Shown in pieces: positions 1 to 64,000 of a DNA stretch of 64,000 nt. Source of the stretch: Bacteroidota bacterium (GTDB taxonomy: Bacteria > Bacteroidota > Ignavibacteria > Palsa-1295). Numbering within the stretch: the first letter of the stretch is position 1; each line of letters opens with the position of its first letter. The notes beneath the pieces were generated by a model that saw only the letters and a list, made by a program, of their open reading frames with translations, did not search any database and was not told the DNA's origin. Both the position numbers and the translations under genes were made by a program. Location: positions 124,001-188,000 of the forward strand of contig JAFDZW010000005.1 of assembly GCA_018266755.1 (NCBI GenBank), read 5' to 3'.

Positions 1-387
1 GCCGGGCAAAACCCTGTCGGCTCGTTGAAGATGAACCAGGATGACGCGCCGTTCTCTACGACACTCATCAATACTTGCTGTAACGATACCGTGACGATCA
101 GAGGAAACGAGCATATCGTCAGTAATGACGACTTCACGAAGGTACATATCAATCTCAGCGGCCTTTCCGGTACCGGTACGTCGGGGAATACATACCACGG
201 CGGCTTGGTGCTCGAAGAGATCAGCCGCGATACGAACGGATCAGACGGCTGTAATGCTGTTGAGCATTTCGTGATGACAGCGCCGGGTGGTTGCAAGTTC
301 AAGTTGACGATGCACATTCACATGACGGTCGATGCGAACGGCAATCTGCGTGTCGATCGCAACGACTTCACGATCGATTGCTTCTAA
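1..387 (+). CDS. hypothetical protein, 5' end outside window
   Basis: The reading frame is open from base 1, so the gene probably begins upstream of the window. The first in-window start-like codon is TTG at 25, and nothing marks it as the true start. The visible 120-odd residues are polar, with paired cysteines near the start (TCCND) and at the end (TIDCF). They contain a segment reading KLTMHIHMTVDANGNLRV that looks like alternating beta-strands. I do not recognise a family. Cysteines and beta-strands would suit an exported protein, but the signal peptide, if there is one, lies outside the window. A clean terminator follows at 428-460, so this is the last gene of its transcript. Confidence 0.55.
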   Translation, partial: AGQNPVGSLKMNQDDAPFSTTLINTCCNDTVTIRGNEHIVSNDDFTKVHINLSGLSGTGTSGNTYHGGLVLEEISRDTNGSDGCNAVEHFVMTAPGGCKFKLTMHIHMTVDANGNLRVDRNDFTIDCF

Positions 388-427
388 CGCCCCTACTTGC
401 GTATCAGCAATCGGTTCGGTGACACAC

Positions 428-460
428 GGCAGCGCCTCATCCGAGTCGCTGCCTTTTTTT
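428..460 (+). terminator. rho-independent terminator
   Basis: A 7-bp perfect stem (GGCAGCG at 428-434 with CGCTGCC at 447-453) is followed directly by seven T. It lies 40 bases after the stop codon of the first gene and separates it from the next operon. Confidence 0.85.
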
Positions 461-512
461 GCGGCATTATTTTGTGTAAGTCGAAGGTTGGAATGGTGAC
501 CAATTCTCGTTC

Positions 513-1274
513 ATGCCATTCGTCGGTCATCGAATTCTCCTCGTGTTCTTGATGGGCGCAGTATTCGCTGCGTGTAAATCTCCGTTTGCGACAGAAGCCC
601 CGGTCGAGCTGACACGACGCTCGGTCAATGTGAATGCATCTGTACCAGATATGCTCCCGGCCGAGTTCGAAACATACGATGGGGTATTGCTTGCCTATCG
701 TGCAATAGGAATAGATTCCGTTTCCAGACAGGTGCACGCAGAAGCAACGTTTTTTAACTATCTGGGCAATGGGTATCGCCCGCGACAACCCTTTCACGCA
801 CTCTTCGACGGACAACAATTACTCGACACCGTGAATATCCCGGGCGAGTTTACTGCGGTTGTTGCCCCTCCGACACGGTCAGAGTGGGTATGGAATATTC
901 AAGGTGGCCGGGATGCTCCCACGTTCACCGATTCGATCGAAGCGCCGGACGAGGTTACTATCGAATATCCCGATACCGCCCATCGTCTGCCGGTTCCTCG
1001 TGAGCAGTTCGCTGTGCAATTTACCACCCCTGGTTCCGATTCCGTCTTTGTTCAGGTGCTAGTCATCGACCCGACCATAGGGATATTTTATTTTCATATT
1101 CCGAATACTGGCGTGTTTGAATTCACACCCGATCTTCTTTCGCGAATCCCTCCGGAAGCGAGTCTTGCCATAACCATTTCCTCCGTTAGAACGAAGGTAA
1201 GTATCCATGACGGCAAGACAATTCTGCTGCGAGCGGTGTACCCTACGTGGCGCACATTTACTTTTTCCGACTAA
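513..1274 (+). CDS. putative lipoprotein
   Basis: A 253-residue protein with a lipoprotein signal peptide: a hydrophobic stretch ILLVFLMGAVFAA ends in a lipobox with Cys21. The mature part begins CKSPFAT. The body is predicted to be beta-rich and no catalytic motif is visible; the family is not recognised. The next gene starts 6 bases after its stop, and that gene overlaps a protease gene, so the three form one operon of envelope proteins. Lys at +2 after the cysteine would not retain it in the inner membrane by the E. coli rule, so an outer-membrane location is plausible but inferred. Confidence 0.7.
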   Translation: MPFVGHRILLVFLMGAVFAACKSPFATEAPVELTRRSVNVNASVPDMLPAEFETYDGVLLAYRAIGIDSVSRQVHAEATFFNYLGNGYRPRQPFHALFDGQQLLDTVNIPGEFTAVVAPPTRSEWVWNIQGGRDAPTFTDSIEAPDEVTIEYPDTAHRLPVPREQFAVQFTTPGSDSVFVQVLVIDPTIGIFYFHIPNTGVFEFTPDLLSRIPPEASLAITISSVRTKVSIHDGKTILLRAVYPTWRTFTFSD

Positions 1275-1280
1275 CCCACC

Positions 1281-2138
1281 GTGCTGGCAACTACACGATC
1301 CTCCATACTCGCTACAGGCATCGGCAGCCTGTTGCTTTGGAGTTCGATGTGTCTTTCCGTCGCTCATGCCCAGAGAATCGATTTCGACACGCTTCGAAGG
1401 CATAGCCTTCAGATCGGAACGGGATTTGGTTCGTATGCTACCCACGATCAAATGGGTTCGCCGTTCATCTACTCGGCATCGATCGGACCGTTCTCAGTAG
1501 ATTACATGTATCGCTCCGGGTATGCGACGCACGATATTCATGTTTGCTTCAGTATCGGAGGGGTAAACGGATCCTTCTTACATGCGCCGGTGCCGAGCGG
1601 ACAACTTGACAGAGCCTCGTTGTTCACTCTGTTTGACCTCGCATACACGCAGCTTCGCCCATGCGGCAGTTTCGACGACGAACGGCTTCGGATTGCAGTC
1701 GGTGGTACGATCGATCTGTGGGGAGCGGCGCGCGCATATCTCTATTCCAGCACCGACATTTCTTCAGAGGATAGAGCCTTCAGTTATGATGCGGCAATGA
1801 CGCTTGGGGCTTCGGTCCGCGGTTCGTATTCGCTGACAAGCGATCTGGAATGTCAAGCAACCGTTTCGATCCCACTTATCGGCGCTCTGATACGCCCGCC
1901 ATATAACTTTTTCACCTCCGAACTCACGGCAATCTCGTGGTCTGATGTACATCTGGTTGGCATCGGCGGCTTTGTATCGTGGGATGCTTCGCTCGGAGCC
2001 TCCTTTGCTCTGTCGCCGTTGTTTGTGCTGAACGCAGCATTCAATTCTCGATATTTCCGCTACTCCCGAAACAATTGGGAGAGTGCTAACCTCGAACAAG
2101 TGATAGCGCTCGGGTTGGAATGGAGGTTTGCACTATGA
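1281..2138 (+). CDS. outer-membrane beta-barrel-like protein
   Basis: A 285-residue protein starting at GTG. A signal peptide ends in SVAHAQ around residue 31. The mature protein is made of alternating amphipathic strands rich in Gly, Ser, Tyr and Phe (for example GTGFGSYATHDQ), and it ends in LEWRFAL, typical of outer-membrane barrels with an aromatic residue near the C terminus. There is no known domain. Its TGA stop overlaps the ATG of the following protease gene (ATGA at 2135-2138), so the two are translationally coupled. The barrel call rests on composition and the C-terminal signature only. Confidence 0.6.
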   Translation: MLATTRSSILATGIGSLLLWSSMCLSVAHAQRIDFDTLRRHSLQIGTGFGSYATHDQMGSPFIYSASIGPFSVDYMYRSGYATHDIHVCFSIGGVNGSFLHAPVPSGQLDRASLFTLFDLAYTQLRPCGSFDDERLRIAVGGTIDLWGAARAYLYSSTDISSEDRAFSYDAAMTLGASVRGSYSLTSDLECQATVSIPLIGALIRPPYNFFTSELTAISWSDVHLVGIGGFVSWDASLGASFALSPLFVLNAAFNSRYFRYSRNNWESANLEQVIALGLEWRFAL

Positions 2139-3175
2139 AGTATGTGCTCCTTCTCGTACTGGTGTTCGTCATGACGGGATGTACCGATCTGTTGCTTGGT
2201 CCGCAAGAATCGGCCAAACCCACCGCGGTGTTCGATGCGTTCTGGAAGGAGTTCGACGCACGATACTCTTATTTCGATGTGTTCTCTGTGAATTGGGACT
2301 CGTTGTATTCTCTCTACCGCCCACGCATCAGCAACGATATGCCCGACTCGGCACTCGCCGCTACGCTCGACTCGCTTATTGTACCATTACACGACGCTCA
2401 TGTATCGCTCTACGGTGCAGCAAATGGCAAGCAGTTTTCTTACAACTCCAATCGTCGCGTAAGCGATTCGACATTCGGCTTTTCAGAAAATGTCGTTAGC
2501 TCCTATTACCTCGGTCCCAGTGCTCGCCTCGGCGGATATGGAGAGGTCGTTTACGGATCGATCAATGACTCACTGGGATACATGCATATCGGAACATTTA
2601 TCGATGGTGACGATAGCCGAGGGTGGGCCGACCGTTTTGAATATCTACTCGACTCGCTGCGCGACAAAAAAGCACTCATTGTAGATATCCGAGGAAATGG
2701 AGGCGGATCAGTAGGAAACTTCCGAACCCTCGCTTCTGAGTTTATCCCTACGGCCCGTCCGGTGCTTCAGGTACAATTTCGCAACGGGCCAGCTCATTCC
2801 GACTTTTCGCAACCCGAACCCGAAGTATTATCCCCGAAGGGGAAGCATCCCTGGACAAAGCCCGTCGCCCTGCTAACCGACCGCTACTCAATCAGTGCCG
2901 CCGAATGGTTTACACTTGCATTACGCACCGTCCCGAGCATTATCCAGATCGGGGACACGACGAACGGCTCGTTTTCCGGTCGCCTGGATCGAGAACTCGC
3001 CAACGGGTGGTTATACTCCATGTCCATCGAGCGCGTCACCGATGTGAACGGCATATCGTTCGAGGGAAAGGGAATCCCGCCGCATATTGTGGTCGCACGT
3101 CCTAAAATCACTACTACTAATCGTATCACCAACGACGTGGTGCTTGATCGGGCTATTGAAGAACTCAGTAAATAG
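2135..3175 (+). CDS. S41 family peptidase, lipoprotein
   Basis: A 346-residue serine protease of the C-terminal-processing/tricorn-core family (S41). I chose ATG 2135 because GGAGG sits eight bases before it, and because it gives a clean lipoprotein signal peptide (LLVLVFVMTGC, lipid-modified Cys16). An in-frame ATG at 2120 is less likely. Family motifs in order: an N-terminal helical part with DAFWKEFDARYSYFD, the strand-turn ALIVDIRGNGGGS, the active-site segment TDRYSISAAEW with Ser254 as likely nucleophile, and GKGIPPHIVV near the end. No PDZ domain is evident. It probably cleaves peptides in the periplasm or at the outer membrane. It is the last gene of the operon starting at 513 and lies 9 bases from the convergent apt gene. 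Confidence 0.88.
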   Translation: MKYVLLLVLVFVMTGCTDLLLGPQESAKPTAVFDAFWKEFDARYSYFDVFSVNWDSLYSLYRPRISNDMPDSALAATLDSLIVPLHDAHVSLYGAANGKQFSYNSNRRVSDSTFGFSENVVSSYYLGPSARLGGYGEVVYGSINDSLGYMHIGTFIDGDDSRGWADRFEYLLDSLRDKKALIVDIRGNGGGSVGNFRTLASEFIPTARPVLQVQFRNGPAHSDFSQPEPEVLSPKGKHPWTKPVALLTDRYSISAAEWFTLALRTVPSIIQIGDTTNGSFSGRLDRELANGWLYSMSIERVTDVNGISFEGKGIPPHIVVARPKITTTNRITNDVVLDRAIEELSK

Positions 3176-3184
3176 CGAGAGCGC

Positions 3185-3703
3185 TTAACAGTCGTACACG
3201 TGAAGCACCGGCGCAATATCCGTCAGATTCGCCGCTCCATCGTAGTAGTTGATTTCCGCAAGGAACGCGAAGGCTACAACATTGCCGCCAAGTTGCTGGA
3301 CGAGGTCGGCAGTTGCCCGTGCGGTGACTCCGGTCGCGAGGAGATCGTCGACGATCAGGATATTTTCACCTTTCTTGACTGCATCGCGCATCATTTCGAT
3401 GCGGTGGGTACCCATTTGTAGCGCATAATCGATTCCGACGACGTCGAGCGGATGATCGCCTGTGCGCTTTCGTGCGACACTCATGCCGATACCGAGTTGC
3501 AACGACAGCGGAGCGGCGAAGATCAGACCTTTCGATTCGATACCGACAATACGGTCGATCTTCATGTCGCGAACTTTTAACAACAACGAATCGATCGCAT
3601 GACGAAAGACGAGCGGGTCCTGCAACACAGGGGAAATATCGCGGTACGTGATGCCGGTTGTAGGGAAATTGGGGATATCGCGGATGTAATCCTTAAGAGT
3701 CAT
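3185..3703 (-). CDS. apt: adenine phosphoribosyltransferase
   Basis: Purine salvage enzyme converting adenine and PRPP to AMP and pyrophosphate in the cytoplasm. The 172 residues match the usual length of about 170-180 when ATG 3703 (MTLKDYIRDIPNFPTTGI) is the start. The frame stays open further upstream, but that stretch encodes the palindromic repeat at 3803-3910 and cannot be part of the protein. The N-terminal IRDIPNFP...GITYRDISP block and the PRPP loop VDDLLATGVTA (residues 118-128) are diagnostic. In the loop, the second Gly of the usual ATGGT is Val. It is a single gene, convergent with the S41 protease and divergent from sdhA. Confidence 0.95.
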   Translation of the reverse strand: MTLKDYIRDIPNFPTTGITYRDISPVLQDPLVFRHAIDSLLLKVRDMKIDRIVGIESKGLIFAAPLSLQLGIGMSVARKRTGDHPLDVVGIDYALQMGTHRIEMMRDAVKKGENILIVDDLLATGVTARATADLVQQLGGNVVAFAFLAEINYYDGAANLTDIAPVLHVYDC

Positions 3704-3802
3704 GATGAAGTATTGTGTGGATGTTCTTAGTAAGATAAACAGTAAGAATAGGCGCTTGGTGCGAGGAAAGGGAGCAGCACCGTTCAAACGGTCTAAATAC
3801 AA

Positions 3803-3910
3803 GTCATTCTGAGCGAAGCGAAGAATCCCTTGATGAAACCTTGTGAGGCTCCGCCACAGGGATTCTTCGCGGGAGTGTACACTGAGCGGAGCGAACGTGC
3901 TCAGAATGAC
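3803..3910 (+). repeat. palindromic intergenic repeat, copy 1 (108 bp)
   Basis: A MITE/REP-like element in the 398-base gap between apt and sdhA. It begins GTCATTCTGAGCGAAGCGAA and ends with the inverted copy GCTCAGAATGAC, with an asymmetric centre (GATGAAAC then GTGAGGCTCCGCC). The first half is nearly identical to the reverse complement of the copy at 27993-28075. This copy carries about 25 extra bases in the right arm (around 3876-3900). No transposase is present. The rest of the gap (3704-3802 and 3911-4101) shows no gene, only a promoter-like element before sdhA. Confidence 0.85.
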
Positions 3911-4072
3911 AGTACTGCACAATCAAATGGAGCCGTGCCACCGGGGAAAAACTTGAGGGGTGGCTTTCCTGGCCAACCGACGGACAGTGTGCAGAGCCGG
4001 GCTTCTCATCGTGGCAGTCATGAATTCCTCAATCTAAGATGCATTTTCCCGAATCGGACGGCATATCTTCCG

Positions 4073-4080
4073 TATTTTTG
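4073..4080 (+). promoter_or_regulatory. candidate -7 promoter element of sdhA
   Basis: TATTTTTG fits the TAnnTTTG element of Bacteroidota sigma-70 promoters and lies 21 bases before the sdhA start. No TTG is found at the expected distance upstream, so this is half a promoter match only. Confidence 0.3.
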
Positions 4081-4101
4081 TATGTCTAATTAGCTGTAGG
4101 T

Positions 4102-5859
4102 ATGATTCATACGTTCGATGTTGTGATCGTTGGAGCAGGCGGAGCAGGTCTTCGCGCTGCTGTCGAAGTCCCGGCCGGGTATTCTTGCGCCGTACTCACC
4201 AAAGTCCATCCGCTGCGTTCGCATACGGGGGCTGCTCAGGGCGGCGTCTGTGCCGCGCTTGGCAATCTCGAAGAGGACACGCCGGAATGGCATGCGTTCG
4301 ATACCGTCAAAGGGTCGGATTATCTCGGCGACCAAGATGCGATCGAGGTGATGTGCAACGACGCACCCCGTGCCATTATCGAGCTCGAACACATGGGCAT
4401 GCCGTTTTCCCGCACGGCAGAAGGGAAGATCGCGCAACGTCCGTTTGGCGGTCATACGCGCCCGATCGACAAAGCCGACCTCGACTCGAAGCGCATTCCC
4501 GTCAAGCGAGCCTGCTATTCCGCAGATCGTACCGGCCATGTCATGCTGCATACGCTGTACGAGAACTGCGTCAAGAACGAAGTCAATTTCTTCTCGGAGT
4601 ATTTCGTAACCGAATTGCTCTACGAGAATGGCGTCTGTTCCGGTGTCGTCGCGATCGAAATTATCAGCGGCGAAGTCCATATCTTCCATGCCAAGGCTGT
4701 GATGTTCGCAACCGGCGGCGCTGGTCGTGTGTGGCGTATCACCTCGAACGCACACGTCGGTACCGGCGATGGATTTATTCTCCCGTATCAGAAGGGCTTG
4801 CCGCTTGAGGATATGGAATTCATGCAATTCCATCCGACCGGGCTTTGGAAGCTCGGAATTCTCGTTAGTGAAGCCGCTCGAGGCGAAGGCGGCATCCTAC
4901 GCAACAAGGACGGCGAGCGCTTCATGGAGCGCTATGCGCCAACGGTGAAAGATCTGGCACCCCGCGACATGGTATCGCGCGCGATCATCCAGGAGATTCG
5001 TGAAGGCCGCGGCATCAAGGGATCCGACGGCACATCGTATGTCGATCTCGATCTGACCCACTTGGATCCGAAGATCATCAACGAAAAACTTCCGGAGATA
5101 ACAGGCTTTGCCCGCACATATCTCGGCGTTGAACCGACCAAGGAAGGTGTGCCGATCCAGCCGACGGCCCACTACACGATGGGTGGTATCCCGACCGATA
5201 TCGACGGGCGGGTGCTCCAGAATCATAACGGAGACATCGTCCGGGGGTTCTACGCAGCAGGCGAGTGTGCCTGCGTAAGCGTCCACGGTGCGAACCGTCT
5301 GGGCACGAACTCGCTGCTCGATCTTATCGTCTTCGGACGTCGAGGTGGGAAAGCGATCGTCGAATTCCTCAAGACTGCCGAGCACGCACCGCTTCCGAAG
5401 GATGCCGGCCAGTACACCCGCGCAATCGTCGCCGATATCAAGAGTCGCACGAGCGGTGAGAACGGCGCTTCCATCCGTACCGAGATGCAAGAAAGCATGA
5501 TGGAAGATGTCGGCATCTTCCGTGACGACAAGGGTTTGAAGCGTACACTTTCAAAGTTAGACGAACTACAGGAGCGGTTCAAGCGCATTAAGATCGACGA
5601 CAAGGGGATGCAGTTCAATACCGACGTCCTCGAAGCGATTGAGCTTGGCAACCTACTCGAAACCGCCAAGATCGTGACCGCTTGCGCGGAAAACCGTAAA
5701 GAATCGCGCGGTGGCCACGCCCGTGAAGACTTCCCGGATCGTGACGACGTAAACTACCTGAAGCACACGATGGCCTATCGCGGTGCGGACGGAAGTGTGA
5801 AGATCGACTATAAGCCGGTCGTCATCACGAAGTATCAACCGAAGAAGCGCGTCTATTGA
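4102..5859 (+). CDS. sdhA: succinate dehydrogenase/fumarate reductase flavoprotein subunit
   Basis: The 585-residue FAD-carrying catalytic subunit of complex II, which interconverts succinate and fumarate on the cytoplasmic side of the membrane. Visible family marks: the dinucleotide fold VVIVGAGGAGLRAA (8-20), His41 in RSHTGAAQGG (the residue that covalently binds FAD), the substrate/capping block FHPTGL and EAARGEGG, the GERFMERYAPTVKDLAPRD segment with active-site Arg, and HYTMGGIPT. The C-terminal region DDVNYLKHTM is typical. Length is normal. The partner subunits sdhB and sdhC are not next to it: apt lies upstream on the other strand and an envelope protein follows after one base. A palindromic repeat sits about 190 bases before the start. 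Confidence 0.96.
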   Translation: MIHTFDVVIVGAGGAGLRAAVEVPAGYSCAVLTKVHPLRSHTGAAQGGVCAALGNLEEDTPEWHAFDTVKGSDYLGDQDAIEVMCNDAPRAIIELEHMGMPFSRTAEGKIAQRPFGGHTRPIDKADLDSKRIPVKRACYSADRTGHVMLHTLYENCVKNEVNFFSEYFVTELLYENGVCSGVVAIEIISGEVHIFHAKAVMFATGGAGRVWRITSNAHVGTGDGFILPYQKGLPLEDMEFMQFHPTGLWKLGILVSEAARGEGGILRNKDGERFMERYAPTVKDLAPRDMVSRAIIQEIREGRGIKGSDGTSYVDLDLTHLDPKIINEKLPEITGFARTYLGVEPTKEGVPIQPTAHYTMGGIPTDIDGRVLQNHNGDIVRGFYAAGECACVSVHGANRLGTNSLLDLIVFGRRGGKAIVEFLKTAEHAPLPKDAGQYTRAIVADIKSRTSGENGASIRTEMQESMMEDVGIFRDDKGLKRTLSKLDELQERFKRIKIDDKGMQFNTDVLEAIELGNLLETAKIVTACAENRKESRGGHAREDFPDRDDVNYLKHTMAYRGADGSVKIDYKPVVITKYQPKKRVY

Positions 5860-5860
5860 T

Positions 5861-6583
5861 TTGATCCGCGTTCGGCGTCAACGATTGCGGTCGGCCCTCG
5901 CCGCGGTCATGCTGTGTGCGGCATTCTCGACCGCACTTGCGCAGCACACTCGATATGAGTTCGGCGCTTCGTTCGCCGCAGGAGGGCAGTATGCCTTTAT
6001 CAGCGACGGCGACGGTGTGTTTTTCGGTACTCCGTTCATTTGGAATCTTCGTGCTCAGCTCGGGACGAATTATATCCAGTCGATCTCTGCCGTTCTCGAA
6101 CGTGTTTGGCAAACCTCGTCGCGCCAAGGACTCTGGTCGCCTTCCGGCAGTCTCGTCGATGTGACCGATCCGTATAATGCGAACATCACCGAACACCTGG
6201 CGATGTATGCGCTCTATGTCGAGACGATCAGGACCATTGCCCGATCCGATATATTTCGTCTTGGTATCGGGCTTGCCTTTGGGTATGCACTCGGCAGCGC
6301 CGATGCAACGGCCGAGCGATTAACGGATCATTCGACACGTTCGTACGATGGCAGCTCACCTTGGACCTCGTTTTATCTCGGTGCCTTCACGCGGGCTCGC
6401 ATTACAGTCATCGACAACGAAACCTTGGACATCGGCCTGACCGCCACTGCCCGGTATTGGGCGATGCCGACACTTGGACCTGTTGCCGTGTCGGTGAATA
6501 GCTATAACGGCCCGAATGTACGGGCTGTCCATGAGGTCGGCTATCTGGCGGGTGTTTCGGTCGGGATCAAAAAATGGAAATAG
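5861..6583 (+). CDS. hypothetical exported protein, beta-barrel-like
   Basis: A 240-residue protein with a signal peptide (RRQRLRSALAAVMLCAAFSTALAQ). The mature part is composed of Gly/Tyr-rich amphipathic strands, such as YEFGASFAAGGQYAF, and ends VSVGIKKWK. The likely start is TTG 5861, one base after the sdhA stop; the next ATG falls inside the signal peptide. It may be a small outer-membrane barrel, but no family is recognised. The tight spacing suggests cotranscription with sdhA. Its last 17 bases overlap the 3' end of the convergent helicase-nuclease gene. Confidence 0.6.
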   Translation: MIRVRRQRLRSALAAVMLCAAFSTALAQHTRYEFGASFAAGGQYAFISDGDGVFFGTPFIWNLRAQLGTNYIQSISAVLERVWQTSSRQGLWSPSGSLVDVTDPYNANITEHLAMYALYVETIRTIARSDIFRLGIGLAFGYALGSADATAERLTDHSTRSYDGSSPWTSFYLGAFTRARITVIDNETLDIGLTATARYWAMPTLGPVAVSVNSYNGPNVRAVHEVGYLAGVSVGIKKWK

Positions 6584-9500
6584 GCGTCGTGTCCAGCACA
6601 CAACGCGACACTCCGTCCGGACTGTAGGGGCACTCGGAACAATGCGAACGCTTTTTTTCGATGTCGTCGAACGAACGTGCATCGCGCCCGGCAAGGATCT
6701 CCTCAATCGTCCCAATCAACTCGTTCTCGAACCCATGTAAATCGATATCGGAATACACCGCTGATTCGGTCGTACCGGTCGATGTAAAATATAAATGGGT
6801 CGCCACCTGAGGAGCATCGAATAGTTTGAACACCAGAAAGGCATAGAGTTTTGTCTGGAATTCGTACTGTCGGATTTTTTCCGGTGTCGGTGTTTTGGTA
6901 GTCTTGTAATCGAGAATATGCCACATGCCGTCAGCATCGCAGTAGAGGCGGTCGATGACGCCGGAAAGGACATAGTGCTCTTGCAATGCGAAGCGCACAG
7001 GAAGCTCCGTATACGTCTCCGTGGCAGAGCGCAATGCGAGTAGGAGGTCTGACGCAAGCACCCGGCGAATATCGTCCTCCAATTTCCGCTTTGATAGAGC
7101 CCGTGCAGATGGCGGCAACTCCACACGAAATGCAAGTGCTTCGAATGCTTCGTCATTAACGGTAAACGTCCCGTCGGCGGCCGGTGCAAAATCGTCTATA
7201 CGCTCGAACGCTGCGTGTAATAGCTTTCCATAGGTTGCCGCATGTGTTTGGCTGTGCTCGACCGAAGGATCATGTTCATACTCGATCGTCCGTACCTCCG
7301 GCAGGCCGAGATTAAAATGCAACACATATTTAGTCGGGCAATCTACATGCGTCTCGATCTGTGTCGGACTATATCGAGTGACACCGCGACGCGGATCTAT
7401 CGTCCGCAGATCCATATGTACTGTAGGCACGACGTCCGATTGCGCCAACTGTCGCTCACGAGCTGCAAGGGTCCGGACGATCGGTATCGAACCCGTAAGT
7501 ACCCGCTCGCTCTTGGTTCCGTTCTTATAGACGCTCAACCGTTGAACGAAGCCAATCGTGTCGGATGTGCTAAGTGTACTGCCATCGACGCCGAGGCTAT
7601 CGAGTACTTGCGAAAGCTGAGACGTTTGGGCAATGGGTTTCTTGCCGTTAATCGTTGCGGAGATGACCAGCTCGTTTTTTGCTCGCGTGAGCGCAACATA
7701 GAGAATCCGCAGCTCTTCCTCGCGCTCGGCACCACGTTCGCCGACCGACAGAAGTCCGGAATATGGATGCCGCAGTGCCTCGTTGCCGGAATAATCTTCG
7801 AGCACGATATAGGGATAATGCCGACTGACGAGCGCCGAGGACGGACGCTTGCGCCCTTCATCCGATAGGTAGGGGAGATAGACGACCGGGAATTCGAGAC
7901 CTTTGCTCGCATGGATCGTCATGATATGAACGGCATCGTCCGTCGGCTGAATAGCCTGCTGTTCGCGATCGTCGCGCTCCTGCAGAATCGTACACTGCTC
8001 GACAAACTCCCAGACCGGTAGTTCGCTTCGAGCAGCCAGTGAGATAAACTTGCGAAGATTCGATATCTTCTGTTCACCGTCCGGAAATACCAGATACGTT
8101 AACTCGATCAGACTATCGGCGATCCCTCGTTCGAGCAAGCGGACAGTATCGAGACGTCCGGTGAAAGCCACAAGTTGTGCGAGCCATGCGATTCGCGAAC
8201 GAATGCCGGCATCGGTTGTGCTAGCAAGGAGGTGATCCCACAGTGACGGCCGCGGTCGCTTGAGGTTGCGAGCATGGACAAGATTCCAGATCGTGCGGTC
8301 GTCGATCCCGACATAGGGTGATCGAAGCAAGGCAACGAGATAGAGATCGTCATTCGGATCGATGAGTACATGCAGGAGAGTAAGTGCATCGATGATCTCC
8401 TGCTGTTGGTAAAAGCCCAGTCCGCCGCTGAGCGAATACGGAATATTATAGCGTCGCAGTGTCACTTCGAGAGACCCCAACCGCTTACGGTCTCGAAGCA
8501 AGATCGCCATTTCGGCGAAGCGGCACGGTGGATCGGCGGACTGTCGTTCGAGGATGGAGCGGGCAATGAGCTCTTCTTCGCTGAGAGAAGTATTCTCCGT
8601 TTCGTGAGCCTCATCAGACACCTCCTCTGCGATCAGCATTGTTACTCTCCCTTCAAACTCATCATCCTTCGCACACACAAGCGGACGATAGAAGTAGCGT
8701 TCGCGCAGGGTCGGATCTTCGCCAAATATATGGTCGGTCACCTTGTTCGCGAACGAAAGAGGGAACGGCAGCATGCGGAAACAGACGTCGAGAGTGATGG
8801 GCTCGACGCCATGCGATGCCCTCACTAAGTCAGCCACTGCATCGTGAAACACATCGAGATCTGCGTCGCGGAATCGGTAGATCGATTGCTTCGGGTCCCC
8901 GACGATTGTTACCAGTACATGATTCGAAAAATGAGCCGTGATCGATCGAAGGAGGCTATATTGTCGCTCGTCGGTATCCTGGTATTCGTCTACAAGGCAG
9001 TGCCGTAAGGACTCGGCAATCTCGGCGGCGATATGCGGCTCGGCGAGGAGGCGGACACCATAGTCGATCAGATCGTCGTGATCGAGCAAGCCTTGTCCAA
9101 GCTTCGCCTCGGTGTATCGCTCAAAGCTCTCTTCGTAGAGTTCGACCACATGACGCAAATGCGTAAATGTGTGCGGGGCAGAATTGCGCCAGTCCGCATA
9201 GGCCTCGAATTGCGGCATCAGATCCATAAGTGGCGCAAGCGCAGATTCGACCAGTCTGGCAACCTCAGGCCTATAATCGTTGCCGCCTTTACGGTGCTTG
9301 AATACCTTTTCTCTCGGTCCCCCCTTGTCTGTCAGAATCTTAGCAAAAAATACTGGGATTGCTTCGTAGCGCTGCTGGGGAGTTGTCGAATTCCGAATAT
9401 CATTCAACGACATACGGGCGTCCTCGGCATCTGCATGAGTAGTAAAATAGGATTCGAGTTTTGCCAGAGCCGTCTGTACGGAAGCAGACATCAGTATTCG

Positions 9501-10166
9501 TTCTGCGGCATATTCGAATCGCTGCAGCAGCAGTGTGTCGAGCTCTTGGTCGGTGATAGTTCTCAGTGTCTCGGCGGCACGAGCGGCATGGAAGCGGCGG
9601 TCGATCATCCCCGCAATCCAGCGATGGATCTTCGCCCGACCGAAGCGAGTAAATGTCGTAAGCATCGGGGATGAAGCCGGTTCGCTGTGCTGATAGATAT
9701 CGCGCAGGCGATTGTGCAGTACAGCTTCAATCGTTTCTTCGACGAGCAGTGTACGCTCGACCCCCTGCAGAATTCCGAAGGCTGGGTCAATCCCGGCTTC
9801 AATCGGGTGCTCGCGAAGCAAACGGGAGCAGAAGCCGTGGATCGTGGAAATCGGTGCAGCGTCAAGTTCGTGCATCGCACGCCAGAGTCGGTCGATCCGG
9901 GCAGGGTCTGCTGAAAGCTCCGCAAGTCGCGTTATGCGCTTAGTGATCGCCGCGGTGATCTTTTCTCGCAGTTCTGCTGCCGCATTCTCAGTAAATGTGA
10001 TGGCCGCAATGGATGCCGGGCTCGTCGAATCGTCCGATTCGAGAATATGAACATAGTGTTCGACGAGCGTAAACGTCTTACCCGACCCGGCGTTCGCGAT
10101 CAGTACCGTATGCGAATCGGCCTCGATGGCTTGCCGTTGCGCTGGCGTCAGTATAGCGTCACTCAT
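6567..10166 (-). CDS. AddA/RecB-like UvrD helicase with Cas4-type nuclease domain
   Basis: A 1199-residue DNA repair enzyme joining a superfamily 1A helicase to a RecB-type nuclease, expected to resect double-strand breaks. Start ATG 10166 gives MSDAILTPAQRQAIEADS, the usual beginning before motif I. Walker A ANAGSGKT is at 24-31, motif II DEYQDTD at 393-399, and GDPKQSIYRFRDAD at 423-436. The PD-(D/E)XK nuclease lies near the C terminus: GVIDRLYCDADG followed by LDYKTTK at about 1085. Cys943, Cys1176, Cys1179 and Cys1189 bracket the nuclease in the pattern that binds a 4Fe-4S cluster in AddB and Cas4. No addB-like gene is adjacent. The start overlaps the hemerythrin gene by 8 bases. It could be named addA, but the Fe-S pattern is not standard for AddA. 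Confidence 0.9.
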   Translation of the reverse strand: MSDAILTPAQRQAIEADSHTVLIANAGSGKTFTLVEHYVHILESDDSTSPASIAAITFTENAAAELREKITAAITKRITRLAELSADPARIDRLWRAMHELDAAPISTIHGFCSRLLREHPIEAGIDPAFGILQGVERTLLVEETIEAVLHNRLRDIYQHSEPASSPMLTTFTRFGRAKIHRWIAGMIDRRFHAARAAETLRTITDQELDTLLLQRFEYAAERILMSASVQTALAKLESYFTTHADAEDARMSLNDIRNSTTPQQRYEAIPVFFAKILTDKGGPREKVFKHRKGGNDYRPEVARLVESALAPLMDLMPQFEAYADWRNSAPHTFTHLRHVVELYEESFERYTEAKLGQGLLDHDDLIDYGVRLLAEPHIAAEIAESLRHCLVDEYQDTDERQYSLLRSITAHFSNHVLVTIVGDPKQSIYRFRDADLDVFHDAVADLVRASHGVEPITLDVCFRMLPFPLSFANKVTDHIFGEDPTLRERYFYRPLVCAKDDEFEGRVTMLIAEEVSDEAHETENTSLSEEELIARSILERQSADPPCRFAEMAILLRDRKRLGSLEVTLRRYNIPYSLSGGLGFYQQQEIIDALTLLHVLIDPNDDLYLVALLRSPYVGIDDRTIWNLVHARNLKRPRPSLWDHLLASTTDAGIRSRIAWLAQLVAFTGRLDTVRLLERGIADSLIELTYLVFPDGEQKISNLRKFISLAARSELPVWEFVEQCTILQERDDREQQAIQPTDDAVHIMTIHASKGLEFPVVYLPYLSDEGRKRPSSALVSRHYPYIVLEDYSGNEALRHPYSGLLSVGERGAEREEELRILYVALTRAKNELVISATINGKKPIAQTSQLSQVLDSLGVDGSTLSTSDTIGFVQRLSVYKNGTKSERVLTGSIPIVRTLAARERQLAQSDVVPTVHMDLRTIDPRRGVTRYSPTQIETHVDCPTKYVLHFNLGLPEVRTIEYEHDPSVEHSQTHAATYGKLLHAAFERIDDFAPAADGTFTVNDEAFEALAFRVELPPSARALSKRKLEDDIRRVLASDLLLALRSATETYTELPVRFALQEHYVLSGVIDRLYCDADGMWHILDYKTTKTPTPEKIRQYEFQTKLYAFLVFKLFDAPQVATHLYFTSTGTTESAVYSDIDLHGFENELIGTIEEILAGRDARSFDDIEKKRSHCSECPYSPDGVSRCVLDTTPISIF

Positions 10167-10719
10167 GTGGGTGTTCTTGCTCTTTGAGGCGGCGTTCGAG
10201 CGCAAGCATTTCGTTGCCCATCGCTTCGAGCGTCTCGTCGTCGAAGCCATGTTCCGCAACCTCGAAATACACCGTATCCTCCGTGAGAATATGCTGGATA
10301 AGATTATGGACGATATGTGAACCCGTCTCGATGATACGTTTTACGCTGACATGCATCGGCACGCGGTCCTCTTCAAAATCACTGACGATCGTGCAAAATT
10401 CGTTGAAGTAGTCGCGTAAGAATTCGTGGTCGTAGTTCAAAAAAAGGAATTTCACGCGTCCTTGCGGGACGATCTGCTCCAGCCGTGGGAAAAAGATCTC
10501 TTCCTCCTTGACAAGATGGACGTTCAGATGCTCTCGAATAATCTCGCGTGTCCGAAGCAGGGTTGCATAATCGGCCGTTTGGATATGCGCCCGGTACCCA
10601 TCGCGTTGTAGGCGCTCGATAAGAGTGAGCAATTCATCACATGCAGCACGAAACGCTACATGCTCGGCAAGTAATTGTCGGACGGGGTTTGATGCTCGTT
10701 CCAGGTGGTCGTAATTCAT
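10159..10719 (-). CDS. hemerythrin-domain protein
   Basis: A 186-residue all-helical protein with the metal ligands of a hemerythrin fold: His20 in the first helix, His64/His68 with Glu72 in HLVKEEE, His98 in LNYDHEF, and His143 with Glu147 in HILTEDTVYF. Such domains bind a di-iron centre that reacts with oxygen or nitric oxide; they are also found in iron-sulfur repair (RIC/YtfE) proteins. This one lacks the N-terminal domain typical of YtfE. Its 3' end overlaps the start of the helicase-nuclease gene by 8 bases, so the two are coupled. The function is not proven: oxygen/NO sensing, iron delivery or storage are all possible. Confidence 0.85.
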   Translation of the reverse strand: MNYDHLERASNPVRQLLAEHVAFRAACDELLTLIERLQRDGYRAHIQTADYATLLRTREIIREHLNVHLVKEEEIFFPRLEQIVPQGRVKFLFLNYDHEFLRDYFNEFCTIVSDFEEDRVPMHVSVKRIIETGSHIVHNLIQHILTEDTVYFEVAEHGFDDETLEAMGNEMLALERRLKEQEHPHE

Positions 10720-10816
10720 ATTCGCAACGCTTTGTGAACATTACATTGTTGAGTGGGATTCAATTTTCATTACGGCGATCTCTTCAGAAGCAACACTATC
10801 ACGAACCATCGGTCGG

Positions 10817-12316
10817 GTGCTCATGCCAAGGCTGGAATTGCGTCCGTTCGAGACGGATTCAATCTACCGTGCGCGTATCGAGCGTTGGGTAGTCCAAGGT
10901 ATGGTCTGCGGCTTCTGTATCTTCAACGGTACGGTCGAGCAGGCGAAGCGGATTCTTGCCACGTTGCAGACATTGGCTCTTGCGGAAGGGACTGGGCCGC
11001 TACTATTCTCTTGCGATGCAGAGTGGGGCTTGCCAATGCGTCTCTCGACAGGCGGCACCGAATTCCCGCACGCACTCGCTCTGGCACATGCGACAAGGCC
11101 AAATTCCGTTCGTGACGCGGCACGAGCCACCGGAGTCGAGATGCGAGCGATCGGACTGCATTGGAGCTTTGCACCGGTGGCGGATGTGAATTCCGATCCG
11201 AAGAACCCGATCATTAATATTCGCTCCTTCGGTGAGAATGCGGAAACAGTCTCACACGCTGCGGTAGAATACGCCGCTGGCCTTGCAGAAGCCGGCATTG
11301 CTGCATGTGCGAAGCATTTCCCGGGGCACGGCGAGACACGCGTTGACTCTCATCGGGCACTCCCCGTGCTACAGCTTACGCCTGAACATTTCGAGCAGGT
11401 GGAATTCCCTCCGTTTCGAGCGTTGATTCATGCCGCGATTCCGTCGGTGATGACCGGCCATTTAGCAGCCCCTCTATTAGCTCGTGCGTTCGGGGCCGAT
11501 CTTGCTACGGCAGAATTACCTGCCTCGGTTTCGCCTGTTCTGACACAAACGCTGCTGCGTGAGCATCTCGGATACAGCGGGCTCATCGTGACCGATTCGA
11601 TGGAAATGGGAGGTCTGCGAGGCCTATTTTCAGGCGACGCCGATGCCGCTGAAGCGGCTGTGAGAGCTGGGAATAATCTCGTGCTCATGCCGGGCGATAT
11701 AGATGAGATTCACGAGCATTTCCTCAGTGTTGCCGCAAGAGATTGCACCTTCGCTCGTATGCTGGAACATTCTGCACGCCAGGTGAGTGGCTTCATGGGA
11801 CATTGCCACTTCGGAGAGCAAGCACCAATAACCAATTCCGAATTTCATCGATTATTGGCCAAGGATATCGCGGCCTCGGCAATTGATGTAATCGGCGAGA
11901 TCGGCACTGTTCGCGAAGCGCGATTCTATCATATCGTGGCGGACGACCCTACACTTCAGGCGCAGCATATCCGGGAGCTTCAATCTCTCCTTGCGGAGTC
12001 TATTCCGTCGTTGCGAGCGATCTCGGAAGTCGAACTGCAATCGACGCTCGGTGCAGATACCATCGTGTTCGTTCTCGAACGACCTCGAGGAAAGCTTTTG
12101 GATGAAACAGGCGAGGGGATGAATGTTCGCCCTGTTGATCGCTTCGCCCTGTCTGTCCGGCAGCAGGGAAGCACGCCCCGATGTATCATTTCCCTCGGAA
12201 ATCCGTATCTCAACCAATCGTTCGAGTTGGACGTACGGACGTGCCGAATTTTCACCTATAGTGATTCAACGCCGTCGATCGCTGCCGTGGTCGAGAGGCT
12301 TCATACTGTCAGGTAA
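10817..12316 (+). CDS. glycoside hydrolase family 3, beta-N-acetylhexosaminidase-like
   Basis: A 499-residue GH3 enzyme close to NagZ, which removes N-acetylglucosamine from muropeptides during cell-wall recycling. Residues 1-340 form the TIM barrel. Key marks are KHFPGHGET (166-174), the catalytic Asp177/His179 pair in the flexible loop (RVDSHR), and the nucleophile Asp260 in VTDSMEMGG. About 150 more C-terminal residues follow, with no recognised motif; they resemble the second alpha/beta domain of two-domain GH3 enzymes. There is no signal peptide, so it is probably cytoplasmic. The start is GTG 10817 or ATG 10823; no better start lies upstream. It is divergent from the hemerythrin gene and 3 bases before a lipoprotein gene. 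Confidence 0.88.
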   Translation: MLMPRLELRPFETDSIYRARIERWVVQGMVCGFCIFNGTVEQAKRILATLQTLALAEGTGPLLFSCDAEWGLPMRLSTGGTEFPHALALAHATRPNSVRDAARATGVEMRAIGLHWSFAPVADVNSDPKNPIINIRSFGENAETVSHAAVEYAAGLAEAGIAACAKHFPGHGETRVDSHRALPVLQLTPEHFEQVEFPPFRALIHAAIPSVMTGHLAAPLLARAFGADLATAELPASVSPVLTQTLLREHLGYSGLIVTDSMEMGGLRGLFSGDADAAEAAVRAGNNLVLMPGDIDEIHEHFLSVAARDCTFARMLEHSARQVSGFMGHCHFGEQAPITNSEFHRLLAKDIAASAIDVIGEIGTVREARFYHIVADDPTLQAQHIRELQSLLAESIPSLRAISEVELQSTLGADTIVFVLERPRGKLLDETGEGMNVRPVDRFALSVRQQGSTPRCIISLGNPYLNQSFELDVRTCRIFTYSDSTPSIAAVVERLHTVR

Positions 12317-12319
12317 CCT

Positions 12320-12910
12320 ATGCGGAGTTCTGTCATACCGTTGGTAATCGTTGGGGCTCTTGTGGCGGTGTCGCTGGCCAGTTGCCAGTCGTCGAAGCAG
12401 TCCACGACACAGGTCGTCGCGCAACGCGATACAAGCATCCCGCCGAATGCGATCCCGGCAGCAAAGGTAGATCCTCGTCTGTTGCGTTACACCTTCTATT
12501 TCAAGATGTTGGCGTCCGATACGCATCCGGCTGACGAGATATTCATCGACACGAGCGGCCAGATGCGATTTAATACGCATCAACAGATGAAATCGGGAAT
12601 ATGGAAGACCCCGACAGGATTTGCGTATATCGAGCCTGCTGACGACGATACGCTCACGTACTTCGTCCGGAAAGAGTCACTATTTGTGATAGATCCATCG
12701 GATGTAAGTCCTGAATGCCCGAATGGAGATATAATGTATATATCATTTTACCGTCCGGACCTCAAGAAAGAGATTCGATTAAAAACTAATACTTGCGCAG
12801 AGGAGTATAACCTGTTGACCGGGGAGCAGCGGAAGCTTTTTCCGATGCTATTGGCCTATGTTCAACGCCTGGCGCAGCGATATCGCCCTCTATTCCCGGA
12901 TTCGCCGTAG
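12320..12910 (+). CDS. putative lipoprotein
   Basis: A 196-residue protein with a lipoprotein signal peptide (IPLVIVGALVAVSLASC, Cys22), followed by a Ser/Thr/Gln-rich linker. The folded part (about 50-190) has no recognisable domain; a pair of cysteines (SPECPNGD and TNTCAEEY) might form a disulfide. The start overlaps a decent ribosome site (CAGG) in the 3-base gap after the GH3 gene, so it is cotranscribed with it. A short hairpin, ATTCGCCG/CGGCGAAT, surrounds its stop codon. Function unknown. Confidence 0.65.
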   Translation: MRSSVIPLVIVGALVAVSLASCQSSKQSTTQVVAQRDTSIPPNAIPAAKVDPRLLRYTFYFKMLASDTHPADEIFIDTSGQMRFNTHQQMKSGIWKTPTGFAYIEPADDDTLTYFVRKESLFVIDPSDVSPECPNGDIMYISFYRPDLKKEIRLKTNTCAEEYNLLTGEQRKLFPMLLAYVQRLAQRYRPLFPDSP

Positions 12911-12965
12911 GCGGCGAATTCAACTGTGTTTGAAGTTGTTTGCAGTGCCAAGAAAATACCGTACT

Positions 12966-14576
12966 ATGCCAACGAAAAGACTATCTCCGTTCCGAAACGA
13001 AACCTACAAAGATTTCTCAAACCCGAAGGAATTCGCCGCTCAGTCCAACGCTATCAAGCAGGCCCGTGCGAATTTTAACCAGGTGTACCCCATCGTGATC
13101 GGGAAGGAGAAGATCAAAACAAACGATTTTATCCTCTCGAAGAACCCGGCCCATCCGAACGAAGTCGTTGGCAAGTTCTCGAAAGGCACCCTCGGGCTCG
13201 CACAGCGCGCACTCGACACGGCCACCAGGACATTCGAAACCTGGAGCAAAGTACCTGCGACCGACCGCGCCGACATTCTCGTAAAAGCCGCAGCGATCAT
13301 TCGCCGCCGCCGTTATGAGGTCAATGCTTGGATGATTCTCGAAGTCGGCAAGAACTTTGCCGAGGCAGATGCCGACACAGTAGAGGCGATCGACTTCCTC
13401 GAATATTACGCACGCGAGATGTACCGCCTCTCGGGGCCGCAGCCGGTCGTCAAAAACAAAGACGAGAAGGGCTACCTGGAGTATCTGCCGATGGGCGTCG
13501 GCGTGATCATTCCGCCGTGGAATTTCCCGTTCGCAATCCTCGTCGGTACGGCAAGTGCCGCCATCGTCACGGGAAATACGATCGTACTGAAGCCATCGAG
13601 CGATTCGCCGATGATGGGGTGGCTCTTTGCCGAGATCATGGAGGAAGCAGGCCTTCCGCCGGGGGTGCTAAATTACTTTTCTGCACCGGGCGGCGAGATC
13701 GGCGATTTCCTTGTGAAGAGCCCCTTGACCCGTTTTGTCTCATTTACGGGTTCGAAGGAGATCGGCTTACGCATCAACCAACTTGCCGCGGAGCCGCAAA
13801 AAGGGCAGAAGTGGATCAAGCGAGTTGTCGCCGAAATGGGCGGCAAGGATGGGATTGTCGTCGCAAAAGATGCCGATCTTGATAGTGCTGCCGACGGCGT
13901 CGTCGCGTCTGCATTCGGTTTCCAGGGACAGAAGTGTTCGGCATGTTCGCGAGTGATCGTCGAGCAGCCGGTGTATGATTCCTTTGTACAGAAGGTAAAG
14001 GAGCGTGTCGAGAAACTCGAAGTCGGCGATCCGGCGCTCAATAAGTACTCCGGTCCGGTTGTGAACCAGCGTTCGCAACAGAAGATCATGGAGTATGTTG
14101 CTATCGGTAAGAAGGAAGGTAAGTTGCTTGTCGGCGGCAAGACCGTCGGCAATGAGGGCTACTATGTCGCCCCGACGGTTTTCGCCGATATTGCACCGAC
14201 GGCCCGCCTTGCCCAAGAGGAGATCTTCGGGCCGGTCCTCGCAATTATTCCGGTCAAGGATTTCGACGAGGCAATCAAGGTCGCCAACAATACCGAGTAC
14301 GGCCTTACAGGTGCGATCTACGCCAAGAACCGTTCGAAGCTCGACCGCGCAATGCGGGAGATCATGGTCGGCAATCTCTATGTCAACCGTAAATGTACGG
14401 GCGCGCTCGTGGGGGTGCATCCGTTCGGTGGCTTCAACATGAGCGGCACCGACTCGAAGGCCGGCGGACACGATTACCTCCAATTGTTCATGCAAGCCCG
14501 TGTCGTTGCAGAGAAGATGCTGACAACGGCTGCGAAGCGCCCGGCCAAGCGTAAGACTGCCGCAAAGGCAAAGTGA
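12966..14576 (+). CDS. pruA: L-glutamate gamma-semialdehyde (P5C) dehydrogenase
   Basis: Oxidises glutamate gamma-semialdehyde to glutamate with NAD+, the second step of proline breakdown. The 536-residue chain from ATG 12966 has the RocA-type N terminus (SPFRNETYKDFSNPKE, then YPIVIGKEKI and NPAHPNEVVG), which sets it apart from other aldehyde dehydrogenases. Catalytic Cys324 lies in GFQGQKCSACSR and the general base Glu290 in EMGGKDG. The C terminus is extended by a Lys/Ala-rich tail (KRPAKRKTAAKAK) beyond the usual end. Proline dehydrogenase is not in this window. The TGA stop overlaps the GTG start of the E1 beta gene by four bases. Confidence 0.92.
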   Translation: MPTKRLSPFRNETYKDFSNPKEFAAQSNAIKQARANFNQVYPIVIGKEKIKTNDFILSKNPAHPNEVVGKFSKGTLGLAQRALDTATRTFETWSKVPATDRADILVKAAAIIRRRRYEVNAWMILEVGKNFAEADADTVEAIDFLEYYAREMYRLSGPQPVVKNKDEKGYLEYLPMGVGVIIPPWNFPFAILVGTASAAIVTGNTIVLKPSSDSPMMGWLFAEIMEEAGLPPGVLNYFSAPGGEIGDFLVKSPLTRFVSFTGSKEIGLRINQLAAEPQKGQKWIKRVVAEMGGKDGIVVAKDADLDSAADGVVASAFGFQGQKCSACSRVIVEQPVYDSFVQKVKERVEKLEVGDPALNKYSGPVVNQRSQQKIMEYVAIGKKEGKLLVGGKTVGNEGYYVAPTVFADIAPTARLAQEEIFGPVLAIIPVKDFDEAIKVANNTEYGLTGAIYAKNRSKLDRAMREIMVGNLYVNRKCTGALVGVHPFGGFNMSGTDSKAGGHDYLQLFMQARVVAEKMLTTAAKRPAKRKTAAKAK

Positions 14577-15547
14577 CCCGGACCTACATCGATGCGATCA
14601 CCGATGCACTCCGTTTCGAGATGGAGCGCGATCCGAGTGTGTTTTGCATCGGTGAAGACATCGGTCCGTTCGGCGGTGCGTTCAAAGCGACAAAAGGGTT
14701 GATTGACACCTTTGGCAAAGAGCGTGTCATCGATACACCTATTGCCGAGTCGGGGATTATCGGCGCTGCCATCGGCGCATCGCTCTGTGGCTATAGACCG
14801 GTAGCCGAAATGCAGTTCTCCGACTTTATTACGAACGGCTTCAATCAGGTCGTGACCGTGGCGGCAACAACGGCATATCGCTGGGGGATTGGCGTGCCAA
14901 TCGTCGTCCGGCTTCCAAGCGGCGCCGGCATTAGCGGCGGCCCGTTTCATTCGAAAAATCCCGAAGTGTGGTTTGCGCATCAACCGGGCTTGAAAGTCGT
15001 GTGCCCGGCAACGCCCTCTGATGCAAAAGGTTTGCTTCTTGCAGCAATCCGCGATCCGAACCCCGTGCTCTATTTTGAGCATAAACGATTGTACCGCTCA
15101 CTCAAGGAAGAAGTGCCGGACGGCGAGCACATTGTCGAGCTCGGTCATGCTCGCATCGCGCGAGAAGGAAGCGATGCAACGATCGTTACCTACGGTGGGA
15201 CAGTCCCGCTTGCGGTCGAGGTTGCGGATGAATTCATGTCGAGTGGAAAGGGAAGTATCGAAGTGATCGACTTGCGCTCACTCGTCCCGCTCGACGAAGC
15301 AACGATCCTCACAAGCATCCGCAAGACTAGCCGCGCACTTATTCTCCACGAAGATAACCTCACCGCCGGCTTTGGTGCCGAGATCACGGCACGCATTACT
15401 GAACACGCGTTCGAAACGCTTGACGCGCCGGTGATGCGCCTGGCCTCGGCTGACGTCCCCGTCCCGTTTGCGCCGACGCTTGAGAAGGAAGTCCTGCCGA
15501 ATACTGCTCGACTCTCCGGCGCACTTCAAACCCTACTGAATTACTAA
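14573..15547 (+). CDS. 2-oxoacid (pyruvate/branched-chain) dehydrogenase E1 component, beta subunit
   Basis: The 324-residue beta subunit of an alpha2beta2 thiamin-dependent E1, which decarboxylates a 2-oxoacid and passes the acyl group to lipoyl E2. Diagnostic parts: CIGEDIGPFGGAFKATKGL, the TPP-site segment DTPIAESGIIGAAIGASL, AEMQFSDFI, and the C-terminal transketolase domain with RSLVPLDEATI and EDNLTAGFGAEI. GTG 14573 is the start and overlaps the preceding gene's stop. The alpha subunit, E2 and E3 are not adjacent, so whether the substrate is pyruvate, a branched-chain oxoacid or acetoin cannot be decided here; the segment HSKNPEVWFAHQPG is compatible with the branched-chain type. Confidence 0.9.
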   Translation: MTRTYIDAITDALRFEMERDPSVFCIGEDIGPFGGAFKATKGLIDTFGKERVIDTPIAESGIIGAAIGASLCGYRPVAEMQFSDFITNGFNQVVTVAATTAYRWGIGVPIVVRLPSGAGISGGPFHSKNPEVWFAHQPGLKVVCPATPSDAKGLLLAAIRDPNPVLYFEHKRLYRSLKEEVPDGEHIVELGHARIAREGSDATIVTYGGTVPLAVEVADEFMSSGKGSIEVIDLRSLVPLDEATILTSIRKTSRALILHEDNLTAGFGAEITARITEHAFETLDAPVMRLASADVPVPFAPTLEKEVLPNTARLSGALQTLLNY

Positions 15548-15550
15548 CCG

Positions 15551-15567
15551 CTGTACAATCTGTACAG
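15551..15567. terminator. short hairpin between convergent genes
   Basis: CTGTACA, three-base loop, TGTACAG: a perfect 7-bp stem placed between the stop of the E1 beta gene (15547) and the end of the convergent lipoprotein gene (15578). There is no T tract, so termination is only a possibility. Confidence 0.35.
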
Positions 15568-15577
15568 CTTCTCCCCG

Positions 15578-16552
15578 CTACATCTCGGACCACTGGACAT
15601 TGTCGATCTTCCCGTTAGTGACCGTGATTGTCTGGTTCGTACTATCTGTCTGTCCGATAAAGTTAAACGTGCCGCTGAAGCGTCGGCGGGTCGTATCGTA
15701 GGAGGTGATCGTAAGCGTGCCGCTTGTCGAAGTATACCCTGCGCCTGAAAGATCCGAAATCGCCGCTGTACTAATATTTATACCACTCTGACGAAACGGA
15801 AATGTACCGACGGAAGGATTTGATATCCTCATTTGTAGGATCTCGCCGAGCGAATTGCTTGCGAATATCCAAATGGACGGGGAAACTTGCGTCTTGAATG
15901 CAGTCAATCCGTCATGGGCTACATATTGCTGGCCGTTAATCGTTGCAGAGATGCTCCCTTGCCCGTAGCCACCGACCGTGATCGGGATCTTGTCGAAGTA
16001 ACCGCCCACGATATGCTTCGTGGCGGGGGCACCCTGTGTCGGTGTCTCGATGACCATATCGAACGTGAATGTGCCCGAGATAGTATTGTTGACCGTATCG
16101 AACTCAGTAATCACGATCGATCCTCCAGGTTTCGATTTGTAGTTGAGCGTATCGATCGAGAGCGTGACTTGCGGCAACAGTGGCGCTTCGTCATCGCCAA
16201 CCGAGAATGTCGCTGGCTTCGGCGTATCGAAGGGGATGGAGAACATCATCGTTTCCGATGTGTAATTTGTCCCAACGATATCCGACACCATAAACTGAAT
16301 CATCAGTTGGCTCAATCCATTAGGGAGACCAGTGACTCTGTTCGGATAAATAGCAGCAAATCCACTTGACGACAGTGTATAATTTTTGCGATCGATCGTA
16401 ACGCCGTCACGGATATATCCGAATTCGCCCGCCGCATGCAGCGATGGGATCGTTGTCGACGATGTCGGATTATCGTAGTGATTGCAACCGAAACTGACAA
16501 GCAGAGCACCGATACATAGAAGTAACCAATTGGATCGTAGTTGAGTACGCAT
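15578..16552 (-). CDS. lipoprotein with two internally repeated beta domains
   Basis: A 324-residue protein with lipoprotein signal LLLCIGALLVSFGC (Cys23). Two related halves can be seen. One contains ITEFDTVNNTISGTFTF and the other ITSYDTTRRRFSGTFNF, each followed by a 'T.Q..T..V..G.' strand and each preceded by a segment of the type GSISATINGQQY. This pattern resembles DUF6252-type lipoproteins of Bacteroidota, but I cannot confirm the family. It is probably anchored to the outer membrane; function unknown. It lies 81 bases downstream of uvrA on the same strand. Confidence 0.68.
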   Translation of the reverse strand: MRTQLRSNWLLLCIGALLVSFGCNHYDNPTSSTTIPSLHAAGEFGYIRDGVTIDRKNYTLSSSGFAAIYPNRVTGLPNGLSQLMIQFMVSDIVGTNYTSETMMFSIPFDTPKPATFSVGDDEAPLLPQVTLSIDTLNYKSKPGGSIVITEFDTVNNTISGTFTFDMVIETPTQGAPATKHIVGGYFDKIPITVGGYGQGSISATINGQQYVAHDGLTAFKTQVSPSIWIFASNSLGEILQMRISNPSVGTFPFRQSGINISTAAISDLSGAGYTSTSGTLTITSYDTTRRRFSGTFNFIGQTDSTNQTITVTNGKIDNVQWSEM

Positions 16553-16633
16553 GGATGATGGATGACGAAGTAATGCTGTTGCAACCCCCAGGGTTAGCAG
16601 AAGGATTCCTCAGAAACCCGTCCGGTTGAGGTC

Positions 16634-19579
16634 TTACTGAGCTAGCTCTTGTTCCAAGAACAGGCCGGTATAACTTCCCGTCTTCTTATGGGTACGGGCA
16701 ACATCGGCTGGCGTACCTTCCGAGATAATACGACCGCCTCCTTCGCCACCTTCTGGTCCGAGATCGATGATCCAATCTGCCATCTTGATAACGTCCATGT
16801 TATGCTCGATGACGACGACAGTGTTGCCTCGCGAGCGCAGCTCGAGTAAGACTGTAAGTAAATGCTTTACGTCTTGGAAATGAAGACCAGTAGTGGGTTC
16901 GTCAAGAATATAAAGTGTCTTGCCCGTAGCCACCTTGCTCAGCTCGGTTGCGAGTTTGACACGCTGAGCTTCGCCCCCGGAAAGCGTCGGAGCCTGCTGA
17001 CCCAGACGGATATAGCCGAGACCGACACTATCCAAGGCATCGAGTTTCCGTCTGATGCGGGGAATATCGGTAAAGACTTCCAGTGCATCGGTGACACTCA
17101 TGGCAAGAATGTCTGCGATCGAGTGGCCTTTGAAATGGACCTCAAGGGTTTCCCGGTTGTATCGTTTACCCTGGCATGTTTCGCAAGTTACCAGAACGTC
17201 AGGGAGGAAGTTCATCTCGATCTTCTTCATCCCGGCACCTTCGCAGTCTTCGCAGCGGCCCCCCTTCACGTTGAAGCTAAAACGACCGACCTTGTAGCCT
17301 CGAATCTTCGATTCGGACAGCGCGGCAAAGAAATCCCGAATATGCGTGAACAGCCCCGTGTATGTCGCCGGGTTCGAGCGAGGCGTCCTGCCGATCGGCG
17401 TTTGATCGATCTCAATCACCTTATCGATCTTGTCGAGCCCCTCGATATGCGCATACGGGAGCGGGACGACATTCGAATTGAAGAAATGTCGCTGCAGGAT
17501 CGGCGCGAGGGTTTCATTGACCAACGTCGATTTTCCGGAGCCACTCACACCGGTGATGCAGGTCAGTGTGCCGATCGGGATCTTTAGGTTGGTGGATTTA
17601 AGATTATTGCCCGTTGCACCTTGCAGTTCGAGAAATTCCGTACCAACAACCGTCGAATCGCGATCCGGATGAAGAGATTCTCTTCCCGAAAGATACATCG
17701 CCGTCGGGGATTCTTCCGTAACAAAAAAGTCACCAGCGGCCACGGCTTCGCCCTGTTTGAAGAGTTCGGGCGTCGCATACGCTACGATCTTTCCGCCATA
17801 TTCTCCGGCAGCCGGACCGATATCGGCGATAAGATCGGCCGACAGCATCATATCGCGGTCATGCTCGACGACAACTACGGTATTTCCGATATCGCGTAGC
17901 TGTTCGAGTGAATGGATGAGGCGTTGATTGTCTCGCTGATGAAGGCCGATGCTCGGTTCGTCGAGAATATAGAGAACCCCCACAAGCTGGGTACCGATCT
18001 GGGTAGCAAGTCGAATTCGTTGCGATTCACCCCCGCTCAGGGTCTTGGCCGGACGATCGAGAGATAGATATTCCAGCCCGACGTTGAGCAAGAAATCGAC
18101 GCGGGTAAGGATCTCGTTGACGATCGGTTTTGCGATCAGGGCAGCGTTGCCTTCAAAGGTCAGTTTCGAGACGTGCTGTTTCAATCGATTCAGCGAATAC
18201 GTCACCATATCCTGAATATTCTGCTGCTCGATTCGAACGAACAATGCTTCCGGTTTCAGGCGTCCGCCATTGCAGGTAGGGCAAGTTTTGCCTGCCATAA
18301 ACTGTTCGGCCCATTCGCGCATCGAGTCGGTAGCATCTTTCTCGACAGCTTGCCGCAGCAATGCCATGATGCCGGCAAATTTTATATGATAGGTATGCTC
18401 TCGGCCCGAATCACTTTTCCACTCAACCGCCAGCTTCTGATCTCCCGAGCCGTTGATGAGTATATCCTTCAACGATTTTGGAAGCGACTTATAGGGCTTT
18501 TCTATCGATGCGTTATAGTGATCGAAGAGAGATTCTACCTGGGCCCACAACCAATTCTTCCGCTTCTTTCCAAGCGGGAGCAGAGCGCCTTCTTCGAGGC
18601 TTTGTGTTTCGTCACCGAGAATAAGGGCCGGATCGAAATCGCGAACATCGCCTAAACCATGACAGGTCGTGCAGGCGCCGATAGGGGAGTTGAAGGAGAA
18701 TGTGTTTGGTTGCGGCTCTTCGTACGAACGTCCGCACTTCGGACAGGAAAGCTTTTCACTGAAGAGCAGTTCTGACGTATATCCTCCTGGCTCTTCGGCA
18801 AGCACTGTAATGAGCCCTTTGCCGAGCTTCAGTGCGCTCTCGACCGACTTTGCCAGACGTTCGCTCGATGTATCGGAATGGACGATACGGTCAATGACCA
18901 GTTCGATTGTATGGACCTTGTAGCGGTCGACCTGCATGCCGTCGAGCAGATCTTTCAGTTCGCCGTCGATGCGCACCTTTGTAAAGCCCATGCGAAGCGC
19001 CTCAGCGAACAGTTCGCGGTAGTGACCTTTTCGGGCTCTGACGTACGTTGCAAGAATCGTGAGCTTTGTACCGGCAGGATTCGAGGCAATTGCTTCGATG
19101 ATCTGATCGAGTGACTGTCGTTGAACGGGAATGTCACAGTTAGTACAATACTGAGTCCCGAGTCTGGCAAAGAGCAGTCGGAGAAAATCATATATTTCGG
19201 TTACGGTCCCGACCGTCGAACGAGGGGAGTTGCCGATCGTTTTCTGCTCGATGGACACTGCCGGAGCAAGTCCTTCGATGGAATCGACGTCTGGCCGTTC
19301 CATCATGTCCAGAAATTGCCGGGCGTAGGCCGAAAGACTCTCTACATAGCGCCGCTGACCTTCGGCATAGATCGTATCGAATGCGAGCGACGATTTCCCG
19401 CTGCCGGAGATTCCGGTGATCACGACCAATTTCTCTCGCGGTACGACGAGATCGACGTTTCGAAGATTATGGACACGGGCTCCGCGAACGATAATCGCAT
19501 CCTGCGAAGCCGGAGAGGCCTCCGGTTCGCTCGATACTGGTGTTTTCGCTTTTGTTTTAGCCATTCGCTGCTTGCCCAT
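16634..19579 (-). CDS. uvrA: excinuclease ABC subunit A
   Basis: ATP-dependent damage recognition subunit of nucleotide excision repair, 981 residues. Two ABC modules are present: Walker A GISGSGKS at 56-63 and again GVSGSGKS in the second half, with signature [12 protein letters not shown] and [12 protein letters not shown] and Walker [12 protein letters not shown] and [11 protein letters not shown]. Zinc-binding sites are seen as CPKCGRSY...CTTCHG and CEDCEGAG...CETCQG. The N terminus has about 25 extra low-complexity residues before the conserved [13 protein letters not shown]. An alternative start at 19564 exists; 19579 has AAAGG 9-10 bases before it. It stands alone on the minus strand, divergent from pyrB. 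Confidence 0.97.
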
Positions 19580-19645
19580 GACACGCCTTTTTATGCGTAT
19601 TGAAACGGTATAATCTTATGAAAACAATTTGTAGGTTCCAATTGG

Positions 19646-19673
19646 TTGCCTGGGGATATTCGCCGTATATTTA
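19646..19673 (+). promoter_or_regulatory. candidate pyrB promoter
   Basis: TTG at 19646-19648 and TATATTTA at 19666-19673, 17 bases apart, resemble a TTG/TAnnTTTG promoter. The pyrB start lies 19 bases further on. One mismatch in the -7 element; not tested. Confidence 0.3.
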
Positions 19674-19691
19674 TTGTTCTAAGGCGATATA

Positions 19692-20615
19692 ATGAACAGA
19701 GATCTTCTCGGGATTCGACATCTGGCAGCCGAAGAGATAATGATGATTCTCTCGCGGTCGGAGCACTTCATGTCCCTTCTCGATTCTACCGACCCCTTCC
19801 CAGCAATAACGACACTTCAGGGACGCACCTTCGCGAATCTCTTTTTTGAAAATTCAACCCGCACACGATCTTCGTTCGAGTTGGCGGAGCGTCGGCTTGG
19901 GGCATCACTCGTATCACTGTCGATGCAGACCAGCAGCCTCTCGAAAGGGGAAACCCTGCTCGATACGGTCAAGGTGATCACTGCCATGAAGATCGATGCC
20001 ATCGTGGTACGGCATCAGTCGGCCGGTGTTCCGGATCTTCTGCGTCGCCATCTGCCCGACCATATTCGCATCGTGAATGCAGGCGATGGCGCTGGGGAAC
20101 ATCCTACGCAGGCGCTGCTCGATGCAGCGACTCTTGTCGAACGCTTCGGCTCGTTGAAGGGCAAAAAGATTGTGATCGCAGGTGATATCCGGCATTCTCG
20201 TGTCGCACGATCGAATATATTCGCGCTGAAGAAACTCGGCGCTTCCGTTGCAGTTGTCGGCCCGACAACACTTCTGCCTGTCGGATTCTCGGAGGTGTTT
20301 GGAGTTTCCGTTCATACCGATCTGGAAGAAGCGCTCGCCGGAGCTGATGCATTAATCGCTCTGCGCATTCAGCGTGAACGACAGGATAAGGCATATTTCC
20401 CGGATGCCGAAGAATTTCGAACTTTGTACGGCCTCACCGAAGAACGACGATTACGGTACCCGCACTTGCCGATCTTACACCCGGGACCGGTAAATCGTGG
20501 GATCGAGTTGGACGACGATGCAATGGATTCAGCTACATCACTGATCTTTCGCCAGGTGCGTCGGGGTGTCGCCGTGCGACTTGCTGTGCTCGAATGGATA
20601 TTTTCCGATAATTAA
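19692..20615 (+). CDS. pyrB: aspartate carbamoyltransferase catalytic subunit
   Basis: Joins carbamoyl phosphate and aspartate to give carbamoyl aspartate, the committed step of pyrimidine synthesis. It has 307 residues, the usual length. The carbamoyl phosphate site FFENSTRTRSSFE (STRTR at 55-59), VRHQSAGVPDLL, AGDGAGEHPTQALLD and the aspartate-site end LHPGPVNRGIE are all present. No pyrI regulatory subunit is adjacent, so it is likely of the unregulated trimer type or partnered with dihydroorotase. The pyrC gene starts 3 bases after its stop. Confidence 0.96.
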   Translation: MNRDLLGIRHLAAEEIMMILSRSEHFMSLLDSTDPFPAITTLQGRTFANLFFENSTRTRSSFELAERRLGASLVSLSMQTSSLSKGETLLDTVKVITAMKIDAIVVRHQSAGVPDLLRRHLPDHIRIVNAGDGAGEHPTQALLDAATLVERFGSLKGKKIVIAGDIRHSRVARSNIFALKKLGASVAVVGPTTLLPVGFSEVFGVSVHTDLEEALAGADALIALRIQRERQDKAYFPDAEEFRTLYGLTEERRLRYPHLPILHPGPVNRGIELDDDAMDSATSLIFRQVRRGVAVRLAVLEWIFSDN

Positions 20616-20618
20616 CCT

Positions 20619-21902
20619 ATGCATATTGTACTGCGCAACTGCAGAATTGTCGATCCGATCACTCAAACCGATCGCTCCGCGATTGACATTGAGATTTCCA
20701 ACGGCATGATCGTCGCTATCGGCGAATCGCTCTCGGCAGTCGATGCAACAGTGTACGATCTTTCCGGCATGGTGGTTGCGCCCGGCTTTTTCGATATGCA
20801 TGTGCATTTACGCGAACCGGGGCAAGAGTATAAAGAAACCATCGCATCCGGAACCGCCGCCGCCGCACAGGGGGGCTTTACAGGCATTTGCTGCATGCCG
20901 AATACGTCTCCGTCAATTTCCGATCCGTTCGTCGTATCGTACATTAAGGAAAAAGCACACAATAATCTTGTCGATGTCGAGATCTGTGGTACGATGACGA
21001 AAAGTCGCAAGGGAGATGAACTGGCTCCTATCGGCTCGCTATCGGAAGCGGGGGTTCGAATGATTTCCGATGATGGCAGCGCAGTTGCAAGTGCCGAGGT
21101 CATGCGTCGGGTGCTTGAATATGCGAAGATGTTCGACATGCTCTGTACACAACATTGCGAAGAACATGCAATGACAAAAGGTACATGCATGCACGAAGGC
21201 GCAGTCAGCACAAAGCTTGGTCTGCCGGGATACCCATCCGTCGCAGAAGATATTATCGTTGCACGCGATATACTACTCACCGAGTATGTCGGTGGCGTCC
21301 GTTATCATGCGGCCCACCTTTCGACGAAGCAATCGGTCGAATTGGTACGTGTTGCAAAACGCAAGGGGATAGCAGTCACATGCGAAGTCACCCCGCACCA
21401 TTTTGTACTAACGGATGCCGCTGTCGAAACGCACTGGGGTAATGCAAAGATGAACCCTCCGCTTCGCGAACAACATGATATTGACGCGATCATCGAAGGA
21501 TTGCAAGACGGCACAATCGACTGCATCGCAACGGATCATGCTCCGCATGCTCGAAGCGAGAAGGAGACTGACATGATGACCGCCGCTTATGGCATTATCG
21601 GCTTAGAAACCGCCGTCGGTCTTGGTGTAACTCATCTCGTGCAGACCGGCAAACTCACCCTGATGCAGTATATCGAAAAGTGCTCTACGAATCCGCGCAA
21701 GATATTACGACTTGATCCGATCACGATCGGCGTCGGTGAACAGGCAAATCTTACGATTATCGACATGGGACAGAAATGGACCTTCCGTGACGAGGATATT
21801 CGTAGTAAATCACATAATACGCCGTTTGTCGGCAGCGAGCTCGTCGGCAGACCAGTTGGTGTGATTAATAATGGGAAGTATCAGGGAGCGATATTCTCGT
21901 AG
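20619..21902 (+). CDS. pyrC: dihydroorotase
   Basis: Zinc amidohydrolase closing carbamoyl aspartate to dihydroorotate, third step of pyrimidine synthesis. The 427 residues fit the long, type I dihydroorotase form that usually pairs with PyrB. Metal ligands appear as His61 and His63 in FDMHVHLREPG; further active-site parts are CMPNTSPS, HHF in EVTPHHFVLTD, and the metal Asp in ATDHAPHA. The C terminus VGVINNGKYQ is typical. Gene order pyrB-pyrC with 3 bases between them supports one transcript, which continues into the histidine kinase gene 21 bases later. Confidence 0.96.
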   Translation: MHIVLRNCRIVDPITQTDRSAIDIEISNGMIVAIGESLSAVDATVYDLSGMVVAPGFFDMHVHLREPGQEYKETIASGTAAAAQGGFTGICCMPNTSPSISDPFVVSYIKEKAHNNLVDVEICGTMTKSRKGDELAPIGSLSEAGVRMISDDGSAVASAEVMRRVLEYAKMFDMLCTQHCEEHAMTKGTCMHEGAVSTKLGLPGYPSVAEDIIVARDILLTEYVGGVRYHAAHLSTKQSVELVRVAKRKGIAVTCEVTPHHFVLTDAAVETHWGNAKMNPPLREQHDIDAIIEGLQDGTIDCIATDHAPHARSEKETDMMTAAYGIIGLETAVGLGVTHLVQTGKLTLMQYIEKCSTNPRKILRLDPITIGVGEQANLTIIDMGQKWTFRDEDIRSKSHNTPFVGSELVGRPVGVINNGKYQGAIFS

Positions 21903-21923
21903 CGAGAAGAAGCATCCGCACGT

Positions 21924-24900
21924 ATGGAGACAAACAGTCATTCGTTCGGGACAACTGTTCATCGGCTACGGTCCGACTCGCGTGCGTTTCTGACTGCACA
22001 TTCGTTATTTCGTAAAACGCTACTCGTGCTGTTGTTACTTGCCGCGGGGGCAAGATTCGTATTATTCGTAGCAGAAGGGATACGCCCGTCGGCCTCACAA
22101 GAACGGAAGCGGATTGTAGAAGAACAGACGAAAGACGCACAATTCGAACTTCAGAAAACACATCTGATTTCCGGCTTCCTTTTAGATTCGATCGCAAATG
22201 ATGGCCTGATCAATTTCTACGTCCAGTACAGCAGCCCGAGCGCTTCCGAAGCGTTTTTGCGCAATCGGGCGAGCCAGTGGCTCAAACAATTTTCTCAGGC
22301 CGATGCCAACGGAAGAAAACGGGCCGATGCGGATCTATCGATGGCTCTTTACGATGTCAATGGAAGACTGAGGGCGAGGTACATACCTGCCCTCAACTCT
22401 CCCGCTCCCGATACGCTCTTTGCGTCGGGTGCAATACTCGATCGTCGGTCGCGACTTTCGGAGATTGACAGTACAACCCAACTACTGACGTATAGCACCT
22501 ATCGACGACTCTTCTCGAAACAGGGCATGCCAATCGGGTACGTTCTGATTCGGCGAACATTGGCTTCGCGCACTGTCGATGATTCTATTCTAGAACATGT
22601 ATGGCATTGGAGCGCAACCCCTTCGCAACCGCACTCATCGGAAGCCGCAGAATTTATTGCAGCAGGGGCCGGTTCGCCCGAGGGCACACTCTATCTTGAT
22701 TCTAACGAACACAGCACACGAATCGGATACCTTTCTGCTGGCCACATAGACCTTGATCTCCGCTGGCGTAATTCCGAGATCCGTATTGTGTTCGTCTGCA
22801 TCGAAGCAATTTCAGAGATACTCCTCGCCGTTTTCCTTTTTCTGCTCCTCCCACGTGTCCTCGAACGCTTGACACCCTCGGCGGATGAATATGGTAGTCT
22901 TGCTCAAGTATTGGCTATTGCCACTGTTGCAGGATGGCTTATTCTCATCCTCTCGGGGAGCGTTCCCGACTTGGTGCAGCTCGTATTACGCATCACACCG
23001 TCGTCAAACGCAGAACATCTGTGGGACACACTGTTTGCACTTCCCAAATGGGGGGTACATTCCGGTGCATTGATCTGGCTCGGTCTGCTTCTTGCTTCGC
23101 TCGCAACCCGAGTAACGAAAGAGACAAACGTCGGACGTCAAACCGCACGTTGGGGAGCATTAGTAGTATGGTGCGTTTTGCCCGCAATATTGATTGGAGC
23201 ACGAGACTTCCTATTTCCGATCCCTGCATCGACTGTTCCTCTTGTCTCGAATAGAATTCTCGAGGTTCTTACTTCCATCGGCATACTGTCACTGTTGTTT
23301 GCCTTCGCACAGTATTGTATTCAATTACTACACACGTTTTCGTTTCGTCCGGCTGTTACCAAAGGCATTGCCGCTGCAATCTTTCTTCTTCAATGCTGCG
23401 GCATTGCATTGGTGTCGACAGTGATTTGGGCGCCAGAGGTGTATTATTGGGGGTGGATATGCAGTATAGGAATCATAGCAGCCATTCCATTTATTTCAGG
23501 CCTTCGGAGCATCCAATGGGTGCGTCAGCGCCTTCATCCCGTCGTTCTTTCCATAGCGCTCTGCGCCTTTGTCTCTCTCGGAGTTCTGAACCACCTGCAT
23601 ACCGACGAACAAGGTCAGACGTCGCTGCAAACACGCAAGCCTCTTCCGTCACCAACGCAAATCCTGGTTGAATATATCGCCGCGACCGCAGACAGTACAA
23701 CTCGCTCGGCCGCCGAATATCATACGCGAGCCATCGATTTTTGGCGAGAGTATCACCGGCGGACGCCGGAGATCGGCCTTTTCTTCGTTCTGAGAGAACG
23801 CATCAGTGGTAGACTGCTTGAGCAAATATCGACGGCAAACTTTCCACTCGGCCTAATACCGACCGGCGATACACAAACGGTCGCCGAATTTGACGATACC
23901 GATATCTCGGTACGACACGGCGAATTGACCGACTCGATTGGCGGTATGAGACTTGCACGAATTCTCGGAGCAAACAGAGCACAGTTTCAGTATGACTTGA
24001 TACTACGGCGAGCGGTAGGCCAGCCTGTGTTTCCTAGTGTTCGTGTCGGTTCGGTAATCTGGGACGGGCATATGGTAGCATCATCGGGGAGCGCCCATTC
24101 GCGTCAGCCCCTGCACCAATTCGTCGCACTGCTGTTATGCCTCTCTCTTATTCTGTTTCTTGGTTTTCTGCTCGAACTCGTCGGGCGGTGCGTAATTGAC
24201 CATACGCTCAGACCCTATGTCAGTCTCCAAGGGCGATTGATCGTTCTGGCAAGTATAGTATTTGCCGGCGGATCGGTTGCAGTATTCATATTATCCCAAG
24301 AGGCTCTCAATACGCATAGCGATACCGTAGCGCGGGCAGTATTTGATCGCAACGTGCAGCAGGTTCGCCGTCTGCTGCTCTCGACTCCCCGGATCGACTC
24401 GTTAACGGTGATCGATCGACACATCGCCTCCGCTGCAGAGCAACTGAATTGCGATATCGCACTCTATGACGATAATGGCTTGCTCTTATCGACGTCTGCT
24501 CCGGAAGCATACCACTATGATATTTTATCGCCGTTACTTCCATCGTCATTAATGACGGTAGATCAACACCAATCCGGGTTAGGCGAACCGGTTCGCGCAT
24601 CATTGCTCGGTAGGTTTCCGGCATTTGCAGAAGCTGGCAGTATTCGGGTTGCCGGAAAGTACAGAACGATTCGATTCCTTGTCGTCCAGCGGCAATTGAC
24701 ATTCGACCTGCTTCGTTCTGGCGTTTCAATTCCGTTGGTCGATTCTCTTATACTTGGCTCATTGCTACTATTATTCGTAGCATCGTACGCCGCTACCCGG
24801 TGGGCCGTTCCGATCCGAGGACTTCGTCGTGCCGCAGAAGAGATCGCTTCCGGCATACCGATCACCATGCTTCCAGCCGCACGCTCTGATGAGATCGGCG

Positions 24901-25655
24901 ACCTTGTGGCATCGTTCGCCAAAATGAATGCGGAGCTGGTGTCACGACGGGAAGAAGTGGCACAAGTCGAACGTGAAGGGGCGTGGAAAGAAATGGCACG
25001 TCAGGTTGCCCATGAGATCAAAAACCCACTGACGCCGATGAAGCTCTCGATCCAACATGTTCAACATGCATTTGAACATCAGGACTCGAATTTCCCGAAT
25101 ATCTTTCGGCGCGTGTTGCGCACCATGACCGAACAGATCGACGTGCTGACGAGGATCGCAACGGAATTTGCCCGATTCGGGGAAATGCCCCGTCGTCGAT
25201 ATGCGTTTGTCACGCTTCGAACCGTTGTTGAAAGTGCGGTAGCGCTTTTCGATGCTGAGCGTTCTCATATCCGCTTTGCGATCGACCTGCCAACAAACCT
25301 ATCCAAGATCTATGCAGACGAAGAAGAATTTCGTCGGGCACTTGTCAACCTGATCAAGAATGCGGTTCAAGCCATTTCTGGGTGGGGGATCATACTCATT
25401 AGCGCAGAAGAACGGAGTGGGTTGATCCATATTAAGATCAGCGACTCCGGTATCGGGATGAAGCCGGATACTGTCAGCAAAGCCTTCGACCCGAACTTCT
25501 CTACAAAGACCAGCGGGATGGGGCTTGGACTTGCGATCGTCAAGAAAACGATTACAAATATGAGCGGGACGATCCGAGTCGAGAGCGAACTTGGAAAGGG
25601 AACAACGTTCTTCATCGAACTCCCCGCACGCGATCCGAACGCAATCCAGGGTTAA
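21924..25655 (+). CDS. large NtrY-like membrane sensor histidine kinase
   Basis: A 1243-residue kinase. The N-terminal two thirds hold about ten hydrophobic segments separated by extracytoplasmic stretches. The last is followed by a HAMP-like region (WAVPIRGLRRAAEEIASG) and the kinase core. H box HEIKNPLTPMK has the phospho-acceptor His1030; the N box NLIKNAVQ is near 1140, then DSGIGM and GMGLGLAIVKK. The H box with NPLTP and the preceding 'REGAWKEMARQVA' are typical of the NtrY family. No response regulator lies nearby, so the partner is unknown. It follows pyrC by 21 bases and is probably cotranscribed, which is unusual for this kinase type. Its stop codon shares the TTAA at 25652-25655 with the convergent nrnA gene. 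Confidence 0.88.
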   Translation: METNSHSFGTTVHRLRSDSRAFLTAHSLFRKTLLVLLLLAAGARFVLFVAEGIRPSASQERKRIVEEQTKDAQFELQKTHLISGFLLDSIANDGLINFYVQYSSPSASEAFLRNRASQWLKQFSQADANGRKRADADLSMALYDVNGRLRARYIPALNSPAPDTLFASGAILDRRSRLSEIDSTTQLLTYSTYRRLFSKQGMPIGYVLIRRTLASRTVDDSILEHVWHWSATPSQPHSSEAAEFIAAGAGSPEGTLYLDSNEHSTRIGYLSAGHIDLDLRWRNSEIRIVFVCIEAISEILLAVFLFLLLPRVLERLTPSADEYGSLAQVLAIATVAGWLILILSGSVPDLVQLVLRITPSSNAEHLWDTLFALPKWGVHSGALIWLGLLLASLATRVTKETNVGRQTARWGALVVWCVLPAILIGARDFLFPIPASTVPLVSNRILEVLTSIGILSLLFAFAQYCIQLLHTFSFRPAVTKGIAAAIFLLQCCGIALVSTVIWAPEVYYWGWICSIGIIAAIPFISGLRSIQWVRQRLHPVVLSIALCAFVSLGVLNHLHTDEQGQTSLQTRKPLPSPTQILVEYIAATADSTTRSAAEYHTRAIDFWREYHRRTPEIGLFFVLRERISGRLLEQISTANFPLGLIPTGDTQTVAEFDDTDISVRHGELTDSIGGMRLARILGANRAQFQYDLILRRAVGQPVFPSVRVGSVIWDGHMVASSGSAHSRQPLHQFVALLLCLSLILFLGFLLELVGRCVIDHTLRPYVSLQGRLIVLASIVFAGGSVAVFILSQEALNTHSDTVARAVFDRNVQQVRRLLLSTPRIDSLTVIDRHIASAAEQLNCDIALYDDNGLLLSTSAPEAYHYDILSPLLPSSLMTVDQHQSGLGEPVRASLLGRFPAFAEAGSIRVAGKYRTIRFLVVQRQLTFDLLRSGVSIPLVDSLILGSLLLLFVASYAATRWAVPIRGLRRAAEEIASGIPITMLPAARSDEIGDLVASFAKMNAELVSRREEVAQVEREGAWKEMARQVAHEIKNPLTPMKLSIQHVQHAFEHQDSNFPNIFRRVLRTMTEQIDVLTRIATEFARFGEMPRRRYAFVTLRTVVESAVALFDAERSHIRFAIDLPTNLSKIYADEEEFRRALVNLIKNAVQAISGWGIILISAEERSGLIHIKISDSGIGMKPDTVSKAFDPNFSTKTSGMGLGLAIVKKTITNMSGTIRVESELGKGTTFFIELPARDPNAIQG

Positions 25656-26677
25656 GAGATCGGTTTGTTCAGTTCGCGCTCAACGGCAACAAGAACCTCT
25701 GCTTTGAGATCGTGATACGATATCTCCCGGAAAATACGTGCCCCTGCGGCATTGAAGTGTCCATTTCCACCAAATTGCTTCGCAACTTCGGCAGCCGAGC
25801 GTTTGCCGCGAGAGCGAAAACTGATCTTCCACCCTTCTTTGAGTTCGAGAAAGAAGATCGAGTACTCGATCGTAGCGACCTGAAGAGGGAATTGAACAAA
25901 GCCGTCCACCTCTTCGGGTACTGCCGCCGCCTCGGTAAGGTCTGCCTGCGTGATCACTTGCGTTGCCAGTCGTTCGTCGAAGAATAGCTCCAACGAACTG
26001 AGACATTTTCCGATCAGCTTTATTCTCGCTACGCGCGCAGTATTGTATGTTTCGTTGTAGCTGCGAACGGGGTCCGCGCCTCTATCAAGCAAGTCGGCAG
26101 AAATTCTCAGGATATCGGAATCGGTGCGTGGGAAACGGAAACTACCGGTATCCGTCATGATTGCCACATACAACCCCTGCGCACTTTTCGGCGTGATCGA
26201 GCCGCCGAGCGTATTCATGCTATCGGAAACCAACCGATAGATCATTTCACCCGTCGAGGTCGCATCAGTATCGATAAACCGCGCTTTGGCAAATTCCTTC
26301 GGTTCGAGATGATGGTCGATCAGAACCGTATTCGGATGTTCTACGAGCAAGGAGGAAAGCGATTTGGAGCGGTCAGGATCGTTGGTATCTAAGAGTGCAA
26401 ACACATCTGCCTCGAGAACGATGTTTCGATGTTTCGACTCGTCGAATATCTCGATCAACGGACGCTCCGCATCAAGAAACTTATAGTTCTCGGGGATTGG
26501 AGAATGATTGAAGATCCGAACGGATTTACCGATGCTCAGCAGCCATTCGGCGAGCCCGATCTCTGAGCCAAGGGCGTCGCCATCCGGATTAATATGGGTC
26601 GTCAGCACGAACGAGTGGTTCGCTCGGACGATCTCGGTAAAGGATGCAGGGTTGAATTCGTAGATGCTCTGAGCCAT
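25652..26677 (-). CDS. nrnA: DHH-family phosphoesterase (oligoribonuclease/pAp phosphatase type)
   Basis: A 341-residue DHH/DHHA1 protein that probably degrades short RNA oligonucleotides and/or converts pAp to AMP in the cytoplasm. Metal-binding motifs in order: THINPDGDALGSE (His28, Asp32, Asp34), LLDTNDPDR, and the DHH motif IDHHLEP. The C-terminal DHHA1 domain has the substrate loop FGGNGHFNAAGAR. Length and order fit NrnA. It is transcribed alone after the terminator at 26724-26756 and shares its stop-codon bases with the convergent kinase gene. Confidence 0.9.
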   Translation of the reverse strand: MAQSIYEFNPASFTEIVRANHSFVLTTHINPDGDALGSEIGLAEWLLSIGKSVRIFNHSPIPENYKFLDAERPLIEIFDESKHRNIVLEADVFALLDTNDPDRSKSLSSLLVEHPNTVLIDHHLEPKEFAKARFIDTDATSTGEMIYRLVSDSMNTLGGSITPKSAQGLYVAIMTDTGSFRFPRTDSDILRISADLLDRGADPVRSYNETYNTARVARIKLIGKCLSSLELFFDERLATQVITQADLTEAAAVPEEVDGFVQFPLQVATIEYSIFFLELKEGWKISFRSRGKRSAAEVAKQFGGNGHFNAAGARIFREISYHDLKAEVLVAVERELNKPIS

Positions 26678-26723
26678 AGGGTGTGGTCAACAGTCCCACA
26701 GAAATTGGGGTTCAGGGTCTATC

Positions 26724-26756
26724 AATAAAAAAGGCACGTAGGGTATACGTGCCTTT
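26724..26756 (-). terminator. rho-independent terminator of korB
   Basis: An 11-bp perfect stem (26730-26740 with 26746-26756, half-site AAAGGCACGTA) with a 5-base loop, followed on the minus strand by a T-rich tract (TTTTTTATTG). It is placed 20 bases after the korB stop. Confidence 0.85.
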
Positions 26757-26776
26757 CAAAATAACTACGAGGGTGA

Positions 26777-27883
26777 TCAGTTGACCATCCACGTATTGCC
26801 GGAAGCAAGGAGCTTCTTTAGATCGCCGACGGACTTTTTCTTCGCCTCGTTTATCTGGGCGGTCATTTCGCTCTCATACGTGGTCCGGTCGATCGAGAGT
26901 AGGACGCCAATCGGAACAGGGAAGCCTTCCATCTCGCTCATACGGGCAAGAATGGTCGCCAGTGTTGTGTTGGTTTCGTCATGCTTCAGGATCGTCGAAG
27001 CATCGACATCGGCCACTGCCACAACCTTCGGAGTAAAGCCATCAAGCACAAGCGCCTTGTCGTGGTTCTTTCCGAAGATCATCGGTTCGCCATGCTTGAG
27101 CTGCAACACATGATCGTCCTTCACATCTTTCTCGGTGAGATCCAGAAATGCGCCGTCGTTGAAGATATTACAATTCTGGTAAATCTCGACGAACGAAGCG
27201 CCCTTGTGAGAAGCGGCACGCTTAATGGTTTCCTGCAAGTGCTTCGGCTCACGATCGATCGAGCGGGCGACGAACGTCGCTTCGCTGCCGATGGCGTACA
27301 ATGCCGGATTCACAGGATGATCGATCGAACCGTAGGGGGTCGACTTTGTCTTCTTGCCATGCTCGGACGTCGGCGAATACTGGCCCTTCGTTAATCCGTA
27401 AATACGGTTGTTGAAGAGAAGAATATTCACATCGAAATTGCGACGCAAGATGTGCATCGTGTGGTTGCCGCCGATCGAAAGGGCATCGCCGTCGCCGGTC
27501 GCAACCCACACGGAGAGATTCGGATTGGCTGCTTTCACACCGGAAGCGATTGCGGTTGCGCGACCATGGATCGTATGGAAACCATACGTATTCATGTAGT
27601 ACGGGAAACGCGAAGAGCAACCGATACCGGCAACGAACACTGTTCCGTGACGGGTAACGTTCAACTCCGGCATGGTGCGTTGCACCTGTGCAAGGATGGA
27701 ATAATCTCCGCAGCCCGGACACCAGCGAACGTCCTGATCCGATGCAAAGTCCTTCGCCGTAAGCGCAAGGACAGGAAGATCTACATGTGCATCGGTGCTC
27801 GGTTGCTTGGCCTTCATTGGCGGCGGTGCGACGGTACCAGATGCCTTGAACGGCGGCGGTGTTGCTTTTGGTGTATCAGACAT
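26777..27883 (-). CDS. korB: 2-oxoacid:ferredoxin oxidoreductase, beta subunit
   Basis: The thiamin-binding subunit of a ferredoxin-dependent 2-oxoacid oxidoreductase, most like 2-oxoglutarate synthase; it links 2-oxoglutarate and succinyl-CoA in the TCA cycle. Of 368 residues, the first 40 or so are a proline-rich extension (TPPPFKASGTVAPPPMKAK) not usual in the family. After this come VRWCPGCGDYSIL, the TPP motif GDGDALSIGGNH...NNRIYGLTKGQ, and the C-terminal part with SFVEIYQNCNIFND. The alpha subunit gene korA, usually adjacent, is not in the window. The gene has its own terminator, and a palindromic repeat lies about 110 bases before the start. Confidence 0.9.
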   Translation of the reverse strand: MSDTPKATPPPFKASGTVAPPPMKAKQPSTDAHVDLPVLALTAKDFASDQDVRWCPGCGDYSILAQVQRTMPELNVTRHGTVFVAGIGCSSRFPYYMNTYGFHTIHGRATAIASGVKAANPNLSVWVATGDGDALSIGGNHTMHILRRNFDVNILLFNNRIYGLTKGQYSPTSEHGKKTKSTPYGSIDHPVNPALYAIGSEATFVARSIDREPKHLQETIKRAASHKGASFVEIYQNCNIFNDGAFLDLTEKDVKDDHVLQLKHGEPMIFGKNHDKALVLDGFTPKVVAVADVDASTILKHDETNTTLATILARMSEMEGFPVPIGVLLSIDRTTYESEMTAQINEAKKKSVGDLKKLLASGNTWMVN

Positions 27884-27992
27884 AATTCAGAATTACCTTA
27901 CCTAACTAATCGGTGTATAAACAACACACAAACCGTCTTCGTTCGTCGAGTTCGGAATGGGTGGTGGATGAGTGTAGAACCGTATAAGAATC

Positions 27993-28075
27993 GTCATTCT
28001 GAGCAAAGTGAAGAATCTCTGAGGCGGAGCCTCACTGCGTTTCATCGAGGGATTCTTCGCTTCGCTCAGAATGAC
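27993..28075 (-). repeat. palindromic intergenic repeat, copy 2 (83 bp)
   Basis: Read on the minus strand it begins GTCATTCTGAGCGAAGCGAA and ends GCTCAGAATGAC, with the same asymmetric centre (GATGAAAC, GTGAGGCTCCGCC) as copy 1 at 3803-3910. It lies between the end of the beta-barrel gene (28108) and the start of korB (27883). It is shorter than copy 1 by 25 bases. The remaining bases of this 224-base gap show nothing definite. Confidence 0.85.
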
Positions 28076-28107
28076 TTGTGCTGAAAGTGAGGAAATGGAG
28101 CCTCGAC

Positions 28108-29547
28108 CTATAGTTGAACTCTGAAACTGAGTGCGGCATCCGTTCTGGCGGCACCGCTTTTAAAGATATCCGTTATATGCGCCGAGGCGAGGTCGATCGC
28201 GACCCGCTCGAACAGTGTCGTTCCGACTCCAAGCGTTAGGTCACTCGACCCGCTCTGTATGAAATAACCTGCGGCAAGCCGTAGCGAAGCTGTGGATGAC
28301 GGCGAATTGAGAATTAATCCAAGACCAAGCCGCGGGTGGTTGAGGCTTCCGACGGTAGACGTCAACCCGGCGTCATACTCCATAGACGCAGAGGTCTCGA
28401 AGCTGCCGATCTGCATGCCGACTTCATCCATATCCAACCGGCTCGCGATCCGAAGCATTGTCGGAAGTGGAGTTGTGAATGATGCCACATGGTGTAGAAC
28501 GCCACTGAGTACTTTTAACGAATCGTTGAGCTGGTCGATAGTGCCGCTCGCATAGATTTTTCGCGTAAGATTATCTGCAACACGCTCCGTTGCATTGCTC
28601 GTCCAGGTGATAGCGCCAATATCCGTCACACTTGCGGCCACTCCAAGCACAGGGCGGCCAGAGTCCGATGTGATCAGATCGCCGGCAAGACCAAGATCGA
28701 AGCCATAGCCCGAACCGGCAGAATTGCTCGTAAGAAAGCCGAGGCTAAAATGGGTTGGTACTTTATTCGGGTCGAATCCGTCTCCGTACGCACTTCGAAA
28801 AATATAATTCACCTTGATTGAGGTTCCGCCATTGATAAACGAATACGCAAATGAGTTTGTCGGGTCCAAGCCCACATAGGCTATCCCGACGACATACTTT
28901 GCAGCCGCTCCGACGCGAATGGAACGAAGCAGCGGATCGCTCGTCGATCCGGCGTCGACGAGATGTCTGGAATACGAAGCAGAGTACTCGGAATACCACA
29001 TACCTTGCAAATCAAAATTCGAGAAGGAGCCCTCGAATTGTAATAACTGCGATTCCGCAGTAACGAAAAACTTCAAAAATTCCTGCGGAATGTCGGTGCG
29101 TAATGCAACGTGCGTTGTCCAGGTCAGCGCAAATGTCCCAATCGAGGGAGTTTGATAGAGTGCGCCCAAGACTTCGAAATCGGCACGACCGGAGAGTTTC
29201 TCATCCAGAAACAGGTTCGTGATCGTTCGACGATCCGAATCCGCGATATTCGCATTTTTAATTGCAAAGACTTTAGAAATATCGGACGAATTGCGAAAGC
29301 TTGCCCCAGCCTCCAGGCCAAACGAACTGATGGGAAGTACTCGAAACTCGAAGCGGTTCGAGCCTTCCGGATCCAATAACGCTGGATTTAAACCTACTGC
29401 AGAAAGGCCGTGAGAGTTGATCGCATAGGTTCGCCCGGCGCCATGGGCAATCGGCGATAAATGCTCGTATCCTTCCTGCGCGTTTGCGGCAACCGCAGTC
29501 AGGATGATAGTCAATGTGACGGTCCAACGCATAGCAAACACTCCCAT
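28108..29547 (-). CDS. outer-membrane protein, DUF5723/PorV-like beta-barrel (tentative)
   Basis: A 479-residue exported protein. The signal peptide is RWTVTLTIILTAVAANAQ. The mature start has INSHGLSAVGLNPALLDPEG, a pattern shared by barrel proteins of Bacteroidota whose N-terminal strand carries 'A.G.NPA', followed by many Gly/Ser-rich strands. The start may be ATG 29547 (AAGGAAAG before it) or ATG 29532 (GGGAG eight bases before); both leave the signal peptide intact. It begins one base after the stop of the aminopeptidase gene, at the end of the prfB-dehydratase-aminopeptidase run. The exact family and function are not certain. Confidence 0.65.
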   Translation of the reverse strand: MGVFAMRWTVTLTIILTAVAANAQEGYEHLSPIAHGAGRTYAINSHGLSAVGLNPALLDPEGSNRFEFRVLPISSFGLEAGASFRNSSDISKVFAIKNANIADSDRRTITNLFLDEKLSGRADFEVLGALYQTPSIGTFALTWTTHVALRTDIPQEFLKFFVTAESQLLQFEGSFSNFDLQGMWYSEYSASYSRHLVDAGSTSDPLLRSIRVGAAAKYVVGIAYVGLDPTNSFAYSFINGGTSIKVNYIFRSAYGDGFDPNKVPTHFSLGFLTSNSAGSGYGFDLGLAGDLITSDSGRPVLGVAASVTDIGAITWTSNATERVADNLTRKIYASGTIDQLNDSLKVLSGVLHHVASFTTPLPTMLRIASRLDMDEVGMQIGSFETSASMEYDAGLTSTVGSLNHPRLGLGLILNSPSSTASLRLAAGYFIQSGSSDLTLGVGTTLFERVAIDLASAHITDIFKSGAARTDAALSFRVQL

Positions 29548-29548
29548 T

Positions 29549-30946
29549 TTACTTTCCTTTCTTCATGAGGGCTTCGATCTCTTGGATTCGTCGAGGAGAC
29601 CCTGACGAGAGAATCTCCGGTCCAGACGCAGTGACCAGAATATCATCCTCGATCCGACATCCGATCTTCCACCATTTGGGGTCGCACGGACTTCCTGCGG
29701 GAATATAAATCCCTGGTTCGACAGTGATCACCGCGTTCTCGGGAAGTGGACCGGGCACCCCTGCGTCATGCACATCCAGGCCGAGAAAGTGAGACGTTCC
29801 ATGCATGAAATATCTGATAGCCTCATTAGGGGTGCTTATGATACCAAGTTTCAAGAGTCCTCGTTGAATCACGGAAAGTGCGGCATAGTGCGCAGCCCGA
29901 AACTCGCCGCCTACTGTTACCGCTGCAATGCCCGAATCTTGCGCTTCCAATACTATTTCATAGATGGCGCGTTGTTCCGGTGTGAATGTGCCATTTACTG
30001 GAAAGCTTCGTGTCACGTCGGCACTGTATCCATGGTATTCCGCACCGATATCCATTTCAACAAAGTCACCGGATTCGGTCTTGCGGCGATTGGTCTCGTA
30101 ATGGAGGATTGTTGAATTATTGCCACTGCCGACGATGCACGGATATCCGGTATATTCTGCGCCGTGTCGTTTGAACACATATTCGCCGAGTGCCTGCATT
30201 TGATATTCGTACCATCCCGGTTGAACAGTCCGCATGATCTCGTTATGTCCCTCGTTAGAAATCGAGACCGCCTTTCGCATCAACACGAGTTCTTCCGTCG
30301 TTTTTACCATGCGAAGCCGTGAAAGAATTGGCAACAACGACCGGATGACAAGCTTCGGGTACCGACGCTCAAGAATTGAGACGACGGTCGATGACAAACC
30401 GAAACCGGAGTCGATAGCAGGATCGACGACCTTCATTCCGTAATTCGGGCTGTAATAGAACGTTTCGATGCGCGGTAACAGGGATGAAAGCACACTTGGG
30501 AGTGAATCGATTACCTCAGCTTCTTCAAAGCCAAGTATCCGTTTGGCGCCGTCGGTCCCAAGCCGGATGCCCGTCCAAGTTTCGCGGGCCGGATTCTTTG
30601 CCTCGACAAAGAGTATCTGACGTACAGCCTGCTCTTTCTCCTTGATGATCAGCAGCGCGGCATTCGGCTGGATGTGTCCTGTCAGATAGTAAAAATTCGG
30701 ATCCTGATGAAATTCATACGAAACGTCATTGGCACGGTTCTTTTCGACGCCACCGAGAAAGAGCGCGGCGCTATTGGCGCTCATGTGAGCGACCACGGAG
30801 TCGCGTCGGGAACGGTGGAACGATGCAGGCAGCCTGTCGCTGTCATATTGGGCATACTGTTCGTTCTGCACCAATGATTGTGCAACCGAGAGCGTCGGCA
30901 GACAACAGAAGAGGCAAAGGAGTAGGGTAGGGACGCGTATCGTCAA
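29549..30946 (-). CDS. secreted Xaa-Pro aminopeptidase (M24B)
   Basis: A 465-residue metallopeptidase that removes N-terminal residues preceding proline. It has a cleavable signal peptide (LLLCLFCCLPTLSVAQ), so unlike E. coli PepP it acts outside the cytoplasm. The N-terminal AMP_N-type domain contains FYYLTGHIQPNAALLI; the catalytic pita-bread domain has metal ligands in DIGAEYHGYSADVTRSFP, HGTSHFLGLDVHD, TVEPGIYIP and CRIEDDILVT. The start is TTG 30946, overlapping the stop of the pterin dehydratase gene (TTGA). The tight packing indicates a single transcript. Confidence 0.92.
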   Translation of the reverse strand: MTIRVPTLLLCLFCCLPTLSVAQSLVQNEQYAQYDSDRLPASFHRSRRDSVVAHMSANSAALFLGGVEKNRANDVSYEFHQDPNFYYLTGHIQPNAALLIIKEKEQAVRQILFVEAKNPARETWTGIRLGTDGAKRILGFEEAEVIDSLPSVLSSLLPRIETFYYSPNYGMKVVDPAIDSGFGLSSTVVSILERRYPKLVIRSLLPILSRLRMVKTTEELVLMRKAVSISNEGHNEIMRTVQPGWYEYQMQALGEYVFKRHGAEYTGYPCIVGSGNNSTILHYETNRRKTESGDFVEMDIGAEYHGYSADVTRSFPVNGTFTPEQRAIYEIVLEAQDSGIAAVTVGGEFRAAHYAALSVIQRGLLKLGIISTPNEAIRYFMHGTSHFLGLDVHDAGVPGPLPENAVITVEPGIYIPAGSPCDPKWWKIGCRIEDDILVTASGPEILSSGSPRRIQEIEALMKKGK

Positions 30947-31224
30947 ATCAGCGTATCGATTTGTGAGGCAAGGATAATATCACGGTCTGTCACACCTCCG
31001 GCCGAGTGCGTGGTCAGCATGACTCGTACTCGTTTATACGAGTGAAGCAGAATATCGGGGTGATGATCCAACATCTCGGCGACCGGCGCAATCCGACGAA
31101 TAAACTCAACCGCCGCAACGAAGTTCGAACACTCATACTCGCGGAATATCGAATTCGAATGCTCGTCGAACGTCCAGTTCGCCGGCGCACGTTTGATGAT
31201 ATCCTCGCGAGTAAGGATTGGCAT
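30943..31224 (-). CDS. 4a-hydroxytetrahydrobiopterin dehydratase (pterin-4a-carbinolamine dehydratase)
   Basis: A 93-residue enzyme that dehydrates 4a-hydroxytetrahydrobiopterin to recycle the pterin cofactor of aromatic amino acid hydroxylases. The family signature is clear: APVAEMLDHHPDI (His54, His55), then YKRVRVMLTTHSAGGVTDRD (His73 and Asp80). Start ATG 31224 fits the family length. The gene lies 2 bases after prfB and overlaps the aminopeptidase start by 4 bases. No aromatic hydroxylase is in the window, so the role could also be in molybdopterin or folate-related chemistry. Confidence 0.93.
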   Translation of the reverse strand: MPILTREDIIKRAPANWTFDEHSNSIFREYECSNFVAAVEFIRRIAPVAEMLDHHPDILLHSYKRVRVMLTTHSAGGVTDRDIILASQIDTLI

Positions 31225-31226
31225 GG

Positions 31227-32382
31227 CTAATCGAGATCTTCGTCTTCGGTATCCGACACCTTTAACTTTCCACCTTCGAAGAGCAAATACGCCTTCATGA
31301 ACTCCGTGATCTCGCCGTTCATCACTGCCTGCACATCGGTCTTCGCCAATTTGGTGCGATGATCTTTTACCATTGTGTACGGCTGAAACACATAGGAGCG
31401 AATCTGTGCGCCCCACGAGGCTTTCATCTTCTTTCCTTCGATGGCGGCGATACGGGCTTCTTCGATCTCTCGGATGATCGCAGCAATTCGGCTCTTGAGC
31501 ATCTTCATCGCACGTTCGCCATTCTGCAACTGCGAACGCTCTTCCTGACACGCTGCAACAACGACATGCTCCTTACCGGTAGTATCGGTATACCGATACG
31601 TAAGACGAACGGCCGTCTCAACTTTATTGACGTTCTGACCGCCTTTTCCACCGGAGCGATACGTATCGCGTTGCAGGAGTGCCGGGTTCAGGACGATCTC
31701 ATCGTTGCCTTCTTCGATGACAGGATACGCATACACGCTCGCGAAACTGGTATGACGGCGGGCATTCGCGTCGTACGGGGATATACGGACAAGACGATGG
31801 ACGCCGTTTTCGGCCTTCAGATACCCGTACGCATTTTCGCCTTTGATCTCGAGCGTCGCGGACTTGATGCCGGCTCCTTCGCCGGCAAGTTCGTCCATCA
31901 TCGAGACTTTGTACCCGTTCTGCTCGGCCCATCGGGTGTACATACGCTCGAGCATTTCGGCCCAGTCCTGAGCCTCGGTGCCTCCCTGGCCGGCATTGAT
32001 GGTCAGAATTGCATCTTTATGATCGTCTGGCCCCGCAAGCATGACAGCCACTTCCTGTGCAGCCAGCGTTTCTTCGACGCTTGTCAACTCCTCGTTGACC
32101 TGTGGCGCAAGCGATTCATCTTCCTCCGCCATCTCGACCAGTGCTTCCGCGTCGTCGATACGAGACTTCAGAGAAAGGAATTCATCACGTTCTTTTTTGA
32201 GACGTGTTAATTCCTGCATCAGGCGCTGGGCAGCGCGTTGATCGTTCCAGAATGTTTCGGAAACAGATTGTTCTTCTAGCGCGGCAATGCGCTTGGCCTT
32301 AGACGTAAGGTCAAAGAGAGTCGCCGAGTTCGGCGAGGCGAGCTCGCAGATCGGCAATAGAGATGGCTACAAGTTCTGACAT
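31227..32382 (-). CDS. prfB: peptide chain release factor 2, with programmed +1 frameshift
   Basis: Releases finished peptides at UGA and UAA codons. The gene is in two frames: ATG 32382 opens 23 codons (MSELVAISIADL...) ending in CTT TGA C at 32310-32316. A +1 shift on CTT gives Leu-Asp and continues DLTSKAKR to the stop, 384 residues in total. The odd length of 1156 bases fits. Peptide-release motif GGQ is at about 247-249 (SGGKGGQNVNK). The codon-reading tripeptide, normally SPF, is SPY at about 201-203 (VRISPYDANARRHTS). It heads a run with the pterin dehydratase and aminopeptidase genes. Confidence 0.95.
32310..32316 (-). promoter_or_regulatory. RF2 programmed frameshift site CTTTGAC
   Basis: Minus-strand CTT TGA C at codons 23-24 of prfB: in-frame UGA that RF2 itself reads, with slippage on CUU when RF2 is scarce. 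The strong AGGGGG-type stimulator found three bases upstream in E. coli is not obvious; the bases before CTT are GGCGACTCT. Confidence 0.92.
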
Positions 32383-32454
32383 TAAAATCAGTAACAGGCC
32401 ATCGGTTGGAAATGTCTCAGGAATTGCTCAACGCGCTCCCAACATCACAATGTG

Positions 32455-33303
32455 TTAGAATTCCTTCTTTTGGAAGGCATATACGGACAGACCGAAATAG
32501 ACGCAGGTTAGGCCACAGATAAGTCCGATCGGTGCCCAACTGATCGGCTGACCGAGAATCGCATTCTTCATATTATCCCCCATATCCGAAGCTTGCGGAA
32601 AGACATAGTATAATACCTCGGCGATTGTCGAAAGAGTAGATTTTCCGCCACCGGAGTTGCCGACGAGATGCTCGACCCCCTTGAGAATCGCAATCAATCC
32701 GGAAATAAAAAATAAGCCGATGCCAATGATGATCGAGAGTGCACTTGATCGTGAAAGCACGCTAATCAACACCACAATCGCATAGATACCGGCGAAGCCT
32801 AGCATAATAAATACGCTGCTCAGCAGAAACGAAGGATTCCAAATCCCGATCGAGGTAGATACGACCACCCACATACCGAGTATGAAGTACACGGTTTCGA
32901 TCGCGATGATCGACAAGCTGCCTACATACCGACCAAGCAAATACATCCAACGGGGGACTGGTTTTGATAACAGTAGGTCGATCGTCCCTTTCTCCATTTG
33001 CGAAGTGATGAAGCCGGTTGTCGCAAACACCCCAACACAAATCGTCATGAAATAGAGAATTCCAGAGATAACCGTATAGAATATATCTAATACCGTAACC
33101 TGTATGACACTCGCCATCGGGCCCCCCTTGCCGCTCATCTTCGTCTCTTGAAACTGATGCATGGCGTCCTGCACCGATGAACTCTGGAATACAAAAAATG
33201 TAATCAGAATAATCACTGTGGAAAAAACGAAGAAACCGACAATCGTCTTCTTCGCGCGTGCTTCGCGGTAGGTTTCTTCAATGATCGCAAGAAATTGTTG
33301 CAT
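32455..33303 (-). CDS. ABC-2 type transporter permease
   Basis: A 282-residue membrane protein with six hydrophobic segments. The first lies at about 20-40, followed by a soluble loop of about 40 residues (VQDAMHQFQETKMSGKG...), then a cluster of five. The cytoplasmic segment SQMEKGTIDLLLSKPVPRW is the hallmark of ABC-2 permeases ('E...GT...L..P..R'). It forms an exporter with the ATPase gene that ends 7 bases upstream (33311). The substrate is unknown; NatAB-like efflux is one option. Confidence 0.85.
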   Translation of the reverse strand: MQQFLAIIEETYREARAKKTIVGFFVFSTVIILITFFVFQSSSVQDAMHQFQETKMSGKGGPMASVIQVTVLDIFYTVISGILYFMTICVGVFATTGFITSQMEKGTIDLLLSKPVPRWMYLLGRYVGSLSIIAIETVYFILGMWVVVSTSIGIWNPSFLLSSVFIMLGFAGIYAIVVLISVLSRSSALSIIIGIGLFFISGLIAILKGVEHLVGNSGGGKSTLSTIAEVLYYVFPQASDMGDNMKNAILGQPISWAPIGLICGLTCVYFGLSVYAFQKKEF

Positions 33304-33310
33304 AGGGATA

Positions 33311-34246
33311 TTACGCTTGGGCCCGTTGGACGTCAGAATTACCGATCAGTTGGATGAACATATCTTCCAGAGATGTACGCTTTGCATGGATATCGCGGAT
33401 GAGGATACCATGAGCTCGTAGCGCGTCGATTGCGGCATTCAGCTCTTCGATCGAAGAACATTCGATTGTAATATGACCATCGGGCGCCGATCCTCCGACA
33501 GGGTGCAAGAGAGGAATCGCCTCTTCGTACTGTTCGGCAGTCACAGAGATGTCGTACGTATCCTTCTTTGAAGTGAGCGCATCCACCGTTCCTTCCGCAA
33601 CGACTTTTCCTTGCCGAAGGATCGCGACGCGATCCGAAACCTGTTCCACTTCGCTCAGGAGGTGAGAATTCAAGAACACCGTTTTCCCGCGCTGCTTCAG
33701 ATGAATCAGTACGTCGCGAATCTCTTTTCGCCCGACGGGATCGACGCCATCAGTCGGTTCGTCAAGCACGATCAGATCGGGATCATTGATAAGTGCTTGT
33801 GCAAGTCCGAGCCGCTGCATCATGCCCTTGGAGTATTTTCGAACCTTCATGTCCCGCCAATCGCTCATCCCGACAAGCGAGAGGGTTTCGTTGATTCTGG
33901 TTTCAAGAATGCTGCGGGGCACCATCGAGAGTTTACCGAAATATCGAAGCACCTGCTCTCCCGTTAAATGCAACGGGTATCGATGACTCTCCGGCAGATA
34001 CCCAATGCGTGCTTTGGCTTGTATGGAGCCGAACGGATGGCCGAGCACATAGCCGGAGCCGGCGGTAGGGAAGACAATCCCGAGCATACATTTGATGAAG
34101 GTCGTCTTTCCGGCGCCATTCGGACCGAGGAGCGAATAAATCTCGCCCGGTTGGACTGAAATCGAGATGCCTTGCAACGCTGGTACGGCCTTTGCGCCTC
34201 CACCGAAACGTTTTGTAATACTATCGGTTGTAAGAACGTATTCCAT
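33311..34246 (-). CDS. ABC transporter ATP-binding protein
   Basis: A 311-residue ATPase from ATG 34246 (MEYVLTTDSITKRFGGG). Walker A GPNGAGKTTF, Q-loop GYLPESHRYP, signature YSKGMMQRLGLAQAL, Walker B LIVLDEPTDGVDP and the switch His in NSHLLSEVEQ are present. About 90 C-terminal residues form the accessory domain common in ABC-2 ATPases. It pairs with the permease immediately downstream. Divergent from the SDR gene with a 52-base shared promoter region. Confidence 0.92.
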   Translation of the reverse strand: MEYVLTTDSITKRFGGGAKAVPALQGISISVQPGEIYSLLGPNGAGKTTFIKCMLGIVFPTAGSGYVLGHPFGSIQAKARIGYLPESHRYPLHLTGEQVLRYFGKLSMVPRSILETRINETLSLVGMSDWRDMKVRKYSKGMMQRLGLAQALINDPDLIVLDEPTDGVDPVGRKEIRDVLIHLKQRGKTVFLNSHLLSEVEQVSDRVAILRQGKVVAEGTVDALTSKKDTYDISVTAEQYEEAIPLLHPVGGSAPDGHITIECSSIEELNAAIDALRAHGILIRDIHAKRTSLEDMFIQLIGNSDVQRAQA

Positions 34247-34298
34247 GAACGATGGATCGTGATGATTGTGCGTGTAAATATACCATAGATTCGAGCGG

Positions 34299-35057
34299 AT
34301 GTTACGAAGGCATGAAGGAAAGGTGGCAGTGATTACCGGGGCGGCAATCGGCAATGGTCGGGCAATGGCCTCGCGATTGGCACGCGAAGGAGCGCAGGTG
34401 GTGGTTGCGGATGTGGACGATGCGACAGAGACGTTGAATGAAGTTTCCGCTCAAGGGAATGTCCTTGAACCGTACTATTCACAAACGGACATCACGAATC
34501 CGGCCTCGGTCTCGGCACTCGTCGATTCGATCCGTGTGAAGTTCGGCAGGCTCGATATCCTTGTGAACAATGCAGGTGTGTATGAAGAGGAGCCGTTCGA
34601 ACTGCTGACGTACGAACGCTGGGCGAATATGTTGAATGTGAATCTTAACGGACTCTTTCTGATGTGCAAGGCAGCATTGCCGCTGATGAAGGAACGTCAT
34701 TTCGGTCGCATCGTCAACCTCTCGAGCAATACGGTGTGGCTTGGTACACCGTACCTGACCCACTATATCGCAAGCAAGATGGGCATTATCGGTTTCACTC
34801 GCGCGCTTGCCGGCGAGGTCGGACACTTTGGCGTAACTGTCAATGCCATTACGGTCGGGCTGACCGCGACACAGCGTCCGGCGGATTCCAAACTCGGGAA
34901 ATCCTCGATGCTCGAGTTCGTTTTGCCGCAGCAGGCCATCGGACAAACCGAGACTCCGGATGACATTGCCAGCGTTGTTTCATTTCTGGCTTCCGACGAT
35001 TCTGCGATCATCACCGGACAGACAATTAACGTCGATGGCGGTGCCGCGCGGCACTAA
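34299..35057 (+). CDS. SDR-family oxidoreductase
   Basis: A 252-residue classical short-chain dehydrogenase. The NAD(P) loop TGAAIGNGRAMA lies near residue 15; the acidic ADVDD after the second strand suggests NAD preference. Further marks are NNAGVYEEEP, the catalytic Ser in LSSNTVW, and Tyr-Lys in YIASKMG. The C terminus ITGQTINVDGGAA is that of FabG-like enzymes. The substrate cannot be told from the sequence. It stands alone, divergent from the ABC ATPase and upstream of tRNA-Cys. Confidence 0.9.
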   Translation: MLRRHEGKVAVITGAAIGNGRAMASRLAREGAQVVVADVDDATETLNEVSAQGNVLEPYYSQTDITNPASVSALVDSIRVKFGRLDILVNNAGVYEEEPFELLTYERWANMLNVNLNGLFLMCKAALPLMKERHFGRIVNLSSNTVWLGTPYLTHYIASKMGIIGFTRALAGEVGHFGVTVNAITVGLTATQRPADSKLGKSSMLEFVLPQQAIGQTETPDDIASVVSFLASDDSAIITGQTINVDGGAARH

Positions 35058-35112
35058 GAGGGAACTCTCCAACTTCATTTTCTCTTTTCTGTGTGCTTTT
35101 CAAACAAGAAAC

Positions 35113-35184
35113 GGCGCCGTAGCCAAGTGGTAAGGCAGAGCTCTGCAAAAGCTCCATTCATCAGTTCGAATCTGATCGGCGCCT
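35113..35184 (+). tRNA. tRNA-Cys (anticodon GCA)
   Basis: A 72-base cloverleaf. Acceptor arms are GGCGCCG (35113-35119) and CGGCGCC (35177-35183), with discriminator T, normal for tRNA-Cys. The anticodon stem GAGCT/AGCTC encloses CTGCAAA with anticodon GCA. The T loop TTCGAAT is present. CCA is not encoded. Confidence 0.95.
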
Positions 35185-35222
35185 CTCTTCATTGCTCCCC
35201 GGTAGTACGCTATACCACTCGC

Positions 35223-36776
35223 TTGAGATATTCTGTTCTAATCTCGCTACTGATTCTGGGTATCAATACGTCGTTCGCCCAGACGACTCGCCATGACGAT
35301 CAAGCCCCGAAGCGTAAGAAAATAAATCTCGGACGATTAATCAACGGCAGGTATTCGGAGCTCGCTCCGATTATCGCTCCGAACGGACGCTACCTGTTCT
35401 TTACGATGGGCAAAGAACACCCGATGAATATCGGCGACGATCATTTGCAGGACTGCTACGTCTCGAAACTTCTTCCCAATGGACAGTGGTCGGTCCCCAA
35501 GAATCTCGGATTTCCGATCAACTCCAGCGGTAACGATGCCATCTCCGGCGTCTCGCCCGACGGCCGAACCCTCTTCATCAAGAACTTCGCATACAATCCG
35601 ACGAGCGGGCTCTGTTTTGCAAAGATCGATTCGGTCGGGCATTGGCATATTAACCCGATCACCATCGAACATTATTCAAACAGCAGCCATCTTTCGTCTC
35701 AATGTATCAGCGTCAATGGCGATTACATCATCGTTTCCATCGAACGCGAGGATGGGTTCGGCACACTCGATCTCTATGTCTGTAAGGTCAAAGACAGAAA
35801 CAAGAATCTCTATGGTGAGCCTCAGAATCTGGGACCTGTGATCAATACACCGGCAGATGAGTTTGCTCCATTCCTGGCGGCAGACGGGAAGACCCTGTAT
35901 TTTTCCTCCAGAGGTCGAGGCGGCTACGGCGAGGCCGACGTGTATATTACAAAACGTCTTGACGATTCGTGGGTGAACTGGAGTGCCCCCAAGAACATGG
36001 GGCCGGATATCAACACCGATGGGATGGACGCATATTACAGTGTCCCTGCCTCGGGAGATCTGGCATACTTCTCTTCGATGAACGGGGCGAATCAGTTGGA
36101 TCTCTATAAGATATCGTTGCTCGATGACGAGCGACCTGACCCCGTGATGCTACTTCAAGGGAAAGTGATGAATCGGGCTGGGGATGTGATCCACGCATTG
36201 GTGGTCGCGACCGATATGATGCAAAATATGGAGGTAGCATCGTCAGAGAGCTCGGAGGGGTTAGGAGAATTCTCGTTGATCCTGCCTGCGGGCCGATTAT
36301 ATCGGCTTTCTGTCTCGGCACCGGGCTATCTGCCGTATAGCATGCAAATGGACGAAACGAATGCCGAACAATTCTCCGACACATCGATTACGGTACTGCT
36401 TGATAGCATCGGGGTCGGTAGTGTCGCCACGATAGAAGACATTTTCTTCGATTTCAACATGGCGACGCTCCGTCCGGAATCGAATTATTCACTGGACGCG
36501 CTCGCAGAATTGCTTCTAAGAAATGCGAAATGGACCGTTCGGATCGAAGGCTACACCGACAGCGTTGGCACTGTCGAATCGAACAAAAAGCTCTCGTTCC
36601 TTCGAGCACAGGCTGTTTCCCAGTACCTCATTAATAAGGGCATTAAGGAGCGCCGGTTGTCTGTTGAAGGGTTTGGTCCTGACGATCCGGTAGCCGATAA
36701 CTCGACCGAAGAGGGAAGAAGAAAGAATCGGCGCGTACAATTCAGAATCATGAAGATCGAAAGCGAGGGGGAATAA
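35223..36776 (+). CDS. PD40 beta-propeller / OmpA-domain envelope protein (PorE-like architecture)
   Basis: An envelope protein of about 517 residues. After a signal peptide ending in NTSFAQ come PD40/WD40-like propeller repeats (for example FAPFLAADGKTLYFSSRGRG). Then comes a carboxypeptidase-regulatory-like domain (LQGKVMNRAGDVIHALV to VSAPGYLPYSM) and a C-terminal OmpA peptidoglycan-binding domain (DIFFDFNMATLRPES, then EGYTDSVGT and GRRKNRRVQF). This order matches PorE of the type IX secretion system except that no TPR segment precedes the propeller. The frame is open through the tRNA upstream, so the start must lie after it; TTG 35223 is the only reasonable choice I see, without a clear ribosome site. 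The rimP gene follows after 9 bases. Confidence 0.82.
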   Translation: MRYSVLISLLILGINTSFAQTTRHDDQAPKRKKINLGRLINGRYSELAPIIAPNGRYLFFTMGKEHPMNIGDDHLQDCYVSKLLPNGQWSVPKNLGFPINSSGNDAISGVSPDGRTLFIKNFAYNPTSGLCFAKIDSVGHWHINPITIEHYSNSSHLSSQCISVNGDYIIVSIEREDGFGTLDLYVCKVKDRNKNLYGEPQNLGPVINTPADEFAPFLAADGKTLYFSSRGRGGYGEADVYITKRLDDSWVNWSAPKNMGPDINTDGMDAYYSVPASGDLAYFSSMNGANQLDLYKISLLDDERPDPVMLLQGKVMNRAGDVIHALVVATDMMQNMEVASSESSEGLGEFSLILPAGRLYRLSVSAPGYLPYSMQMDETNAEQFSDTSITVLLDSIGVGSVATIEDIFFDFNMATLRPESNYSLDALAELLLRNAKWTVRIEGYTDSVGTVESNKKLSFLRAQAVSQYLINKGIKERRLSVEGFGPDDPVADNSTEEGRRKNRRVQFRIMKIESEGE

Positions 36777-36785
36777 TACTCACAG

Positions 36786-37277
36786 ATGGCAACGAAACTC
36801 ATTGATACGATACGTCCGGTAGCAGAATCTGCAGCCGCGGAACGTGGCTTGTATGTTCTTCATTGTATCGTCAGAGGGACTGACTCGCGGCCGGTGATCG
36901 AGATAACCATCGATGGGGATCGTCTTGTGGGGGTCGAAGACTGCGAAATAGTAAGTAAGGCGTTGCAATCATTTGCCGACGAACAACTCGGTCAGAATGT
37001 CAATTACCGACTTGATGTATTGTCCCCAGGCATTGACGAACCAATCATTTACGATTATCAACTTAAGAGAAGTATCGGACGAATTCTTCGAATAAGTTAT
37101 ACAGATGACCTGAGTATTCGTGAGGTAACCGGCAGGCTTGTCGCGTTTAATGAAAGCGAGCTTACTATCGAACAAGAGAAGCTCACTTCAAAGGGTCAAT
37201 CCCCGAAGAAACTGGGTGCCCTTACAGTACCCCGGGAGTCCATCACGAGTGTCCGACAGATCGCCATGATCCGGTAA
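36786..37277 (+). CDS. rimP: ribosome maturation factor
   Basis: A 163-residue protein needed for 30S subunit assembly. The N-terminal alpha/beta domain contains VIEITIDGD and DCEIVSKAL; the family signature is YRLDVLSPGIDEP; an SH3-like C-terminal domain follows (ELTIEQEKLT...). It is the first gene of the classical rimP-nusA-infB cluster. A strong hairpin lies between it and nusA. Confidence 0.93.
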   Translation: MATKLIDTIRPVAESAAAERGLYVLHCIVRGTDSRPVIEITIDGDRLVGVEDCEIVSKALQSFADEQLGQNVNYRLDVLSPGIDEPIIYDYQLKRSIGRILRISYTDDLSIREVTGRLVAFNESELTIEQEKLTSKGQSPKKLGALTVPRESITSVRQIAMIR

Positions 37278-37353
37278 ATTCTCGAAATTGGTGAATTTTA
37301 CGGCAAAAACCTCTGTTAGATAGTTTCTCAAAAGCTGTGTTATTAAAGTGTTG

Positions 37354-37387
37354 CAGACTTTGGGCGCCAAAGTCTGTTTCTGTTTCT
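37354..37387 (+). terminator. terminator/attenuator hairpin between rimP and nusA
   Basis: A perfect 10-bp stem, CAGACTTTGG (37354-37363) and CCAAAGTCTG (37367-37376), has a three-base loop GCG and is followed by TTTCTGTTTCT. The nusA ATG is 23 bases after the stem. It looks like an intrinsic terminator inside the operon, so partial read-through or NusA-dependent attenuation is likely. Confidence 0.75.
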
Positions 37388-37398
37388 ACGGTGCTATT

Positions 37399-38727
37399 AT
37401 GAATCCACAAATTGTAGAATCCTTCGCGGAAATGGTCCGCGAGAAGGGCATTGACCGCGACATCCTCATGTCTGTCATCGAGGAGACGTTCGCTATGATG
37501 GTGCGCAAGAAATATGGCCAAGAGGCCAAGTTCGACATCGTCATGAACATGGATAAAGGCGACATCGAGATCTATCTCGAGAAGCAAGTCGTCGATGTGG
37601 TCGAAGACCCGACAACGCAAATATCTGCGGAGGATGCTCGTCTGAAATCCGGTGAAGATCTGGAAGCCGGCGACGAATATGTGGAGATCATCCGCACGAC
37701 GAAAGACTTCGGTCGCCGCTTGATCATTACCGCGAAGCAGAACCTGAATCAGAAGATCAGGGAGATCGAGAAAGACAACCTCTTTAACGAATACAGCTCG
37801 CTCGTCGGCGATATCATTGTCGGCGAAGTGTATCAGCAGCGACGTGGCGATCTCTTTATCCTACACGAGCGCCGCGAGCTATTGCTTCCGGCGAGCGAAC
37901 AGATCTCGCGTGAACGCTGGCGTAAGGGCGATACCATTCGCGCACTCGTGAAGGAAGTACGTCGGAATTCGGTAAACTCGACGCCGGTCGTCATTCTTTC
38001 GCGCACCGATAATCGCTTCCTCGCAAAATTGATGGAGATCGAAGTACCCGAAATCTTCGACGGGTTTATTACGATCAAAGCAATTGCCCGCGAACCAGGC
38101 GAACGTGCGAAAGTTGCCGTCGAATCGAACGACGATCGTATCGATCCGGTGGGCGCTTGCGTGGGTATGAAGGGCGTGCGTATTCACTCGATTGTGCGTG
38201 AACTCGCAAACGAAAGCATCGATGTGATCCCGTGGGCAGAGGATCCGGCGATGTTCCTCGCTCGTGCGCTCTCGCCTGCAAAGTTGATCTCCGTCGACCT
38301 CGACGAAGAACATCACACCGCGACGGCCCTGGTCTCCGACGATCAGGTTTCGCTTGCGATCGGCAAACAAGGACAGAATGTGCGGTTGGCATCCCGCCTA
38401 ACGGGGTACCAGATCAACCTTGTCAAGGAAGCTCGTGATGAGGAAGATATCGAGTTGATCGAGTTCCGCGACGAACTCGGCCTCGACCTGTACACCGAGT
38501 TGATCAAGGCACGTATCGATACGGCTCGTGAATTCCTCGATACGCCGGAAGAAGTGTTGCTCAAGATTAACGGGCTGACGCCTGAGCGAATCGTTCAGGT
38601 ACGTGGCATCCTCTCGGCAGAACTGCAACAGGCAGATCAAGAACTCGAGAGTATGGCCGAAAAAGCCGGATTTAAGCTCACGACCATGCGCGCCGATGGC
38701 GGCGACGCAGATGCCAAGGCCGAGTAA
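37399..38727 (+). CDS. nusA: transcription termination/antitermination factor NusA
   Basis: A 442-residue RNA polymerase-binding factor controlling pausing, termination and antitermination. The N-terminal domain (MNPQIVESFAEMVREKGIDR) is followed by the S1 domain (GEVYQQRRGDLFI), then two KH domains with GACVGMKGVRIHSIVREL and AIGKQGQNVRLASRLTG. After the KH region only a short helical end remains. The two acidic repeats of E. coli NusA are missing, as in most non-proteobacteria. ATG 37399 is chosen because the conserved N terminus begins there. Confidence 0.96.
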   Translation: MNPQIVESFAEMVREKGIDRDILMSVIEETFAMMVRKKYGQEAKFDIVMNMDKGDIEIYLEKQVVDVVEDPTTQISAEDARLKSGEDLEAGDEYVEIIRTTKDFGRRLIITAKQNLNQKIREIEKDNLFNEYSSLVGDIIVGEVYQQRRGDLFILHERRELLLPASEQISRERWRKGDTIRALVKEVRRNSVNSTPVVILSRTDNRFLAKLMEIEVPEIFDGFITIKAIAREPGERAKVAVESNDDRIDPVGACVGMKGVRIHSIVRELANESIDVIPWAEDPAMFLARALSPAKLISVDLDEEHHTATALVSDDQVSLAIGKQGQNVRLASRLTGYQINLVKEARDEEDIELIEFRDELGLDLYTELIKARIDTAREFLDTPEEVLLKINGLTPERIVQVRGILSAELQQADQELESMAEKAGFKLTTMRADGGDADAKAE

Positions 38728-38788
38728 GCGATATGAACTCGGTCGAAATGCAGTTCGAGAACAAATACATTCAGATACGCTCTAACGT

Positions 38789-41524
38789 ATGGCGGTTGAA
38801 CCGACAGAGAAAGCGAAAAAACAAACAGTCCGTACCCTTGCGACGGAACTCAATATCAGCCATGATACACTGATCGAGTTTCTGCAAAGCAAGGGCTTTA
38901 CCGGCATCAAGACCATCATGTCGAAGATCGACGAAGATGCTCTTGAGGTGGTGATGAAGCAGTACGGCAAAGAAAAAGACGTTGCCGAAAAACGTCAAAA
39001 GAAGGTCGCCGCATTCAAAGAGAAACGGTCAAAGACAAAAGAGGGCGAACCCGAAGCCCCGAAGTCGGCAGAACAGCCGGTTGCAAAAGAGGTCGTTGCG
39101 CCCACTCCCGAACCGGAGGAAATCACGCCACAGCCTGAGGTGGTCGAAGTTGCTCCCGCTGAAGCGCCGGTGCTCGAAGAACCCGTGCCCGAGGTTATTC
39201 AAGAAGCACCTGTTGTCGAAGAGATTGTCGCTGTAGAACCCGAAGAAGCTGCTCCTGCGGAGGACGCGACCGTCGAAAGCGGAGTTGACGACGGGACGAT
39301 GGAAGAGGTCGAAGGACCCGACGGAAAGCGGAAGCGCCGGAAAAAGAAAACGACCACACTCTTGATGTCCGCCGGCACCGCGGACACCACGACCATGCCG
39401 GGCCTCAAGATCAAAGGCAAGATCGATCTCGACGCTCTCAAGCCGCAAAAGAAGGAAACGCCGAAGCCGCCCGAACTGCGCAAAGCCGGCGAACCGAAGA
39501 AGCTGAAATTGAAAACCGGCGATGCCGCCAAACGTGGCAAGGCCGAGTTCGAAGATGCAGAGAAAAAGAAACGCGCCCGTCCGGATAAAACCGTAGATGC
39601 CCGCGAGGTCCGCGATGCAGTCCGTCGCACGATGACCGGTCTTGACGAAGGTCGAAGCCTCGCCGGCCGTGCACGTATGCGCAAGATGAAGCGCAGAGAA
39701 CGCGCCGAGACCGAAGAGAGGAAGTTGCAGGAGGAGATTGCCGAGCAGTCATCGGTGATCCGCCCGACCGAGTTCGTGACCGCCAACGAACTTGCGAACC
39801 TCATGAATGTCGACGTCGGACAGATCATCTCGAAGTGTATTGCGCTTGGCCTGATGGTATCGATCAACCAGCGCCTCGACAAGGATACGATTCAGCTCGT
39901 TGCCGACGAATTCGGGTATAGTGTCGAATTCCAGGAGGAATATACCACCGACACGCTTGAGGATACTTCGGATGCAGAGGAATCGCTCAAGCCTCGCCCG
40001 CCGGTAGTGACGATCATGGGTCACGTCGATCATGGTAAAACTTCGCTCCTCGATTACATCCGCAAATCGAACGTCGTTGCGGGCGAATCTGGTGGAATTA
40101 CGCAGCACATCGGTGCATACGAAGTGACGCTCGATTCCGGCCGACAGATAACATTCCTCGATACGCCGGGTCACGAAGCCTTTACGGCTATGCGTGCGCG
40201 CGGTGCCCAGGTTACGGATGTCGTTATCCTTGTTGTGGCTGCCGATGATAGTGTCATGCCTCAGACCTGGGAGGCTATATCCCATGCGACTGCGGCTGGT
40301 GTTCCGTTGGTGATTGCCATCAATAAAGTAGACCGACCGGAAGCAAATCCCGAACGTATCAAACAGCAACTTGCCGATAAGAACATTCTTGTCGAGTCAT
40401 GGGGTGGTAAGTACGGTTCGGTCGAGATCTCTGCCAAGACCGGCATGAATGTCGATAAGCTTCTGGACCGAGTGCTCCTTGAGGCCGATATTCTCGAGCT
40501 CAAAGCAAACCCGGATCGCGAAGCACGCGGTGTAATCATCGAAGCGGAAGTTGACAAGGGGAGAGGTATTCAAGCCACTGTGCTTGTTCAAAAGGGGACA
40601 CTCAGAATGGGTGACCCGTTTATCGCCGGAATGTATTCGGGCCGCGTTCGTGCAATGTTCGACGAACGAGGAAACCGTGTCGAAGAGGCCCCGCCGTCCC
40701 GTCCGGTACAGCTATTGGGCTTTGACGGCATTCCGCAGGCCGGCGATCAGTTCATCGTCGTTGAAAGCGATAGCGTCGCAAAAGACATTTCCACAAAGCG
40801 TGTCCAGCTCAAGCGCGAGCAGAACTTCAAGCAGATCCACGGCGTATTGAGCCTCGACGATCTGTCGGCGCAGATCAAAGAAGGTGCTGTGCAGAATCTG
40901 CGAATCGTCCTTAAGGGCGACGTGGACGGTTCGGTGGAAGCACTCGCCGACTCGCTCTTGCGGCTTTCTACTGCCGAGGTGAAAGTCGAAATCATTCACC
41001 GGGCGGTTGGTGCAATCAACGAGAACGACGTTAGCCTGGCTGCAGCATCGAATGCGATTGTCGTCGGCTTTCATGTCCGACCGAATCTCGATGCCCGAAA
41101 GATCGCCGCTGCCGAACATGTCGATATTCGCTTGTACAGTGTCATCTACGACTGTATCAACGAGATCCGCAGCGCTCTCGAAGGATTGTTGGCACCCGAG
41201 CAAAAGGAAGAGATCCTTGGCTCTGCAGAGGTGCGCGACACGTTCAAAGTCCCGAAGGTGGGTACGGTGGCAGGTTGTTATGTCGTCGATGGAAAGATCA
41301 CGCGCAACTCGAAAATTCGAGTCATCCGCGATGGCATCGAGGTCTTTGCCGGATCGCTTTCGTCACTGAAGCGATTCAAAGAGGACGTCCGCGATGTCGA
41401 TACCGGATACGAATGCGGTATCGGGTTAGAAAACTTCAACGATCTCAAGGTGGGCGATATGATCGAGTCCTTCCGTATTGTCGAAGTCAAGCGCAAACTC
41501 GAAACTACCGTCCCCGCTCGCTAA
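38789..41524 (+). CDS. infB: translation initiation factor IF-2
   Basis: A 911-residue GTPase that places fMet-tRNA on the 30S subunit. An IF2_N domain begins at residue 12 (VRTLATELNISHDTLIEFL). Next comes a long Pro/Glu/Val and Lys-rich linker (about 75-310) and a second N domain (TEFVTANELANLMNVDVG). The GTPase has G1 GHVDHGKT at 411-418, DTPGHEAF and NKVDRPEA. The C-terminal domains include AEVRDTFKVPKVGTVAGCYV. Length and order are normal. No ylxR or L7Ae-like gene lies between nusA and infB. Confidence 0.97.
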   Translation: MAVEPTEKAKKQTVRTLATELNISHDTLIEFLQSKGFTGIKTIMSKIDEDALEVVMKQYGKEKDVAEKRQKKVAAFKEKRSKTKEGEPEAPKSAEQPVAKEVVAPTPEPEEITPQPEVVEVAPAEAPVLEEPVPEVIQEAPVVEEIVAVEPEEAAPAEDATVESGVDDGTMEEVEGPDGKRKRRKKKTTTLLMSAGTADTTTMPGLKIKGKIDLDALKPQKKETPKPPELRKAGEPKKLKLKTGDAAKRGKAEFEDAEKKKRARPDKTVDAREVRDAVRRTMTGLDEGRSLAGRARMRKMKRRERAETEERKLQEEIAEQSSVIRPTEFVTANELANLMNVDVGQIISKCIALGLMVSINQRLDKDTIQLVADEFGYSVEFQEEYTTDTLEDTSDAEESLKPRPPVVTIMGHVDHGKTSLLDYIRKSNVVAGESGGITQHIGAYEVTLDSGRQITFLDTPGHEAFTAMRARGAQVTDVVILVVAADDSVMPQTWEAISHATAAGVPLVIAINKVDRPEANPERIKQQLADKNILVESWGGKYGSVEISAKTGMNVDKLLDRVLLEADILELKANPDREARGVIIEAEVDKGRGIQATVLVQKGTLRMGDPFIAGMYSGRVRAMFDERGNRVEEAPPSRPVQLLGFDGIPQAGDQFIVVESDSVAKDISTKRVQLKREQNFKQIHGVLSLDDLSAQIKEGAVQNLRIVLKGDVDGSVEALADSLLRLSTAEVKVEIIHRAVGAINENDVSLAAASNAIVVGFHVRPNLDARKIAAAEHVDIRLYSVIYDCINEIRSALEGLLAPEQKEEILGSAEVRDTFKVPKVGTVAGCYVVDGKITRNSKIRVIRDGIEVFAGSLSSLKRFKEDVRDVDTGYECGIGLENFNDLKVGDMIESFRIVEVKRKLETTVPAR

Positions 41525-41531
41525 GGCTGCT

Positions 41532-41903
41532 ATGTCAATCCGTACTGAACGGGTCGCAGGGGAGATCCAAAAGGCGCTCGCCGATATCTTCCAGCGCGAG
41601 TTTTCCCATTTGTATGAAGGAATCCTGACGGTTACGGCCGTCAGGATCACTCCGGACCTGCGGCATTGTAAGGTCTATCTATCGATCATTACCCGTGGGA
41701 GTGAGAACACTCGCGAAATGATGGTTCGCAATATCGAGCGTGAAACACCCCACGTTCGCGCTGCACTTGCCAAAGCCGTGCGGATGCGATATGTGCCGGA
41801 ACTCCGATTCTATCTTGACGATACGCAAGACGAGGTCGATCGCATCGAATACCTGTTTAAGGAGATCCACCGTCGTGAGGGGAATGCCGGCGGAAGTGAG
41901 TGA
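41532..41903 (+). CDS. rbfA: ribosome-binding factor A
   Basis: A 123-residue KH-fold protein that helps mature the 5' end of 16S rRNA in the 30S subunit. Start ATG 41532 (MSIRTERVAGEIQKALADIF) gives the conserved N terminus; VTAVRITPDLRHCKVYLSI and MRYVPELRFYLDDT are family blocks. It begins 7 bases after infB and overlaps truB. Confidence 0.93.
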   Translation: MSIRTERVAGEIQKALADIFQREFSHLYEGILTVTAVRITPDLRHCKVYLSIITRGSENTREMMVRNIERETPHVRAALAKAVRMRYVPELRFYLDDTQDEVDRIEYLFKEIHRREGNAGGSE

Positions 41904-42654
41904 GGAAACTCCGATCCTGACGGCCGAATCGTTCGCGCTCGACCGCGAAGCTGCGCTTGAGCAGTGCAATTCGCTTTCCGGTGCGATGCTGCTCATCGAT
42001 AAGAGCTATGGCATTACGTCGTTCGTCCCGGTGTATATCCTCCGAAAAATTCTTACCCGTCTCAGTAGCGATAAGTGGGTGAAAGTTGGCCATGCCGGCA
42101 CGCTCGATCCGTTGGCAACAGGGCTGCTGATACTCGGCACTCGCCGCGCGACGCGAAGCCTTACCGAATTCCTTGGTTCGGAGAAAGTATATCAGGCAGA
42201 GTTACGACTGGGCATCGTATCCCCAAGCTTCGATCTTGAAACGCCGATCACAGTAGAAAGTGACCTTCGCGGCATTACTAACAGCGAAGTGGAAGCTGTG
42301 GTACTCGGGCGGGTTGGGGAGCAGATGCAATTTCCTCCCGTCTTCAGCGCCGTCAAACAGGGAGGAAAGCCGGTCTATAAAGCTGCTCGCAAGGGGAAGC
42401 CGGTGACGCTTGAAGCAAAACCAATCGAGATCTATGCGATCACCGATCTGGACATATCCTTGCCCTACGTCCGCTTTTCGGTTCATTGCTCCAAAGGCAC
42501 CTACATACGAAGTCTTGCGCATGAGATTGGCGAAATTCTCGGTACCGGTGCCGTGCTAACCGCGTTGCGGCGTACGCATATTGGGGAGTACTCGGTTCAC
42601 GATGCCCTTCACTCAGACGAACTTCGACAAACACTCAGTTCGCTCAACGCATGA
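41884..42654 (+). CDS. truB: tRNA pseudouridine(55) synthase
   Basis: Makes pseudouridine 55 in the T loop of tRNAs. About 256 residues. Catalytic Asp is in GHAGTLDPLATGLL; other family parts are MLLIDKSYGITSF, FPPVFSAVKQGGKPVYKAARKG and CSKGTYIRSLAHEIG. The start is probably ATG 41884 inside the rbfA end, with GTG 41896 as an alternative. It overlaps ribF by four bases at its stop (ATGA). Confidence 0.95.
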   Translation: MPAEVSEETPILTAESFALDREAALEQCNSLSGAMLLIDKSYGITSFVPVYILRKILTRLSSDKWVKVGHAGTLDPLATGLLILGTRRATRSLTEFLGSEKVYQAELRLGIVSPSFDLETPITVESDLRGITNSEVEAVVLGRVGEQMQFPPVFSAVKQGGKPVYKAARKGKPVTLEAKPIEIYAITDLDISLPYVRFSVHCSKGTYIRSLAHEIGEILGTGAVLTALRRTHIGEYSVHDALHSDELRQTLSSLNA

Positions 42655-43583
42655 AAGTAACCTACGGTATCGAAAATATCGTCTCCGTTGCGCACACGGT
42701 GAGCACGCTCGGAAGCTATGACGGCCTGCATCTCGGGCACAGGGACATTCTACAGGTGTTGAAGCACAAACGCGATTCCGGAGGCCACGCCCGTGCTGTT
42801 GTCCTGACCTTCGACCCACACCCGCAAGAAGTACTCCGACGCAACGATACAACCGTCAATCTCCTGACCACCATCGACGAACGTCTTGCGCTTCTTGCGG
42901 AGACCGGCATCGACGAAACGGTCGTGATCAAGTTCGACCGTCAATTCTCGCAAACGCCGTATGCCGACTTCTTTCGGGAGGTGATCGTCGAAGGGCTTGG
43001 CACCGACGCCATGGTCGTCGGCTTTAATCATGCATTCGGAAAGAATCGGGAAGGGGACATCGCCCACCTCGAACAACTTGGAGCAGCGAGCGGCGTGGAA
43101 ATCACAGAAGTCCCGCCTCACATCGTTGATGGCGTCCAGATTAGCTCGACGAAGATCCGACACGCGCTACAGGAGGGCGACGTGCAGACGGCACATTTAT
43201 TCCTGGGGCGTCCATACGCCGTACGCGGCGTTGTTGTTGACGGCAACAAGATCGGCCGCACACTTGGATACCCGACCGCAAATCTATCGATCGCACCAAA
43301 CAAGCTCGTCCCGAAAGATGGCGTGTATGCGGCAACAGCCAGACTCTCTTCGGGTACTGTGCGAGCTGCTGTGAGCATCGGCATGCGGCCGACGATCGGC
43401 GACGGACTTGCGCGTGTCGTGGAAGCGTTGCTGCTGGATTTCGACGGGGATCTCTACGGAGCGACCCTGGAACTGCAATTACTGCAGCATATTCGTGAGC
43501 AAATAGCATTTGCCACCCTCGACGAATTGAAAGCCAAGATCACCGAGGATGTTACGACCGTGCGGTCGTTGGTAACACTCTAA
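42651..43583 (+). CDS. ribF: bifunctional riboflavin kinase / FAD synthetase
   Basis: A 310-residue enzyme that makes FMN and then FAD. The N-terminal nucleotidyltransferase has GSYDGLHLGHRDIL (HxGH-type loop) and VVGFNHAFGKNREGD; SSTKIRHALQEGD closes it. The C-terminal kinase domain has GRTLGYPTANL, DGVYAATARL and the end with EQIAFATLDELKAKI. It is translationally coupled to truB, an arrangement common in many phyla. No riboswitch precedes it, because its start lies inside truB. Confidence 0.95.
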   Translation: MKVTYGIENIVSVAHTVSTLGSYDGLHLGHRDILQVLKHKRDSGGHARAVVLTFDPHPQEVLRRNDTTVNLLTTIDERLALLAETGIDETVVIKFDRQFSQTPYADFFREVIVEGLGTDAMVVGFNHAFGKNREGDIAHLEQLGAASGVEITEVPPHIVDGVQISSTKIRHALQEGDVQTAHLFLGRPYAVRGVVVDGNKIGRTLGYPTANLSIAPNKLVPKDGVYAATARLSSGTVRAAVSIGMRPTIGDGLARVVEALLLDFDGDLYGATLELQLLQHIREQIAFATLDELKAKITEDVTTVRSLVTL

Positions 43584-43608
43584 CGCGAAACGATTTTAAC
43601 CACGAACC

Positions 43609-44091
43609 ATGACCATCTCAGGACTGCTAAACGGAGAACTCGCCAAAACCGAAGCGGAAACGGCTGTAGTGTCCGGTCGTGACGGATTACTCGTCATCAA
43701 GACCGATATGAGACTGCAAGAGGTCTTTATCGACGGCAAAACCGTCTCTGACGGTAATTCGGTGGCGCAAGTCGAGGTTGAGGTCGAATCCGAGCGCGAT
43801 CGGATCATACGAGAGCGTTTTCAGTCGGCGCTCACAAACGCAGAAGGCGGACAGACGGGTACCGGCGGTCATGCAAAGGTAGTCAAATCCCCAATGCCTG
43901 GACTGGTCAAAGCGATCAATGTTGCTGTCGGAGATCACGTAAAGCGCTCAACGACTGTCATTATCCTCGAAGCCATGAAGATGGAAAACTCAATCGCCGC
44001 AGGCGCCGACGGAATCATAAAGAAGCTCTCGGTCACCATTGGAAACTCGATTGAAAAAGGCGCCGCGATCTGTGAGATAGAAGGGCAATAA
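43609..44091 (+). CDS. biotin carboxyl carrier domain protein
   Basis: A 160-residue biotin carrier. The C-terminal biotinyl domain (about 90-160) contains VKSPMPGLV and the biotinylation motif EAMKMEN with Lys124. The N-terminal 80 residues form a small beta domain and linker. This composition suits the carrier subunit of acyl-CoA carboxylases (propionyl-CoA type) or biotin-dependent decarboxylases rather than AccB. No carboxyltransferase or biotin carboxylase gene is next to it. It lies 25 bases after ribF on the same strand and converges with mlaD. Confidence 0.85.
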   Translation: MTISGLLNGELAKTEAETAVVSGRDGLLVIKTDMRLQEVFIDGKTVSDGNSVAQVEVEVESERDRIIRERFQSALTNAEGGQTGTGGHAKVVKSPMPGLVKAINVAVGDHVKRSTTVIILEAMKMENSIAAGADGIIKKLSVTIGNSIEKGAAICEIEGQ

Positions 44092-44137
44092 CGCGAGCCA
44101 TTGCAACTTTACATAATGTATCTATTGACAACAATAC

Positions 44138-45136
44138 TTATTTCTGCGATTGGAGGGCCCGTTGTAAGGTTCGCAGTGAGTCCAGTTTGCGGTCGATTGC
44201 CGATTCTAAGTTTCTGACGTCCCAATATCCCTTGTCTTCGAAGTAACCCTTCACGAGAAAATTGTGCTTCAACGCGTCGGTAAATTCCTCGGTATTACCC
44301 GCAGACCGACTTAACTTTTCCATGATGTCCTTGACCTCGTATATGGACGATGTCAGCGAATTCATGCTAACCTTCAGGCTCTCGAAAAGCGAACTGTCGT
44401 TCAGGAGTTTTGCGACCGATCCGTTGCCGGAGCCCAATTTGGTTAAGATATCGGTCACGGCGGCCGTACTGCGCTGTACTTCGGTCGTCACGGTAACCAA
44501 TGACTTATTTGCTGTACCGATCGTCCCGGTAATACCTCTCATGAGGTCATTTGTGGAGGCAATCGTCTGCGTTAATTGGTTATACAGATCATCTTTGGTC
44601 AACAGACTCCCAAGTGTCCCTTTTCCGGCGTTAATACCTCCGATAAGCTGATTGATATTATGGAGAAATTCATTCGTATTTGTCACGACGCCTGTGACCG
44701 TATCGATCATCGCTCCAAGCTCGAATCCCGATTCTCCAATGATCGTACTTTTCGGTGGCATCAACTGCGTATTTGACTTGCCGACGCTGATGGCAATTGC
44801 TTTATTACCTACTAATCCCTCGGTAACGACGCTCGCTCTGGAATCCGTATGCAGAAGCGGTAACGCATCCTTTACCACGTAGATACTCAGCAGGACCGAA
44901 TCCCCGGATCTCTGTGGAAGGTCTATCGTATTGACACTTCCTACATTTATGCCTTGTATTTGAACCTGAGCTCCCTCTTTTAGGCCGCTGATATCTTTGA
45001 ATTTAACAAAATAAACAAAAGTATTACTGAAAAGCTTCTGTTTATCGCCGATCACGAATACACCGATCACCAATAAGGCGAAGCAGATAATCATGAACAG
45101 GCCGGTACGTGCTACAGGTGCTTTCGATAATTTCAT
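44138..45136 (-). CDS. mlaD: MlaD-family (MCE) lipid transport protein
   Basis: A 332-residue inner-membrane-anchored MCE protein. One N-terminal membrane segment (TGLFMIICFALLVIGVFVIG) precedes the MCE domain (FVYFVKFKDISGLKEGAQVQ, INVGSVNTIDL). A long helical C-terminal half follows (residues about 150-310), longer than E. coli MlaD. MCE rings ferry phospholipids between membranes. It is the last gene of a TPR-mlaE-mlaF-mlaD run. Confidence 0.9.
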   Translation of the reverse strand: MKLSKAPVARTGLFMIICFALLVIGVFVIGDKQKLFSNTFVYFVKFKDISGLKEGAQVQIQGINVGSVNTIDLPQRSGDSVLLSIYVVKDALPLLHTDSRASVVTEGLVGNKAIAISVGKSNTQLMPPKSTIIGESGFELGAMIDTVTGVVTNTNEFLHNINQLIGGINAGKGTLGSLLTKDDLYNQLTQTIASTNDLMRGITGTIGTANKSLVTVTTEVQRSTAAVTDILTKLGSGNGSVAKLLNDSSLFESLKVSMNSLTSSIYEVKDIMEKLSRSAGNTEEFTDALKHNFLVKGYFEDKGYWDVRNLESAIDRKLDSLRTLQRALQSQK

Positions 45137-45145
45137 GCGTAGATA

Positions 45146-45934
45146 TCAGATCGATCGGTGGATGATCCGCTCGCGTCTGGAACGGTCTAATACAGCCGCT
45201 TCGAGAAATTCGTTCAAATGAGAGGTTTCCGTATGTCGCAGATCCTCGATCGGCCCGTCAAAAATCTTTTTTCCTGCATCGAGCACGATCGTCCGGTCGC
45301 TAACAGTATACGCCGTAGGCAGATCATGTGTGACGACGATGGAAGCAACCTTTAGCTGCGTCTGCAGGCTCAGTATGAGTTCGGCAATACTGGAGGCCGT
45401 AATCGGGTCGAGACCCGTCGTCGGCTCATCATAAAGAATCAGTTTGGGCTGAAGGACGATCGAGCGGGCCAGGCCAGCTCGCTTGCGCTGACCTCCGGAA
45501 AGTGAGGCCGGCATCTCATCGAGCTTCTCCGAGAGCCCCACAAGTTCAAGCGCCCGAACGATACGCGCCTCGCGCTCCGGAAGCGTCATTTTTGTGTGCG
45601 TGGCGAGCAGCAAATTAAGATTCTCGCCGACGGTCATGGAGTCGAACAGCGCACCGCCTTGAAAGAGGAAGCCGATCTGCTTACGCATTTCGTGCAAATC
45701 CGCGTCTTTCATCTTCGAAAGCGGCTGGCCTTGAAAATAGATCTCACCCGTTTCGGGGACTAACAATCGAGCGATCAGCTTCAGGAGCACGCTCTTCCCC
45801 ACCCCGCTTTTTCCAAGGACCGTAACCGTCTCCCCTTCATGAAATTGCATCGAGACGTCACGCAAGACATCCAGTGGGCCGAATGATTTCGACACATGCT
45901 CCACCGACACGATGACATTACCTTGCGTCGCCAT
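45146..45934 (-). CDS. mlaF: MlaF-type ABC ATPase
   Basis: A 262-residue ATPase that powers the MCE lipid transporter. Walker A is GKSGVGKSVLLK; Q-loop GFLFQGGALFDSMTV is typical of Mla ATPases; the signature is SLSGGQRKRAGLARSI and Walker B LILYDEPTTGLDP. Start ATG 45934 gives MATQGNVIVSVEHVSKSFG. It sits between mlaE (4-base gap) and mlaD (9-base gap). Confidence 0.93.
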   Translation of the reverse strand: MATQGNVIVSVEHVSKSFGPLDVLRDVSMQFHEGETVTVLGKSGVGKSVLLKLIARLLVPETGEIYFQGQPLSKMKDADLHEMRKQIGFLFQGGALFDSMTVGENLNLLLATHTKMTLPEREARIVRALELVGLSEKLDEMPASLSGGQRKRAGLARSIVLQPKLILYDEPTTGLDPITASSIAELILSLQTQLKVASIVVTHDLPTAYTVSDRTIVLDAGKKIFDGPIEDLRHTETSHLNEFLEAAVLDRSRRERIIHRSI

Positions 45935-45938
45935 GACT

Positions 45939-46721
45939 CTATTTGGTCGTATCGAAGAGTAACACGGTGATCTTGACGACGAACATGTCGACAATGAGGA
46001 TCAATAGCGAGCTTATAACGGCCGCATCGGTTGCCGAACGTCCGACACCTTCGGTACCGCCTCTGGAGTTGAACCCTTCGTAACAGCCGACGATACCGAT
46101 CACAAACCCAAAAATAATTGTCTTCACGAGCCCCGGCACAAAATCGACGAATGAGATGCTGTTCATCACGCTGTTGTAGTACAGCCGGAAGCTCATTCCT
46201 GCTTCGATCTTCTGGACAATAGCCGATCCGAAAAGTGCGATCACATCGGCATACATTGTCAGTAATGGCAGCGCCACCATGCAGGCGATTACGCGTGTGG
46301 TGACCAGGTATTGAAACGGGTCAAGCGCAGACACCTCCATGGCATCGATCTGTTCCGTCACGCGCATCGACCCCAGCTCAGCCCCGATCCCAGCAGCAAC
46401 ACGACCTGCGACGATCAGAGACACGATTACGGGTGACAGTTCACGGAGGGTACTCACTGCGACCATTGCCGGGACGAACGCCTCGGCGCCGAATTTCAGC
46501 ATGATCGGGCGGCTCTGCATCGTGAGCACTGCGCCGATCACGATTGCTACCACGGCGACGAGCGCAAACGAACGCACCCCGACGTCATAGATTTGCTTGA
46601 TCGTTTCCTTCAGCTCGATCGGAGGCCGGAATATCTTAACGAAGAATCGGCCCGCAAAACGACCGATCCCCCCGATCTTGGTCAGGATCTGTTCGATCGA
46701 TAGCGGCGAGGTCAGATGCAA
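45939..46721 (-). CDS. mlaE: MlaE-type permease
   Basis: A 260-residue integral membrane subunit of the MCE transporter. Hydrophobic segments alternate with the conserved cytoplasmic helix block AGIGAELGSMRVTEQIDAMEVSALDPFQYL (positions about 120-150; the ELGSM.VTEQIDAM core is the family signature). The start is TTG 46721, as no better ATG exists before the conserved part. The TPR gene ends 48 bases upstream on the same strand. Confidence 0.92.
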   Translation of the reverse strand: MHLTSPLSIEQILTKIGGIGRFAGRFFVKIFRPPIELKETIKQIYDVGVRSFALVAVVAIVIGAVLTMQSRPIMLKFGAEAFVPAMVAVSTLRELSPVIVSLIVAGRVAAGIGAELGSMRVTEQIDAMEVSALDPFQYLVTTRVIACMVALPLLTMYADVIALFGSAIVQKIEAGMSFRLYYNSVMNSISFVDFVPGLVKTIIFGFVIGIVGCYEGFNSRGGTEGVGRSATDAAVISSLLILIVDMFVVKITVLLFDTTK

Positions 46722-46769
46722 GGTGTAGTAGTTGCTGAATGTACAATCTGGCTACCGCAGGTCCTTGAC

Positions 46770-48479
46770 TTACTTTTTTCCTTTGACCTGCTTGATGAAG
46801 TCCAGCCCTTTTTTGGCATCTTCATCTTTCGGATTGATCTGGAGTGCCTTCTTAAAGGCCTCTTCCGCCTTATCATACTTTTTAAGCTGCAGATATCCGC
46901 CGCCGAGCACCTTATAGATATTAATCATGTACGGTGACGAAGCGGAAAGATACTTCTGCGCATGTTGCGATTCGAGCATCAAAATGCAACGATCGAAGTT
47001 CTTGGCTGTATAGTATGCTAAGCCGAGTCGGGCATACGCTTCACCGACCATTTCTTGCGACTCTTTTGTCGTCGCCAGCGCTGCAGCTTGATCCAGGAGA
47101 CTCTCAGCATCCTTGAGCGTGGATTCCTGTGCCATGTCAACATCGGCTAGGCCAATCATACCATTGACGTTCTTCGGATCCTTTTGCAAGACGAGTGTGA
47201 ACACGCTTCGAGCACTGTCGTACATCTTCCCGAACACGTAGAGCTGGCCGGCTTTAATAAGATTGTCGGAAGAGTGCTCAAGAGTATTTAACTCTTTATA
47301 CGTCTCCGCTGCGTCGCCCCACCGCTTCATCGAGGAATACAGGCTGATGATCTGCTGGTAGACCTTGGTTTTCTCATCTTTTTTACGGATGGTGTCACCG
47401 ACAAATGACTCCTTCCACTTCGCAATACCATCGACGGTGTCACCCTTCGAGATCAGCGAATATCCCCAATAGTACAAATCATACGGGGTCAGATTCTTTG
47501 CCTGCTTGAATATTTCAATCGCTTTGTCGAATTGACCACTGAAGAAATAACTCCGGGCCAGATAATTCTGCGCAGATCCTTTAAGTGAATCGACACTTGA
47601 TGACTGTTCCAGATACGGGAGCGCCTTTTGATATTGGCCGCTTTCTGAAAGTGCTTGTGCGGCAAGCCATGTACCGTCCATGTCTGTTGGATCCAACTCA
47701 TGATACTTTTCGGCATATTTTGCCGCGTTCGCAAACTGGCGTGAGCGGAAGAATATCCAAGCAACTTCATAATAGGCCGGCGAATAAGACGAATCCATCT
47801 TTGTGATCTTGATCCATTCGTTGATCGACTCGTCGTATTTCCGTGCTCTGTAATACAGACCCGCAAGTTTTGCAAGCACCGAAATGTCGTTCGGATCGAG
47901 TTTCTTGGCCTGCTCGTATTGCTGAATTGCCAGGACGGTAATGCGCTGCTTTTCATACAGCTCGGCAAGTCCAAGATAGGGCCGCACATCGTTGGCGCTT
48001 ACCCCTTGCGCTTGATAGAGAGTTACCTCGGCCGCCTTCAGGGAATCGACTGCGAGGTAATACCGGGCAAGGGCAAGGTATGTCACGATATTCTTATCGT
48101 CAAGCTTTAGTGCGGCGCGAAATTCTTTCACCGCGTCTTCTCGCTTCTCCTGCTTCCCGAACAATTGCCCACGGCCGATCCGAACATAGATACTTTTGCG
48201 ATCGATATCATATGCAGTCGCGAGTTGCTTCTCAATATCAGGAAGCGGCTTCCCGGCTTCGATCATGGCCATGGAAAGCGCTCCGAGTGCATCGGCACTC
48301 TTCGGATTCGCCGCGGCGAGTTGCTGCAGATCAGCAAGGGCTTGTTTCGTGTTGCCAAGCTCGATGAGTTTCAGTGATTTTGAAATCTTGTCGGTTACCG
48401 ACTGGCTATATGCAGCAGCCGTAATGAGCAAACCTGTGCTCAGAGCGATGATCAGCGTGGAAATTCGAACGATTCTCAT
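46770..48479 (-). CDS. exported TPR-repeat protein
   Basis: A 569-residue protein. Signal peptide LIIALSTGLLITAAAYSQ is followed by about a dozen tetratricopeptide repeats filling the rest (for example YDKAEEAFKKALQINPKDED near the end). It is probably periplasmic and acts as a protein-binding scaffold. It is first in the run leading to mlaEFD (48 bases to mlaE), so a role with lipid transport is possible but inferred. About 130 bases upstream are free of genes and should hold the promoter. Confidence 0.85.
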   Translation of the reverse strand: MRIVRISTLIIALSTGLLITAAAYSQSVTDKISKSLKLIELGNTKQALADLQQLAAANPKSADALGALSMAMIEAGKPLPDIEKQLATAYDIDRKSIYVRIGRGQLFGKQEKREDAVKEFRAALKLDDKNIVTYLALARYYLAVDSLKAAEVTLYQAQGVSANDVRPYLGLAELYEKQRITVLAIQQYEQAKKLDPNDISVLAKLAGLYYRARKYDESINEWIKITKMDSSYSPAYYEVAWIFFRSRQFANAAKYAEKYHELDPTDMDGTWLAAQALSESGQYQKALPYLEQSSSVDSLKGSAQNYLARSYFFSGQFDKAIEIFKQAKNLTPYDLYYWGYSLISKGDTVDGIAKWKESFVGDTIRKKDEKTKVYQQIISLYSSMKRWGDAAETYKELNTLEHSSDNLIKAGQLYVFGKMYDSARSVFTLVLQKDPKNVNGMIGLADVDMAQESTLKDAESLLDQAAALATTKESQEMVGEAYARLGLAYYTAKNFDRCILMLESQHAQKYLSASSPYMINIYKVLGGGYLQLKKYDKAEEAFKKALQINPKDEDAKKGLDFIKQVKGKK

Positions 48480-48610
48480 GAATAGTGCAGTCTTTCTATA
48501 ACTGTAGCAAGCAAAAGCTGTGCCGACATCAAACGCAGAAGAAAACAGAGGAATTTCTGCTATTTGAGAATAACGAATGAACTAATTGTAATATAAGAAC
48601 TTACCACGAA

Positions 48611-49507
48611 CTATTTTGGGGCCGCGATCCGAATAATCTGTGTTCTGGGGAGTACATCATAATGCAAGAACACCCGCTGACCGTCTGCGGACATCGCGTA
48701 CGCAAGAAATCCACGCGGAATTGTGTTCGGCTGCTCGAAGGTATAGCCGCAAACCCTTGAGACCAATGGGTATAATCCTTGGTACATATATGCAAGATGC
48801 AATTGCAGCGGCTCAGGGCTTTTGGATGACGATATCCGCAACGCTCGGATCGTCGAGTCGTGCCGGGTATCCAATTGGTGCAGCCAGGATGAACCGATAA
48901 AGCCAATACTCAGCGGATCTCGGCGAACGGCATCGATCACACTGTCCGTCGTTTCGAACCGACGGATTCTTCCGGTAAGTGTTTTCGGCTGAAGTGAGAA
49001 AATCGAATCCAGAGCAGATTCCGTGCTCCCGAGGTAGGACGTCGAGTAATATCGCATATCCCACTTCCCTTCGACAAGGCTACGCAACGAGTCTAAGGAA
49101 AGAGACCTCATCGAATTGGAATTCGATACAATCGCTGCGATCCCATTGAGTGCGACGTCGAATTCCGGCAGATCGAGACGAATGGAATCGAACAGATGGC
49201 GTTCTCGCACGGTCAGTGGCCGGCCGATCAATACGAGACGCGCTTTGTTCTGGATGAGTGCGTCAAGAGCCAAAGCAGCCGATGTATAGCGAACCGAAAC
49301 GGTAGCATTAGGTGTCTGCTGGTTAAACCCTCGCACAAGGCTATCAATTACCGGGCGTAGCGTTTCGTCCGCTACCAGCTCGAACGATCCGGACGTCGCC
49401 GTATCCGATTGCGGCTGCAGAGCCTCCTTCTTCCCGCATCCCGAAACAACGAGAATCAGCAGGGAGAATCCGAGCAACAGGATCGATTGCCTTTGCCGAT
49501 TCCTCAC
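48611..49507 (-). CDS. PstS-like substrate-binding lipoprotein
   Basis: A 298-residue lipoprotein (LGFSLLILVVSGCGKKEA) resembling phosphate-type periplasmic binding proteins. It has the opening FELVADETLRPVIDSLVRGF, the block VLIGRPLTVRERHLF, and GIAAIVSNSNSMRSLSLDSL where PstS proteins have 'I.VN..N....ls..ql', then FIGSSWL. The C-terminal part PLVSRVCGYTFEQPN is also PstS-like. No pstCAB genes are nearby. GTG 49507 overlaps the stop of the small membrane protein gene. In Bacteroidota such proteins are often found with TonB/ExbBD genes, which is the case here. Confidence 0.78.
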   Translation of the reverse strand: MRNRQRQSILLLGFSLLILVVSGCGKKEALQPQSDTATSGSFELVADETLRPVIDSLVRGFNQQTPNATVSVRYTSAALALDALIQNKARLVLIGRPLTVRERHLFDSIRLDLPEFDVALNGIAAIVSNSNSMRSLSLDSLRSLVEGKWDMRYYSTSYLGSTESALDSIFSLQPKTLTGRIRRFETTDSVIDAVRRDPLSIGFIGSSWLHQLDTRHDSTIRALRISSSKSPEPLQLHLAYMYQGLYPLVSRVCGYTFEQPNTIPRGFLAYAMSADGQRVFLHYDVLPRTQIIRIAAPK

Positions 49508-49707
49508 TGTGCCCCCTGCTGCTTCTTCCGAAGTCCGCCAATGGCAGTAGACAGACGAAATCCGCCATACAACACAAGGATGGCTGCCAGAACGATGCGC
49601 ATGGTCGGGTTAAGAGCGGAGAGTAAACTCGGGTCTGCGAACATGTAGATACCTACGCCAAGTGCGATCAATCCGAGCAGCAGGAATACTATCGAGATGA
49701 GTTTCAT
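49504..49707 (-). CDS. small membrane protein
   Basis: A 67-residue protein from ATG 49707 (MKLISIVFLLLGLIALGVGI) with two membrane helices joined by a short loop (FADPSLLSALNPTM) and a basic C terminus (GGLRKKQQGAQ). Its stop codon overlaps the start of the PstS-like gene. No family is recognised. It follows the tonB terminator. Confidence 0.65.
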   Translation of the reverse strand: MKLISIVFLLLGLIALGVGIYMFADPSLLSALNPTMRIVLAAILVLYGGFRLSTAIGGLRKKQQGAQ

Positions 49708-49733
49708 AGAGGTAGTGTAACTGATTATACTAC

Positions 49734-49769
49734 AAATATAAAAAATGCGCCGACACTGCGGCGCATTTT
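49734..49769 (-). terminator. rho-independent terminator of tonB
   Basis: An 11-bp stem (49742-49752 with 49759-49769; core AATGCGCCG/CGGCGCATT) with a 6-base loop, followed on the minus strand by TTTTTATATTT. It lies 22 bases after the tonB stop. Confidence 0.85.
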
Positions 49770-49790
49770 CAAGAATCGTAGAGATTTGGA

Positions 49791-50573
49791 TTACTTGCTC
49801 AGACGGAAGACGATCGGTACCGTCCACCATACCTGCACAGGATTTCCGTTCTGAATGGCAGGGGTGAAGCGAGCTTTCTTCAAGGCATCAATCGCTGCCT
49901 GGTTGAAGATCTCGTTATCCGACTTCTCGATATCCACGCGTTCGACATGGCCATCCTTTGCAATCAATACAGAGGCCGTGACCTTGCCTTCGACGCCAGA
50001 GCGTTTTGCAACTTCGGGATACACAACCAATGCCTGAATATTCTGAACCGGTTTCGGTTCGACCTGAACATCGATGAATTCATCTTTGCTCGGGATGTCC
50101 TCTTTCACAGGCTCAGCAGGCGGCTCCACATGCACCGGGCCGTTTCCGCTGCCATTGAGCACTACCCCACTGCCGTTACCGTCGCCCGGCGTTGAAGATT
50201 GAACGGGCAAATTATTCAGATCGGGCATGGTCTGGTTCGGTGCCTGAATATCCGGTACCGGAACCGGGATACCGAACGTCGGCTTCGCTACATCCACCGT
50301 TGGTGCTGGTGCAACCGGAGCAGCTTCCATATTATTGTCTTCCGTCGATGGCGGCGGAGCGAGTTCGGCAAGGCTGCTGATGCGACGCACGTGCGGAATC
50401 TTCTTGAGGTCTTCTTTTGCCAAGGCTGTCCAGGCAAAATATAATCCCAACAGGAGCAGATGGATTGCCACGGCAGTGAGAAATCCTCTGATTGTATTCC
50501 GCTTGCCGCTTTTTTTGATCTCGATGCCTCCGTAGAGCTCCATCGAGGGCAATGTCAGGTCACTAAGTCCCAT
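49791..50573 (-). CDS. tonB: TonB-family energy transducer
   Basis: A 260-residue protein. A membrane anchor at about 29-51 (RGFLTAVAIHLLLLGLYFAW) is followed by a Pro-rich periplasmic spacer with Asn/Gly stretches and the C-terminal TonB domain (ALVVYPEVAKRSGVEGKVTA, then DALKKARFTPAIQNG). It transfers energy from the ExbB/ExbD proton channel to outer-membrane transporters. It ends the exbB-exbD-exbD-tonB operon, with TTAGGAG before the start. Confidence 0.93.
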   Translation of the reverse strand: MGLSDLTLPSMELYGGIEIKKSGKRNTIRGFLTAVAIHLLLLGLYFAWTALAKEDLKKIPHVRRISSLAELAPPPSTEDNNMEAAPVAPAPTVDVAKPTFGIPVPVPDIQAPNQTMPDLNNLPVQSSTPGDGNGSGVVLNGSGNGPVHVEPPAEPVKEDIPSKDEFIDVQVEPKPVQNIQALVVYPEVAKRSGVEGKVTASVLIAKDGHVERVDIEKSDNEIFNQAAIDALKKARFTPAIQNGNPVQVWWTVPIVFRLSK

Positions 50574-50591
50574 GATCGTTTCTCCTAAGAA

Positions 50592-51089
50592 TTAGAGTGA
50601 GCCGACTGTTTCGAAATCCTTCTGGTCCATCGTGACGATACTGAAGCGCTTCTCGTTCTGATTCAGCTTCGCTTGCACCAGATTCAGATCGTCAATCAAA
50701 TCGACGAGTTTCTGATACTTTGCATCGCGATCGATCTTAATCAACGTCGATGTCTTCGGGTTCTGTCGGAGCTGCGTCTCGAGTATCTGGGGAACATCCT
50801 TCGACGTGATCTTCACCGGAGGGTTCGTCCCGACATTCCAAAACACCGCTTCGTCTTTGCGTACCATAAGGGTCAACAAGTTCGACTGTGCGACCTCCAC
50901 ATTCACCTTGCTGTCCGGCGGGAGCGAGATCTCCATCACCTGCGGCGTATTGAATGTGGTTGTCAACATAAAGAAGGTTAGCAAAAGGAATGCCACGTCC
51001 ACCATCGGTGTCATGTCCATCCTCACGCCGACGCGTTTTTTATGTTTTTTGCCTTTTTTTCCGCCTTCGGCTTGTACTACTTCTGCCAT
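50592..51089 (-). CDS. exbD: ExbD/TolR-family protein
   Basis: A 165-residue proton channel subunit with a Lys-rich cytoplasmic N terminus, one membrane helix carrying the proton-path Asp (RMDMTPMVDVAFLLLTFFML), and a periplasmic domain. It is the second of two exbD paralogues in this operon and precedes tonB by 18 bases. This pair organisation is frequent in Bacteroidota and Chlorobi. Confidence 0.93.
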   Translation of the reverse strand: MAEVVQAEGGKKGKKHKKRVGVRMDMTPMVDVAFLLLTFFMLTTTFNTPQVMEISLPPDSKVNVEVAQSNLLTLMVRKDEAVFWNVGTNPPVKITSKDVPQILETQLRQNPKTSTLIKIDRDAKYQKLVDLIDDLNLVQAKLNQNEKRFSIVTMDQKDFETVGSL

Positions 51090-51160
51090 TGGGGTCTATG
51101 TGACAATCGTGTAAATATTGTATTCTTCAATCCATCGTGCAGAATTCACGGGACATGGAG

Positions 51161-51697
51161 TTACCGTGATTCCGTGACGAGATTAAAGCGTGTCGCACCG
51201 TATTTCTGCATCGACCGCATAATGTCGTCGACGTAGCCATAATTCAGCGCCTTGTCGGCATTAATGGCGTATCGCATTGCGGGATTCTGCAGACGGCTTG
51301 CCTTGATGACAGCCTCCATTTCAGACTTCCGTACGATCATCTCCGGCATCTTCATGAGCTGCGCGTCGTCGTACGGCTGGTTCGTCTTCGGATCGACGTG
51401 ATTGAGCTCTTTAAAGATCTTCACTCGGTCCTTCTCGTTCGCCACACCGTAGTAGATGAGCGTATCGGGTGTTTCGCCGGGATTGACCTGCGACAGACCG
51501 ATGCTGATTACCGCGATCTGAATATCGGGAAGCTTGGTCGTGTCCGCTTCGGCCACCGGGAGGGTGATCGTCAGCGTGTCGTTATCCGACTTGAACTTCG
51601 CCGTGAGCATGAAGAACGTCAGCAATAGGAAGCCGACGTCCACCATAGGCGTCATATCAAGCCGGAAGCCGTGCCGCTTCAGTTTAGCCTTTGCCAT
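51161..51697 (-). CDS. exbD: ExbD/TolR-family protein
   Basis: A 178-residue ExbD paralogue with the same helix motif (RLDMTPMVDVGFLLLTFFML). Its periplasmic part differs from that of the other copy and is longer, with PDTLIYYGVANEKDRVKIF and the end YGYVDDIMRSMQKYGATRF. It follows exbB by 18 bases and precedes the second exbD by 71 bases. Confidence 0.93.
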   Translation of the reverse strand: MAKAKLKRHGFRLDMTPMVDVGFLLLTFFMLTAKFKSDNDTLTITLPVAEADTTKLPDIQIAVISIGLSQVNPGETPDTLIYYGVANEKDRVKIFKELNHVDPKTNQPYDDAQLMKMPEMIVRKSEMEAVIKASRLQNPAMRYAINADKALNYGYVDDIMRSMQKYGATRFNLVTESR

Positions 51698-51715
51698 GGG
51701 CAGTGCTCCTATGTA

Positions 51716-52519
51716 TTAGGCGTGCTGTCCCTTGCCGAGGAAGCGGGTCTTGAGCGTCTCTTGCAGGTTCAACGAAGCCTCGTCGATGAGGTACGTGAAC
51801 TTGTCGACCTTATTCGTAAAGAAGTTATAGAAGACAATTGCAATAATAGCGCCGCCGATACCGAGAGCCGTGTTCCAGAGCGCTTCCGAGATACCGGTCG
51901 ACAACTGCGATGCTGCAGCGCCGCCGCCGCTCTCGCCAAGTGCGCGGAACGAACGGATCATACCAAGCACCGTTCCGAGAAGGCCGACCATCGTCGAGAT
52001 CGAAGCGATCGTCGAGAGAACAACAAGGTTCTGCTCCATGAGCGGTGTTTCGAGCATCGTGACTTCTTCGAGTGTCTTCTTGACTTCTTCGATCTTCATC
52101 TCAGGCGTCAACGAAGAATTATTCTGAATCGCCTTGAAACGATCCACGCCGGCACGAAGAATATTTGCAACACTTCCCTTCTGTTGATTGCAGAGGTCAA
52201 TGACTGCATCGAGGTTGCCGTCGTTGAGATGCTTTTCAGCGCTATGAAGGAAGGTATCGAGATCCTTCTTGCCCTTGGCCTTCGAAAGTGCGAGCAACCG
52301 CTCGATCACGAACGTGACGACCATCAGCGAGAGTGAGAGCAGGACACCGACAAGGAATCCACCCTTATACATAAGTGCGAGGATGTTATCTTTTACCGGG
52401 TGCTCCTTCGCGGCATCAGTGAAGTTCGATGGTGCGCCAAGTACCATGCTCCACAAGAGGAAGCCGACAATGATCGACAGCACAATCACGATCGCCACAA
52501 AGGTGGAATTCTTTTTCAT
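51716..52519 (-). CDS. exbB: ExbB/TolQ/MotA-family proton channel protein
   Basis: A 267-residue channel subunit from ATG 52519 (MKKNSTFVAIVIVLSIIVGF). It has an extra N-terminal membrane helix, then a second helix (GGFLVGVLLSLSLMVVTFVI), a cytoplasmic domain, and the conserved pair of helices with STIASISTMVGLLGTVLGMI and ISEALWNTALGIGGAIIAIV. First gene of the TonB operon. Confidence 0.93.
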   Translation of the reverse strand: MKKNSTFVAIVIVLSIIVGFLLWSMVLGAPSNFTDAAKEHPVKDNILALMYKGGFLVGVLLSLSLMVVTFVIERLLALSKAKGKKDLDTFLHSAEKHLNDGNLDAVIDLCNQQKGSVANILRAGVDRFKAIQNNSSLTPEMKIEEVKKTLEEVTMLETPLMEQNLVVLSTIASISTMVGLLGTVLGMIRSFRALGESGGGAAASQLSTGISEALWNTALGIGGAIIAIVFYNFFTNKVDKFTYLIDEASLNLQETLKTRFLGKGQHA

Positions 52520-52584
52520 AACGCGGTTTACTAGGTTAAAAAATGAGTTAGTATCGTCTATTACAACATTTAACCACAAGAACA

Positions 52585-52592
52585 CAAATATA
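52585..52592 (-). promoter_or_regulatory. candidate -7 promoter element of the exbB operon
   Basis: Minus-strand TATATTTG matches TAnnTTTG exactly, 66 bases before the exbB start. A TTG lies 15 bases upstream, a short spacing. An inverted repeat (TAACCAC 52571-52577, GTGGTTA 52611-52617) encloses it. Confidence 0.35.
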
Positions 52593-52681
52593 CGCCTGGT
52601 GTTTTACCAAGTGGTTATTTTCTTGAAAAAATCGAACTTCTCCAAACACAGTTTACCCGAATCGAATTTCCGCAAAAACGG

Positions 52682-53575
52682 TCAATTTCGAGTCCGAAGC
52701 ACTCGATCGAGCAATTCCCGAGTACGACTTACAAAGAGCGCCCGTGCCGTGTCAACGTGCGGAAGCCGGTCGTCTCTGCGGTAGAGAATTGTAAGGTCGC
52801 GATGGACCCCTGCTCCATGGGTTCGCAGCGGACGTACCGCACTTCTAAATCGTTCGTCGAGTAGCATGTGGCCATATACTGGGCCGATATACTCTCCTGA
52901 AGCTACCAGTGTCCCAAGGATCGTATAGTCGTCTGATTCAAGGGCAATTATAGGCTTTTTATCAAGTGATCGAATAAGTCGTTCCAGCGGCTTTCTGAGC
53001 CGATCGGTGGCCGTCGGCAAGCAGTACCGCCGTCCAGATTCCTCCTTCCTTCCTCGCCCGGCGGTGCCCTTTTCACAGAGCAAGACCGGGTCGCGATAGA
53101 TCGTCTCGGCAGTGATCGACTTCATCTCGGGATTTGCACCAAATGCAAGGTCGACCCGACCCGTCGCAAGGGCTTCGACGATTTCCGATTGGCCACCGGA
53201 AAGTACAAACGATAGATGAATCTCAGGATAGGCCTCCGATAGCGTTCGATGTAATTCGGGGAATACATATTGCATAAATCCCTGCCTACCCGCGACACGA
53301 AGGCTGCCTCGATCGTTCGGCGACTCAGACGTCATCGCCAGAATTTCAGACCCAATCCCGATCATTCGCCTCATTAACGGCAGGATCTCTTTCCCCTTGG
53401 TGGTTAACTCGACACCACGCCTCGAACGAATGAATAACCGAACGCCGAGCTCGTGTTCCAATGCCGTGATTGCAGATGAGACCGCAGGCTGGGTCACGCC
53501 CAGGCTCTCGGCAGCCGAAATAAAAGAACCGAGAATTGCCAACCGGTCGCACATCTCGATCTGCTGAATCGTCAT
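52682..53575 (-). CDS. LysR-family transcriptional regulator
   Basis: A 297-residue regulator. The N-terminal winged helix has the LysR pattern (LGSFISAAESLGVTQPAVSSAITALEHELG at about 15-45, then RLFIRSRRGVELTTKGKEIL). The effector-binding domain follows from about residue 90. It is divergent from pdxS with a 90-base AT-rich gap, so it may control vitamin B6 synthesis; the usual pdxST regulator, PdxR, belongs to a different (MocR) family. The ligand is unknown. Confidence 0.9.
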   Translation of the reverse strand: MTIQQIEMCDRLAILGSFISAAESLGVTQPAVSSAITALEHELGVRLFIRSRRGVELTTKGKEILPLMRRMIGIGSEILAMTSESPNDRGSLRVAGRQGFMQYVFPELHRTLSEAYPEIHLSFVLSGGQSEIVEALATGRVDLAFGANPEMKSITAETIYRDPVLLCEKGTAGRGRKEESGRRYCLPTATDRLRKPLERLIRSLDKKPIIALESDDYTILGTLVASGEYIGPVYGHMLLDERFRSAVRPLRTHGAGVHRDLTILYRRDDRLPHVDTARALFVSRTRELLDRVLRTRN

Positions 53576-53586
53576 ATTATTATTAC

Positions 53587-53601
53587 TTATACATTATATA
53601 A
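53587..53601. promoter_or_regulatory. candidate LysR operator
   Basis: TTATA, five bases, TATAA: a dyad containing the T-N11-A pattern of LysR sites, located between the LysR gene and pdxS. The region is AT-rich, so a chance match is possible. A TATAAT at 53622-53627 may be the pdxS -10. Confidence 0.3.
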
Positions 53602-53665
53602 ATAACATTACTCAATCTTATTATAATTTCGACTGTTTCATATCTATTCATAAACACAAACTTTT

Positions 53666-54592
53666 ATGGCCAGCACAAAAACGTCATCGAACGGAGCAGC
53701 GGTCAATACGCCGACAACCGGTTCTGAACTTGTAAAACGGGCGCTTCCAGCAATGCTCAAGGGCGGCGTTATTATGGACGTCGTGAATGCAGAGCAGGCA
53801 AAAATCGCCGAAGATGCCGGGGCATGTGCCGTCATGGCACTCGAGCGCGTACCTGCCGATATCCGCGCGCACGGTGGCGTTGCCAGAATGTCCGATCCTG
53901 AACTTATTCTCCAGATTATCGAGTCGGTCTCGATTCCGGTGATGGCGAAGGCCCGTATCGGGCACTTTGTCGAGGCGCAGATCCTCCAGGCTCTTGGCGT
54001 TGATTGTGTTGACGAGAGCGAAGTTCTGACGATGGCAGACGAAGAAAACCATATCGACAAATCAAAATTTGTGGTCCCGTTCGTTTGTGGCGCCCGTAAT
54101 CTCGGGGAGGCACTTCGCCGCATCAGCGAAGGGGCGGCTATGATCCGTACTAAGGGAGAAGCCGGCACCGGCGATGTTGTAGAGGCGGTTCGTCATGCCC
54201 GCTCGATCCTCGGCGAAATCCGCAAGCTGCAGAATCTTCCTGACGAGGAGCGTTTTTCGTTCGCAAAGAATATTGGAGCTCCGATCACGTTGGTTAATGA
54301 AGTCGCCGAGACTGGGAAGCTTCCCGTTGTCAATTTTGCGGCGGGTGGAATTGCAACGCCTGCAGATGCCGCACTCCTGATGCAGATCGGTGTGGACGGC
54401 GTGTTCGTCGGTTCCGGTATCTTCAAATCGAATGACCCCGCAAAGCGCGCTGCCGCGATTGTGAAAGCGACGACATACTTCAAAGATGCCGAAGTGCTTG
54501 CCGATGTCAGCAAGGGCTTGGGCGAGGCAATGTTCGGCCGTACAGTCTCGTCACTTGCTCCACAAGAGCAACTTGCATCGCGCGGTATTTAA
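53666..54592 (+). CDS. pdxS: pyridoxal 5'-phosphate synthase lyase subunit PdxS
   Basis: Makes PLP from ribulose/ribose 5-phosphate, glyceraldehyde 3-phosphate and ammonia supplied by PdxT. The 308 residues carry [47 protein letters not shown]-like block [10 protein letters not shown], the Lys-containing [14 protein letters not shown] and [16 protein letters not shown]. The first 15 residues or so are a variable extension. pdxT follows after 4 bases. Confidence 0.97.
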
Positions 54593-54596
54593 TTCA

Positions 54597-55223
54597 ATGT
54601 CCATGTCGTACCGGATTGGCATCCTTGCACTGCAAGGTGACTTTGCTGAACACGCCTCCAAACTCCGATCGCTCGGACATGAAGCGATTGAGGTCCGTCG
54701 AGTCCCAGAACTCGACGGACTTGATGGTCTGATCATCCCGGGTGGCGAATCTACCACTATTGCGAAGCTCGAGGACGCAGCCTCTCGCTTCACGCTTGCA
54801 ACACCCGATGCCGTCCCCATCTTCGATGCGATCTCTGCACTGGCGAAAAACGGATTACCTGTGTGGGGGACGTGTATGGGATCGATAGTGCTCGCACAAC
54901 GGATCGAAGGATCCGCTCAAGGGCGAATCGCGCTGATGGATGTGACGGTGCGTCGCAATGCATTCGGCCCACAACGCAACAGTGCAGAAGTACTCTTAGC
55001 AATTCCCTCGCTTGGCAGCGAGCCATTCCCTGCTGTATTTATTCGTGCACCATTGTTTATTGAATCCTCGGCAACTGTTGAGCGACTTGCCGAATATGCC
55101 GGCGGGTTCGTGATGGCACGCCAAGGATCGTTACTTATTACCGCATTTCATCCTGAGCTCACAGACGACCCGAGAGTCCACCAGTATTTCCTGCGCATGA
55201 TAGACCAGGCAAAAGGATCGTAG
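54597..55223 (+). CDS. pdxT: pyridoxal 5'-phosphate synthase glutaminase subunit PdxT
   Basis: A 208-residue glutaminase feeding ammonia to PdxS. Start ATG 54597 gives MSMSYRIGILALQGDFAEH. The GGEST motif is at 49-53, nucleophile Cys93 is in WGTCMGSI (usually GTCAG), and the His185/Glu187 pair is in FHPEL. Length is a little above the usual 190-200. It forms an operon with pdxS. Confidence 0.95.
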   Translation: MSMSYRIGILALQGDFAEHASKLRSLGHEAIEVRRVPELDGLDGLIIPGGESTTIAKLEDAASRFTLATPDAVPIFDAISALAKNGLPVWGTCMGSIVLAQRIEGSAQGRIALMDVTVRRNAFGPQRNSAEVLLAIPSLGSEPFPAVFIRAPLFIESSATVERLAEYAGGFVMARQGSLLITAFHPELTDDPRVHQYFLRMIDQAKGS

Positions 55224-55287
55224 GGCCGAACACGACACTCCGGTCCTGTGTTGATCGTACTTTCCGTATTCTTGCGCACTGACACTG

Positions 55288-56067
55288 TTGGAAACCACGA
55301 TCGACGCACACGAGAGTGACATTGTCCTTGAAGCGAGGGATCTGCACAAATCCTTCGGTTCGACCGTTGCCGTTGACGGCGTATCGTTCGTCGTTCGGCG
55401 CAACGAGATCGTTGGCCTTCTCGGGCCAAACGGTGCCGGCAAGACAACGACAATCAATATGGTCCTTGGTGTGCTTGAGCCAACGATCGGCTCGATTCAC
55501 ATCGAAGGAACGGACGTAGTTCGGCATCGTACTGCGGCGCTCGAACGGACAAACTTTGCGGCTGTCTATGCCCCACTCCCCGGCAATCTTACCGTCGAAC
55601 AGAACCTGCGAATATTCGGCATGCTCTATGATGTCGATGAACTTTCCAAGAGAATCGATGACCTGATCCGTGATTTCGATCTCGAACACCTCCGAACTGA
55701 CCGCTGTGGTGTACTTTCGAGCGGAGAACAAACTCGCGTCTGTCTGGCAAAGGCATTTCTCAACCGCCCGAATCTCCTCCTGCTCGACGAGCCGACAGCA
55801 TCGTTAGATCCAGAGCGCGCACTCGATACCAGAACCCGCATACGGCAACTGGCGCAATCGACAAATGTAGGCATTTTATGGACCTCGCATAATATGAATG
55901 AGGTCGTGGAGGTATGCGACCGTGTACTGTTCATGTCAAAAGGAAAAATACTGTTGGAGGGAGACCCACGACGTCTGCCTGCTGAGCACGGCCGTGCCTC
56001 ACTGGAAGAACTGTTCATCGCCGTGGCGCGCGAACCACTGACGCTCATGCAGGAGGAACGTCGATGA
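55288..56067 (+). CDS. ABC transporter ATP-binding protein
   Basis: A 259-residue ATPase with Walker A GPNGAGKTTTIN, signature LSSGEQTRVCLAKAF, Walker B LLLLDEPTASLDP and switch His in TSHNMNEV. It has no long C-terminal domain. The start is TTG 55288; no ATG lies before the conserved region. The stop overlaps the ATG of the permease gene by four bases, so the two form one ABC-2 exporter of the NodI/NodJ or multidrug type. Substrate unknown. Confidence 0.9.
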   Translation: METTIDAHESDIVLEARDLHKSFGSTVAVDGVSFVVRRNEIVGLLGPNGAGKTTTINMVLGVLEPTIGSIHIEGTDVVRHRTAALERTNFAAVYAPLPGNLTVEQNLRIFGMLYDVDELSKRIDDLIRDFDLEHLRTDRCGVLSSGEQTRVCLAKAFLNRPNLLLLDEPTASLDPERALDTRTRIRQLAQSTNVGILWTSHNMNEVVEVCDRVLFMSKGKILLEGDPRRLPAEHGRASLEELFIAVAREPLTLMQEERR

Positions 56068-56867
56068 AGGTACGCCGTTCTCTTGCGATACTGCTTCGCT
56101 ATGGCTATCTCCTGCGAGGCAGTACGACGCGCGTCGTCCCGCTGTTCGCATGGAGTGTTATTGATATAGTACTATGGGGATTCATAACAAAGTACTTTGG
56201 CACATTCGTATCCGGCGAAGTGCGATTGGTGCCAATGCTCCTGGGAGCCGTTCTCTTCTGGGACTTCTTCACACGCATCATGCAGGGCTTAACGACGACC
56301 TTCCTTGAAGATGTCTGGTCCCGTAACTTCCTGAACCTCTTTGCATCTCCGATCTCGGTTTCCGAATATCTCGGAGGGCTGATACTGACGACCCTCTTGA
56401 CGAGCACCGTCGGATTGATCGCAATGATCTTGTTTGCCACTCTCGGTTTTGGGCTTCCGATGCTTGTCTATGGCTCGATGCTCATTCCATTTATCCTGAT
56501 TCTTGTACTCTTCGGCATTTCGTTCGGGTTGTTCGCATGCGCGTTGGTACTTCGGCTCGGTCCGGCATCTGAATGGTTTGTCTGGCCGATCCCTGCTATT
56601 CTTGCGCCTTTCGCAGGCGTCTTCTATCCAACGGCCACTCTTCCGGTCTGGATGCAATGGTTCTCTCGGTTATTGCCGGCGTCATATATCTTTGACGGGA
56701 TGCGCGAGGTGGTTCGGCATGGGAGCATGGACCCTGCATCTCTTATTCTTCCTTTTACGATTGCTACCGGATATATCGCACTCGCTTGGTATACATTCTC
56801 ACGGGTGTTTCGATTGGCGGTGCGAACTGGTTTGATTGCACGATATAGTGCCGAGAGTGTGAGCTAA
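56064..56867 (+). CDS. ABC-2 type transporter permease
   Basis: A 267-residue permease with six hydrophobic segments and an N-terminal cytoplasmic stretch. The block VWSRNFLNLFASPISVSEYL is typical of the NodJ/ABC-2 family (exported polysaccharides, drugs or hemes). The segment FYPTATLPVWMQWFSRLLPASY is the standard conserved loop near the C terminus. Coupled to the ATPase gene. Confidence 0.88.
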   Translation: MKVRRSLAILLRYGYLLRGSTTRVVPLFAWSVIDIVLWGFITKYFGTFVSGEVRLVPMLLGAVLFWDFFTRIMQGLTTTFLEDVWSRNFLNLFASPISVSEYLGGLILTTLLTSTVGLIAMILFATLGFGLPMLVYGSMLIPFILILVLFGISFGLFACALVLRLGPASEWFVWPIPAILAPFAGVFYPTATLPVWMQWFSRLLPASYIFDGMREVVRHGSMDPASLILPFTIATGYIALAWYTFSRVFRLAVRTGLIARYSAESVS

Positions 56868-56899
56868 AAACAAAAGCCCCGCCGGATCGGCAGGGCTTT
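56866..56899 (-). terminator. terminator at the end of the ribosomal operon
   Basis: AAAGCCC (56873-56879) and GGGCTTT (56893-56899) with inner GCC/GGC pairs form the stem; on the minus strand it is followed by TTGTTTTT. It ends the rplQ transcript and may also stop the convergent permease transcript. Confidence 0.8.
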
Positions 56900-56928
56900 G
56901 TATAGATTCTTCAGACGACGGTTCGTCG

Positions 56929-57480
56929 TTACTCGGCCGGAGTGTGTGCAGCCTGCTCGGCAGCTTCCTCGATCTGCGTGGTCGGTGCATCCATAACACC
57001 CGGTACCGGCTGTACTTTCGGCGTGGTCTTTGCACGACGAGTCGGACGCGGCTTTGCCGCACGCTGACGCGGCGCTCCTGCCTCGTTATAATCGACCAAC
57101 TCAAGCAATGCCATCTCGGCGCTATCGCCAAGACGACGACCAAGCTTTACCACGCGAGTATACCCACCCGGGCGATTTGCGACTTTCGGAGCGATCTCCG
57201 TAAAGAGCGTCTTCAGTACGTCCTTATCTTTGATCGTACGTGCAACCTCGCGTCGTGCATGCACACGCTTTGCCGCAACGATCTTGTCGTCGCCACTGAG
57301 CAAATGCGCATTTTTTGCACGAGTGATGATCGGCTCGACGAAGAGGCGAGCTTCCTTTGCCTTTGCGACGGTCGTACGGATCTTCTTGTGCTTGATCAAC
57401 GAGTTCGCAAGCGACTCGAGTGTCGAAGCACGGTGCGATGCCGTGCGGCCAAGCTTTCTGCCTTTATGACTATGTCTCAT
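56929..57480 (-). CDS. rplQ: 50S ribosomal protein L17
   Basis: The 183 residues begin MRHSHKGRKLGRTASHRAST. The conserved L17 domain (about 1-120) ends in ALLELVDYNE. The last 55 or so residues (basic and Pro-rich, then acidic and Ala-rich) are an extension beyond the bacterial core. Last gene of the operon, 23 bases after rpoA. Confidence 0.95.
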   Translation of the reverse strand: MRHSHKGRKLGRTASHRASTLESLANSLIKHKKIRTTVAKAKEARLFVEPIITRAKNAHLLSGDDKIVAAKRVHARREVARTIKDKDVLKTLFTEIAPKVANRPGGYTRVVKLGRRLGDSAEMALLELVDYNEAGAPRQRAAKPRPTRRAKTTPKVQPVPGVMDAPTTQIEEAAEQAAHTPAE

Positions 57481-57503
57481 GATTGATACACTCCTCTTCC
57501 CTA

Positions 57504-58496
57504 TTACCGATTCATTACGTTCTGGCCTTCGGCGTACTTATCGACGTCCATGCCGAAATGCAGGCCGAGCTGTTCGACGATGCGGCCGAGTTCGTCGAGC
57601 GACTTACGGCCGAAGTTACGGAACGTCAAGAGCTCGCGCTCGTCACGACGAACCAGGTCACCAATCGTCTTGATGTTCGCTGCACGCAAGCAGTTCTGCG
57701 AGCGGACAGACAAGTGCATCGTATCGACATTCGTAGCGAGGATCGCACGAATGCGCTCGGTCTCGGTGTCCTCGATCGGCTTGGGCGGAAGTTCATCTTC
57801 CGGTCCACCGAAGCGGACGAACAAATTCACATGGTCACGCAGCGTGCGACCGGCGATCGTGATTGCTTCTTCCGGCGTGATCGAGCCGTCGGTTTCAACA
57901 TCCAGGATCAGTTTTTCATAGTCGGTCTTCTGTCCGACGCGCGTCGGCTCAACATTGAACCGAACATTTGCAATTGGGGTGAAGATCGAGTCGATCGCGA
58001 TCGTCCCGAGCGGAGCATCGGCACGCTTGTTCTCTTCTGCCGGAACATATCCACGACCATGACCGACCATGAGCTCGATCTGGACGCGAACATCCTTCGC
58101 GACAGTAAACAGATGATGATCCGGATTCAGGATTTCGATTTCGGAAGTAAACTCCTGAAGATCGCCCGCCTTGAATTCTTTCGGTCCCTTCACGTCCACG
58201 ATCAGACGCGGCTGGCTTTGCATGTCCGATTTAATACGGACACCTTTGAAATTGAGGATCATCTCTGCGACGTCCTCGGTCACACCCTTGACAGCCGAAA
58301 ACTCATGCTGCACACCATCGACGCGGATGCTGGTGAATGCGCTCCCCGGAATCGACGAGAGCAGGATTCGTCTCATCGAATTGCCCAGTGTCGTGCCGTA
58401 CCCCTCTTCAAGCGGAGACGCAATGAAGCGGCCAAAGGTCGACGACTTACTGGACTCTTCCAACTCGATCCGATCCGGCATGTGGAGTTTTGTCAT
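57504..58496 (-). CDS. rpoA: DNA-directed RNA polymerase subunit alpha
   Basis: The 330-residue alpha subunit. The N-terminal assembly domain has FGRFIASPLEEGYGTTLGNS and RRILLSSIPGSAFTSI; the C-terminal domain for activator and DNA contacts has LSVRSQNCLRAANIKTIGDL and FGRKSLDELGRIVEQLGL. Normal length. Between rpsD and rplQ as in most bacteria. Confidence 0.98.
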   Translation of the reverse strand: MTKLHMPDRIELEESSKSSTFGRFIASPLEEGYGTTLGNSMRRILLSSIPGSAFTSIRVDGVQHEFSAVKGVTEDVAEMILNFKGVRIKSDMQSQPRLIVDVKGPKEFKAGDLQEFTSEIEILNPDHHLFTVAKDVRVQIELMVGHGRGYVPAEENKRADAPLGTIAIDSIFTPIANVRFNVEPTRVGQKTDYEKLILDVETDGSITPEEAITIAGRTLRDHVNLFVRFGGPEDELPPKPIEDTETERIRAILATNVDTMHLSVRSQNCLRAANIKTIGDLVRRDERELLTFRNFGRKSLDELGRIVEQLGLHFGMDVDKYAEGQNVMNR

Positions 58497-58563
58497 ACGC
58501 TCGCTACCTTACTAAATGTGATTAAATCCTTTGTTTTCCTACAGACAACGATCCAACGCTCGA

Positions 58564-59196
58564 TTACTTCGAGTACAACTCGACGACGAGCTGCTCGTTT
58601 GCGTTGAGCTGGATGTCACTGCGTTCCGGAACGCTCAGGAGCGTACCCGAGAGCTCGGCTTTATTGAGCGAGAGCCAATTCGGGATACCTGAATCACCGC
58701 GAGTGCGCTTGAGCGACTCGTGGACGGCCTCAAGCTTGCGCGAGCCTTCCTTCACCTGAACCACATCGCCCGGGTTCAACACATACGATGCGATGTTTAC
58801 CACATTCCCATTGACGGTAATGTGACGGTGTAGTATCAACTGGCGAGCGCTCTTACGCGAAGGAGCGATGTTCAGGCGATAGAGAACGTTATCGAGGCGT
58901 CGCTCGAGCAATTTCACGAGGTTATCACCCGTGACACCACGCATGCGTGCCGCCTTCTCAAACGCGGTACGGAACTGCGTCTCGAGCAGACCATACGTAC
59001 GACGAATTTTCTGCTTCTCACGAAGCTGAACGCCGTATTCGGAGATCTTGGAGCGACGGCCGTTGCCATGCTGTCCCGGCGGGTAGTTACGCTTTTCGAT
59101 GGGACACTTTTCCGAGAAACACTTCGAGCCCTTCAAAAAGAGCTTTTGCTTCTCGCGACGGCACAATTTACAACTTGGGTCGGTATAACGAGCCAT
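58564..59196 (-). CDS. rpsD: 30S ribosomal protein S4
   Basis: The 210-residue primary 16S rRNA-binding protein. Four N-terminal cysteines (Cys9, Cys12, Cys26, Cys31) make it the zinc-binding (C+) type. KRNYPPGQHG and the S4 RNA-binding domain (LERRLDNVLYRL) follow. The 130 bases before the start, between rpsK and rpsD, include a CCCC/GGGG hairpin and may hold a leader control element; this is unproven. Confidence 0.98.
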   Translation of the reverse strand: MARYTDPSCKLCRREKQKLFLKGSKCFSEKCPIEKRNYPPGQHGNGRRSKISEYGVQLREKQKIRRTYGLLETQFRTAFEKAARMRGVTGDNLVKLLERRLDNVLYRLNIAPSRKSARQLILHRHITVNGNVVNIASYVLNPGDVVQVKEGSRKLEAVHESLKRTRGDSGIPNWLSLNKAELSGTLLSVPERSDIQLNANEQLVVELYSK

Positions 59197-59326
59197 TGAT
59201 ATTTTCGAGTTTAATACGTGTACGTCCCCTCTTCTGGGGGGTTCGGTGTTCGGTCTCGATACCTTCTTCCTCCGCGATGACTCTCGTGGAGTTTACGATC
59301 AAACGAGACGACTCAGAAACAATTGC

Positions 59327-59725
59327 TTAGACGCGGCGCTTCTTTGGCGGACGGCATCCGTTATGCGGCATCGGCGTGATGTCGCGGATCGACAATACGT
59401 CGATACCGGCAACCTGCAATGCACGAACAGCTGCCTCACGGCCCGAACCCGGTCCTTTGATAAAGACATCGACCTTACGAAGGCCCATGTCGTACGCTTC
59501 CTTTGCGGCCGACTCTGCAGCGACCTGACCGGCGAACGGCGTATTCTTACGCGAGCCTTTGAAGCCCATCTTACCGGCCGAAGCCCACGAGAGCGTATTG
59601 CCCTGTGGGTCGGTGAGCGTTACGTGCAAATTATTGAACGTTGCACGAACATGTGCGATCCCCTGCGCTTGCGCGGCGATCTTCTTCTTACGCTTTCCAG
59701 CGGGTGTTGCGATTTGCTTAGCCAC
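59327..59725 (-). CDS. rpsK: 30S ribosomal protein S11
   Basis: The 132-residue S11 protein of the 30S platform. GTG 59725 is the start ([16 protein letters not shown]). Conserved [17 protein letters not shown] and the C-terminal [18 protein letters not shown] are present. Confidence 0.97.
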
Positions 59726-59746
59726 GATTCGGTCTAACGATTAGTG

Positions 59747-60130
59747 TTACTTCTTAGCTGCTGCCTTCTTCTTGCCGGCAACGGTCTTACGTTTGCCCTT
59801 ACGGGTACGTGCGTTCGTCCGTGTGCGTTGACCGCGAACCGGAAGGCTCTTGCGATGACGCAGGCCGCGATACGAGCCGATATCCATCAGGCGCTTGATC
59901 GCAAGCTGCTGCTCGCTACGCGCGACTCCCTCGACCTTGTAGTCGTTGGTGATCACCTGACGGATCAGTGTTACTTCTTCTTCGGTGAGATCTCCGATCT
60001 TCTTGTCCTCGGAGATGCCAGCCTTTGCTAAGATCTGAGCAGCCGTCGTGCGACCAACCCCATAGATATAGGTCAGCCCGATAACGGAGCGCTTTTGCTT
60101 CGGAAGATCGATACCTGCGATACGTGCCAT
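59747..60130 (-). CDS. rpsM: 30S ribosomal protein S13
   Basis: The 127-residue protein at the 30S head. [20 protein letters not shown] and [20 protein letters not shown] are the family ends, with a Lys-rich tail. Confidence 0.98.
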
Positions 60131-60137
60131 CGTTCTC

Positions 60138-60254
60138 TTATCCCTGACGTTGTTTATGCTTCGGATTCGACTTGCAGATCACGCGGACAACGCCACGACG
60201 GACGATGACTTTGCAGTGTTCGCAACGCTTTTTTACAGATGCTTGTACTTTCAT
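60138..60254 (-). CDS. rpmJ: 50S ribosomal protein L36
   Basis: A 38-residue zinc ribbon protein, [14 protein letters not shown] at the start and [11 protein letters not shown] at the end. Cys11, Cys14, Cys27 and His33 form the zinc site, so this is the C+ type. It lies 7 bases before rpsM and is too short for default gene calling. Confidence 0.96.
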
Positions 60255-60277
60255 AAGACTGTTGTTCCTTCCAGCGC

Positions 60278-60496
60278 TTACTTATAGCGGTAGGTGATAC
60301 GCCCTTTGGTCAAGTCGTATGGAGATAACTCCACCGTCACGCGATCCCCTTCGAGAATCTTGATAAAATGCATACGCATTTTACCGGAAACGTGCGCCAG
60401 CACCGAATGTCCATTCTCCAATTTCACGCGAAACGTGGCGTTCGGAAGCGATTCTTCGATCACCCCGTCCACCTTAATCGCTGACTGTTTCGACAT
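60278..60496 (-). CDS. infA: translation initiation factor IF-1
   Basis: The 72-residue OB-fold factor that blocks the A site during initiation. [20 protein letters not shown] and [20 protein letters not shown] match the family in full. Between map and rpmJ, the usual place. Confidence 0.98.
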
Positions 60497-60561
60497 TAGT
60501 GCCTTAAATTCTACCTACTTATAGCCTGCAGTAAACCACTGCAACGCAAATTCCGTTCCAA

Positions 60562-60581
60562 TTGACCCATTATTGGGTCAA
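60562..60581. other. hairpin at the map stop codon
   Basis: TTGACCCA, four bases, TGGGTCAA. The stop codon of map overlaps the loop. A second small dyad (TGCAGT/ACTGCA, 60527-60543) follows in the map-infA gap. No T tract; it may act in RNA processing or attenuation, or be incidental. Confidence 0.35.
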
Positions 60582-61352
60582 TATTTCTCCACCATTTGGC
60601 CGAACCACAATGGTATGCTCAAAATGTGCACTGGGTTTCCCGTCGGCAGTCACGATGGTCCACCCATCCGATAGGGTCCGAACCTTCCAGCCGCCGATAT
60701 TGACCATTGGCTCGATCGCAAGGGTCATCCCCTCTTTGAGCTCGATATTCTTAAATCCTCGGTCAATCCGGCTCGGGACAAAATTGGGCACCTGGGGCTC
60801 CTCGTGAAGATGCTGCCCTATCCCATGCCCCACCAGATCACGCACAAGCGAATATCCGTTCGATTCGCAGTATGTCTGGATAGCCTTTGAAATATCATAG
60901 ATTCGGGCGCCGGCCTTCGCTGCAGCAACCCCCAACATCAGTGACTCGTACGTCACATCGAGCAATTTCTTCACCTCTGGTTTCGGCGTCCCGACTGCGA
61001 ACGTGTACGCACCGTCGCCGTACCACCCGTCTTTCTCTGCGCCGACATCGACAGAAAGAATGTCCCCGTCACGCAACGGCTCATCGCTTGGTAAACCATG
61101 CACGACAGCACTGTTACGCGACATGCACGTCGCGTATTTGTAGACGAGATTACCTACTCTGTAATTCTTGAATGCGGGTCGAGCACCGAAGCTGGTGATG
61201 AATGCATCTGCCGCATCATTCAGTGCTGCTGTGGTGGCCCCGGGGACAACCAGGGGCCGCAAATGTTCGATCGTCTGGGCTACGATGTGGGCACTCTCGC
61301 GGATCTTCGCGATCTCAGCTTCGGACTTTAACGTCACTCGATGTTCCCACAT
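60570..61352 (-). CDS. map: type I methionine aminopeptidase
   Basis: A 260-residue cytoplasmic enzyme removing the initiator methionine. Metal ligands are in DVGAEKDGWYGDGAYTF (two Asp), HGIGQHLHEEP (His) and LAIEPMVNIGG (Glu); the last Glu is in the final strands. No N-terminal zinc extension. It lies 9 bases after secY. Confidence 0.97.
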   Translation of the reverse strand: MWEHRVTLKSEAEIAKIRESAHIVAQTIEHLRPLVVPGATTAALNDAADAFITSFGARPAFKNYRVGNLVYKYATCMSRNSAVVHGLPSDEPLRDGDILSVDVGAEKDGWYGDGAYTFAVGTPKPEVKKLLDVTYESLMLGVAAAKAGARIYDISKAIQTYCESNGYSLVRDLVGHGIGQHLHEEPQVPNFVPSRIDRGFKNIELKEGMTLAIEPMVNIGGWKVRTLSDGWTIVTADGKPSAHFEHTIVVRPNGGEILTQ

Positions 61353-61361
61353 GCGTTACGA

Positions 61362-62711
61362 TCAGGAGTAGCTTCCGCCGCCCATCGAACGGCTGCGCAA
61401 CTTACCGGTCTTCATCAAGCCCTCGTAGTTGTGCATCAACAAGTGAGATTCGATCTGTTGCAACGTGTCGAGCGCAACGCCGACTATGATCAGCAAGCTC
61501 GTGCCGCCGTAGAACTGTGCAAAGCTCGATGTCACGCCAAGCGCAGAGACAATCGTCGGCAGGATCGCAATGATCGCCAGGAAAATTGCGCCCGGTAGCG
61601 TCAGATGTGTCAGGATGTTATCGATATAGTCCGACGTATTCTTTCCCGGACGTACGCCCGGAATGAAGCCACCCTGTTTCTTCATCGTATCGGCGACATC
61701 ACGCGGGTTGAATGCGATAGCCGTATAGAAATACGTGAAGACGACAATCATGAGACCGAAGATCACAGCATACCCCGCCGAGCGATAGTCGAAGAAATGT
61801 GCCAGTGACTGAGCAAATCCAGAGTTTGGGAAAAACTGAAGGACTGTCATCGGTATGAAGAGGATCGCCTGTGCGAAAATAATCGGCATCACACCGGCCG
61901 TATTGATACGGATCGGAATATGTTGCGTCACACCTCCGTATACCTTACGCCCGATGACGCGCTTCGCATACTGCACCGGGATCTTGCGAATACCTTGTGT
62001 GATATAGACCACAAAGGCGATAATCGCGATCAGAATTGCGAACATCGCTATTTCAATAATGATGTTCTTTCCGGCATCCGTACCGAAGCCATGCAACTCG
62101 TCAACGAGTGCATTTGGCAGACGAGCGATGATACCGATAAAGATGATCAGAGAGATACCGTTGCCGATGCCACGCTCGGTGATCTGTTCGCCAAGCCACA
62201 TCATGAACATCGTCCCTGCGGCAAGACAGAAAATCGTCGAAACGGTGAACATCAACGGGCTCATCCCAGTCGCGACAACACCGGTGCCGAGATTGCGCAA
62301 GTGGACGGCAACGCCCAGGGCCTGCAATGCGGCGACCACAAATGTACCGGTACGCGTGAGCTGATTAATGCGTTTGCGTCCTTCCTCGCCTTCTTTTTGA
62401 AGCTTTTGGAAGTACGGAACGACGCTTCCCATCAACTGAATGATGATCGACGTCGAAATGTACGGCATGATCCCAAGTGCAAAAATGGCAGCGTTCTTAA
62501 ACGCACCACCGACAAAGAGATCGTATAATCCAAACAGCGAATTGGCACCACCGCTACCGGCCGAACGCTCGAGGGCGTGAACGTCAATACCGGGCAGCGT
62601 GATATGTGCTCCAAGGCGAACAACGACAAGCAGCGCAATCGTATAAATGATGCGCTGCCGAAGCTCTTCGATCTTGAAGATATTCCGAAAACTATCCGTT
62701 AGCCTGCTCAT
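61362..62711 (-). CDS. secY: protein translocase subunit SecY
   Basis: The 449-residue core of the Sec channel with ten membrane helices. Family marks: the plug region after helix 1 (HITLPGIDVHALE), ALGIMPYISTSIIIQLM in helix 2, and the conserved RPGKNTSDYIDNIL loop and MHNYEGLMKTGKLRSR tail. Between rplO and map as usual. Confidence 0.98.
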   Translation of the reverse strand: MSRLTDSFRNIFKIEELRQRIIYTIALLVVVRLGAHITLPGIDVHALERSAGSGGANSLFGLYDLFVGGAFKNAAIFALGIMPYISTSIIIQLMGSVVPYFQKLQKEGEEGRKRINQLTRTGTFVVAALQALGVAVHLRNLGTGVVATGMSPLMFTVSTIFCLAAGTMFMMWLGEQITERGIGNGISLIIFIGIIARLPNALVDELHGFGTDAGKNIIIEIAMFAILIAIIAFVVYITQGIRKIPVQYAKRVIGRKVYGGVTQHIPIRINTAGVMPIIFAQAILFIPMTVLQFFPNSGFAQSLAHFFDYRSAGYAVIFGLMIVVFTYFYTAIAFNPRDVADTMKKQGGFIPGVRPGKNTSDYIDNILTHLTLPGAIFLAIIAILPTIVSALGVTSSFAQFYGGTSLLIIVGVALDTLQQIESHLLMHNYEGLMKTGKLRSRSMGGGSYS

Positions 62712-62764
62712 TGTGCAAGAATTGACACAAGAAAATTATGACATACGATGAACGGAGCGAAGCG

Positions 62765-63226
62765 TTACGCAGCGGCGATCACTTCGACCTTGCCACCTGC
62801 AGCTTCGATCTTGGATTGGGCACCCTTGGTGACCTTGTGGGCCTGGACCGTGAGCGCAACCGACAATGTGCCGTCACCGAGAATCTTGACCGGAGCATGT
62901 CCTCCGGTGATGATTCCAACAGTACGAAGAACAGCCGGAGTGATCGGCTGTCCCTTCGGGAGCTTACCGGCCTTCGCTGCTTCTTCCAAACGAGATACAT
63001 TCACTTCTGCGTAATCAATGCGAAACGGGGCTTTGAAGCCAAATTTCGGCATGATACGCATTTTCGGCATCTGACCGCCTTCAAAACCGATCTTTGCCTT
63101 GTTACCCGAACGTGAACCAGCACCATTCGCACCGCGCGTCGACGTCTTGCCATGGCCGGAGCCATAACCGCGACCGATGCGCTTCATGTTTTTCGTTGAT
63201 CCCTTGGCGGGACGTGGGTTGCTCAT
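62765..63226 (-). CDS. rplO: 50S ribosomal protein L15
   Basis: The 153-residue L15. The N-terminal GRGYGSGHGKTSTRG and GGQMPKMRIMPKFGF, and the C-terminal globular domain ending KIEAAGGKVEVI, match the family. Confidence 0.97.
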   Translation of the reverse strand: MSNPRPAKGSTKNMKRIGRGYGSGHGKTSTRGANGAGSRSGNKAKIGFEGGQMPKMRIMPKFGFKAPFRIDYAEVNVSRLEEAAKAGKLPKGQPITPAVLRTVGIITGGHAPVKILGDGTLSVALTVQAHKVTKGAQSKIEAAGGKVEVIAAA

Positions 63227-63281
63227 TGTCTCTTGAGTGTGATTTGTTTACTACGCGGGTCTTCCCCGCTCGCATGAAAAA

Positions 63282-63461
63282 TTACAGTTCGGTCACTTCG
63301 ACGAGATGCTGAACGACACGGATCATGCCACGGATGGCTGGCGTGTCATTCTTCTCGACGACGTAGTTCGGACGACCGAGGCCGAGGGCCTTGATCGTAC
63401 GCTTCTGATTGACGAGCGTATCGTTGATGCTCTTGGTCTGTTTGATCTTCAGCTTCTTCAT
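63282..63461 (-). CDS. rpmD: 50S ribosomal protein L30
   Basis: A 59-residue protein from ATG 63461 (MKKLKIKQTKSI), with AAAGGGA a few bases before the start. RTIKALGLGRPNY and GMIRVVQHLVEV are diagnostic. A TTG 21 bases upstream would add seven residues unlike L30. Confidence 0.96.
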   Translation of the reverse strand: MKKLKIKQTKSINDTLVNQKRTIKALGLGRPNYVVEKNDTPAIRGMIRVVQHLVEVTEL

Positions 63462-63478
63462 TGACGTCCCTTTCGCGA

Positions 63479-63982
63479 TCAACCGTTGAACACTTTTGAA
63501 AGCGGAATACCGCGGCGCGATGCAACCGAATGCGCATCCGAGATCTGCTCGAGTGCATGCATCGTCGCCTTCACGAGGTTGTGCGGGTTCGACGAACCCT
63601 GTGACTTCGTGAGAATGTCCTGCACGCCGGCGAGCTCGAGCACGGCACGGACGCCGCCACCGGCGATGAGACCGGTACCCGGCGATGCCGGTTTGAGCAT
63701 GACCTTACCGGCGCCGAACTTGCCGAACACCGTATGCGGGATCGTTCCCTTGCGCAACGGCACGATGCGCACGTTACGCTTCGCGTCTTCCGTCGCCTTG
63801 CTGACGGCATCGGTCACTTCGTTCGACTTTCCCAAGCCGATACCGACGTGTCCGTTCCCGTCGCCCACTGCAACGATCGCGTTGAAGCTGAATCGACGAC
63901 CGCCTTTGACCACCTTCGCAACGCGGTTGACAGCGACCAGCTTATCTTTCAAATTCAACTCGGATGTACGTACTTTCGCCAC
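63479..63982 (-). CDS. rpsE: 30S ribosomal protein S5
   Basis: The 167-residue S5. GTG 63982 is preceded by GAGGA. The double-stranded RNA-binding N-terminal domain ([20 protein letters not shown]) and [17 protein letters not shown] are conserved. The 18 bases to the window edge hold the ribosome site and probably the end of rplR, which cannot be confirmed. Confidence 0.97.
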
Positions 63983-64000
63983 GATCTTCCTCAGTGGTTA

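Follow-up and report, generated by a model that had tools for sequence, protein, structure and literature searches.

The rimP-nusA spacer of the window (the whole 64-kb stretch of DNA that was analysed) carries a T-tailed hairpin immediately upstream of nusA which, on balance, is probably the leader terminator of a nusA-infB unit, working as a NusA feedback attenuator and representing a displaced variant of the rimP-leader. The features of the locus, with the kind of evidence for each, are as follows.

36786..37277, + strand: rimP, with a RimP_N domain (ORF; Pfam PF02576, E 3.1e-8)
37291..37321, + strand: predicted nusA promoter, the promoter-like dyad GTGAATT-N16-TGTTAGAT (match to the tRNA-upstream motif; conserved columns)
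37354..37376, + strand: candidate terminator hairpin CAGACTTTGG-GCG-CCAAAGTCTG (sequence, folding, kept in relatives)
37377..37387, + strand: T-rich tail TTTCTGTTTCT, broken at bases 4, 6 and 10 (sequence)
37399..38727, + strand: nusA, with NusA_N, S1 and KH domains (Pfam; ATG start backed by the alignment of relatives)
38789..41524, + strand: infB (IF-2), next in the nusA unit (ORF, Pfam)

The hairpin starts 76 nt past rimP, in a spacer of 121 nt. Its arms (37354-37363 and 37367-37376) form 10 Watson-Crick pairs around the loop GCG, and an extra G-U pair (37353-37377) can be added at the base; five of the 10 pairs are G-C and the bottom pair is C-G. T occupies 8 of the 11 positions of the tail (37377-37387). 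By sequence, the element has what defines an intrinsic terminator, a stable stem directly followed by a T-rich tract. The initial annotation had reported a perfect 10-bp stem and a T-rich stretch, which can be read directly in the sequence, and its description of the element as intrinsic-terminator-like was borne out by stem, tail and folding energy. Its placement just before nusA was also right, except that the distance to the ATG is 22 nt and not 23. At the 5' end of the locus, the ORF called mechanically for the OmpA/PD40 gene (35091-36776, GTG start at 35091) overlaps the tRNA-Cys gene at 35113-35185, so the true start of this gene probably lies downstream of that GTG.

The 35-nt RNA from 37353 to 37387 folds at -14.8 kcal/mol, a value equalled by none of 200 dinucleotide shuffles; for the hairpin with its flanks (81 nt) the folding excess was smaller (z -1.75, 13 of 200 shuffles as good). 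Among 5000 dinucleotide-shuffled versions of the 121-nt spacer, six contained a perfect stem of 10 bp. When an uninterrupted Watson-Crick stem of at least 8 pairs and a T-tail were demanded, this hairpin was the sole case on the + strand of the 64 kb, and three were found on the - strand. By energy it ranked 9th among the 64 T-tailed hairpins of -10 kcal/mol or lower on both strands of the window, and a looser scan of positions 34000-44000 gave no excess of hairpins (13 found, 10.8 expected). As a terminator candidate it is good without being extreme. No second copy was detected in the 3.55-Mb genome at up to three mismatches, and a dispersed repeat was ruled out by this single-copy state.

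The hairpin was followed in a sample of 13 genomes of the window's family, in which G000 is the genome of the window. The identical stem, with the loop GTAG, is present in G001, of the same genus, and the same outer 8 pairs, with arms CAGACTTT/AAAGTCTG, in G002 and G006, both of genus g2. G000, G001, G002 and G006 share these identical arms, each genome having a single exact copy. A diverged hairpin (CAGGCTTTG..CAGAGTCTG) precedes nusA in G005 (g5), and no such hairpin was found before nusA in G004 (g4), where rimP adjoins nusA. All five hairpin copies have T-rich tails with TTT directly past the stem, and in the four relatives the hairpin lies 19-39 nt before the nusA ATG. The initial annotation had named the pairing of the stem in related genomes, and compensatory changes in it, as the check to be made. 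Pairing was kept in the close relatives (G001, G002 and G006; diverged in G005): across the five copies, which give four distinct rows, 90.9% of the cells pair, and sliding the partners by one to three columns lowers pairing to 17.5-50.0%. Compensatory changes were absent from the four distinct stem sequences, in which three pairs differ in one partner only, and a column-shuffle control paired 91.0% of cells, equal to the observed 90.9%. Judged from these sequences, the pairing of the stem is conserved across the copies; proof by covariation was not obtained, there being four distinct sequences with no double change.

The same arms in four genomes could also be seen as a palindromic DNA operator for a dimeric regulator, or as an RNA element serving translation or RNA processing. 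We consider both very improbable: the spacing of the arms varies (loops of 3, 4 and 6, and of 5 when all hairpin copies are taken), the T-rich tail is one-sided, and each of the four genomes has a single exact copy. Moreover, the changes in G005 break the dyad symmetry and retain pairing as G-U. A varying loop, together with changes that keep G-U pairs, fits an RNA rather than a DNA palindrome.

The position of rimP, located by HMM mapping with starts chosen by rule, was compared with that of the hairpin. In the family sample rimP lies directly before nusA in four genomes (G000, G001, G004 and G005) and not in the other nine. One gene, encoding kelch repeats and a secretion tail, separates rimP from nusA in G006, and two genes, of 329 and 324 aa, separate them in G002; the second of the latter had no Pfam match. 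In both genomes the promoter-like dyad and the same hairpin remain before nusA and not behind rimP. The idea of a terminator belonging to the 3' end of rimP was rejected on this observation. The initial annotation had put the hairpin inside a rimP-nusA operon, a view that is probably wrong, with rimP away from nusA in nine of 13 genomes and the g2 hairpin staying with nusA; the name rimP-nusA is correct as a gene order and probably not as one transcription unit. Folds of -7 kcal/mol or lower do occur within 200 nt after rimP in four of the nine rimP-separated genomes, among them G002 (-7.6, 105 nt after rimP) and G006 (-12.3, 169 nt after rimP).

A promoter motif was learnt from the regions upstream of 28 of the 46 tRNA genes of G000. 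It consists of two blocks, GGAACY-N16/17-cGTTTA, and reached a log-likelihood of 240 (12 restarts) against 152-161 in six shuffled sets (three restarts each). Of the 46 tRNA genes of G003, 30 were used, and in 20 of their upstream regions the unchanged motif had a site with a shuffle fraction no higher than 0.05. The dyad GTGAATT-N16-TGTTAGAT at 37291-37321 was the top match to this motif in 37200-37398. Its score of 3.87 is weak alone, since 148 of about 128,000 positions of the window and 52 of 200 shuffled spacers reach it, and a promoter score in one genome, taken alone, is not significant. Further evidence came from the relatives. The dyad, with the identical 16-nt gap, is found 75-88 nt before nusA in G001, G006, G002 and G005, as the best or second-best site, and the AATT and TGTTA columns are invariant across the five spacers, where they make a second conserved island at 75-88 nt before nusA. 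From this conservation the dyad is predicted to be the nusA promoter, and if it is, the hairpin lies in the nusA leader, 32 nt past the dyad. The strict dyad pattern occurs at two places in G000 and at six in the 13 family genomes, four of these before nusA. A regulon of an alternative sigma factor was considered for the dyad and rejected; as the tRNA upstream regions carry the same general dyad, a housekeeping promoter is more likely.

The Bacteroidota promoter type is TAnnTTTG. The tRNA promoters of G000 and G003, including the one at 35060-35090 of the window, follow GGAACY-N16/17-cGTTTA and are not of this type, and the sequence before nusA in families f13 and f18 resembles TAnnTTTG by eye. 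Possibly the housekeeping promoter has changed in the window's family. A search by title or abstract start found no literature on promoters of Kapabacteria.

The location of the predicted promoter bears on whether the hairpin could be a constitutive terminator of an OmpA-rimP unit, with the nusA promoter downstream of it. Such a role, which would suit a hairpin standing 76 nt after rimP with the look of an intrinsic terminator, is quite unlikely for the window. The hairpin and the ATG are only 22 nt apart (19-39 nt for the four other copies), hardly enough to hold a promoter; the promoter-like dyad precedes the hairpin; and in G002 and G006 the hairpin is present with a gene other than rimP upstream of it and absent behind rimP. 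The initial annotation had allowed that a promoter after rimP could let nusA bypass the hairpin. Judged from the sequences, the promoter is more likely to be upstream of the hairpin, at 37291-37321, than between the hairpin and nusA.

Some support for a constitutive terminator comes from the g3 genomes. In all seven of them rimP is located elsewhere than nusA, and a GC-rich T-tailed hairpin of -16.3 to -19.2 kcal/mol, different in sequence from that of the window, stands 76-147 nt before nusA in five (G007, G008, G009, G011 and G012). Before nusA, G003 and G010 have weak hairpins only, and G003 is a reverse case, with a hairpin of -19.7 before rimP and no strong one before nusA. A promoter-like dyad sits between the hairpin and nusA in several of the g3 genomes; because of this, the g3 hairpins may be ordinary terminators, and the g3 nusA promoter may bypass them. 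A dyad GAATTT-N13-GTGTTAG is conserved at about 42-56 nt before nusA in G003, G007, G008 and G012.

For the family as a whole, T-tailed hairpins of -9 kcal/mol or lower were found in 10 of 13 genomes against 3.05 expected, a modest enrichment in which the best-scoring stretch of G002 by energy differs from its conserved hairpin. Of the nine genomes with separated rimP, seven have a hairpin of this strength in the 220 nt before nusA and three have one in the 100 nt before rimP, which is a small contrast.

Genomes outside the family showed a different arrangement. From the rest of the class 48 were taken, and 42 of these were readable with rimP adjoining nusA; those left out were the four f13 genomes, G014 (whose contig ends at nusA) and G053 (where the NusA match is absent). 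Counted by energy, 38 of the 42 genomes had a T-tailed hairpin of -7 kcal/mol or lower in the 100 nt upstream of rimP; a few of these hairpins (e.g., those of G037 and G034) are not of the GGGC/GCCC type. Two of the four misses were G044, with only 28 nt before rimP, and G024, whose best-scoring fold is 101 nt away although a hairpin lies 23 nt before rimP. With no limit on distance, 39 of the 42 had a pre-rimP hairpin, where shuffles gave an expectation of 11.3. Many of these stems bear GGGC/GCCC or its inverse, like the published rimP-leader. The rimP-nusA spacer had such a hairpin in none of the 42 genomes, and a control stretch inside rimP in two; this absence is in part due to the shortness of the spacers (median 33 nt, at least 100 nt in four of 42), which lowers the chance of a hairpin there.

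RimP_N was detected in 242 of 247 sampled genomes of the phylum. RimP was not found by PF02576 in family f13 (G027, G036, G045 and G054; 99-100% complete) nor in family f18 (G151, G201 and G235; near-complete). With a second RimP model, whose three positive controls scored below 1e-35, five of these seven genomes had no match; the other two had one each, in G045 (E 0.024, in an ORF with a heavy-metal-binding domain) and in G235 (E 0.055, in a long ORF of 381 aa from the first ATG, a length unlike that of RimP). In f13 the block before nusA is nearly invariant and comprises TATATTTG, about 30 nt, G(G/A)CGCTCCTAAAAGCGTC and a T-tract, in four of four genomes by alignment. The f13 stems are weak: three of the four regions reach -7 kcal/mol (G036 via another stretch) and none reaches -9. 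GGGC..GCCC stems with T-tracts precede nusA in f18, two detected by scan and that of G151 by eye. A T-tailed hairpin is thus present before nusA in all seven f13 and f18 genomes by alignment or by eye, and the scan found one of -7 kcal/mol or lower in five of seven, against 0.67 expected. In a NusA tree, f1, f13 and f18 each formed one group, and whether f13 and f18 make one lineage was not settled by it.

These hairpins recall the rimP-leader, which is described in passages of Naville and Gautheret (2010; PMC2965389) as an intrinsic-terminator hairpin lying 4-130 nt before the first gene of a nusA/infB unit, with the paired stem signature GGGc(...)gCCC. The same passages call it the most ubiquitous bacterial attenuator and take NusA as the best candidate for its effector, keeping RimP as possible. 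Like the rimP-leader, the element of the window is a short terminator hairpin in what would be the leader of a nusA-infB unit, judging from the dyad, and no antiterminator is visible, here from single-strand folds only. It differs in standing after rimP and before nusA, and not before rimP as the first gene, and in lacking the GGGc(...)gCCC signature, which is absent from CAGACTTTGG/CCAAAGTCTG, CAGACTTT/AAAGTCTG and CAGGCTTTG/CAGAGTCTG; the letters GGGCGCC do appear at the apex of the hairpin in the window and are absent from G002, G006 and G005. In the genome of the window, the 160 nt upstream of rimP showed no T-tailed hairpin. The hairpin therefore lacks two defining features of the rimP-leader, its motif and its place before rimP. 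The Rfam covariance model of the rimP-leader, which we take to be RF01770, gave no match in the window at the gathering threshold and none in 17 loci at E up to 5, a result of little power, the pre-rimP hairpins of the outgroup being also unmatched. The Rfam scan of the window returned one tRNA only, and the lenient search of the 17 loci nothing relevant.

Two well-studied operons can be set beside this locus. In Bacillus subtilis, NusA is autoregulated via NusA-stimulated termination in a 5' leader, according to a passage of PMC12288461 (citing Mondal 2016), and the nusA operon begins with ylxS, that is, rimP (passages of PMC7546277 and PMC2965389). By anatomy and synteny the hairpin of the window may likewise be a leader terminator of the nusA unit, although it precedes nusA itself, whereas the B. 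subtilis operon starts with ylxS. The metY-rimP-nusA-infB operon of Escherichia coli, as presented in passages of PMC6511841, has the terminators t1 and t2 upstream of rimP and a promoter, P3, inside rimP whose start is 75 bp before nusA. Its nusA-proximal promoter resembles the one predicted here, and its terminators upstream of rimP resemble the pre-rimP hairpins; unlike in the window, those passages describe no terminator between P3 and nusA. Among titles, abstract starts and passages of the open-licence literature we found no earlier description of a hairpin between rimP and nusA.

Under the attenuator reading, transcription would start just past the dyad at 37291-37321 and yield a leader of roughly 60 nt. 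At the hairpin and its imperfect U-tract, 11-22 nt short of the nusA start, some of the transcripts would then be ended. High NusA would increase termination and lower nusA-infB mRNA, and low NusA would allow read-through; transcripts arriving from rimP would also be stopped at the hairpin. Such termination is deduced from the sequence, as is the possibility that other lineages use T-tailed hairpins of different kinds to the same end. Weak hairpins and interrupted U-tracts are typical of terminators dependent on NusA or NusG, the interruptions being distal in those dependent on NusA (passages of PMC8060035). By analogy, dependence on NusA is likely here too, given a broken tail and a stem that is only half G-C: five G-C pairs in 10, a C-G bottom pair and U-tract breaks at 4, 6 and 10 fit this dependence without proving it.

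The sequence does not itself name an effector, and the same leader terminator could be under another control (NusG, translation of a short leader, growth rate or temperature) or be an unregulated partial terminator that sets the level of nusA. According to passages of PMC8060035, NusA works jointly with NusG at most of the intrinsic terminators of B. subtilis, and passages of PMC6511841 report that infB expression goes up in cold-stressed E. coli, both of which would accommodate such a control. We nevertheless judge it unlikely: where rimP is separated, the partner of the hairpin is nusA, and the bottom pair of the stem is C-G, a type that the model in PMC8060035, in the passages seen, ties, together with G-C, to reliance on NusA alone. 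Feedback by NusA is favoured because the g2 hairpin stays with nusA and because T-tailed hairpins precede nusA where RimP was not found, which suggests that the hairpin is tied to nusA and not to the end of rimP. The attenuator reading is weakened by the small contrast of seven against three in nine genomes and by the short spacers. Of the autoregulatory attenuator put forward in the initial annotation, the control by NusA stands as the best reading, by the precedent of B. subtilis, and the operon-internal stop tied to rimP found no support.

A broader proposal, to which we give even chances, is that the widespread rimP-leader is truly a nusA leader that senses NusA and not RimP. The sequence of the stem (CAGACUUU/AAAGUCUG here) would then be free to change, since NusA would read the strength of the terminator rather than a fixed motif. 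Lineages in which rimP is separated or was not found are natural experiments on control by RimP versus NusA. In most of them the hairpin accompanies nusA, which makes NusA feedback likelier as the common logic and provides concrete leaders to test.
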